Part shown: positions 1 through 64,000 of the stretch, in pieces
Numbering within the stretch: the first letter of the stretch is position 1
Layout: the number at the start of each line of letters is the position of its first letter
Source: Ianthella basta
Taxonomy: Eukaryota; Porifera; Demospongiae; Verongiida; Ianthellidae
Reading direction: 5' to 3'
NCBI GenBank assembly: GCA_964019415.1
Contig: OZ025877.1
Coordinates: 7,925,141-7,989,140, forward strand
DNA: 64,000 nucleotides
Program-made: the position numbers and the translations under genes
The notes under the pieces: model-generated
What the model was told of the DNA's origin: nothing
The model's input: only the letters and a program-made list of their open reading frames with translations
Databases searched by the model: none

Positions 1-8018
<8,018 letters not shown>

Positions 8019-8206
8019 TGGCAAGAGATGACATGGGACCCAAACACCTGTTTCATTTAACAATACGGCAGCGTTAAGTTATGATTTAATTCAAATGTTC
8101 ATTTAAGACCTTTTACTTTCTAACTCCTTCGCCCGTCCCCTTTGTTGTACAGTTGTACTTATAATGTGTATAGTGCGCATAACTAGACGCCCGGGGTCGT
8201 TTAACA

Positions 8207-10784
8207 ATGTTCCGCCAATGCCTAACCCGTGCCCGCGGTGTCCGTCTGCGCTTCTCAGCCGGGCGGGGATGGGCCAGCTCGGAAAATGCCGTACCCTTAT
8301 CTTCAGAGAAGTACAACATCAAGCGAGGACAATTTGCTGAGGTACGTGCGTAGGATGGCGAATACTGGCGCGTTTCGTTTCAGAGGAGCGGGCTAAATGT
8401 GTCACGTGACAGACTTTGTTGATGCCAATACACTTGTAACTGCCCCTCCCCTCCTCCTCTGTCTTCACACACGCACCACTCTTTCTCTAGGTATCAGCAC
8501 TTGATGTGGAGCACTTCCGCAGTGTGGTAGGTTCCTCCAATGTATTACAGGACCCGCACGAAGTTCACCCATACAATGTAGACTGGCTGAGAACCAGCCA
8601 AGGGCAGAGCCAAGTGGTAGTGAGGCCCGACAGCACAGAAGAGGTCTCCAAGGTGCTGCGGCACTGCAACCAGAACAAGTGCGTAACACTATAGTTAACT
8701 AAGGGGAGACCGATTTGGGGAGTTCTTACGCCAACAATGGCAACCTAAGGTGATATCTTCCTCCTTGCGCTGTGCAGTTTGGCTGTGGTGCCTCAAGGGG
8801 GTAACACAGGACTGGTTGGTGGGAGCATCCCTGTGTATGATGAGGTGGTTGTGTCTCTTGGTAGAATGAACAAGATCATTTCCATCAACGAAGCTTCAGG
8901 TATGTGGAGGAGGGGCAGGGGGAGGGGCAAACCCAGAGGTGAAATGTTGGAGAATGGAGAGCATGAGAGGTGTGACCCCTACACTTATAACTGATCAGGT
9001 CCAACATAAAACCAGTAGGCATGGCAACAGTATAAATTATGTGTCAGTGTGGAACCTATCATAGTGTATTGTGCTGCACTTCACCTTGTCATATTGTGTA
9101 GGTGTCCTCACGTGTGATGCTGGCTGCGTGCTGGAGTACCTGGATGGCCTGGTGCGGGACAAAGGGTTTATGATGCCTTTGGACCTGGGTGCCAAAGGTA
9201 GCTGCCACATTGGGGGAAATGCTTCCACCAACGCAGGGGGCCTTCGGCTATTGCGCTATGGGTCACTACATGGCAGTGTGCTGGGTCTGGAGGCCGTGCT
9301 AGCGGATGGCACTGTTATGGACTGCATGTCAGAGATGAGGAAGGACAACACTGGCTATGATATGAAGCAGCTCTTCATTGGGTCTGAGGGCACATTGGGG
9401 ATCATCACAAAACTAAATGTGCTATTAGCCACCAAACCCCAAGCTGTGAACGTAGCCTTCTTGGGAGTGGAGTCTTTCCAGAATGTGAAAGAGGTGTATC
9501 GTAAGGCAAGGCAGATGCTAGGAGAGGTACTCTCAGGTGGGCCTTACTCTGTGTGTGTACCACTCTTCCTGTCCTTTCTCCTTCATATCTTCCCACTGCC
9601 TTCCCTCCTCTTCCTCCTCCCTCCTCACATTATCACAGCCTGTGAGTTCCTGGAGCATGACTGTTTGGAGTTAGTTTTGAAGAATGTTGGGGGAGAACAG
9701 CCCATTTCTAAGTTCCCCTTTTACATGTTGATTGAGACCTCAGGCAGCAACCAGCAACATGATGAAGAGGTATGTCACATGACTGTCATGTGACAGTCAC
9801 ATGTAATATAATCCACTCCCCATCCTTTGTGTCTAGAAACTGACTTCATTTCTGGAGGCTGTGATGAGTGACAATCTGGTACCAGATGGTACAGTGGCCA
9901 CTGATGGAAGCAAAATACAAGCCCTATGGGCTCTTAGAGAGAGCATTGCTGAGGCAATTAGACATGAGGGCACATCATATCATGTGAGTGTCACATGACT
10001 TACATGTCATGTGAGTGTCACATGACTTGCACGACAGTGAGCCTATCTTATGGTATTGCAGTGGTGTGACCGCTACACGCACCATGTTCCATTGAGGAGT
10101 GCTCCTGTAGGTGAATGGTGCCTTCCTTTCTACCTATAGTACGACGTCTCCTTGCCTCTGGAGCAGTACTATGAGGTGGTTGAGTTGCTGAAGGAACGTC
10201 TTGTGGAGAAGGCGCTTATCGTCATTGGATATGGTCATATTGGGGATGGCAACTTGCATGTCAACGTTACCAGTGACGGCTTCTCCAGAGAGGTTCTCGA
10301 CTTGATTGAACCCTTCATCTTTGACTATGCAGGTACGTAGACTGTATGTAGGATGAAAGAGTTGTGCAGGTTGTGAAATTCACTATATTATTACAAACTT
10401 GGACCCCCTTCCCCGGTGTGAGTGTGGCCTAAATTACTGGTGTAGCTATCAACTTGTGTTGACTATAGTCCACTTCCCTCACCTCCTGCAGCGAAGTATG
10501 GCGGGAGTGTGAGTGCTGAACACGGCATTGGGATACAGAAACCGCAGTACATCTACCACTCAAAGTCAAGGGAGGCTGTGGAGATGATGAGACAAGTCAA
10601 GAAGGTTTTTGACCCAAAGGTGAGGCGTGTGATTGCACTTAGACTTTGTTGCATAGTGTCTGTAGCAGTATGCTGGCTGGTGGAGTGTGTATTGGACATG
10701 CACACCACATGTTTGTCACTGCCTTGCCCTTCTTTGTCCACTCAGGGCATTCTTAATCCATACAAGACCATCCCGGAGTTGTAA
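8207..10784 (+). CDS. D2HGDH: D-2-hydroxyglutarate dehydrogenase, mitochondrial
   Basis: FAD enzyme that oxidises D-2-hydroxyglutarate to 2-oxoglutarate in the mitochondrial matrix and passes electrons on via ETF. Nine exons: 8207-8341, 8491-8678, 8778-8899, 9102-9536, 9639-9769, 9837-9983, 10140-10332, 10492-10619, 10746-10784. They encode 505 residues, close to the usual length of about 520. The first exon is rich in Arg and Ser with no acidic residue near the start, as expected for a mitochondrial targeting peptide. The FAD-binding half contains [13 protein letters not shown] and [11 protein letters not shown]. The C-terminal half has [14 protein letters not shown] and SAEHGIG, which hold the metal and substrate histidines, and ends with GILNPYKT. 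It starts about 190 bases after tankyrase on the same strand. All junctions are in phase. Confidence 0.96.
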
Positions 10785-10959
10785 ACACAGAACTGTTATA
10801 ATTATCATTCACAATTCATTGCACTGTACATTGACCATTGGGATTATGTATTTTGGTTGTTTTCAGAAGAATCTATATTTTGGGGTCCTCTCCGCTAATT
10901 GTTCTCTTTTCCGTCTCAATCTTTCTTGGAGTTTCTATGAATGAGTAGAACAGGAGTAC

Positions 10960-10961
<2 letters not shown>

Positions 10962-10993
<32 letters not shown>

Positions 10994-11003
10994 ACACACA
11001 CAC
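10962..11003. repeat. (CA)n microsatellite
   Basis: Short CA tract in the 270-base space between the convergent ends of D2HGDH and the ALMS-motif gene. Nothing else is recognisable in this space. Confidence 0.9.
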
Positions 11004-11055
11004 ATGGATCATCCCTCCCACCCACAAGTGACCCTGCATGTACCCACACCAACTA

Positions 11056-13840
11056 CTATGTAGCTACTGCTGACCCTGCACCCAAACCAACCAGTGACAC
11101 AACATCACTACGCCCAGTCTTTACAATGTTCACCTTTTCATAGATCTTTCTCCTCTCCCATGATGCTGCTGCCTCCACCTTCCTCCGCTCCTTCTCGTGT
11201 CTGCTCTGCACCTCAGGCAATGTGAAGAAGGTCCTGCACAGTGATGTATGCAAGGGAAGAAATATGCTATTATGGTAATAACGTTTAATTGGAACATTAC
11301 AGGAAATGCTTCCCAGTAAATGTTGACGAAACTGGCTACACACCAACGTAAGCCATCCCCACCCCCCCACGCAGTGTGGACTCATACCGTCTGGCTTTGG
11401 CTTTCATTTCACTAAGTAGTTGTTTCCTCAACTTCTTCTTTGGGACAGGAACCCGGGACGGAGCAAGCACTCTTGTCTTCTCTGTTACTGTTGATGTGGG
11501 AGGGGCAGTTGGGTGGGGTACACTTCCCTCTTCTCTTCGTACTGGTCCACCTCTGTGTACATCACTGGAGATCTGGTCTAGCTCATCTCTCTGTCTCCTG
11601 GCAATTTGAAGAAACAGCTGCCTCTGCTGACAGTGTCTGATGAAGGCCTTCTTGTACGTTTGACAAGCTTCTTGGAGGGAAAGTGGTGCCAGCGTGGGTA
11701 TTTGAGGTCGTGCGAGATCTGCTGGTGAACTCTCAAAGGAAGATGCAGAAAGACTGTGATCTGCGGAATGCCGGCCCTTATTACCAAGGTACTGGTAAGG
11801 AGAGTGTGAAAGGGCGAGAGTGCTAGAGGATGACTCATGTCCGAGAGGAGAACTGTGAGAGACAGTGAATGAGACAGCTTTAGAATCAGGCTCAGTCCTC
11901 GTGGACGCTTCTGGCAGTTGTGTCCACCTGTTGGGTGTCTGTAAATTATTCTCCTGCTGTGGAACTCCATGTTGAAACAAGCGAGGACTGGTCTGCACTC
12001 CTCGATTCTTTGCCTTCTTCCTCACAGCTTCATGCCTTGGTGCTGCATGCTGAGCATTGGCCTTTGGAGGTGGTGCCTGACGAAGAGAAGGGCTGCTATC
12101 ATCTTTCTCAAGTGGGTGGGCTGGTCTAGTCTGCATTTTCAGTGCTCCAGTGCTCTTGGCCCCATACCCAGATGAATGAGTCGCAGGATGCTGCCTCTCA
12201 GCAGCTCGCTGACTCTCATGTGCACCACATGTGCACTTAATGCGGCACAACTCTGGCCGTAGTGCTGATTCACCCACATCAACATCCCTCAGCACCTGAA
12301 GAACACTCTCAGAGTCTTGCTGGTGAGGTCTCCTAATGTCCCCATCACCATCGCCCCTACTGGCACACTGCTGCAAGGCACGTGCAGTGGCATAGGGGCT
12401 CCTAAGGAGGGCCTCCCACAACTTGTCCAGGTGCGCCAGGTCCCGTCCTGGTAGAAACTGTGTGGGTTTGCCGCGAGCCTTTCGAACAGCCTCTGTCGCC
12501 AGTGTCTCGATTACCTCATTTGTGGATTCCTCACTGGTTGCCTCCTTGGAGAGGGTGAGGGTAGAGGTGGATGTATTAGTGGATAGGACTTCACCTGCTT
12601 CCATTGTAGCGGCCACCTCGTGTGTAGACTCACTGGTTTCCTCCTGGGAGGGGATGCTGGTGGATGTGTTTGTGGATGGGTCTCCTGTGGAGTGGAGTGT
12701 TTGGGTACCCACAGTGGAGTCCCTAGTTGAAGGAGGTGTGTGTGTGCTCACTGTTGTGTCTCTGTGTGATGGGAAGTTGTGGGTGATGGTAGACGAGTTG
12801 ATGCCAGTTTGTAGAGTGCTGCTAAGGCCGGACGTAGAGGTGCTATGCTCGCTTGCTGTCTCCTTTGGCAGAGAGAACTGCACAAACTGTGGGCCCTTTC
12901 TAAGGTCACTCAGTGATGGCAGCATAGGAATGGAATTGTGTAATCCATGCTGTCTGGGTCCAGTACCAGGGTGCCTCCCTGGAACAGACTGTGCAGTGAA
13001 AGGTTGAGGCGCTGACCGATGGTTCTTGGACAATACCCTTTCAGAGAAAGCAACCTGTTCTTCCTTTTCCCAGCTGACGCCACCATCGGTCTGCAGCGTC
13101 TGTCTCTGCTCCCTGCCACGATGATAGTGAGCACCACTCACCCCGACCTGCCTTTTATGCTGAAGCCACTGCCTGGAGCTGAGGTGTGAGGAGGTCACCT
13201 GATGTGTGGTTGGGACAAAGCCATGAAGCAGTGCTAAGTCAGGAGTGGAGTCTTCTGTCCTGTGGCTCTTGTCAGCTCCCAGTCCTGGGGTGGTGCTTCC
13301 TGTGATGTCTCCTACACTGAGGTCAGGGGGTGGATGATGGTGACCATCACTAAGCTCCTGAGATGAACCCACTGCTCCGAGGTCAGCCTTGCTGCTGAAG
13401 AGAGAAGTACCAGAACGTGAGGCGTCGGAAGACGGTGAGGGAGTGTTGCTTCTTTGGCTCCTCGATCTTTGATCTGAGGTGGCATTGGAGCTGCTGTCTG
13501 CTTCCTTTGCTGATACCGCCCTTGAGCTTGGTAGTGAAGAAAGCGAAGAGGAACTCTTATGTGGAGTGGAACTGCAGTCTCCCACAGACGGAGACATGTA
13601 GCTCTGTTTGGCCACATTAATCATCCTCTCTACACCGTCACGACCTGCAGCGTCTGTGCCACTGGCGGTGGGAGATATCTTGCTGACATTGACTGCAGCA
13701 AAGTGTTCCGTGAGATGGGACAAACTCCCGGAGAAGGCTCGACTGACCTCGCTCTCGTCAGCAAGGGGGAGAGGGTGCCACTCCATCGCCTCCACTTTCC
13801 ACGAAGAGAAACGTGACCTACAATGAAGTGTAGCTATCAT
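11056..13840 (-). CDS. ALMS-motif protein (ALMS1/CEP295-type), Ser/Thr-rich
   Basis: Two exons (13840-11388 and 11233-11056) joined by a 154-base intron give about 876 residues. Most of the protein is low-complexity, rich in Ser, Thr, Pro and His, with no recognised fold. The end carries the family signal: a basic helix (SLQEACQTYKKAFIRHCQQR), then KKLRKQLLSEMKAKARR, and after the splice TFFTLPEVQSRHEKERRKVE. This matches the C-terminal ALMS motif of ALMS1, CEP295 and C10orf90 (LPEVxxxxEExxR pattern). Those proteins sit at centrioles and the base of cilia, so a centrosomal role is inferred. The first Met is at 13838-13840; a second in-frame Met lies 18 codons on. The gene is divergent from the TSNAXIP1-like gene, 358 bases apart. 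The long disordered part is not conserved enough to choose an exact orthologue. Confidence 0.75.
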
Positions 13841-14198
13841 TCACCCTGAATTTGCATACATCAGTGCGTGCTACGAAAGCCTGGCTATCTACGCCCGAAA
13901 CAAACCTCAGCGGTCTCGCCCGTTCGTCGGGAGAGTGTTCCCCGTTCCCGCCAAAGCCAATGACCGGAGGGGAATTCCGGTTACTACAGTTACCTAACCA
14001 AAATGGCTGGTGGGAGACCTCATATGATTGGATCCCCTGGATTTTCGCCTTGTTAGTTCATTGATTAGGTTGATTATTGCATGGCTGCTCATGAGTCTGC
14101 ACACACAGCTTGTTACTGCACCCTCGACTGGTTTTATAGCACTACACTGCTCAGCTTGACTTAGTGTCCACTCTATGTAACCCCCTTTTATCATACAC
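13841..14198. promoter_or_regulatory. Bidirectional promoter of the ALMS-motif and TSNAXIP1-like genes
   Basis: The 358 bases between two divergent start codons must hold both promoters. A GCCAATG box lies near 13956-13962. GTTACTACAGTTACC near 13979-13993 contains, on the minus strand, two RGYAAC half-sites like half of an RFX X-box. No full X-box is present by eye. Joint control of two probable cilium genes is inferred. Confidence 0.45.
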
Positions 14199-16235
<2,037 letters not shown>

Positions 16236-16649
16236 TTATATTCATGGTCCTTCACACTCCCTTGTGCTAATCTGTTGTATGTATGCTTATTGAAGAACAA
16301 TGTTAAAGGGGTGTTGTGTCATGCTTAGTGAGCACATCCATACTAGTTGTTTCAACGTGCTACGTACTTGACACATGCTACGCAGTTAGTGCTACGTACT
16401 TCTGGTGAAAGTGTTTGTTGGGCTATACGTTCACCAGTGTTGGCACGCTCTGTGAGGCGGCAGCCAGCTGTTGAAACGATTGGTGAAACAAGTTCTTGGC
16501 TGGTGTTTTAATGAAGAACTCACAGTACTACTTGTATACACTACAGTACAATACATACAAATAGACTATTTAAGGTGAGTCTATAGGTCCAGTCTACTCC
16601 TGTTCACTCTATATCTGGTATGTCTGCAGTCTCACTTCTGCTTTAACTA

Positions 16650-17131
16650 CTACTTATTTTTGACTGTGGTCGCCTTGGAGATGGTGGACTCAGTCTTCTG
16701 GTACTCCTGACTCACGACAACAGGCTGCTTATTGGGGCAGTTTCCCTTCCATTGCACAAGCTGCAATTGTGAGTCTTGTCAGTCTTCGTCTTAATGGGCC
16801 TTGGCTTCTGCAATTCCTCAGGAAGAACTTCAGCGCCACATTTATAGCAAGGACTTGTAACACCTTCAGATGTCCATCCAGTGAATTCATTGCCACAGCA
16901 GCACACATGCTTGCCAATCTTGGGCTCCAGGTCAGGAGGAATGGCATTACAGTGTGTCTTGCATCCCCAGCACTGCGAGACTGGCTTGTATTTGGGCACC
17001 GACTCCCACCACTTGCGATTGCACTTACCACAAGCAAAGTAGCGACATTCTTTTTCCTCGGTAGCCCTGTCATGCTGCATCAGCTTCTCCACAGTCAGTG
17101 AGGGCTTCTCAACATCTCCGCCTTCAGCCAT
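16650..17131 (-). CDS. SHFL-like gene A, C-terminally frameshifted
   Basis: First member of the SHFL/Shiftless-like array. It starts with MAEGG at 17131 and reads to a stop at 16712 (139 residues). The zf-3CxxC/SHFL-type zinc domain is clear: RYFACGKCNRKWWESVP, PVSQCWGC, KHVCCCGNEFTGWTS, SPCYKCGAEVLP, then HNCSLCNG. At about 16741-16752 the frame changes. Compared with paralogue B one G is missing, and the conserved continuation (GNCPNKQPVVV, then a Ser/Thr-rich tail to a stop at 16650) is open in the -1 frame. Read as is, the protein ends seven residues after the last Cys pair and loses its final Cys. This may be real truncation, a base error in the assembly, or recoding. Vertebrate SHFL binds RNA and ribosomes and stops -1 frameshifting; here function is inferred from fold only. 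Longer versions starting at 17209 are less likely. Confidence 0.85.
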
Positions 17132-17556
17132 TATCTGAGAAATGCTGAACTCAAAGTTAGAGACCTTTCTCTCTGCTCTTACGTATATTGAAAACAGTTT
17201 CTCCTGCACTTGAACGATTCTTGCTGCTTACCTCACTTGGTGAGATCCTCTCCTTTATACCAGTGAACATTACAATGACACGGCAGGTGGGCTGGGGGAA
17301 GTCCCTTACCATTCCCCTCCAATTTGCATACCTTCCTGCGGTAAGACAATGTGCTCTAATGCAGTATTCGTACAGTCTGTGAATGGGTGGGAGGGGTCAC
17401 ATGACCTTTAGGTAGGTCAGGACGTTCCAATGCATACTTCCTTGTTGCTATATAGGCTGCTGTGTACACATGTACATACATGTATGTGTGTATTATGATG
17501 TAGTTTGTATTATATATGTACTGTATTAAATCACATACATGTCTGTATATACATGC

Positions 17557-17587
17557 TGACTCACGGCGCAACGACCCCACTGAGTCA
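17557..17587. promoter_or_regulatory. Two AP-1 (TGASTCA) sites upstream of SHFL-like A
   Basis: TGACTCA at 17557-17563 and TGAGTCA at 17581-17587 lie upstream of gene A (and 3' of gene B). They match the bZIP/AP-1 consensus exactly. Use as regulatory sites is inferred from their recurrence in front of other members of the array. Confidence 0.4.
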
Positions 17588-17871
17588 TGGCACGGGGCAT
17601 GTGTTTGGACTATAGCACCATTCAAGCGAATAAGAGGTCAGAGGTCATTACTTCATCTGGATCATGTATATGGACTGACCGTTATGCAGTGTGCTTATTG
17701 AAGTAATCAGGTAACAGGCAACATGCCGACGCGCTCAGCATGTACAATTGTACTGGCTGAAACCATACATTGCAGCGTGCATTACTCAACATATGCCACA
17801 CAATTAATGAAAGATTGCATGCATCACTGCAAGTTCCTCACAGAAGTCACTAGCCAAGAATTTGATGTCAT

Positions 17872-17981
17872 AAAATGTTTCAACAGCTGACCGCTGCCTT
17901 ATTCAGTCATTGTGGCCTGCAGACACACACTCTGTAAGCTACATCCACCGGAGTAGGTAGCAGCCAGCTGCTGAAACATTA
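17872..17981. repeat. Foldback element 3' of SHFL-like B
   Basis: AATGTTTCAACAGCTG at the left and CAGCTGCTGAAACATT at the right form imperfect inverted arms of about 24 bases around a 60-base centre. A related right arm (CAGCCAGCTGTTGAAACG) is found at about 16458-16475 downstream of gene A, so the element or its flank was copied with the genes. Confidence 0.6.
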
Positions 17982-18129
17982 GATGAAATCAAATTCTTGG
18001 TTAGTAACCTCCATGAGGAATGCCCAGTGCTATATTCACGTTACAAGCAGCTCATAATGGTGATGTGCGTAAGTCTAAGAGGTTCAGTCTGCTTTTAACT
18101 TGTATGTATCTTCTGCCTCAGCCGTGCTG

Positions 18130-18738
18130 TTAGTCATCTTCCACAGAAAGAAGACGCAGATCATCATCCAGATCACGAAGTGCTCTGTTGTACTCTCTCC
18201 TTCGGCGCTCAGTCTCCTGGGGGTCCACTATGGTTGACCTGTCATCGTCCTCAGTGCAGACACTGGAGATGGTTGACCTGTCATCGTCCTCAGTGTAGAC
18301 ACTGGAGATGGTGGAACCAGTGCTCTCGTGCTCCGGGCTGGCGTTAACCACAGCCTTCTTGTTGGGGCACTTCCCCTTCCCGTCACACGCTTCACATTTG
18401 TGCCTCCTGTTGGTTGTCTTCTTTATGTCTCCGCGGTTAGGGAGGATCTTTGGCAGGACATCAGCCCCACACTTGAAGCAAGGACTGGTCACACCATAGG
18501 ACGTCCACCCGGTGAAACTGTGGCCACACTTGCACTTGTGTTCCCCCACTCCAAACTCCTTGTCACGAGCAAGAGCATCGTATTTCTTCCTGCACCTCCT
18601 GCAGCGAGAGACTGGCTTTTGCACCAGGACATCTTCCCACCACGACTTATCGCAGCTGCTGCAGGCAAACTGGCGGCGCTCCACTGCCTGCTCCCATGGG
18701 ATGATGTCATTTTCTACAGGAGCTCCACCTTCAGCCAT
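18130..18738 (-). CDS. SHFL-like gene B, full length
   Basis: Single-exon gene of 202 residues, the closest in plan to vertebrate SHFL (C19orf66, also called RyDEN). In order: short acidic N-terminus, RQFACSSCDKSWWEDV, PVSRCRRCRKKYDALARDKE, EHKCKCGHSFTGWTS, SPCFKCGADVLPKILP, HKCEACDGKGKCPNKK, and a Ser-rich stretch ESTGSTISS followed by a duplicated 14-15 residue acidic unit and a charged tail. The Cys pattern, WW pair, RCRKCRKxY, and the HxxSGST-like tail all occur in SHFL. The vertebrate protein is interferon-induced and inhibits programmed -1 frameshifting and several RNA viruses; it also carries nuclear localisation and export signals. An antiviral role here is inferred. The gene is divergent from gene C, 552 bases apart. 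Confidence 0.9.
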   Translation of the reverse strand: MAEGGAPVENDIIPWEQAVERRQFACSSCDKSWWEDVLVQKPVSRCRRCRKKYDALARDKEFGVGEHKCKCGHSFTGWTSYGVTSPCFKCGADVLPKILPNRGDIKKTTNRRHKCEACDGKGKCPNKKAVVNASPEHESTGSTISSVYTEDDDRSTISSVCTEDDDRSTIVDPQETERRRREYNRALRDLDDDLRLLSVEDD

Positions 18739-19044
18739 TCTCTTGATTCTGACTAATCGAAAGTTTATTCACAGCTCCAGGAAGGTTGGCATACCAGTTT
18801 AGAGGCTCAAGTTAGCCTTGCTACCCTTTCTGCGGTCTTTTATAGGCATATCAACCCCAATGACACAGCACTTTGGAAATTTTTAACCCTAACATGTATG
18901 GGTGGGGAGGGGAGAGGACAAGGGGATTTACCTTAAGATTTCCCAATAATTGGTAAGTCCCCTTTGGCCCACTTGTTGCAGCTGCAGGTGTATGTATATG
19001 TATGTGTATACACACACAAGGTGTGAAGTGACAGGTGCGGGAAG

Positions 19045-19092
19045 TGAGTCATAGCAACTGGATTTCCTGCTGAAACAATAAACCATGAGTCA
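19045..19092. promoter_or_regulatory. Two AP-1 sites between SHFL-like B and C
   Basis: TGAGTCA occurs at 19045-19051 and 19086-19092, in the space between the divergent genes B and C. They could serve either promoter. Confidence 0.4.
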
Positions 19093-19290
19093 TTCACATG
19101 ACCTTAAGTGTATTCATAGCTTCCACTAACCGTGTGGTTTCTAAAGAATCCATCCTTACTCATGTTCTGGGAACATTGTGTGCTTTCAGACTAATCGCCA
19201 GTAGCTAATATATTGTGAAGGTTATGAAAGTCTTCTTTACTGGATGAACGTTTCCTAATATCTTGGTCCGTGGTGATTGGTTCCCAGAGA

Positions 19291-20145
19291 ATGCCGTATC
19301 TCAAGTTCGAATGTTGTGGTAAGAAATGGAAGAAGAACATCTCCCCGAATAAAGACCCTGTGACCACTTGCAGGAATTGTAGCTCAGATGTAGTTGCCAA
19401 TTCCTATGAAGAGCTACAATTCTACTGTGAACAGTGTGACTCTGAGTGGTATGAATATCTGTTGGAAGATTCAGATGAGTATCCTGTGTCTCAGTGTGAG
19501 TACTGTGCATTGGAAGTTGTTGCTGAGTCGTATGAGTACCTGGAGTTTGTCTGCAAGGGATGCAGGAGTGAGTGGGATGCGTACTGGCATGAGGAAGATG
19601 ACCCTGTCGATGAATGTGCAGACTGTCATAGAGAGGTGGTCGCAACAGCCTACGAACATCTCGATTTCAACTGTGAACCCTGTGACATAAAGTGGAGTGA
19701 GTACTGGCCTACTTCTGACGATGAAGACAGGATGTCTGAATGCGAGGGCTGTGATAAACTGCGAGTGGCCAACACCTACGTGTTCAGGCAGTTTGCATGT
19801 GGGACCTGCCAAAAGATGTGGTGGAAGACTGTGCCTCAGCACAACCACTTGTGTTACTGCATTGGAAGGTGTCGTCAGTGGCTGAAGCCCATCCCACGGC
19901 GCAAGGAGTATGGGATTGGTGAGCACATTTGTGAATGTGGCAATGAGTTCCATGGCAGGACCCAGGCCTCCGTGAAGAGCCCGTGCTTTCGGTGTGGTGA
20001 GAGTTGCCTCCCAAGCATCATTCCCGGCAAGTTAGTGCTGCGGAGGAAGAGCAGACACACCCACAAGTGTGAATCATGCAACGGACAGGGTGACTGCATC
20101 CACTTCCAACGTATTATCTACACCAGTGAAGCGGTGTCAAGGTAG
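19291..20145 (+). CDS. SHFL-like gene C with four extra zinc half-modules
   Basis: Single exon, 284 residues from the first in-frame ATG. Residues about 6-160 hold four tandem copies of a module of about 40 residues, each of the form FxCxxCxxxW, 10-14 residues, PVxxCxxC, then VVAxxYEx. The first copy has its opening pair collapsed to CC. From about residue 163 a full SHFL-type domain follows: RQFACGTCQKMWWKTVP, a diverged YCIGRCRQWL second pair, EHICECGNEFHGRTQ, SPCFRCGESCLP, HKCESCNGQGDCIHFQRIIYTSE. Each N-terminal module resembles the first half of the SHFL domain, so the protein grew by internal duplication. The half-modules are unusually acidic compared with the basic core. I know of no described protein with this arrangement. 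Confidence 0.88.
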   Translation: MPYLKFECCGKKWKKNISPNKDPVTTCRNCSSDVVANSYEELQFYCEQCDSEWYEYLLEDSDEYPVSQCEYCALEVVAESYEYLEFVCKGCRSEWDAYWHEEDDPVDECADCHREVVATAYEHLDFNCEPCDIKWSEYWPTSDDEDRMSECEGCDKLRVANTYVFRQFACGTCQKMWWKTVPQHNHLCYCIGRCRQWLKPIPRRKEYGIGEHICECGNEFHGRTQASVKSPCFRCGESCLPSIIPGKLVLRRKSRHTHKCESCNGQGDCIHFQRIIYTSEAVSR

Positions 20146-20428
20146 ACAGATTGAGAGCAGAGTGGAGATGAAGCTACAAAGAGTATCTCATAGATGGACA
20201 GTGTGTGTGTGTTGTATGGGTGAATCAGTTGTGTACATGTGTCATGTGACACTTACGTACATGTTTGTGTATATTGTGTGGTGAATGGTATGCTGTTGTG
20301 CTTGTGCTATTCACTTGAATAATGAACTACCTCTGCTAATGATATTCATAGCATTGCTTCATGAGAATCTGCCATCAGTCATGGTAGTTTGACTCTTCTG
20401 ATTGGTTGCTGGTCATGTGACTTCATGT

Positions 20429-20488
20429 GAAAGGGAAAGAAGGCGGTGCTTTCCCGTTAACTTTCCCTCCCGCTATTTTGCTGAGTCA
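20429..20488 (+). promoter_or_regulatory. IRF/ISRE-like box and AP-1 site upstream of SHFL-like D
   Basis: GAAAGGGAAA (20429-20438) fits the GAAANNGAAA core bound by interferon regulatory factors, and TGAGTCA (20482-20488) fits AP-1. Both are kept in the copy upstream of gene G. The surrounding 200 bases are also duplicated there, so conservation partly reflects recent duplication. Confidence 0.45.
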
Positions 20489-20686
20489 TGTAGTTAGTGT
20501 GGCGTGACTAAGCGGTGACGCACAGTTGGTATACACGTCAGTGCACCAGACGGCTACCTGCGGGCATCAGTCCTGTAAAGAGAGCTTTGTTGAAGAGTCT
20601 GCACGTCCCATTGTGTTGCAGCACATCACCTACACTCACACTCGTTTATTGCTAGAAGTCGTACATCTTCGGGGCTATCTTTTACG

Positions 20687-20807
20687 GTAAGCGGCAGTGT
20701 GTGAACTACAGTAACTGGTTGTGTGGTCTGAGATATGGACCTCTGGGAATCTTAAACCTTTGATACTTGAACTTCCACCTGAGCATGGAGCAATCTACTT
20801 TTTGCAG
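20687..20807 (+). other. Probable 5' UTR intron of SHFL-like D
   Basis: ACG|GTAAGC at 20687 and TTTTTGCAG ending at 20807 make a good 121-base intron just ahead of the coding start at 20858. The same signals flank the corresponding stretch in front of gene G (about 23971-24093). The coding region itself has no intron. Confidence 0.55.
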
Positions 20808-20857
20808 GGACTTGTGACACTCTGGTGTTCAGAGTTGAGGACTCTGTTCGGAGTGCT

Positions 20858-21409
20858 ATGGGCAGAAGAGGTAGAAGAGGAACTAGAGGAACAAGACAGT
20901 TCGCATGTGGTCGCTGCAACAGGAAGTGGTGGACATCTGTCCCTGTCAGAAACCCTGTTTGCGGATGCTTCACTTGTGGCAACATCTTGATGGCGATCCC
21001 GCGAAGCAAGGAGTATGGAGTGGGCTTTCATAAGTGTGTGTGTGGCCACGCCTTTTACGGCAGAACATCAGCTGGTGTGCGCAGCCGATGTTATAATTGC
21101 CGAGTGGTATGGTGCTATCCAAGGATGATTCCTAATAAGGCAGGAGTGAACAGGGAATCCGACAGTGTCCATGAGTGTGGTAAGTGTCGTGGTAAACGTA
21201 ACTGCATCCACTTCAAACGCATCATCCACACCAGTGAAGTGGTGGGATATGTCTCAGATGATGAGGATGATGAGGATGACTATGAAACAGATGAAGATGC
21301 TGAAGACTATGATGAAGATGGTTACTATGATGATGATTACTACGGCGAGTATGATTCTGAGGGTCATTATCAGGATGAGGACGATCTTCTTGACTACTGG
21401 CATGACTAA
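20858..21409 (+). CDS. SHFL-like gene D with acidic tail
   Basis: 183 residues starting at ATG 20858. A very basic N-terminus (MGRRGRRGTRGTR) leads straight into RQFACGRCNRKWWTSVP, GCFTCGNILMAIPRSKEYG, HKCVCGHAFYGRTS, SRCYNCRVVWCYPRMIP, HECGKCRGKRNCIHFKRIIHTSE. After that comes a tail of about 60 residues made almost wholly of Asp, Glu and Tyr, rich in DDDYYGEYDSEG-like steps. Vertebrate SHFL also ends in an acidic stretch. The pairing of a basic RNA-binding-like head and acidic tail fits binding to RNA or ribosomes, but this is inference. It is paired with gene C in a block that is repeated as F-G. The reading frame is open further upstream from a GTG, but ATG 20858 is the first Met. Confidence 0.88.
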   Translation: MGRRGRRGTRGTRQFACGRCNRKWWTSVPVRNPVCGCFTCGNILMAIPRSKEYGVGFHKCVCGHAFYGRTSAGVRSRCYNCRVVWCYPRMIPNKAGVNRESDSVHECGKCRGKRNCIHFKRIIHTSEVVGYVSDDEDDEDDYETDEDAEDYDEDGYYDDDYYGEYDSEGHYQDEDDLLDYWHD

Positions 21410-21570
21410 TAGACTGTATCGACACTATGTGTGTATGTGTGTGCTTGTTGGTCGTGTTTACCACTGACCACCTGTAGTTACATAAACGGCATTAATCCAC
21501 TTGTAATTAATGTACAGTGTGTATTCCATTACTCACTTGTCCTTGTTTGGCACACTATTTTGGGTGCCAG

Positions 21571-21650
21571 ATTATGAATATTGTTATGATCATGAATGTT
21601 GTTACTGGATGGAATTTCATCTTTAAGTGGATTCATAGTTCATAGAAGGC
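21571..21650 (+). promoter_or_regulatory. Shared upstream element of SHFL-like E, H and I
   Basis: A block starting ATTATGAATATTGTTATGAT and continuing through CATGAATG to TTCATAG is found 120-200 bases upstream of E (21571 on), H (25079 on) and I (26758 on), and nowhere else that I see in the window. It includes TGATCA/ATGAT inverted steps. It is a candidate common promoter element, or simply duplicated flank. Confidence 0.45.
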
Positions 21651-21768
21651 TGTATTCATGGAAACCTTGGCACACAAACTGTAGTTGTGTTCTCCTCTTC
21701 TCCTTTACCGTTTTCTGATCTGTTGTTGCGTTGAATTGGGAAGTCCTGGAAGTTGTAGTCTGTGTGGA

Positions 21769-22311
21769 ATGGCTGAGTCGCTGCCTCTGAGTATTGAGAA
21801 CTTGCGTATCCACAATGAACGTACAGAAGAGGTGGAGTTGAGGCAGTTTGGGTGCCAGCGCTGCTACAGGTCCTGGTGGAAGAAAGTGCGTACATTAAAG
21901 CCTGTCTCCAAGTGCAAGATCTGTGGGACCAAATACAATCCGCTTCCTAGGGATAAGGAATATGGGATAGCAGAGTTTGTGTGTCCACAATGTGGGAACA
22001 CCTTTAGGGGGCGTGGGCAGGTGACAACCACCAGCCCTTGCTACAGATGCCAGACTGAGTGCCACGTGAGCCGTATTATCCCAGGCCAAAGCGGCATAAG
22101 ACGGAAGACGGATCAGAAACATTACTGCAGTGAATGCCACGGCCAAGGTAGATGTCCAACTTTCAGTCCCGTCATTCACTTCAGTGATCCTCATGACAGT
22201 ACTGGAAGCACGGCTAGCTCTATCACAGAAAGTGAATATGAAGTGCGACTGCCCCTTGATGCTCTCAGCACTGAAGCCAGTATAGCGGAAGAGTCTGAAG
22301 ATGACCATTAA
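21769..22311 (+). CDS. SHFL-like gene E, full length
   Basis: Single exon, 180 residues from ATG 21769. Order: MAESLPLSIENLRIHNE leader, LRQFGCQRCYRSWWKKV, PVSKCKICGTKYNPLPRDKE, AEFVCPQCGNTFRGRG, SPCYRCQTECHVSRIIP, HYCSECHGQGRCPTF, then VIHFSDPHDSTGSTASSITE and an acidic end. In two places this member is closer to vertebrate SHFL than C or D: AEFxCPxC in the middle and HxSxxHxSxGST near the end. It founds the E/H/I subgroup. An upstream-extended frame from a GTG at 21685 would add a hydrophobic leader but has no ATG. Confidence 0.9.
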   Translation: MAESLPLSIENLRIHNERTEEVELRQFGCQRCYRSWWKKVRTLKPVSKCKICGTKYNPLPRDKEYGIAEFVCPQCGNTFRGRGQVTTTSPCYRCQTECHVSRIIPGQSGIRRKTDQKHYCSECHGQGRCPTFSPVIHFSDPHDSTGSTASSITESEYEVRLPLDALSTEASIAEESEDDH

Positions 22312-22548
22312 CATATTTGACTCTTTTTAACTGCAGTAAGACGTGGCATTATATTCTCAGCATTGTTCATCACCGATATGCATGTGCATGCATTATTTTA
22401 CATGGCTTTGTAGTCATGCGATCATCATGTGATCACCATGTGATCAGCTCATTGGTCAGCTGACTATGTACCTCTTGCTAACTCAACAGGCATGCAGTTC
22501 ACGATTGCTTGCATCACAGTTTCCGATCCACTGTGAAGCAGTGATAGA

Positions 22549-23007
22549 GTGTGGAGCAAGCACGATGCTACAGCTTTGAGCAATGAAGCCACTGCATCCG
22601 AATGTGATGTCTGTGGTGCACCACTCGTGGCCAATGCCTACAAGTTTAGGCAGTTTGCGTGTGAGACCTGCCTAAAGATGTGGTGGAGGACTGTGCCTCA
22701 GCACAACCACTTGTGTTTCTGCATCGGAAGGTGTCGTCAGTGGCTGAAGCCCCTCCCACAGCGCAAGGAGTATGGGATTGGTGAGCACATTTGTAAATGT
22801 GGCAATACGTTCCATGGCAGGACCCAGGCCACCATGAAGAGCCCGTGCTTTCGGTGTGGTGAGAGTTGCCTCCCGTACATCATTCCTGACAAGCTGGTGC
22901 TGCGGAGGAAGAGCAGATACACCCACAATTGCGAATTATGCAATGGACGGGGTGACTGCATCCACTTCAAACGTATTATCCACACCAGTGAAGTGGTGTT
23001 AAGGTAG
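22549..23007 (+). CDS. SHFL-like gene F, C-type copy without a clear start
   Basis: Open frame of 152 codons nearly identical to the second half of gene C: ECDVCGAPLVANAYKFRQ, ETCLKMWWRTVP, EHICKCGNTFHGRTQ, SPCFRCGESCLP, NCELCNGRGDCIHFKRII. There is no in-frame ATG before the first Cys pair; the frame opens with GTG after a TGA at 22534. Just upstream CACTGTGAAGCAGTGATAG still resembles the last half-module of C, with its reading frame broken. The 3' flank (22990-23170) matches that of C almost base for base. So F is a C copy whose N-terminal half-modules have decayed. It may be a pseudogene, or be translated from an upstream spliced or non-AUG start. Confidence 0.7.
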   Translation: MWSKHDATALSNEATASECDVCGAPLVANAYKFRQFACETCLKMWWRTVPQHNHLCFCIGRCRQWLKPLPQRKEYGIGEHICKCGNTFHGRTQATMKSPCFRCGESCLPYIIPDKLVLRRKSRYTHNCELCNGRGDCIHFKRIIHTSEVVLR

Positions 23008-23714
23008 ACAGATTGAGAGCAGAGTGGAGATGAAGCTACAAAGAGTATCTCATAGGTGGACTGTGTGTGTGTGTTGTATGGGTGAATCAGTTGTGTACAT
23101 GTGTCATGTGACACTTACGTACATGTTTGTGTATATTGTGCGGTGAATGGTATGCTGTTGTGCTTGTGCTATTCATTTGAATAGCAAAACTACTTCGGCT
23201 ATGATATTCATACGCATGTGGGTTATGTCCTATGTGAACAATGGGGCTTCCGCGCAGGTGAAAAATTTGTCCCCGTATTTTCTCTTATTTCATAGTCTCC
23301 TCCAAACCACATTTGTGGAACTCGTGTTTGGTATCATCATAACCACCTATTACCACCCATAACCACACTACAATTGTATGATTAAAACTTGGGGATAGTC
23401 GGTCTCCTATAAGATCAATGTTGCTGTCAATTAACCCAGTAAAGACGTGGAACCATTTTCTTCGCAATTGCTTCAGACAGAAACGACGAATTAAACATTT
23501 CTGAACAATTCAGGCTTTCAGATCACATGAATGTCATGTGCAGTCATATGCATAGCCACGGTAACACAGAAGAATGTGATAAAACCACACGGTTCACTCT
23601 ATGTAAACAATGCCTTGGCAGCAACGAGCATAACCCACATGCCTTCGGGAGAATCTGGCATCAGTCATGGTAGTTTGACTCTTCTGATATGTTGCTGGTC
23701 ATGTGACTTCATGT

Positions 23715-23774
23715 GAAAGGGAAAGAAGGCGGTGTTTTCCCGTTAACTTTCCCTCCCGCTAGTTTGCTGAGTCA
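23715..23774 (+). promoter_or_regulatory. IRF/ISRE-like box and AP-1 site upstream of SHFL-like G
   Basis: GAAAGGGAAA at 23715-23724 and TGAGTCA at 23768-23774, in the same order and spacing as upstream of gene D. Confidence 0.45.
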
Positions 23775-24143
23775 TGTAGTTAGTGTAGCGTGACTAAGTG
23801 GTGACGCACAGTTGGTATACACGTCAGTGCACCAGGTGGCTACCTGCGGACATCAGTCCTGTAAAGAGAGCTTTGTGGAAGAGTCTGCACGTCCCATTGT
23901 GTTGCAGCACATCACCTACACTCACACTCGTTTATTGCTAGAAGTCATACATCTTCGGGGCTATCTTTAACGGTAAGCGGCAGTGTGTGAACTACAGTAA
24001 CTGGTTGTGTGGTCTGAGATATGGACCTCTGGGAATCTTAAACCTTTGATACTTGAACTTCCACCTGAACATGGAGCAATCTACTTATTGCAGGGACTTG
24101 TGACACCCTGGTGTTCGGAGTTGAGGACTCTGTTCGGAGTGCT

Positions 24144-24873
24144 ATGGACAGAGGAGGTAGAAGAGCTAGAAGAACAAGACAGTTCGCATGTGGTCACTGC
24201 AACAGGAAGTGGTGGACATCTGTCCTTGTCAGAAACTTTGTTTGCAGATGCTTCACTTGTGACAACATCTTGATGGCAATCCCACGAAGCAAGGAGTATG
24301 GAGTGGGCTTTCACAAGTGTACTTGTGGCCATGTCTTTTACGGCAGAACATCAGCTGGTGTGGCCAGCCGATGTTATAATTGCCGAGTGGTATGGTGCTA
24401 TCCAAGGATGATTCCTAATAAGGTAGGAGTGAACAGGGAATCTGACAGTGTCCATGAGTGTGCTTACATGTGGTGGGAGAGGTGACTGCATCCACTTCAA
24501 AAACATCATCTACACCAGCGATGTGGTTGGACATGCATCAGATGAGGAGGAGGAGGAGGAATCAGATGAGGAGGAAGAGTATGAATCAGATGAGGAGGAG
24601 GAGGAGGAGGAGGAAGAGGAGGAAGATGAGGAAGAGGATGAATCAGATGAGGAGGAAGAGTATGAATCAGATGATGATGATGAGGAGGAGGAGGAGGATG
24701 AATCAGATGAGGAGGAAGAGTATGAATCAGATGAGGAGGAGGAGGAGGAGGAGTATGAATCTGATCAAGGTGATGATGACCATGATGAATATGGTTACTA
24801 TGGTGAAGATTACTACGGCGAGTATGATTCTGAGGATTATTATCAAGATGAAGAAGATCCTGTCGATTACTGA
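24144..24873 (+). CDS. SHFL-like gene G, D-type copy with frameshift and long acidic tail
   Basis: From ATG 24144 the frame encodes a D-like head and core (RQFACGHCNRKWWTSV, HKCTCGHVFYGRTS, SRCYNCRVVWCYP) and stops at 24483-24485. Against gene D there is one extra T at about 24459-24465. Past that point the other frame continues with the last Cys motif (CGGRGDCIHFKNIIYTSD) and about 115 residues of Glu, Asp, Ser and Tyr, ending at 24873. The tail is roughly twice that of D because an ESDEEEEYE unit has been repeated. Without the shift the product loses the last zinc pair and the whole tail. The long acidic frame is free of stops, which argues for recent change, assembly error or +1 recoding rather than old decay. 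Confidence 0.75.
24541..24770 (+). repeat. GAG/GAT-rich coding repeat
   Basis: Tandem GATGAGGAGGAAGAGTATG-like units inside the tail of gene G. They expand the acidic stretch and keep the triplet frame. Confidence 0.8.
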
Positions 24874-24898
24874 CAGATTATACATTGTACTTGTACAT

Positions 24899-24900
<2 letters not shown>

Positions 24901-24960
<60 letters not shown>
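24901..24960. repeat. (GT)n microsatellite 3' of SHFL-like G
   Basis: Sixty bases of GT just after the stop of gene G. Confidence 0.95.
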
Positions 24961-24962
<2 letters not shown>

Positions 24963-25290
24963 TTTCCTTGGTGGTCATGTTTATACCTACCACTGACCAC
25001 CTGTGGGCACATAAGTGTCATTATTTAATCTATCCATTACTTGCTTGTCCTTATTTGGTGTGCTATTTTTGGTGTCAGATTATGAATATTGTTATGATCA
25101 TGAATGTTGTTAATTGGAAAGGAATTTCATCTTTAACTGGATTCATAGTTCCTAGAGGCTGTATAATAGGTTCAAGGAAAAGACTTGGCATACGAACAGC
25201 AAATCACTGTTGAGTTCTCTTCTCCTTTGCCTTATTCTGGGCTGTGGTTGCATTGAATTGGGAAGTCCTGGAAGGTGTAGTCTGTGTGGA

Positions 25291-25843
25291 ATGGCTGAGT
25301 CACTGCCTCTGAGTATTGAGAACTTGCGTATCCATGATGAACTTACGGAAGAGGTGGAGTTCAGGCAGTTTGCTTGTGAGCCTTGCTACAGGTCCTGGTG
25401 GAAGAGAGTGCGTGCAAAGAAACCAGTCTCCCATTGCAGGAACTGTAAGACCAAGTATGACACTCTTCCTAGGGATCAGGAGTTTGGGGTTGCAGAGTTT
25501 GTGTGTCCAAAGTGTGGACACACCTTTACAGGGCGTGGCAAGGTGACTACAACCTGCAGGTGTTATGATTGCCAGACCCGGTGCAAGGTGAGTCGTATTG
25601 TCCCAGGCCAAAGAGGCATAACACGGAAAACTGAGCTGAGGCATAGTTGTGATGAATGCACTGAAGACGGCTGTCCCAACTTCAAGCCTGTCATCTACTT
25701 TAGCAGGCTTCATGACAGCACTGGAAGTACGACAAGCTCTGTGACAGAAAGAGAATTTGAGGTGAAACTACCCCCTAAAAGCTCTCAATACTAAACCCAG
25801 CATACAAGAAGAAGATGAGGACAGCACTGAAGACAGTGATTGA
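25291..25843 (+). CDS. SHFL-like gene H, E-type copy with frameshifted tail
   Basis: Begins with the same leader as E (MAESLPLSIENLRIHDE). Core: FRQFACEPCYRSWWKRV, PVSHCRNCKTKYDTLPRDQE, AEFVCPKCGHTFTGRG, CRCYDCQTRCKVSRIVP, HSCDECTEDGCPNFK, VIYFSRLHDSTGSTTSS. The frame stops at 25792-25794. One extra A in an AAAA run (about 25778-25781) separates it from the E/I-type tail, which is still open in the next frame (NTKPSIQEEDEDSTEDSD) to a stop at 25841-25843. Only the acidic last 20 residues are affected, so the zinc domain should be intact. Compared with E one residue is missing between the last Cys pairs. Confidence 0.82.
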
Positions 25844-26154
25844 AAATTTGGCACTGTTGTGTTCACTGCGTCTCATTTGACTGTGCATCACATGCATTCA
25901 ATTGCATACTGTAGTCTTACATGACTGTAATCATGAACATGTGACCGTCATGTGATCTGATCATCTCAGTTGATTGACCATCCCTTGTACATCATATAGA
26001 CATGTACGTACTGTAATTCTTTACATTGCTCAGTAGTCATGTGACTGTCATGTAATCAGTTCAATCTCATCAGTTGACCCTTTATCATATTATGCATGTA
26101 TAATTTATGCTTTTGTCCAATGAGCATTGGTATCCCCAGGGCAAATCAAACATG

Positions 26155-26488
26155 GGATCTTCACAGTGACCTAATGGAAGTCATTGCCACACACACAGAC
26201 GTGTTCCCAGTCCCATACTCATTGTGTGGTGGGATGGCACCTCAGCACCTGAACACGCCTCCCACTGCAATAACACAAGTGATTGTGCTAAAGCACAGTC
26301 TTCCACCACATCTTTTGGCAGGTCTTACACGCAAACTGCCTGAACTTGTAGGAGTTGGCCTCTAGTGGTTCACAACAGACATCACATTCAGACACATGGT
26401 CTTCATTGCTCAAAGTGAGCTAATACTCTCTCCACGCTTTATCACAGGCTTCACAATGGAATGTGAGAAGTCGGTAGGCCGTTGTGAC
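26155..26488 (-). pseudogene. SHFL-like pseudogene J (C/F type), inverted
   Basis: On the minus strand this stretch still reads, in pieces, TAYRLLTFHCEACDKAWREY, CDVCCEPLEANSYKFRQFAC, KTCQKMWWKTVL and HNHLCYC, which match a half-module and the core of genes C and F. Stop codons (after AWREY and in place of the P codon after KTV) and frame breaks are present, and the rest fades out near 26155. It is the third C-type copy and is inverted relative to its neighbours. A foldback element sits at its 5' end. Confidence 0.75.
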
Positions 26489-26604
26489 CTAGTCTCGCAT
26501 GGCCAGACTGCTGTTTTGCTCAAACTCTGCCCTACCAAACATCTTTGACGTCTTTTGAGAGGGCAGAATCTGAGCAAAATGGTGGTCTGGCTACATGAGA
26601 CTAG
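26489..26604. mobile_element. MITE-like foldback element
   Basis: A 116-base element with inverted ends of about 45 bases (CTAGTCTC... and ...GAGACTAG; inner part TTTGCTCA / TGAGCAAA) around a short centre. It is non-coding and lies at the 5' edge of pseudogene J. A CTAG at each tip may be part of the element or a target duplication. Confidence 0.7.
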
Positions 26605-26975
26605 TTCAGGTGGCTGTCTTACAGGTTTCACTGTATTAATCACTTGTACTCACTATAAATGCCTTGGCGTCATATTACGTGCTTCAAGCATATTCATACT
26701 CACTTGAGCAGAGGGAGCACCATACCTTATTTGGCATGCCATTATAAGATCAGGTGATTTATGAATATTGTTATGATCATGAATGATGTTACTTGTAATG
26801 CCGGTTCATCCTTAACTAGATTCATACTTCATAAAAGTGACTGTGTGTATTCGAGGAACCGACCTGACCCGTTGTTGTTTCTTGCGTTTCCCCTTTCTCC
26901 CTGTGCCATAGCTGGGCTATTGTTGAACTGATTAGGAAGGTCAGTGGTTAGGTTAGTTTCCAGGGCAACCAGGTA

Positions 26976-28421
26976 ATGGCAGAAAAACCAAGTCAGAGCT
27001 CTGATAAAGTGTCCAAAGATGATGATGTTGAGGAGAAGGTGGAATTCAGGCAGTTTGCCTGTGACTCCTGCCACAGGTCCTGGTGGAAGAGAGTGCGTGC
27101 AAAGAAGCCAGTCTCCCAATGCAGGAACTGTAAGACCAAGTATGACGCACTTCCTAGGGACAAGGAGTTTGGGGTTGCAGAGTTTGTGTGTCCAAAGTGT
27201 GGGCACACCTTTACAGGGCGTGGCCAGGTGACCACCACAAGCATATGTTATAAGTGCAAGACACAGTGCGAGGTGAACCGCATTGTCCCGGAGCAAGGTG
27301 GCGTAAGACGGAAGAAGCGTCGGAAGCACAGTCGCAATGAAGACAGAGGACAGGGCGTTTCTCCCAGCTTAGGCTCAGTTGTCCACAGTGATGAGGTTCC
27401 TGATAGTACAGCTAGCTCGATCATGGGATCTGAATACGAAATGAGGTTACCCATCGATATTTCTGGTACTGATGACAGCTCTGAGGAAGAAGAAGAAGAA
27501 GAAATTAAAGAGGCACTAGCTACTTCAACAACGGCTAAGAAAGTACCTCTGACCATGGAGAATCTGAGCATTCATGATGATCTGGTGGGAGAGGGGCGGT
27601 TATATGACGAGGAGCTGGAGGTGGAGGTGGAGTTCAGGCAGTTTGGGTGTCGGCGCTGTTACAGATCGTGGTGGAAGAGGGTGCGCGTGAGGAAGCCTGT
27701 CTCCAAGTGCAAGTCCTGTCGGATCAAATACGACGCACTACCTAAGGATAAGGAGTATGGGGTTGCAGAGTTTTTGTGTCCGAATTGTAGGCACACCTTC
27801 TTAGGGCGTGGCCGGGTGACAACCACCAGCCCTTGTAACAAGTGTGACGCACAGTGCGAGGTCATCGGTATTGTCATAGACACAAAGGATGCAAGGCGAC
27901 GAAGCAAGATTGCGGAGTTTGTGTGTTCGACGTGCGGAAAGACCTTTAGAGGACGTGGACGGGTAAGAACAACCAGCACATGTTATCGGTGCAATACGGT
28001 GTGTGAAATGATCAGCGGCGTCGTAGGCCAAGGTGGAGAAGGACTTGGACTGAGCCAAAGCAGCACAGGGCAGAGTGAAGTCGGACAGTTTGCGTGTCCA
28101 ACATGCGGGCACACCTTTGCAGCGCGTGGCGAGGTGACAACCGTAGGCTTGTGCCATCAATGCAACACAGAGTGTGGGATGAGCCGTAGTGTCGCAGCGC
28201 GAGATAAGCATTACTGCAATGACTGTCTGGGCGTTGGCCGCTGTCCCAACTTCAAGCCCGTCATCCACTTTAGTAAGCGTCACAACAGCACCGGAAGCAC
28301 AGCTAGCTCTCTCACTAAAAGGGAATTTGAAGTGAGACTGCCCCTTAAAGCTCTCAGCACTGAACCCAGCATACAGGAAGAAGATTCCGGAGATGACAAT
28401 GACATGTTTGGCACTCCTTGA
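26976..28421 (+). CDS. SHFL-like gene I, fused multi-domain protein
   Basis: One uninterrupted frame of 481 residues. Domain 1 (about 25-115) has RQFACDSCHRSWWKRV, CRNCKTKYDALPRDKE, AEFVCPKCGHTFTGRG and SICYKCKTQC, but its last Cys pair is gone (replaced by SRNEDRGQG). An acidic linker EEEEEEEI follows. Domain 2 (about 220-310) repeats the core: RQFGCRRCYRSWWKRV, CKSCRIKYDALPKDKE, AEFLCPNCRHTFLGRG. Then come two extra central modules (AEFVCSTCGKTFRGRG and GQFACPTCGHTFAARG). A normal end follows (HYCNDCLGVGRCPNF, NSTGSTASS, acidic tail). The order shows fusion of E/H-type genes plus internal duplication of the central Cys module. Only the last unit keeps the terminal Cys motif, so the protein ends as a single SHFL tail with several zinc cores before it. 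Confidence 0.9.
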   Translation: MAEKPSQSSDKVSKDDDVEEKVEFRQFACDSCHRSWWKRVRAKKPVSQCRNCKTKYDALPRDKEFGVAEFVCPKCGHTFTGRGQVTTTSICYKCKTQCEVNRIVPEQGGVRRKKRRKHSRNEDRGQGVSPSLGSVVHSDEVPDSTASSIMGSEYEMRLPIDISGTDDSSEEEEEEEIKEALATSTTAKKVPLTMENLSIHDDLVGEGRLYDEELEVEVEFRQFGCRRCYRSWWKRVRVRKPVSKCKSCRIKYDALPKDKEYGVAEFLCPNCRHTFLGRGRVTTTSPCNKCDAQCEVIGIVIDTKDARRRSKIAEFVCSTCGKTFRGRGRVRTTSTCYRCNTVCEMISGVVGQGGEGLGLSQSSTGQSEVGQFACPTCGHTFAARGEVTTVGLCHQCNTECGMSRSVAARDKHYCNDCLGVGRCPNFKPVIHFSKRHNSTGSTASSLTKREFEVRLPLKALSTEPSIQEEDSGDDNDMFGTP

Positions 28422-29093
28422 AGCATGACAGTGCATTCGTTGCATCTCAGCCAACTGACTAAGCACAAGTTCGTCATTCAAGCATTCACACTGTGTTGTT
28501 TCATAGTCATGTGACTGTCATGTGATCAGCTCATTTTGGTCACTGACTAACCCAAGGTCATCATACAGGCATGCATACTCTTTACATTTTTCAGTGGTCA
28601 TGTGATGTCATGTTATCAACTCACCTCAGTGGTCATTTAATGAAAATTAATTTACCACTCTTAGAAAATGGCCGGTGTTCATAGTAGATCGCTTTCAACA
28701 TCACATTCAGTCGGCCATGTCAGCTACTGTGACCCGACCACACGGGTGGCTGTGATAGCATAGAGACTCATTGCTACAGGACGTGATGTGGCTAGAAGGT
28801 AGTTATTCGAGCACTTGCGTGGCAGAAATTCACTGTAATTCAGGACATTTCAGCCACGTAGGCCTTCATCAGCTGATAAGCTGCTGCTACTAGCCACATG
28901 GGTGGTTGTTTTGGACTTGTATGGGTCGATCAGGTGGAAGGCCTACTCCAGGTACTTAGGGCCAGAGTAATCTCCTTCCACACCACATGAGCCCCATCAC
29001 CAGTGATGACGGGGAATAGACAGAGAGAGGTCTGGATGGTGATCTGATGTCATTCAATCCTCTCTCATCTTCTCCTCCCCTTCCTTGCTGCAG
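28422..29093. other. Intergenic, no gene seen
   Basis: The first 200 bases (28490-28640) carry CATGTGACTGTCATGTGATC-like steps and ATACAGGCATGCA, also found 3' of E (22390-22500) and H (25900-26080), so they are duplicated flank. The rest holds a hammerhead-like motif and no reading frame of note. Confidence 0.6.
28836..28880 (-). ncRNA. Hammerhead-ribozyme-like motif
   Basis: On the minus strand the order is CTGATGA, a short GGCC/GGCT stem with loop TACGT, GAAA, then TGTC. This is the core order of minimal type I hammerheads found in Penelope-like elements and retrozymes. Bases before CTGATGA (TCAG) can pair with those after GTC (CTGA). Diverged relatives are at 40441-40478 and 61424-61458, and a weaker one at 38596-38632. 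Activity is unproven; the GGCT and TGTC positions differ from the strict consensus. Confidence 0.4.
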
Positions 29094-32000
29094 ACGTCAT
29101 GCTCAGTTGACAGTGGTCAAACCTTCCTCCCTCTCAGTGATGTTGAAGCATGTCTCAGCTGTGGGGCAATGGTGAGCGGGTGAGGGTCCAGTGTGGGGCA
29201 ATGGTGAGCGGGTGAGGGTCCAGTGTGGGGCAATGGTGAGCAGGTGAGGGTCCAGTGTGGGGCAATGGTGAGCGGGTGAGGGTCCAGTGTGGGGCAATGG
29301 TGAGCGGGTGAGGGTCCAGTGTGGGGCAATGGTGAGCGGGTGAGGGTCCAGTGTGGGGCAATGGTGAGCGGGTGAGGGTCCAGTGTGGGGCAATGGTGAG
29401 CGGGTGAGGGTCCAGTGTGGGGCAATGGTGAGCGGGTGAGGGTCCAGTGTGGGGTAACAGTAAGCTAGTATGGGTCCAGTGTGGGGCAATGGTGAGTGGG
29501 TGAGGGTCCAGTGTGGGGCAATGGTGAGTGGGTGAGGGTCCAGTGTGGGGCAATGGTGGGCGGGTGAGGGTCCAGTGTGGGGTAACAGTAAGCTGGTATG
29601 GGTCCAGTGTGGGGTAACAGTAAGCTAGTATGGGTCCAGTGTGGGGTAACAGTAAGCTAGTATGGGTCCAGTGTGGGGTAACAGTAAGCTAATATGGGTC
29701 CAGTGTGGGGTAACAGTAAGCTGGTATGGGTCCAGTGTGGGGTAACAGTAAGCTGGTATGGGTCCAGTGTGGGGTAACAGTAAGCTGGTATGGGTCCAGT
29801 GTGGGGTAACAGTAAGCTAATATGGGTCCAGTGTGGGGTAACAGTAAGCTAATATGGGTCCAGTGTGGGGTAACAGTAAGCTAATATGGGTCCAGTGTGG
29901 GGTAACAGTAAGCTAATATGGGTCCAGTGTGGGGTAACAGTAAACTAATATGGGTCTAGTGTGGGGTAACAGTGAGCTAGTATGGGTCCAGTGTGGGGCA
30001 ATGGTGGTATAGCATTTATACTGGTGTTCCAAAGCTGTTTATTCTGCCTCATGACACACCCAGACCCTGATCTGCCCGCACAAGCAGTTTGCTTCTGATG
30101 TAGTTGTGCAAATTCCTCCCAACACCACCCACATCAAACTCTCACGCCCGGAGCTGCTGTCTTCGCCAGTACTCGATGGAGACAAGGAGGAGTGAGTGTG
30201 CAGAAGTGTAGCACATGCAGCCAAATACCTTCCCTCCTCTTACCCTCCCCTCCTCTTACCCTCCCCTCCTCTCTCCTCCCCTCTCCTTCCTCCCCTCTCC
30301 TCCCTCCCCTCTCCTCCCCTCTCCTCCCTTCCCTTTCTTCCCTCCCCTCTCCTCCCCCTCCCCTCCCCTCCCCTCCCCTCCCCTCCCCTCCCCTTCCCTC
30401 TCTTCCCCTCCGCTCTTCTCCCCTCCCCTCCCCTCTCCTGCCCTTCCCTCTCCTCCCTCCCCTCTCCTCCCTCCCCTCTCCTCCCTCCCCTCTCCTCCCT
30501 CCCCTCTCCTCCCTCCCCTTTCCTCCCTTCCCTTTCTTCCCTCCCCTCTCCTCCCCCTCCCCTCCCCTCCCCTCCCCTCCCCTTCTCTCTCTTCCCCTCT
30601 GCTCTTCTCCCCTTTCCTCCCTCCCCTCCCCTCCCCTCCCCTCTCTTCCCCTCCGCTCTTCTCCCCTCCCCTCCCCTCCCTTCTCCTGCCCTCCCCTCTC
30701 CTGCCCTCCCTTCTCCTCTCCTGTCAGAGCACAATCCCAGCCACTGTCAACTCCGAGTGCCAGACCACCAGACATTGACCACTTGTATCCAGATTTTACT
30801 GTGGTCTGGAAGCTGTTTCGTCAGAGGTGCACTCACACAAGAGATCAGCCACGGACACTGCCTATGGTGTGCTGCTGGCTGGTTGTGACGTGTTGTGAGG
30901 GTGGGGTGGGTGGGGTGGGAGGGGTGGGAGGGGTGGGGAGAGACTTGGGGTGTGTGGAGGAGGGGAGGGGCGGATGGGGTGGATGGGGTGGGTGGGGAGA
31001 GACTTGGTGTGGGTGGAGGAGGGGATCCGGAGGGGTGGGTGTTAGGACATGGAAGGTGTACTGTTGAACACAATGGTACCTTACAAAGTCTAACTGAGCT
31101 CAAATCAATCAATCAATGCTCAGTGGACATCAGCATCCCCAGTAGTGGGGGTCGTCCATTACAAGTAGACATAAGAGGTTCAATAGAAAATATTATGATG
31201 TACTTGTAAAATTCAATATGACTGGACGTTGTGCAACCACAGAGTCTTTATTGTTCACATCCTAATGTCTCAGAAGGGGTCTCTCCTTCTCTTCCTGGGG
31301 CGTCCTCTCGGTCTCTTTTCAATTCCTTCCCCTGTCATCACCTTCTCCACCACACTTCCCCTCCTGCTCTCCACCTGCTTATTCCAGCATTCTCTCCTCC
31401 TTTCCACCTTCTTCAATACCGGTTCTAATCCTAGCCTTTCCCTCACCGTCTCATTCCTGACATGGTCCAACCTAGACACCTGCAATCTTCCTCAGCACTC
31501 TCATCTCCGCTGCCTGCAGCCTGGACTTTTCCCTCTCCCTTAGAACCAACGACTCACACCCATATGTCAGTGTTGGGACTGCCACTGCTTTGAACACTGC
31601 TACGTTTGTTCTCTGCTGATTTCTCTTCTCTAATACACCTTCTTTATTGCCCCCACTGCTTGCAATTCCAATTCCCCTTTCCACCTCACTCCATTAGCCT
31701 AACTGGCTTGTTTCTTTATTTTTGTGAAATTCGGGATATTTGCAAACCTCATGATTATATCCATTCTGTAAGTTATAATATTATTCATGAACAGGGGGCA
31801 TTCATTAAGTAATCCGTATTGCCCTTGCAGATGCTTTTCACAATTATTTGTCTCACACAATTAGGGCTACTGTACACCTTAATGAAGGAAGATGTACAGT
31901 ATGTGGTTAACAAGGATCCCCTCAGTGTCTCCCTGTCTCTCTCCCTTCTACACAGGATCACGTCCTTTCAGTAGTTGAGCAGTTTTACGGGTCTCTACTT

Positions 32001-32109
32001 GTGCAAGACAAGAAGCTGTGCTCTGACGAGTTGCTCAGTGAAGGCACTGACCACACCTTTATGGTGGGTGGAGTATGTTGAGCGTGGGGTGGGGGAGTGT
32101 GGGTTGGGG

Positions 32110-32201
<92 letters not shown>

Positions 32202-32233
32202 TGCGTGTGCGTGTGTGTGTGTGGATGTGTGTG

Positions 32234-32264
<31 letters not shown>

Positions 32265-32275
32265 ATGTGTGTGCG

Positions 32276-32306
<31 letters not shown>

Positions 32307-34668
32307 ATGTGTGTGCGTGTGTGTGTGTGTGTGTGTGGATGTGCAAGTGTGTTTGTGGGTGGCCATGGGTGTGAGTGTGGGAGTGTACCTACGTAGTGGT
32401 GACAGTGTGTTTGAGTGACGTTATCACAACACATGTAGGACTCCTTCATTACATTTATGACCAATCGCTATGGCAACGTGTGGGATGCAGTGGAGTGTGT
32501 GACTTATGACTTCCTGACAGCCGTGGAGAAGTACTGCAGTGAACACAGGGTGAGAGGGTGTGGTGGATGCCCAGCAAGACCCAGTAGAAACACACTGGTT
32601 AATCTTCTTCTTCTTCTCTTCCCCCTCACACAGCACATCCTCTTGTTTGCCCTCCTTCTGGCCCAACAGCTCCCCAGTGCCACCTTCCGCTACACCCTCA
32701 TACTCACAGACGTGATCTACTCGTTGCCTTGGAGGAGTGCTAGGGACTTTGAGCTAATGGCCAAAGTCCTTTACCCCTTCCTTGAGGTGAGCTGGGTGCT
32801 GTTGGAGAACTCTATATGTGATACCAGCTACTGTTGTGAGACTTTATCACCAATCACAGTGGTGGGTGTGGTCACATCACAGTGGTGGGTGTGGTCACAT
32901 CACAGTGGTGGGTGTGGTTGCATCACAGAGATGGGTGTGGTCACATCACAGTGGTGGGTGTGTGATTGCATCACAGAGATGGGTGTGGTCACATCACAGT
33001 GGTGGGTGTGTTGTTCCATCACAGCAGTGGGTGTGGTTACATCACAGAGATGGGTGTGGTCACATCACAGTGGTGGGTGTGGTAGTCAGTAGTGGGCGTG
33101 AGCAGAGAATGGATTGCATAGATACACCTGATCATGGGCATGTCTCCTTCCCCTCCCCTCCCCACCCTCTCCCTCTCGCTCTCCTTACCCCCTGCTCCCA
33201 TCCCCTCTCCTCTCCTCCCCTCCCCTCCCCTCCCCGCCCTCTCCCTCTCACTCTCCTTACCCTCTGATCCCACCCCCTCTCCTCTCCTCCCCTCCCCTCC
33301 CCTCCCCGCCCTCTCCCTCTCACTCTCCTTACCCTCTGATCCCACCCCCTCTCCTCTCCTCCCCTCCCCTCCCCTCCCCTCCCCTCCCCTCCCCTCCCCG
33401 CCCTCTCCCTCTCACTCTCCTTACCCCCTGCTCCCACCCCCTCTCCTCTCCTCCCCTCCCCTCCCCTCCCCGCCCTCTCCCTCTCACTCTCCTTACCCTC
33501 TGATCCCACCCCCTCTCCTCTCCTCCCCTCCCCTCCCCTCCCCTCCCCTCCCCTCCCCGCCCTCTCCCTCTCACTCTCCTTACCCCCTGCTCCCACCCCC
33601 TCCCCTCCCCTCCCCTCCCCTCCCCGCCCTCTCCCTCTCACTCTCCTTACCCTCTGATCCCACCCCTCTCCTCTCCTCCCCTCCCCTCCCCTCCCTGCCC
33701 TCTCCCTCTCACTCTCCTTACCCTCTGATCCCAACCCCTCTCCTCTCCTCCCCTCCCCTCCCCTCCCCTCCCCTCCCCTCCCCTCCCCGCCCTCTCCCTC
33801 TCACTCTCCTTACCCCCTGCTCCCACCCCCTCTCCTCTCCTCCCCTCCCCTCCCCTCCCCGCCCTCTCCCTCTCACTCTCCTTACCCTCTGATCCCACCC
33901 CCTCTCCTCTCCTCCCCTCCCCTCCCCTCCCCTCCCCTCCCCTCCCCGCCCTCTCCCTCTCACTCTCCTTACCCCCTGCTCCCACCCCCTCCCCTCCCCT
34001 CCCCTCCCCTCCCCGCCCTCTCCCTCTCACTCTCCTTACCCTCTGATCCCACCCCCTCTCCTCTACTCTCCTCTCCTCCCCCTCCCCCTCCCCTCCCTTC
34101 CCCTCCCCTCCCCCTCCCTTCCCATCCCTGCTGGTGCAGGAGGAGAGTGTAGAGGATGGTGTGATAGAGTTAAGCTCCTTTAGTGGCAATGCCCTCTCTG
34201 CGCAGTGTGCGCTTGACTACTTCATGTTACTGTTACTGAAGGACCAGGAGCCACGAGTCAACAAGGTGGGTGGGGCGGGAGGGCAGGGCATCACTAGCTG
34301 AGGGCAGTAACACAGGACTTGGTTATCCAACAGTCTCTGATGCTCCACCCTCGCTCATTATTCCTCACACATCACTGCACAAACCCTCCTCACATGCTCA
34401 CACACACCACCCCACCCCTCACACTACTGCCCCACCCCCACATCACCCCCCCCACCCCCTTAGATGCACACTCGCCTAATGAGCCACCAGATGCGTGTTC
34501 CTGAGTCCATGTCAGAGACAGAGTACCTCATGGCACTTGACCAGCTGGCACCGACAGCTCCTGACAAGCTGAGGCACCACCTCTTCAATCAGGCCATCAC
34601 CATAGCAACAAGAGAAGGAGCAATGGAGGAAGCAAGGGGCCTCCTCGTGCCAGTCACAGATTTGGCAT
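29094..34668 (+). CDS. Unrecognised multi-exon gene
   Basis: A gene supported by exon structure, not by a family I recognise. Exons with good borders and open frame: 29094-29171, 30064-30191, 30728-30826, 31956-32063, 32439-32549, 32634-32786, 34140-34265, 34464-about 34668. The first three join in phase; the junction 30826 to 31956 does not, so an exon is missing or unseen there. The others are all phase 0. The first two exons place CLSCGAM next to TLICPHKQF, a possible small zinc knuckle. The later part is helical and hydrophobic (HILLFALLLAQQLPSATFRY, ALDYFMLLLLKDQEPRV) without a clear membrane helix. The true 5' and 3' ends are not found. Exons are far apart because introns have filled with repeats. 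Confidence 0.6.
29160..30010. repeat. 32-bp minisatellite that copies an exon end and splice donor
   Basis: About 26 tandem units of 32 bases. Two variants alternate: one contains GGGGCAATGGTGAGCGGGTG, the other GGGGTAACAGTAAGCTAGTA; both end GGGTCCAGTGT. The first unit begins in exon 29094-29171, so the last bases of that exon and its GTGAGC donor are repeated down the array. The second variant also carries a GTAAGC donor. The whole array lies in one intron. Confidence 0.93.
30225..30722. repeat. CCCCTCTCC-type pyrimidine array
   Basis: About 500 bases of CCTCCCCTCTCC-like pyrimidine repeats filling one intron of the unrecognised gene. It includes an internal duplication (30290-30400 against 30500-30600). 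The long Pro/Ser/Leu or Gly/Glu/Arg frames here are artefacts. Confidence 0.93.
30893..31035. repeat. GGGGTGG-type array
   Basis: G-rich imperfect repeats (GGGTGGGGTGGGAGGGG) with two copies of GAGAGACTTGG; likely G-quadruplex forming on the plus strand. Confidence 0.75.
31270..31690 (-). mobile_element. LINE reverse-transcriptase C-terminal remnant
   Basis: Two overlapping minus-strand frames (31684-31472 and 31485-31270) read VPTLTYGCESLVLREREKSR, LQAAEMRVLRKIAGVSRLDHV, RNETVRERLGLEPVL and RGRPRKRRRDPF. This is the conserved end of the reverse transcriptase of non-LTR retrotransposons (TYGSE-type motif, MRxLRxIxG, RPRGRPRKR). It is frameshifted and truncated, so inactive. It lies in an intron of the unrecognised gene in opposite orientation. 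Confidence 0.8.
32108..32340. repeat. (GT)n and GTGCGTGC tract
   Basis: About 90 bases of GT, then GT mixed with GTGCGTGCGTGC units, one of which is duplicated. Confidence 0.93.
32858..33088. repeat. ATCACAGTGGTGGGTGTGGT minisatellite
   Basis: About ten imperfect copies of a unit near 22 bases (CACATCACAGTGGTGGGTGT) within an intron of the unrecognised gene. Confidence 0.88.
33140..34130. repeat. CT-rich satellite with higher-order unit
   Basis: About 1 kb of pyrimidine repeats. The basic step is CCCCT, organised into longer units marked by CTCTCCTTACCCTCTGATCC or CTCTCCTTACCCCCTGCTCC. Units are added as blocks, showing recent amplification. It fills one intron. Confidence 0.93.
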
Positions 34669-36704
34669 GTATCCACACACACACGTGTACACACACACAC
34701 ACTTAAATGCACAAAGACACATGAACACATGCACACACACGCATACAGAGACACACACACACACACATACCAACACACACAGAGACACACACCCACGTAC
34801 CAACATACACACACACACATACCTACACAGACACACACACATACTGACACAGACACACACACACACACACACACATACTGACACAGACACACGTGCACAC
34901 ACGGAGACACATTGCCAGCTGCTAGCATTGGACACATCTGCTACAGGTAAAGTGACTGGTTCACATCCCAAACACTGAAGCACCCACGTCATTCTTGAGC
35001 AAGGTGTCTCCTTACAGTCATTCTTACACAATGTGGTTCACAATGACAAATTGATTGCTAATTGTTATAGAGAAATCAATTGTATAGACAATTAGCTAGG
35101 GCAGTTAAGGAACAGTCATAGTCAAAGATAAATTAGGTAGCATTGAGAAGACCCATTAAATCATGATGAGTCCCTTTGGTAGCTCCATTAACACTGTTGT
35201 GTATCCTTGCAGAGGGACTCTACACTAGACATTGTAGCGATTATTTCTTCAATTTCAGCCAGGTGCTTCACAATAGAACGGTGAGCACTCGGAATGAAGG
35301 CCACAACAGGTGATTGAAACAGCAGTCGTTATTTGGTATAAAGAAACTGGCACTAACAGAACAATAATTGCATTACTGTTGTGATGTTGACAGCTACCAA
35401 CTCAGCACGTGTCCCACACCTCACATTCATAGTCACCATCGTGTAAGGTAGCAGGGCGTGAAAGTTGTTTGGCATGTTGAAATTGACAGTAGGCTGCTTC
35501 TTCTACTGGTGTTGAGCACACCAGTGAACACTTCTTAATCTGCAATGTTCGCCTGTTCTGGACTTCGGCGGGTATTACGACACTCAGCAGAGAATGGATG
35601 ATTTTGTTGGCTGTGAAATGTGCTGTTCTTAATGTTATGTTAAGTTAGTAGCTGTCTCAAACAAGCAGGTTCAATAGACACGACACACTCAGTGACTCAG
35701 CCTTTGCAAAATGGTCATCAGGGAGTGTTGATTGTTTCCCAATGACCTCTGACCTATGATCTCACTAGGCGCCATAATAATATTATGCATAATATTATGC
35801 GTACCCTAAACTGCTGGAGTGTTACTGCCACCAAGTGCCACTATGAGCTCAAAGTGCAGGGGTGTGCTGAGAGACCATTGATGATCAAGGCACCTATGCA
35901 AACACTGAAGTAATCCAATAGGTGTCCCTTGCATAATATTTCTTCAAGTCATTTTATTATGCATTGAGTTGTGGTTGCTTGGAGACCTAGTTCGTAATGT
36001 ACTCCTTTAACTCTATGTTGTTGTTGGCAGAGTTCTGAGTGGTGTCACCTTGATGGCCACCTCCTGTCACATGCGAAAGTCTTGTCCAGTCGTCTGATAA
36101 GCTGTCCACCTGCCTTCCCACCTCTCTGGCCTCTCCAGCCCCCACTCCTAAAATGGCATAAGGTGGGTCAGTCCGGTAATTGGTGGTGTCTAGCCACCCA
36201 GCCAGACATTGTACCCTGGGTTTGTATTAGATTACTCCTCTTAGTGACATGGCAGTGTGCCTCATGTTGACCTGCACGGTAAGCAGTTTTGTATGTGTGT
36301 GCGTTAGGGGGAGGGGGAAGGGGGAGGGGGAAGGGGGAGGGGGGAGGGGGGAGGGGGGAGGGGGAGGTGAGGAGGGGGAAGAGGGGAGGGGGGAGAGGGT
36401 AGAAACCAGCAGACATATCTCAAGGAGTTGGTCTAGGAGATCCCTGTTATCAGAAATTGAACTATGATTATGCCTGGAAGGAATGCGCAGTCCTTTATAC
36501 CTAAGTGCCACTGTGGGCTTCATGCCTTCCCAGCCACACGTCATCCACGTACCTTTAAACATACAACAGAAAATTCTTTGACCTCATACGTAATCTCTAT
36601 GTAATAATATTATGATTATCATGCAAACTTCCCTATGTTAATGTTACCCTGGTAGCATTTATACTGCAGTACAGACCTGTTACAATACTTAGTAGCACAC
36701 ACAC

Positions 36705-36736
<32 letters not shown>

Positions 36737-37075
36737 GCAGGCACGCACACACACACTAGGTGGCATAGTTCCAATGATGTATGCAGTTCTGTGTGGAAGT
36801 GACTGTCTTTCACTTTGTGTGTTCCCTGTGTTCTGTTGGCTGTAGTGCTATCATCACTTCACTGCACACACACATAACAGAGACAGCAGAGATGACGTAA
36901 GGTCCTCTACACATCTATATATTCTCAGTTCCCTATCATCAGTGAAATTTCAAGCTTAATTCAGTTACTGATAAATGGATTTTTTCAATCGAAGTGCTCA
37001 ATCACTCTGCAAAATTACTAGTTAGCAGGAACTGAGTTGTATTGCTAGAACTGGTGGGGGCATTAGCCTGTGTGT

Positions 37076-37181
<106 letters not shown>

Positions 37182-37193
37182 AGTGTGTGTGTG

Positions 37194-37231
<38 letters not shown>

Positions 37232-39064
37232 ACATGACCACATCATGTGGCAGTCTACTAGACGTGGATTGCTTATTGTTAGACCAATCGATACATTTTC
37301 ACATTCGCTGTATGCACATTTGATGACCATTCAGATCAACATTTGCTCAACATTCAGATCACCTTTTGATAACCATTCATATCAACATTTGCTCAACATT
37401 CAGATCACCTTTTGATGACCATTCAGATCAACATTTGGTCACCATTCAGATCACCTTGCGCAATGATAAGGGAGTTAAAGTATTTTACCGTGTGTGGAGA
37501 TCAGTTACTCCCCACCGTGTGTGTCATTTCAATATTCTATGCACTCAATGCCTTAGGGGCTGTCTCATGCATACACAGTGACTTTGGATACGTCGCACTT
37601 AAAGCAGATGGTGAAAATATGGCATTAGCATCATGTTTCATCTTTCATCTGCGTGGTGGACTTTCCTGTCTGGAACCAGTGACCGAGGATATTACCTTCC
37701 CTTGTGCTGAACCAGACACCTCATATCAGGTGTGGTGTGCATTAGGAACACTAAACATCTCCATGTTAGGGTTTCCTGTGTGACAGGGCACACTGGTGCC
37801 ACAGGGGGCGCTGGCATGCTTGACGTTTCCTGCAGTGATGCTACGTAGTGTGTTGGGATGCATGGATCACAGCATGTGGATACCTCTGTCTGGCTTCTTC
37901 AAATTCGTTCTATGCCTGCAATGCAGTGTAGAAGTGTAATCTTTCCAGGAACTGCTCACTTCCAATTGCTGTTTGTGGTATGTAAGTGTTTTGTCCTATG
38001 CACCTTATGATTTGGCCAGGGTGAATAAGCATTTTTTAAGGTTTGCTGCTCTTGAATGCAATAATGAATGTTCCCAAGAAGTGCTGCCCCAAACGGGGAC
38101 GTCCAATACAATTGATATAAATGTACGTACTTCCTGTATGTACCCTGTATCAGTTGATGTGGCTGGGTCACAGTTCTTTTGGCGGCTGTTGAATGTAATA
38201 AAGCATCTTTCCAAGAAGCACTGTCGGGAGTGACACTACCCTCTGCAGCTGTGTAGACGCTTTCCTTATGATGTGTACATAGTTATGGGACTGTTGGATT
38301 CCTTGCTCTTGTGTGTAGGTAATGGAGGCTATGTTGGATTCTTGTGTGTAGGTTATGGAGGCTATGTTGGATTCTTGTGTGTAGGTAATGGAGGCTATGC
38401 ATGCTTGGCATGTGTCAGAGACTCAATAGACTTATAGCACTTTCGCTCAACCAACTTTTCCCATGGGACTTGCCTTTCTTGTGCAATGTTCCTGTAATAT
38501 TAATAAGCAATTCTCTTGGTCTTCATGTCCTCATTATCAGTAGTGATAGTGAGCAATCACGTAGCAGGTCGACAGATGGGATAATTGCAAAAACTTACGA
38601 CGTCTCGATCGCGAAGGTCTTCGTCAGGTCCTCAGTCAACTCCTCTTATACTGGAAAGTGGTAGCATCCCCCAGGCTGCACTACAGAGGGACTTCAAACC
38701 AGACAGGCTGCTGCCTGTGAAGTGCCTGACCACAGACGGCCCCCACAGGTGCACAAGTCACACTTCCCTCTATCATTTGACCACAGGGAGACCTAACAGG
38801 TCCTCTCACTGCTAGGTGCACAAACACACTTCCCTCCAAAACTGTCCACACAGAACCCTCACAAGTGCAGAGAGAGAGAGAGAGAGGTGCTTCCTTGTCT
38901 CTCACACCTGGTGTGTTGCCCTTGTATGCAGTGTGGCTAGACTGGCCTGTCATTAATCAGTCTTGCTCTACTTATCAACCAATTCACACTCATTTACGTA
39001 ACTCCTGAGGTGCTGTCTCTTAGTTAACATATTAAGGGGTGTGGCTGGCCTGTTGATCTGTGTG

Positions 39065-39106
<42 letters not shown>

Positions 39107-41238
39107 CCCCTCTATTCCTCTATACATACACACTGTAAACCTGGTCTCATGTGCTTTTATTGTTTGGTGTGTGATGTAGCACCTCCATCCCATTGTGCCA
39201 GTGTGTCCTTATGTTCCCTTCCCATGCACAGTGGAGACCTACGTCACCTTCACATTCACAACACTAGCATTCATTGTCACATGACCACTCTTAGCTTCTC
39301 GGCCCAGAGCGTGATGTACTAAACCACAGGTCGGCCTTGTGTGACTGCATTGGTAAATTGTGGCCACAATGCATCGTCATAATTGTACTTTCACATACCG
39401 TCACGTTCCTCTAATTGTTTATTTTTTAACAAAGGCACAATTGGTGTATACTCCACGGATGTCACGTTTCACTAATGACCACTGTGTGGAAAGGGCCCTT
39501 TGTGTGTTTCTGTGACCGTCTCCTCAAGAAGTGGGAATCTATACAAGGTTGCTGCCAATTTGTCTGGCCTTTCGTTTCAGTATTGTGCGCGCGCATGTGT
39601 GTGTGTGTGGACCTGATGGTATGAGGGTGTGTGTACACTGTGTGTGTGTGTGTGAGAAACAGACTGACTTATTACACAATGTATCCCCAAACATGCAGAC
39701 ACCGGGGAACTGACTCAATTATTACTTCGCTTCAGTGGTTCCCACTAAGAGAAACATGTCAGTTCCCTCAAGAAGGAAGCATGCTCCTCACACTGTCTGC
39801 GGGCACACACGTGCTGTGAGGGCAATTCACGGGGGCTTCTAATTCAAGCATGCATACTGATTCCACATCAAACCACTTTGCATCCAAGGCGCTCTGTGCA
39901 GATAACAAAGGCTTCTATGAACACTGTATTAGTGCAGCCCTTTCCCCTATGGGCATCAAAGCCATTGCTGCTTCTTTACTGTTAAGTGGGAGTGTCTGAT
40001 TGCCCTTACGTATTTGTGCCTCTATGCCAAGTGGTATGCATATCAATGCTCTGTATCTGATACCAAAGGCTTTGCACTTTTGTCTCTTTGTCATTAGCTT
40101 TGTGCTCTCTATCTCTCCTAACCAAAGCTCTGCACAGCTGCCTCCTTGTCCATGGGTAGAGTTACCTTTAATCCCTGCTCGGTGAAGGTGAGTGTCTTCT
40201 AGTGTCACTAACACCTGAATGTGGTCACAGAATTTGCATTCACTGTCATCATCCTATCCGGTGTTGTGTATAATGACAAAGTGACTTGAGTGTAGGCTGT
40301 GCCCTAATGCATAGCAGGTGACCATCACCATAGCAACAGTTACGTACCAACGCCATGGTAACTCAACACTGTACGTTGTTCAATACAGGCAAATAGATCA
40401 TGAGCAAAGATGTAGCAAAAATCAGTTCACAACTGATTGCCGAACATTTCAACCATGTAGGCCTTCATCAGCTGCATACAGAACGATCTGTGTGTGTCTG
40501 TGTAAAACAGTGGTGTGTGTGTGCTAAATGGAACTAGCTGCCTGAATATGTCATTCAGATGTCATCCTAGAAGGCCCCATTCAGCAGAACATTACCCACA
40601 TACCCTTCATTGGATACCTGACATCAGAGCACAAAGAGCTTGGATAAGCTTCCTGAGGTACTATAGTATTCATGTGGTTTGGACTCATACACATTAGGTC
40701 TATAGCATACACTGCACACTATGAGTTTTTGACGTCAGCAGACAATGGTCCTGTATAAACTTCCTGTGTACAAAAGTATGTGGTCTGTGAGGTCATACTT
40801 CAAAGACTCTGGCCATTCCACTACAGAAGCCACCGCACCACCACCACCGGGACCAGCCCACAGCACACAGTGGAAAACCCACAATTCCATATGCAATGTG
40901 TAATCCAATTGTAATACCATTCTTGGAACTGCGGTCGTGTGAATGAAGTGATTCTGCACACTGTAGGAAAGGCAGGCACTCTCTGTGGTAGAATTTGTAA
41001 GGTGAAGCGGTACGCCTTGCTAGACCCACACTTAGTGCCCACACACCAGACACAAGGTAGCAAGGCAGAATGGAAATAGCATGTATGTGCATTCCTTCCA
41101 CACTATTGACACACATTGGCATCAAGTCTCATGCACACGCACACACACTTCTTGAAGCACTGTCGATGTCACTATGCACACAAATGTAGGCAGCATTGTG
41201 CTGCCAAATCTGTTTTGTCTACCTTGACGGCTCACCAG

Positions 41239-41337
41239 ACATCACGGCATACCTGTCAGTGGACACGCCTGCTCTGCAGGAAAGACTACAGAAGGTGCTG
41301 GAGGAGTCTATCTCCTCTGGGAAGCTCCCACCTAGAG
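41239..41337 (+). CDS. Isolated exon candidate
   Basis: After CTCACCAG the sequence encodes ITAYLSVDTPALQERLQKVL and then EESISSGKLPPR, and ends at AGAG|GTGAGA, a good donor. Codon use and the helical look are coding-like, but no neighbouring exon or family is recognised. A possible short last exon after TTTCCAG at 44509 (encoding IKEGPSFGQRPHKDEE, then TAG at 44558) is in a phase that does not join to it directly. Confidence 0.35.
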
Positions 41338-43233
41338 GTGAGACTGCTGGGTTGTCATTCAGACACCTGGGGGTGTGCGTATTGGAGAGAGATTGAGTAC
41401 ACCCTTGTATGCAGTGGGTGTGCATGTGTGGACTGGAATGATACCTGGTTATTGTATGTACCTGTTCACATTAATTGGCTCTGCTGATGAGTGCTAGATC
41501 ATCATCATCATCAAGTCATCATTGTCATCATTAGCTGCCAAGTAGCTTCTTTACTCTGGAACTGAGTAAGAATTCTACAAAGATGAGCTTCTTTCCAAGT
41601 GTAAGACCAACCAATGGATATGCCTTCTGCTCTCATGTGGCTGTGTAATATGAGCTGACATGCCCTCTGGGTAGTCCAGTCCACCAATGAGCAGACATGT
41701 ATGCTAATTGAATTGAATACATGCATTCTAATATGGGCCAGCCAGCAATCTGCCAACATGTATTCTGCTAGTGTGTCAAGTAAGTGCAGACGTGCTGTCT
41801 AGAGTTCATGTGAAAGGAGTGTACCTACCTCGTGGTCTATGGAAGGAACTGAGCCATGTGTTGGAGACAGGCCCGCTGTCTATGCACTGTCAGCATGTTA
41901 TGCATTTCTTCCTGTTTCAGTTGTGTGCCTGCTGAGGTAGGTGCCAGCCTCTCTCCTTACTGCCTTACTGGCCTAATGCACTGGCTGCTAAGCTCAGGAC
42001 TATATGCATGAGTGGGTGTGCATGACTAGACAATGAAGTGCTGCCTTGTGAATCCAAATGTGCTGCCAGGCAGATCCTCACCATGGCCTGACAAGTGTCT
42101 GACCTCAATAGCGTGGAGTGTATCAACAATACCAAGCCAATGAGACAATATTTGATTGCTGTGCTGTTTGTCCTAGGGCACCTCATTGCTACCTAGCGCC
42201 ATGTCCAATGTGATCTATCTAGTATTAATTGTTCAGTCCCCCACAGGCAATTCCTGATCCATATTATGTGTAGACACTCCTAAATTGGCACACTAGACCC
42301 TACCAATCACCTCTGAACCTTGCACGTGACCCTACCCAACACTCCCAACACTGTCTTGGGATGATTGTGTGTGTCTCATGCAAGCTTAGCTGTTTATCAG
42401 ATTAGTGGCTCCATCATGAATGCATTGATTGGTGTTGTTTGTGTAATAGGGAGGCAGTCCAATCAGCTTACCCTCTCCCTAATCTAATGAATCCCATGGA
42501 AACCAGTTATGTGACCAGTCCCTTCAGCCATGCTCTGGTTTCTGTCCACTTGTCAGTGAACTCAATTACAATTGAGGTTTGCCGCACTAATGTATTTACC
42601 ATTGCCTAGCTTTTCCCTCCTACGTACATTCAAGTTTCCTATAGGTTAGACAGCCTGTCTTCAATGCAAATGTTCCGAGTCATGGTGTGTGTGTGCATTG
42701 GAGTAGTTAAATTATGGCCATTGTTTGCTATGCTTTCACCGATGCCCAGCCATTGCCGTGTGGAATACATGCCATAGTAGCTGGGCTCGTGTATGTAAAC
42801 AGTGGTCTGTGTTGTACACAATATGGCACTCTTAACTGCCTTGTATGTCTGTGTCAGGATGACTTGTTGTGTGTGCGCTTACATACAAGGAGCCTGTGAA
42901 TGTGGTCATGGTCACTGTTTAATGAATGCACACTGCATAAGGAGTTCTTCCTATCTGCGTGTCTGCAGAAGGGCCATGATTGTTGGAAGGTGAGGAAGGC
43001 ATTCAATTCGCCAATACCACTGTTTAGCAACAGAAGCAGGAAGTATGGTTTGCTGCTGATAGGGTATTCAAGGCATGCAATGTATTATCATGATTTCACT
43101 CATGTTGTCATGTGAGCTAGTAGATGTGGAAGAGGTAATTGGTTGTAGCCACCTGGTGTATACAGTATCTGCTGCATTTTAATGGCTCAGAATGTGGTTC
43201 TGTTCCACCAGCTGTGGGGGGGGGGGGGGGGGG

Positions 43234-43450
43234 TGGAGTGACACCAAGCGACAATTTGAAGCAGTGTCAGTGACAGGTCAAATGCAGTGTCAGTGGGGTG
43301 ACAGGTCAAATACAGTGTCAGTGGGGTGACAGGTCAAATACAGTGTCAGTGGGGTGATAGGTCAAATGCAGTGTCAGTGGGGTGACAGGTCAAATGTGAT
43401 GACAGTGGGATGACAGGTCAAATGTGATGACAGTGGGTTAACAGGTCAAA
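43234..43450. repeat. GTGACAGGTCAAAT minisatellite
   Basis: About seven copies of a 28-29 base unit containing CAGTGGGGTGACAGGTCAAA, preceded by a run of 18 G. Confidence 0.88.
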
Positions 43451-43821
43451 AGCAGAGGTAACATTTAGTAACTCTGCAGTTTAGTTAGTGTGTGTCACAT
43501 TTAGTGACAGTGGGAGGATGTCACATTAAAGGACCCCAGCTGTGAAGTGCATGTGTCCAGTGGAGCATGCTTAGTGTACACATGACCAATAGAAGTAGCA
43601 TGTGGGGGGCCTTGTCTGTCATTTCACTCAGTTTTACCACATTTCCTATGACACCCTTGGAGCGTAACCCATTCCAGGTGGTGTGCGTAGTAGCAGACAT
43701 TTACTGCAATGATACAAGCTCTATTATTAGGATGATGTAACCTTTTACTATGTGTACATTGTGCTATTTATATGTATTAAATTGTGTTGTAGTATAGTTG
43801 GTCCATGTATTAGCATTACAG

Positions 43822-43952
43822 ATTAGGTATTGTATTGTGTTGTACTGTATTGTACTGTATTGTATTGTATGGTATTGTATTGTATTGTATTGTATTGTAT
43901 TGTATTGTATTGTATTGTATTGTATTGTATTGTATTGTATTGTATTGTATTT
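43822..43952. repeat. (TGTAT)n pentanucleotide array
   Basis: About 26 copies of TGTAT with a few variants near the left end. Confidence 0.93.
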
Positions 43953-45305
43953 CTGCATACTTCTGACCCGAAATATGAGTGTGTCTCCAAGGCAACCCAC
44001 TTGTGTATTTTGTCTATGCTATAAGTGTGCTTGTTTCCTTGTAAGTTTACCTGAAATGGTCAGGTTGCCTCTGGTCTTCCTGTTATGCCTTGCAGTGCTC
44101 TTTAACCCCTTATGTACATCACCGCCTCTTCCCACACATGCTTGCAGACAGTTGGCCTAGGTGGGACAGACCTGCCCACCTCAGTGGTACAGACCTAGTG
44201 ATGTCCAGAGCTTCTGTAGTGCAGTGAGTCTCATTGACTGGAATAGCACTATTTGCCTGGTCTGTGTGTGTGTGTGTCTCTCTCTCTGTGTGTGTGTGTA
44301 CGTGACCTGTGTGCATGCATACGTGAGAGTTTGTGCACGTGTGACTGTGTGTACCTTTGCACGTGCAGTCTTCTGGTTCCAGCACCGTTGCAGCATGGCC
44401 TCAGTACCACTGCGATGTGTCTCTGTGATCCATGCCTGACTTGCGTCCTCAATGCACCAGTGCGCATGCATGCACACACAGCTCTGTGTTTTGTTCTCTG
44501 ATTTCCAGGATTAAAGAGGGACCTTCATTTGGACAGCGGCCACACAAAGATGAAGAGTAGGCACACCCTCCCTCCCTCCCTCCCTCCCCTCCCTCCCTCC
44601 CTCCCCTCCCCACTTTATCAGTATACTTGATTCTAACCTTCTTGTGCCAAATCACAAACAGACTTAATCCTCACAAGTCGTTGGCCACAATGTTGCCTGT
44701 GTTGTAATGGGTCACTTTCACTGTCTGTGCATTTTATCTCTGAGTGGATTAGCATGTTGGGCTCTGGGTTATTAGAGACGTCCGCTGCTGGTGTTGTATC
44801 TACACCGCAACAGACTTTAGGCTCTGACCTGACCTTGATCTGGGTAATGTTTTGATATCAATTTCCGGGTGTGGTGAGATTGGATATGGACCCTTTTCTT
44901 CTAGTTGCAGGAAATCTCCCCTGGCAATTTTCACTTACATTATTTGCATGTATGCATGCTTAGACAGTACTAGTGCTATAGTTAATGTACATCGATCACT
45001 AGGCTGGGCATGGACACAAACACATAATGCATGCATGCAGTATAATATCTGTCCAACCCAACACTATATGCCCCATGCATGCATGCAGTACAAGCAGTAA
45101 CTTGCACAATTGTCACTGATCAATATACTTGGTATAAAGAGATCCATCATTTCATCAGAAGCACATGCATTGGTGTACTCACAACATCACAGGTCACAGA
45201 CAGACACACACACACACACATGTACAATGTCATTGTCTGACACATGGTCAGTTAAGTGAAGACAGTGACACGAGGTAAAACACAACAGTTCAGTAAGGTG
45301 GTTTG

Positions 45306-46298
45306 TTATTGGATGGGAGTGAAATCCACTTTGATGTACACCTCCCCCTGCTGCCGTGTTTTGTGCTTGCGGTGAGTCACCGGGTACCAGCTCGCTAGAC
45401 CCTCCTCGCTCCCCATCAGGGAGGAGAGGTTGATCTCACACACACCCATGTGATCGTCCTTTGTAAAGCTGTCCTTGTCGAACACCTCAAGGAAGAGGCA
45501 GGCTGAACCGTCCCATGAGAATTGGAAGTTCTCGTTGTATTTTGGGTTGAGGGTTCGCTTCTTCACAGTACTCTTGTGCTTCTGCATGCCCACTTTGAGG
45601 ATAAAGTACGGGTCGCTCTTGACGATATCCTTCTCGACCAGGCCTCGCGCCTCCACCAGCTGGACACTGACAATTCCCTTGAACTCCACCATGGCTACGT
45701 GCTGCTTGTAGTCCTCACGCTCGATGCTGCTGCCGCTGCTGCTCCTGCTGCGTGACGAAGGCGGAGAGGAGGGAGGCGACGGCGATGAGAGGTCGCGCTT
45801 GGGAGGGCGGGCCGCACCGCTCACTCCTTCCTTGTACCTGAATAGCTCATCCACGTATTTGGCGGTGATGAACTGCTCACGGTCGCTACGGGGGGTCCTG
45901 CCGCCTTGGGGTGCCTCAAACACCTTGGGAACGCAGTATTCCCATTCCTTGTTGATATTGGTGTTCCCGCCCTTCAGCATCAAGGAGTTCACTTGTTCGT
46001 GTGTCCAGTCGTCCAGAGTGAGGCTGAGGACGAACGACTTGTCCACGCCCAGTGACCGGTGCACTCCTGCGCACTGTGTGCAGATGATCACACCGAGATT
46101 CACACTAGCCCAGCCAGGGTTGGGTTCAGCGCAGTCGGCGCACACTTGATTCCCATCGGTGCTCAGGAACTCGTCCAGGAGGGCACGGGGAGTGGGGAGC
46201 TTTGAGAGTATGGGCTCGCTCGCCGACTTCTTGGCGGCCATTGCTAGCCTCTTCGGCTTCAGTAACTCTTGTCTAAGCTCTTGGATAACCTGGTTCAT
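45306..46298 (-). CDS. ArfGAP-C2 protein, intronless
   Basis: 330 residues in one exon, unlike the intron-rich neighbours. Residues about 30-150 are an ArfGAP domain: zinc finger CADC...CTQC with 16 residues between pairs, followed by GVHRSLGV with the catalytic arginine. This domain speeds GTP hydrolysis on Arf GTPases in membrane traffic. A Ser/Pro linker follows. Residues about 203-325 are a C2 domain (VEARGLVEKDIVKSDPYFIL, LNPKYNENFQF, EVFDKDSFTKDDHMG), with the Asp residues expected for calcium-dependent lipid binding. Joined ArfGAP and C2 is best known from plant AGD11-13/ZAC proteins; common animal ArfGAPs (ARFGAP, SMAP, ADAP) lack this order. It starts 148 bases from SEM1, divergently. 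Confidence 0.92.
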   Translation of the reverse strand: MNQVIQELRQELLKPKRLAMAAKKSASEPILSKLPTPRALLDEFLSTDGNQVCADCAEPNPGWASVNLGVIICTQCAGVHRSLGVDKSFVLSLTLDDWTHEQVNSLMLKGGNTNINKEWEYCVPKVFEAPQGGRTPRSDREQFITAKYVDELFRYKEGVSGAARPPKRDLSSPSPPSSPPSSRSRSSSGSSIEREDYKQHVAMVEFKGIVSVQLVEARGLVEKDIVKSDPYFILKVGMQKHKSTVKKRTLNPKYNENFQFSWDGSACLFLEVFDKDSFTKDDHMGVCEINLSSLMGSEEGLASWYPVTHRKHKTRQQGEVYIKVDFTPIQ

Positions 46299-46445
46299 AG
46301 TCTATTGCAAGTTTATAGCAGAACAGAATGCAGCTAAGCATTCTGCCCTTTGTCTTTTATAATTTCGCTCCGACGATGAGAAGCCACACACGTGATCCCG
46401 CCCCAATTCTTTTAATGAGATTCATTGGTTTGGATACGCGTAAAG
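46299..46445. promoter_or_regulatory. Bidirectional promoter of ArfGAP-C2 and SEM1
   Basis: Only 147 bases separate the two divergent start codons, so both promoters share this stretch. It has CCCGCCCC near 46398 (GC box-like) and a TTTATAATTTC near 46355. No other motif is clear. Confidence 0.5.
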
Positions 46446-46934
46446 ATGTCTGCCGACAGCAAAGACAAGAAGGAGAAAGAGCCAAAAGCTGAGCAAGCAC
46501 TGCTCGACGAAGATGACGACTTTGAGGAGTTTGTTACAGAAGGTGAAGTGTGAAGTTTTATTGTTTTAACATTTCCCGTTCTACCAAGTTAACCCTTCAA
46601 TATACCCTTAGTATGTTGTCATAATCATTCGGGTTATATTAGTGACATATGCATCTGTGCTCCAATGATTATCCTGCCGTACGTCCGCCTTGTCAAGTAG
46701 ATTGGACGGCCCAAGAGGAAGACCCGCAGGATAAGCAAGTGTGGGAAGACAATTGGGACGATGACAAGGTAGCTGACGACTTTTCTATCCAATTAAAGTA
46801 AGCACCCCCTTGATGGACCGTGGATGTGTTTGACATAATGGTTGCAACATTCATGTTAGCATTGCATCATGTCTCTGTGTAGGGCTGAGCTGGAGAAGCT
46901 GGGGCACAAAATTACACCAGGACAGAAGTCTTAA
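46446..46934 (+). CDS. SEM1: 26S proteasome subunit SEM1/DSS1
   Basis: Three exons (46446-46542, 46701-46797, 46883-46934) give an 81-residue acidic protein. The family signature is complete: [43 protein letters not shown], and a final basic helix. SEM1 is a subunit of the proteasome lid and TREX-2, and it stabilises BRCA2 during homologous recombination. The two acidic tryptophan motifs that contact partners are present. It is slightly longer than the human protein (70 residues) because of a Lys/Glu-rich leader. Confidence 0.95.
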
Positions 46935-48893
46935 GACTCTCAGTAGACAGACATTGGGAAACCTTTGATACATAGCTGTCAGTTTCATCATTTACCTATT
47001 AATTTCTGGAGCTGCAGCTGTCACTCACTGTTGCAGTAGGAAGGTTAAAGGAATAATGACCACATCCTGGTGGATTCCCAAAGGTTGTTCAACAGCATTA
47101 CAGGGATAACCTGTCTATTTTGGGCACTTTGGGTCAGTTTATACAGGCCCCAGTCCTCATGGAGAGGTTTCTCAACATATATAGCCATGGTCCCTGCTAT
47201 ATACATATATGTATATAGCTGGGACCATGGGTAGTGACCCTCACAAGAGAGGTGACCTAACCTCAAGGTGTCATTTGTAGGGGAATTCCACAGTTTCATC
47301 TTCCCAAGACCTTCATATTAAATCAAGGAAGTTTGAGTTGTGCAGGAACACTGGTGTAGACCAAGACTCTTTGGATTGCCTTGCAAGACTCACTCAACTT
47401 GCTATTCAGACTTAGTATGTGATGAGATATAGCACACATAGCAAATGTGAATGTGGGTTAGCCTGCAAGGTCTAAGCTGCTGTGAATCTATTACCATGGC
47501 AATACAATTGTGCCACAGCAAACCATGGTGACTTTGACACCACAGATGTGAATTGTGGGTCTCTGGTAAAATACTTTCCTAGATGTGTAGTATATCACTT
47601 ATGGAGCATGCTTGGTTCTGTCACACCTCCTTCATGTGGTTGTGGGATGGATCTAATCCCATTTTTATCCTGGTGCACGATCCCAGCACCTGTCATGTGT
47701 ACAGAGAGGGAGCCTTAAATTTGTAACAGTCAAGAAACCTGAATAACATTAGCATTGTGTGTGGGTAGACTGAAAGGGCTTTTAGGGAAAGAGTGGCACA
47801 TTCATTGGACTAGCCTTCCAGAGTGTGCATCCATTAGTGAGACCTCCAGTGTAGGAAGTGACCTCTGAATGTAGAGTTTGTGCTGAGTCTGTGCCTCTAT
47901 TGTGCCTTGGTGGTCAAAGATCAAAGGCAGTGAGTTCATGGCCAGTTGTGTAGTTGTGGTGGTGGTCTTTGTAAAAACATGTAGACCTTGCTTTATGCAG
48001 TGCTCTCACAGCACAATTACCTTACACACTGCCACCTCAGTCAGGTCTGACTGTGAGAAACATCCAACCCCAGTTGTAATCATATGCAGATGTAGCCACT
48101 GGTATGTGTGTGGGTCACTCCTTGACCGCCTATCACAGACACACGCTATTGGGTGATTGCAGTGATAACAGCCTAATTATTTGAGCATTATAATCATAAT
48201 CTCACTGATCTCCTCCAATGCACATCTGTTCACACATCATTTGGTGGGTCAGCAGCGGCTTGAGATAAGTCATCATCAGACGATCAAATGAATCGCTATG
48301 CTAGTTACATGCTGTTGGTTGCCATAGTAACGTTAAAATGCTGAAGAGTTGAGCAACTGATGTATGCAACATGGAGTGCAGTTATTGCTGGGAACCGCGG
48401 GAGGGGAGCCTGCTCAGTTGTTGGCTCAAAGGCACTCAACTTGACAAGGGAATAGACTTCATCCATGGCCATCCCTGGGGCTGACTGGTCGAGATCGTTG
48501 CATGAATCAGTTTAAAGTGCATGATTTTATTACCAGTGGAGAAAGGGTTAGACCAAGAGTGACTGCATAGAATATCACATGGTCTGATGATTAACACACA
48601 GTACGATAATGGCACATGATGTAGGGAAGAAATAGATGTATGAATAATTGAATAAGTTAAAAGGTCTCTTAAGTGTCAGATGCATGTAGAGTGATGTGAG
48701 GAGTACTGACAGGCACAACCTTCATGATGTTGCGTTGACATGATGCAAGATTTCCTGGTCACATGATTCACACAACTCACATGATCCAGCTAGCTATTAT
48801 TAGCCGAATAGGTAACTTCCTGTATATACGACGAATAGATCTATGATGTAATGTACAACTTCCAGGTACGCGTTTACGTGTTTAACGCAACGA
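46935..48893. other. Intergenic, no gene seen
   Basis: About 2 kb between SEM1 and the Abraxas-like gene with no coding-like frame. The only clear structure is a 46-base palindrome at 47185-47230. Confidence 0.6.
47185..47230. repeat. 46-base palindrome
   Basis: Arms starting CCATGGTCCC and ending GGGACCATGG meet in ATATAT; only one base pair is mismatched. It could form a cruciform. It may be the core of a foldback element. Confidence 0.8.
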
Positions 48894-48905
48894 ATGCGTT
48901 TGGTA

Positions 48906-51900
48906 ATGGAAGTCTGTGTCACTGGGGCAACTTTTGCACACTTCTTGAAAACGCTGAAGGAAGAGCTAGGTGATGCGGTGAGTTCCACTCCACTTGGTAC
49001 TTAGATGACCATGAGGCTCATCACACGTCACAGACTGTGCAGACCTTCTGTGAGTGTTAGTTCTTGTGGTAATTTTTGTAGGAAGGCTTCCTCTGTGGGT
49101 CTCTCCACCAAGAGAGCTATGAGGAAATTTCTGACTCAACTGAGACGTCCAAAAAGCACGCCATAGTCATAAGTAAGTCTTCTTATGCCGTCTACTTCAT
49201 TACTATTTATTGTCACCATGTGACTGTCATTGTCTTCATCATTGGACCATCATCTTGCCGTACATGCCCAGAGGTGCATTTGGGGGGAGGGGGGGGGAGG
49301 AGAGAGAGTGTATTTGCCCTCCTAGTTATATTCTCGCCCACTGGAAATTTAGCAAGGCATATGGCAACATGGTGTCGCCACTGGTTATTTCTTGTTTTAC
49401 AATTTAAATTAACTCAATTATGGTGATTAGAGGTACTTTGTATTGTACTAACTAAACATTGTTTTAAATGTAGCAACAGCTGGCAATATATTATGGGGCA
49501 ACACGTGTACTGTGTTAATGTAAGCAGCACAATCTTGAATTGTGTTGCCAAGCTGTAACATCTGGTAATAGTGGAGGCACACAAGAAAGTTTGCAGTAAT
49601 TGAAGTTGCAGTAAAACTGATGCATGCAGCATAGCAAGATTAAGGCACTAGCCACTCGACAGTGGGACTGAGCTATATCGTGTTGCGTGTCAATTTCAAG
49701 AAGATTTGGCTCCCAACGACCCTGTGCACATAAGACCAGTGCACATGGCAGTCACTAAGCAAGTAGCCGAGCAGTCAGGTGACTGACTGATGTATCCAGG
49801 ACGTGTGCACTTCCTTTGGCCCAGTGAAACAACTGGAATTGCAATTGCAAGTTAATCCCAAATATTATAGTTTCCTCCATTTCACATGCCTTGTAACAAA
49901 CAATTTGTGAAAGGAAGGCATCAATTTCCTCCTTACACAGTCAGTGCCAGCTGTGGGCATGTGCTGCTGAGCAGTGGGGATTTTGTGTCCAACTGTTTGA
50001 TTGAAGAGGATGGGTAGAGCTACTGCTGTCAGTAGCCATATGTGTGTGTGTGTGTGCACTGAGACATCCTTTCAGACTCCCATAATTATGAGTGTGTCGT
50101 GTTGCATAATGTGCTGAAATGTATAAGGCTGCTCCTTCTTGGGACATGTACAGGATGTCACTGACTTCCTGTCGAGCACATGACAGGCACTTGACTGGCT
50201 TCATGCACAGTGTGGCCCACTCAGTGTACGAACTCAGTGTACGAGCTCCTTCATGCTTCCTGTACTCTTCTCATTCATTGTTTGTGCAGGTATTCACTCC
50301 TTTGTGAGTCTGGGACATAAGATGTCCTTTTACAGCGCAGTAGGGCAAGTGGACTGCACCAAACTGGAGGAGCTGGTTCATGAACACGGGAAGGTTAGGC
50401 ATGTCAGAGTGTCCGTCAGACTGAGCTCACTGCATGCAAGTCTAGTGGCACATACTCTCTCAGTGGATGGCAAATATGGCTAATGGTACAGTCGATTTCA
50501 GAACGGTTGGCCAAAATGGCAAATGGCAAAACGACCAAATGGAGTGACATCACTATTAGTTTAACTGCTTGCCATTACGTCACTCCTATTGTACAGTATT
50601 GCCATTTGCTATGACGTCGCGCCATTTGCCATTTACCTTTTGGCCAACTATTCTGAAATCGGCTGTAGAGTGAGCCCTTCTTGTTTTGTTAAGTGATATT
50701 AGATTGCCATTGAGTGTACACTTAGATATGATGGACTTCATGTGAGTGCGATTAGCTTTGATAGATAGTGTGTCTATATTTGAAGGCCCGGATCGATTAG
50801 TTATGTGATGGTTGGTCAGACAACCCCCTCTTTCAGGCCTTCTTCCACACATGCCTTGCAGGAGCTGTCGAATCTGATTGGTTGGTTCTCCTACCGTCGT
50901 AGTTCTCATCACTACCTTTCCACGAGAGAGAGGGCTGTCCACAACAGTCTGGTCACCATGGTGACGCACATACCTCGTGAACATCTGTTGACCCTGCTTA
51001 TTACATCGCAGGTCAACTCCGGCTACTCACTGCACTCGGAGCACCACACTCTGTTTTGCCTCAAGCGTGACCTCTTGGAGGGAACTCCTTTGACAATTAG
51101 CAATCTTCACTCCACCTCCAGTGTGGTCTACCGCAGAGCACCGAGCCATCTTGTGGGAAGGAGCCACATCGAGCGGTTGGCACAGGTGCACAGGTGGGTC
51201 ATTCTGCCTGGGGATGTTGGGTTCCATTCAGAAATGAGAGGTGCATTGAATGACTGCGCACTCTTCATGGGGGGCACTGGCAAAGGAGTTCATTGAATTC
51301 TATACTTTAAATATACGGCAATATTATTGGTATTAGCAGTAACGTCATATTGAGTGAATTGGTGTTGTCTGGTGACAGCTTCTCGGCTGGCTCAGGCATA
51401 AGATAGCCGATGTTTGGAGAACGTATTTGGAGATTGTATCTCATGGTATTATCTCCCCATTGACATTAACCAAAATACCAGTATATGTTGCGCCTGACTT
51501 TATTGTCCAAACTGTTTCCTAGCTGACTGCTGCCTTTTTCAGTGTGCACTTCACTGAGAATGCAACAGTTGGGTGAAGTGACATTCTTTGCTAGTGACTT
51601 CCTTTTAAAGAGCTCCCATTGGTGCTACCTTAAGCAGACAAGTTGTGATGAAGATGGTGTGCTTGCTCCTGTACAGGGATCCACTTGTTAGCAGGGGAAA
51701 CCCCAGCGGTCCCCCTGTGGATGCTCTCCGTGAAAGCACGCTGCAGTATTTAGTGGTCAGTACCCGTGTGTTGTTGTTGTTTACTGCTATTTAGTGGTCA
51801 GTACCCGTGTGTTGTTGTTGTTTACTGCTATTTAGTGGTAAGTACCCATGTGTTGTTGTTGTTTACTGCTATGCTCTATATACCTTTGGAAGACTATATT

Positions 51901-52443
51901 TTGTATGAAATTCCCAATTGCGGTCTGATTTGTGGACGTCTGTTGTATTCAAAAGTATAGCTGTCTTGTGATTTGTGTTACTAAAAATACAAGTATTCTT
52001 CTAAACAGCCATTACACTTACTTGTGAGAGCTGGAGTCAATAGCAGAGTGTCAGTGGTGAATTGGGCATGTTGCGTGTTGACTGTTCGCAGGAGTTGAAG
52101 AAGCAAGTGGTTGAGAGTAGTGATGATTTAGTAGAGCTGGAGGCATCAGTAAGCCGGTTAAGGGAGGAAGTGGCCACACAGCGTGCAGCTGCAGAGGAGG
52201 CCGCTGAAGAGAGGAGAAGGAGGCTTGAGGCCGCTCGTGTGGCTGGCCTTGTTCCTCCTGTGAACAGTGAAGAGGCAGGGCCATTGGTGCAGCCAAGTAA
52301 GGGACTAGACACTGTATGTATACTGCCCCAAGAGATCAGACTGCTGTGAATGCACCGTCTTCTTCAAGCACTTAATTTGTGGCTTGCATTTCTTGTCTCT
52401 TGCAGGCTTAGGGAGTTTGCTGGATGAATTTGATCCTTGCTGA
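48906..52443 (+). CDS. Abraxas-like MPN-minus scaffold protein
   Basis: Seven exons in phase: 48906-48977, 49082-49172, 50290-50393, 50862-51193, 51677-51755, 52092-52296, 52406-52443, giving 306 residues. An ATG four codons upstream (48894) is also in frame. The Abraxas/ABRO1 MPN-minus domain is recognised from EGFLCGSL, FYSAVGQVDC, LIGWFSYRRS, STRERAVHNSL and LHSEHHTLF. It lacks a JAMM metalloprotease motif, as expected. A coiled coil follows (LKKQVVESSDDLVELEASVS, RLREEVATQ). Abraxas proteins hold the BRCC36 deubiquitinase in the BRCA1-A or BRISC complex. The C-terminus ends SLLDEFDPC and has no SPxF motif for BRCA1, so BRISC-like (ABRAXAS2) use is more likely. Exon 5 is the least certain. 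Confidence 0.85.
50488..50667. mobile_element. MITE-like element in Abraxas intron
   Basis: About 180 bases with long imperfect inverted ends: ACAGTCGATTTCAGAACGGT at the left, and at the right a reverse complement of it (ending TTCTGAAATCGGCTGT). TTGGCCAAAATGGCAAATGG recurs inside in both directions. Non-coding. Confidence 0.75.
51755..51862. repeat. 41-base tandem repeat, three copies
   Basis: Unit GTCAGTACCCGTGTGTTGTT, then GTTGTTTACTGCTATTTAGTG. The first copy begins at the donor of Abraxas exon 5, so TTTAGTG|GTCAGT, or GTAAGT in the third copy, is repeated. Another case of a tandem repeat that multiplies a splice donor. Confidence 0.8.
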
Positions 52444-52604
52444 TCTCAACCTGCATGCGTGTGCGTGTGTTTAGTGTATTTGTGTGATATTTTTCTGAAC
52501 ACCACAATCGCTGTGCACTGAGTCACCTTTTTGTATATAGCTAAATTATCGCCAATAGGCGTTTAAAAGTTAGCAGTGTGCACCCCTGGGCGGGTATATG
52601 TATC

Positions 52605-54137
52605 ATGCTGAGCGACTTGCTGCCGTCGTCTGAAAGCGATAGTGAACAGGACGATGAGAGTTCCCAGCGCGACATTGAGGAGGATGTTAAGGTCGTCGGA
52701 AGGAAGGACGGCCAAGACGTAGCGATAATAAGGAAGGATAAAGAGCTGGGAGTGGTAATGGGTACACTTTTGCCTTCCCTGTGTGTCCATGCTTGCATGA
52801 TGGTGTGAGACTGTCCCTTATATTAGCGGTGCCATGGCAGGTTGTTTGGTTGTGGACGATTTGCAGAGGCTGAGTGCACTTCGAGAAGAAAGACAACGGT
52901 TAGCACAAAAGACAGAAACCAGAAGGATTTCTGCTTTACAGAAGCAAGCAGTGAAAGCAGGTGGGGAGGTGTTTGAGTATCTCTTGTGTGGTTCCTTGTC
53001 TGTCTGGCCATTGACAATCCTTTGTACACTAACTGCTCATCTACCCACTTCAGTTCACAATGCACTGACTGTGGACGACCAAGAAGCACTCAAAGATGAA
53101 GGCATTACTCTCCCTGAGGCAGTCCATAGACGGCAGAGGAAGAGAAAGCACAAGGACGATGCCAGCCACCATGCAGGTCCAGCTAAAGATATAGGGTGCA
53201 CCCCAATGGCAAGTGACAAGTGAGGATATCATGAGGGCACCGGTAAGGGTTTGAACATGAGAGTAGCTGTGCCACTGGTTATGTGTTGTGGTGGCAATGG
53301 GGTGGGAGTAACTTCCATTGCACTACTGAAGGGCAGGAGTGGTGTTGTGATGTACCACGTTTTAACTGTCTCTAATGTGATGTTCTACTGACTGTTTTGT
53401 AGTGCTGTAGAAGAGCTGTCGAGTGACACAAGACAGCGATGGGTGGAGCTGAAGAAGTACCTCAACCCCAATCCTCAGCTTAAGGGAACGGAGCCGGGAA
53501 GGCACATGCCAAAGGTATAGTGAATGAACACAGTTAATACATACAGGATAGCTATGCTACACAGTGGAGTGATGAGGAAGTCGTAGCTATTCTCCTGTTG
53601 ATGATGGAGTCCATGGACTGTCCCCCCAGACCAGCTCTATGTACCCTTCATCCCTACCACCTACTGTAGAGCGGGTTAGAGACAGCCTTGGATAAAGCAG
53701 TTGAAGAGGGTGACTTTGAGAGAGCTGTGGACATCAGCAGCCAGCTTGCGGGGAGAGAGGTACACACACACACACGTACACACACACACACACACACACG
53801 CACACACACACACACACACACTTAAGCACACTAATAAACAGTGCCAAGTTCATTGCATAGAAATTGTCTGTAAAATCACAAATAAATGTCAATCAACTCA
53901 TTAAACTGTTACATGAGGTCATTCCATTTACAGTTTGCTGTCAAAATTGCTGGGGCATTTGACTGTTTGGAGTACCTGAAACAGAAAGAGGTATGACACA
54001 TGCGCTGTGCAGTGAACAAGAGTCGTGTTTGTGCACCCAGGGAGGAGGTTGTGGTGTGGTTACAATGTATGTGTGCATCATTCCATGCAGGCACAGGAAT
54101 CAAAGGGGAAAGGAAAGAGAAAAAAGCTGCAATGGAG
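52605..54137 (+). CDS. FAM204A: FAM204A-like protein, 3' end missing
   Basis: Seven exons with in-phase borders: 52605-52761, 52841-52960, 53054-53219, 53403-53514, 53670-53759, 53934-53990, 54091-54137. The N-terminal half is acidic then Arg/Lys-rich (RRQRKRKHK). The C-terminal half carries the FAM204A signature: RQRWVELKKYL, SGLETALDKAVEEGDFERAV, SSQLAGREFAVKIAGAFDCL and KGKGKRKKLQW. The family normally ends about 16 residues later in a strongly conserved basic stretch. Here the last exon closes at TGGAG|GTGCGT, directly before a (CA)n tract, and no further exon is found. Function of the family is unknown. The gene starts 160 bases after Abraxas on the same strand and is convergent with FIGNL1. 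Confidence 0.83.
53763..53822. repeat. (CA)n microsatellite in FAM204A intron
   Basis: Interrupted CA tract starting four bases after the donor of exon 5. Confidence 0.93.
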
Positions 54138-54142
54138 GTGCG

Positions 54143-54143
54143 T

Positions 54144-54207
<64 letters not shown>

Positions 54208-54222
54208 GCGCACACACACACA
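54143..54222. repeat. (CA)n tract between FAM204A and FIGNL1 fragments
   Basis: About 60 bases of CA, then CATGTGCG and more CA. It lies exactly where the 3' exons of both convergent genes should be. See findings. Confidence 0.93.
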
Positions 54223-54252
54223 GCTACATATACTGTTCTCCCCCAAGCTGAC

Positions 54253-56083
54253 CTGATCTCTTCATGAGCATCCTCCTCGTCCTGCCGTTTCAACGGAGGG
54301 ACAAACCCTCGACGAGGTCCTAGGGACCTCTTTGACGACCCATACACTCCAAGGCTGTTGTCCTGGTCTGCTCCCTCCCACCCATCTCCACCACCATGAC
54401 CCTGACCACCAAACTTCTTCTTCTTCTTGTTAATGTGCTGAGAGGAGGGTGAGCAGAGAAGGCTTAACACACATAACTGCAAACATCATCTGGTGTACAA
54501 CATGACACCGCATGACAACTACGAGGGTATGCACGTTAGCACTTGTGTATTGTAGAGTGGTTGGGCACTCACGAATTGATCTCTGGCTGTAATGAAGGCA
54601 CCATACGTCTTCTGGGTGTCCTCCTCCTCCTCTTCCTCCTCCTCCTCCTGGTGCTGCTGGTACCCTCGCTGCCTCTTACGCTGTGAGTTCTTGGGGTACT
54701 GGAAGGTCTTACTCCTCTGGGCTCCTGGAGGGGAGAGGGGAGCAGGGTACAAAGGAGACTACCCCCTACAGTGGATATGCACTTGACAAGGACCTCTCTG
54801 TGACCACATAGATGTACGAGTGACATACATGCAGGCCAAATGGTTTGCTACACAAGGTGTCTCAGGTACATACCTTCATAGCTCCTCCCACTCTGTGTAT
54901 CTCCTCTGTTTGGGACACTGGTGGCTCCACTGTATGCCGAGCCCCTTGCAGCAGTTCCTCTGTAGTGCACATTGGCAGCTCTTGTGGGGTTGGGTGGGTT
55001 GTGTGATGACGGTCCATGAGACTGCGGCGGGGGTGGGGCCGGAGGAGGGGAAGGCAGTAGTGGTCGCTGACAGTAGCCAGAGGAGGATGGTGGTTGTGCT
55101 GGCATGTTGGTTGTGGGGGCAGTGTTGGTGCGGGGAGTGGGTGGAGTTGGGAGAGCGGAGTGTGCAGAGCTCAATGCCACAGCACTCTGTGATGTGAAGG
55201 AGGAGGTGGTAGTGGTGATGGCCGTAGAGGTGGCACTGCCTGGCATCACTCCAGTATCTGGTGATGGCCCTTGACCCAGGAGCTGAGCTGGTGGTGCTGA
55301 TCGCAGCTTTAATGTGGAGAAGTCCAGCTGCACAGTGGGTAGAGGGAGGACACCATGTGAACACGCGCATCATACCTCCATGTTGGCATTCCTGTGCTCC
55401 ACGGCACCTTGGGTTGGTTGAGGGCCTCTTTGACCGGTCCAAACTCCAGGAAAGAGTCCTTTTTGAGAGAAGAGCTCCACTTGCTGGCAGCTGTGGGGAG
55501 GCAGACACCAGGGACAGGCAATTCAACCTGCTCTCAACACATAAGGGCCTTCTGGTCCAGCTCACCCGAGGTATAGTGCTTGGGGAGAAGGGCCTGAACA
55601 GCCTCAGCATAGTTGTTGACTCCTGCATGCAGTGAGGGGAGGGAAGGAAGGCACGGTAAACGCACTCACTGCCATTGGTACGCCCATGGAAACTGTAAAC
55701 AGTCCTCCTGCGCCAGCAGTAGAGACTGCAGAGACAGACATGCGAAGTAAGACCCTCCTACCTTTAGATGGGTCTCTCTCGTCCATGTAGCTCGAGTACT
55801 CTCGATGCAATCTCTCCAGCTCCAACGCAAAGTGCAAGGGCAGGCCATTCGTGTTCCTACGGGCGTGCACGGGACAGGTAAAGCAAGGTAGCTACTCGCC
55901 TGCTTTGCCAAACATTCATATTCTGCACGACGCAAAAGCTCACTTATGGCAGCTGGATACGACCAGCATCGCCAACTGTCTTCTAATCACGTCAACCTTC
56001 TTCGAGGGCTCGTCTGCATTCTCGAATGCTAGGCTTTGCCAGTCCAGGAGCTGGCTGTCATCCGACCAAACGGACTCGTCCAT
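54253..56083 (-). CDS. FIGNL1: FIGNL1 N-terminal half, AAA domain missing
   Basis: Seven exons on the minus strand: 56083-55944, 55856-55762, 55622-55566, 55490-55408, 55327-54874, 54724-54573, 54437-54253, all in phase. The start is MDESVWSDDSQLLDWQSLAF. FIGNL1 features: GVNNYAEAVQALL, a long Ser/Thr/Pro-rich linker, the RAD51-binding region with an FxxA motif (YGAFITARDQF), and VYGSSKRSLGPRRGFVPPL just ahead of where the AAA ATPase starts. FIGNL1 removes RAD51 from DNA. The last exon ends ATCAG|GTCAGC and then runs into the (CA)n tract; no Walker A or B motif occurs on this strand anywhere to the left. Either the assembly has lost the exons or the gene is broken. Confidence 0.85.
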
Positions 56084-56334
56084 TTTGTTTTCCCGCGCGA
56101 CTCACGAGATTCAACTTCCGCTAAGTGGTTGGGCAGTTCCGCCGGAAATCATAAAATGTGCAAAGGCTACAATGTCATAAATCTGTGAAGGGGATATGTC
56201 AGCTGACACACTCCATTGTGAAGGTTACATTGAAATGGTGAAGGTCATGCAGGATAAGGGAGTTGCCATTGACAGTAAAGAATAATCTTAAAAGATACAC
56301 TTCAAATAAGTGTACACAGGGTCCCTATATTCCA

Positions 56335-63745
<7,411 letters not shown>

Positions 63746-64000
63746 ATTTGGTCTCGCTACTTAGAGAAGCCGTACGCGTCCTTGTTGTTCCTCACCTATA
63801 TACCACCGGCCGCAGAAGAGCATGAGCTATTCACGTTCTTCCATTGCTAATAGTCAGCAGCTCCATTGCGTCATAGCCACGGTTTGAAGTCGAACCAATG
63901 AATATCGTTACCCAGAAGCCAGGTTAAATACCATAAGGAAAAACAATTTTCCCCCCAAAACCGCACGTTGCATAAATCAACGAAGTATATATAATGTACA
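63746..64000. other. Upstream of GPAM, no further gene seen
   Basis: Likely promoter region of GPAM (minus strand). An ATTGG (CCAAT reverse) is near 63894-63899 as CCAATGAAT. No other gene starts before the window edge. Confidence 0.5.

Follow-up and report, generated by a model that had tools for sequence, protein, structure and literature searches.

A tandem array of Shiftless-type (SHFL) zinc proteins in the genome of the sponge Ianthella basta

The 64,000-nucleotide window analysed here (assembly GCA_964019415.1, contig OZ025877.1, positions 7,925,141 to 7,989,140, forward strand) contains a tandem array of ten SHFL-type gene copies, some of them damaged: nine open reading frames (ORFs) between positions 16712 and 28421, and one pseudogene. 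Human SHFL, also known as C19orf66, Shiftless, RyDEN and IRAV, is an antiviral protein; it keeps viruses from shifting the reading frame of the ribosome. Our analysis partly confirms an earlier description of the array and partly supports its interpretation; the evidence covers family, fold, tail motif, charges, relatives in other genomes, duplication and damaged copies. The reading that we favour, and consider somewhat probable, is that this is the SHFL locus of Ianthella basta, a tandem array of Shiftless proteins that is old, consists of the core only, has split into subfamilies, turns over by duplication and decay, and likely blocks recoding or ends translation on structured RNA.

An earlier note on this DNA had proposed kinship with SHFL and a zinc core, and both are borne out by profile, sequence and fold comparisons. 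All nine ORFs match the UPF0515 profile (PF15135) with 52 to 218.5 bits, above its curated cut-off of 29.8 bits, and for none of them is a match to the zf-3CxxC profile (PF13695) listed at E <= 1. Likewise, the 35 members of alignment A2, seven of which are window ORFs, all match PF15135 at E <= 0.01. The best solved relative by sequence, in searches with g2, g5 and a 12-sequence profile (A1), is human SHFL (PDB 9kbo; E 3.7e-24 for g2), and the predicted structure of g5 matches the fold of the human SHFL zinc core in a fold search. Receptor-transporter proteins (RTP) are absent from the listed fold-search matches, an absence that excludes nothing. Seven Cys columns are invariant in A2, and the core Cys/His zinc ligands, by reading, are complete in g2, g3, g4, g5 and g8; g6 lacks the first CxxC pair, and g1 and g7 lack the last zinc half-site.

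The array had been described as nine coding copies and one pseudogene. The pseudogene, which is of the g3 type and has several internal stops (26141-26497, minus strand), stands, but nine coding copies is an overstatement, since only five ORFs look complete. These are: g2 (18130-18738, minus strand; 202 residues; UPF0515 109.2 bits), which represents subfamily A and has an SHFL core with an STGST tail; g3 (19291-20145, plus strand; 284 residues; 79.2 bits), subfamily B, in which four acidic zinc-ribbon modules precede a basic SHFL core (module starts at 6, 44, 86, 126 and 168; structure also modelled); g4 (20858-21409, plus strand; 183 residues; 52 bits), subfamily C, with a basic SHFL core and a strongly acidic tail; g5 (21769-22311, plus strand; 180 residues; 114.2 bits), subfamily D, with an SHFL core and an STGST tail; and g9 (26976-28421, plus strand; 481 residues; 218.5 bits), which contains two SHFL cores, two further ribbons of the second type and an STGST tail. 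The last zinc half-site in g9, which has six ribbons, is missing from the first core and present at the C-terminal end.

The other four ORFs are damaged. Three of them lie in the second copy of a duplicated block on the plus strand, the first copy of which (19735-22292) covers the end of g3, g4 and g5, and the second (22597-25812) g6, g7 and g8; the copies are collinear in three pieces of 90.7, 93.1 and 73.4% identity. The g3 duplicate, g6 (22678-23007, plus strand), is truncated at its 5' end: homology extends in frame up to 22543, but no ATG precedes the first CxxC pair. The g4 duplicate, g7 (24144-24873, plus strand), has a frame change near 24461-24466 that separates a core ORF (24144-24485) from an acidic-tail ORF (24454-24873). 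The g5 duplicate, g8 (25291-25794, plus strand; 116 bits), retains STGST; a frame change near 25772 removes its final residues, the tail homology being in frame 2 and the core in frame 1. Outside the block, g1 (16712-17131, minus strand; SHFL core, 139 residues; 78.6 bits) has its core in frame -1 and its tail homology in frame -3, so that the ORF lacks the tail as well as the end of the core. Programmed frameshifting within the family was considered and rejected, because the breaks in g1, g7 and g8, which all fall at or past the end of the core, differ in direction and place; inspection by eye showed no correctly phased slippery heptamer, and plain indels are the simpler reading. In the protein collection, a 455,195-base contig carries g1 and g8 in the same broken forms; this contig may derive from the same data.

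The S-T-G-S-T tail had been claimed for the set; it is present in four of the nine ORFs (g2, g5, g8 and g9) but absent from g1, g3, g4, g6 and g7. In human SHFL this casein-kinase-1 (CK1) tail controls polysome association, and its CK1 phosphosites are T250 and T253. As computed charges indicate, acidic modules in g3 and an acidic tail in g4 stand in its place. Human residues 164-199, which are needed for activity (PMC9324250), align to residues 81-114 of g5, and alignment A1 shows the matching stretch in g1, g2, g3, g4 and g8 and also in the first of the two g9 cores. The human N-terminal alpha-helical domain, residues 1-103 in the excerpted text of PMC11055011, was found in no array copy by profile and structure-sequence searches: significant matches start at human residue 84 or later (g2, g5 and the A1 profile searched), and the best stretches of the nine ORFs start at PF15135 profile position 65 or later. 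Contact with the ribosome could thus differ from that of the human protein.

Each array gene has a single ORF as its coding region, while the neighbouring tankyrase and D-2-hydroxyglutarate dehydrogenase genes match in separate exons (27 of 43 residues in the tankyrase exon are identical to the best solved tankyrase, counted from the alignment). A vertebrate source of the DNA was considered and rejected on the mtDNA, and the tankyrase exon is in agreement. The description of a single-exon set beside intron-rich neighbours thus holds for the neighbours and for the coding regions, but probably not for the leaders of g4 and g7, since a 121-bp 5'-leader intron is probably common to g4 (20687-20807, plus strand; GTAAGC...TGCAG read in the sequence) and g7 (23973-24093, plus strand; splice-like sites as in g4, in a duplicated block 93% identical). 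The intergenic stretch between the divergent g2 and g3 (18739-19290, from gene coordinates) contains two TGAGTCA sites and one TTCNNNGAA site, and is a possible bidirectional promoter. Only g4 and g7 have a GAAANNGAAA site upstream, and the two sites are a single duplicated sequence. A search for interferon-type promoter sites gave nothing convincing.

The types represented by g2, g3, g4, g5 and g9 all have relatives in other genomes. In particular, g2 has near relatives in P0013, P0015 and P0016; g3 is 66% identical to P0025, which has the same layout; g4 is related to P0023, P0024, P0026 and P0027; and g9 has full-length relatives in P0035, P0036 and P0037. In a 35-row tree the g5 group included the long rows P0028 and P0030, and P0031, which is vertebrate-like, stood beside the g2 group; these placements were removed in a 58-row tree, and a long-branch warning applies to both. 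The earlier description of the set as rapidly diverging applies at most to the youngest pairs (dN/dS 0.60 and 0.71, with intervals that include 1); older pairs, at 0.20-0.47, are under purifying selection. Elsewhere in the same genome no further canonical SHFL scored over the cut-off among 24 candidates, in a scan that ignores introns and that a gene in small exons could escape; two matches on contig C9 fell below the cut-off and were rejected as SHFL, as Zn_ribbon_3CxxC_2 fits them better. No relative was confirmed in viruses (viral_contigs, two patterns, 21 stretches) or in prokaryotes (genome_contigs, one pattern, 10 stretches), each of which is weak evidence of absence.

How might such an array work? 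The basic zinc-ribbon core of each intact copy would most likely bind structured RNA and translating ribosomes, and in g2, g5, g8 and g9 the CK1 tail behind it may act as its human counterpart does on polysomes; in g3 and g4 the strongly acidic modules or tail would replace it. The likely job would be to bind ribosomes that stall or shift on structured RNA, be it of viruses, retroelements or stressed host mRNA, so that recoding is blocked or translation ended. RNA and ribosome binding, tail phosphorylation, induction by infection and an antiviral effect are what we infer. Points against this explanation are the missing N-terminal helical domain, the damage to four of nine ORFs, and the restriction of the GAAANNGAAA site to g4 and g7.

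Alternatively, core-only SHFL proteins may be general regulators of translation or mRNA, in ribosome-stress surveillance or ZAR1-like germline RNA control, with an immune role added in vertebrates along with the N-terminal domain and interferon induction. This is possible, though we think it rather doubtful: housekeeping genes do not usually turn over in tandem and leave damaged copies, and both STGST (four of the nine ORFs) and the 164-199 region of the antiviral human protein are retained here. Gene families under birth-and-death evolution often follow the parasites of a genome, and the array might control endogenous retroelements, suppressing gag-pol recoding of LTR elements and not exogenous viruses, which we regard as very unlikely. 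The action of human SHFL on gag-pol frameshifting, and perhaps on stop-codon readthrough, would suit such a role; in the same excerpted text its antiviral activity is separable from inhibition of Gag-Pol expression (PMC11055011). That the array mostly consists of decaying retrocopies or duplicates with little function is the least probable of all, since the pseudogene and four damaged ORFs in ten copies and the single coding exons, as against eight exons in human SHFL (PMC10750386, in excerpt), would fit it, but five ORFs are complete, their types have relatives in other genomes and the older pairs are under purifying selection.

That a sponge has such an array hints that the SHFL family predates interferon, and that its role in defence may do so too. 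Work on SHFL treats it as an interferon-stimulated gene of mammals. A published SHFL tree, in the excerpted text of PMC10433982, reaches no further out than frog, and in trout shfl lies within a virus-resistance QTL region (PMC11162110, in excerpt). Among the matches listed from the open-licence PMC literature, seen as excerpts, no earlier report of SHFL in sponges or invertebrates was found. A multi-gene sponge array would trace the core and the kinase switch back to the root of the animal tree, to a time before interferon arose. An unlikely extension is that the array forms a diversified, interferon-independent SHFL system, in which phosphorylation of the tail by CK1 would switch on g2, g5, g8 and g9, g3 and g4 would be permanently 'on' through their acidic modules, and the repeated ribbons of g3 and g9 would let them act on more kinds of RNA or ribosome target. 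In that case recoding control would be an animal-wide ancestral antiviral layer, cut to one gene in vertebrates. The array also offers a set of natural variants: proteins with the core only, with several ribbons or with an acidic tail, some with the phosphosite and some without it. These could show which parts RNA binding, ribosome binding and frameshift inhibition each require.

Among known systems, the ZAR1 RNA-binding domain (PDB 9jko) belongs with zf-3CxxC, whose profile has no listed match in the nine ORFs at E <= 1 and whose genes exist separately in the same genome. The ZCCHC24/Zn_ribbon_3CxxC_2 array on contig C9, with several clustered copies, has a weak, sub-threshold UPF0515 match; in the three exons that were read, PF17180 scores best among the Pfam profiles, and the match to the ZCCHC24 C-terminus is weak and below cut-off. 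Other UPF0515 proteins (P0038-P0054) share the UPF0515 core and an STGST-type tail (12 of 17 by pattern, all seven among the sequences read), but most of the seven have longer Ser/Asp-rich C-terminal tails, and the 58-row tree, to which the long-branch warning applies, places none of the 17 in the sponge-type group. Human SHFL is a single gene, whose product has a helical domain at the N-terminus and a helix at the C-terminus in the excerpts of PMC10750386 and PMC11055011, whereas the sponge array has ten copies in single coding exons without the N-terminal domain, with repeated zinc modules in g3 and g9 and acidic tails in g4 and g7. What the two have in common is the zinc core fold with its WW pair, paired CxxC ribbons and 164-199 region and, in four of the nine ORFs, the STGST tail with its CK1 sites.

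The SHFL-like family assignment and tandem cluster proposed in the earlier note are borne out: positions 16712-28421 of the window contain one pseudogene and nine ORFs, numbered g1 to g9, and all nine ORFs exceed the 29.8-bit cut-off for UPF0515, the Pfam family to which human SHFL belongs, scoring 52 to 218.5 bits in a profile search. Both the family assignment and the gene array are solid. In gene order g1 and g2 come first, on the minus strand, and the other seven ORFs, g3 to g9, are all encoded on the plus strand; the g3-type pseudogene lies between g8 and g9 on the minus strand. Splice-like sites common to g4 and g7, read in the sequence, suggest a 121-bp leader intron. The claim of nine coding copies and a pseudogene holds as a count of ORFs, but only g2, g3, g4, g5 and g9 (5/9) look complete; the homology of g6 extends to 22543, yet with no ATG upstream of its first zinc ribbon, and the tails of g1, g7 and g8 are in a different frame from the core. 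In g9, the final zinc half-site is missing from the first of its two cores. By-eye comparison with a 455,195-base contig in the protein collection finds g1 and g8 in the same form as in the window, and a g2 product differing by one residue. The window also contains an 834-aa open frame (11336-13840, minus strand) with no Pfam match at E <= 0.1, and a 331-aa single open frame (45306-46301, minus strand) with ArfGAP and C2 domains.

Organism and age alter the story of this array. The segment 22597-25812 (g6, g7, g8) is an in-line duplicate of 19735-22292 (end of g3, g4, g5), with identities of 90.7% for the g3/g6 piece, 93.1% for g4/g7 plus 5' flank and 73.4% for the subsequent piece containing g5/g8; the g4/g7 5' flank differs by 3.8% (19/501), a lower divergence than in the coding part. 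Estimated with a simple counting method, dN/dS is 0.71 (0.27-2.55) for g3/g6, 0.60 (0.27-1.60) for g4/g7, 0.29 for g5/g8, 0.20 for g1/g2, 0.22 for g3/g4 and 0.27 between the two g9 cores; against the first g9 core it is 0.25 for g5 and 0.47 for g8, and silent sites are saturated in g2/g5. These values therefore indicate long-term purifying selection, and the rapid divergence claimed earlier survives only for the youngest pairs, g3/g6 and g4/g7, where change is relaxed or fast. None of the dN/dS pairs compared gives proof of positive selection.

The host genome comprises 209 Mb in 96 contigs. Contig C96 is the mitochondrial genome, 21,233 bases long: its COX1 reads through nine TGA codons, an atp9 ORF (L017:4877-5113) was identified by reading, and 25 tRNAs are predicted after removal of duplicates from overlapping pieces. 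The combination of mitochondrial atp9, TGA decoded as Trp and a complete set of tRNAs is typical of sponges, chiefly demosponges. In the window, a tankyrase exon (7523-7657) is identical to the best solved tankyrase at 27/43 residues, counted by hand. A second zinc-ribbon exon group occupies seven places on C9 (1.92-1.995 Mb; L009, L010, L013-L016), with two sub-threshold UPF0515 and five zf-3CxxC matches; Zn_ribbon_3CxxC_2 is the best match for all three exons read, namely the two matching UPF0515 and one at L010:4510-4848. Two single-ORF zf-3CxxC genes (C10:8029156-8029464, L012; C10:8187522-8187845, L011) share a contig with the SHFL array.

Lists of 7, 33 and 22 proteins came from three protein searches; they overlap and include window copies, and the 22 were scored among the 7,994 candidates with most words in common. 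A 58-domain-row tree unites the 38 sponge-type rows in a single group, whose support of 88/83 is under the mark for firm support in a tree with few columns, long branches and an uncertain root. It splits into a subgroup that includes g1, g2, g3 and g4 (98/94) and one that includes g5, g8 and g9 (93/88). Outer placement is provisional because a smaller 35-row tree puts P0028, P0030 and P0031 inside sponge-type groups. Both trees agree on near pairings of g3 with P0025 (66% identical, same layout), g4 with P0023-P0027, the second g9 core with P0002, and g2 with P0013-P0016, the last joined loosely in the 35-row tree. Full-length g9 relatives are P0035 (62%), P0036 (58%) and P0037 (56%). Relatives on contigs of identical size (P0015, P0027 and P0035, 171,144 bases; P0012, P0019 and P0029, 686,702; P0016 and P0023, 9,933; P0004 and P0036, 9,939) suggest that the cluster is present elsewhere too, in species that are probably sponges.

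The STGST tail, earlier taken as common to the copies, is present in g2, g5, g8 and g9 and missing from the other five ORFs. By pattern it occurs in 39 of 56 family proteins, a set that excludes five copies from the window or its own species (P0001, P0010, P0021, P0033, P0034), fragment P0022 and g6. It is lacking in 17: g1, g3, g4 and g7 (the last represented by its core alone), P0025, which is related to g3, five g4-type relatives (P0023, P0024, P0026, P0027 and P0029, the last typed by reading and absent from both trees), P0035, whose variant reads STGDTASS, and P0032, P0039, P0045, P0050, P0052 and P0053. In the stretches measured the cores are basic (net +5 to +21) and the appendages acidic: -26 for the N-terminal modules of g3, -29 for the g4 tail, -80 for the g7 tail piece, -11 and -10 for the g2 and g5 tails, and -11 and -5 for the g9 linker and tail. 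Among these measurements the strongest acidic parts belong to subfamilies without the phosphosite, and acidic residues may substitute for phosphorylation.

By analogy with human SHFL, the basic zinc core would sit on RNA and ribosome, the tail or acidic module would set polysome association, and recoding would be blocked, or translation terminated early, on structured RNA; the steps beyond anatomy are inferred from the human protein. An antiviral role is plausible, the main rival being a general role in translation or the germline. The genome has two IRF matches, three to the RIG-I C-terminal domain and one STAT, from a single weak exon match (E 1.5e-4); signalling components for an inducible antiviral response are therefore present. 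A site scan at the array gave no convincing interferon-type promoter sites. The three RIG-I matches fall within 13 kb (C14:5215366-5227961), possibly a tandem RLR cluster. TGASTCA occurs 8 times in the 12-kb cluster (16600-28600) versus 2.1 expected from the window remainder, sites that are not independent because several are common through duplication or lie between g2 and g3.

Human SHFL has an N-terminal helical domain (residues 1-103, PMC11055011), which is absent in the sponge array, where significant matches begin at human residue 84 or later. The same source describes one study in which infectivity is inhibited without ribosome and RNA binding. According to PMC9324250, human region 164-199 is required for RNA and ribosome binding and for activity; residues 81-114 of g5 align with it. 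PMC12724340 reports that CK1 phosphorylation of T250 and T253 is required for frameshift inhibition, that T250 is also required for polysome association, and that glutamate at these positions retains activity. The STGST-A-S-S tail coincides in alignment with human T250 and T253, by a numbering made by eye that agrees with the structure title.
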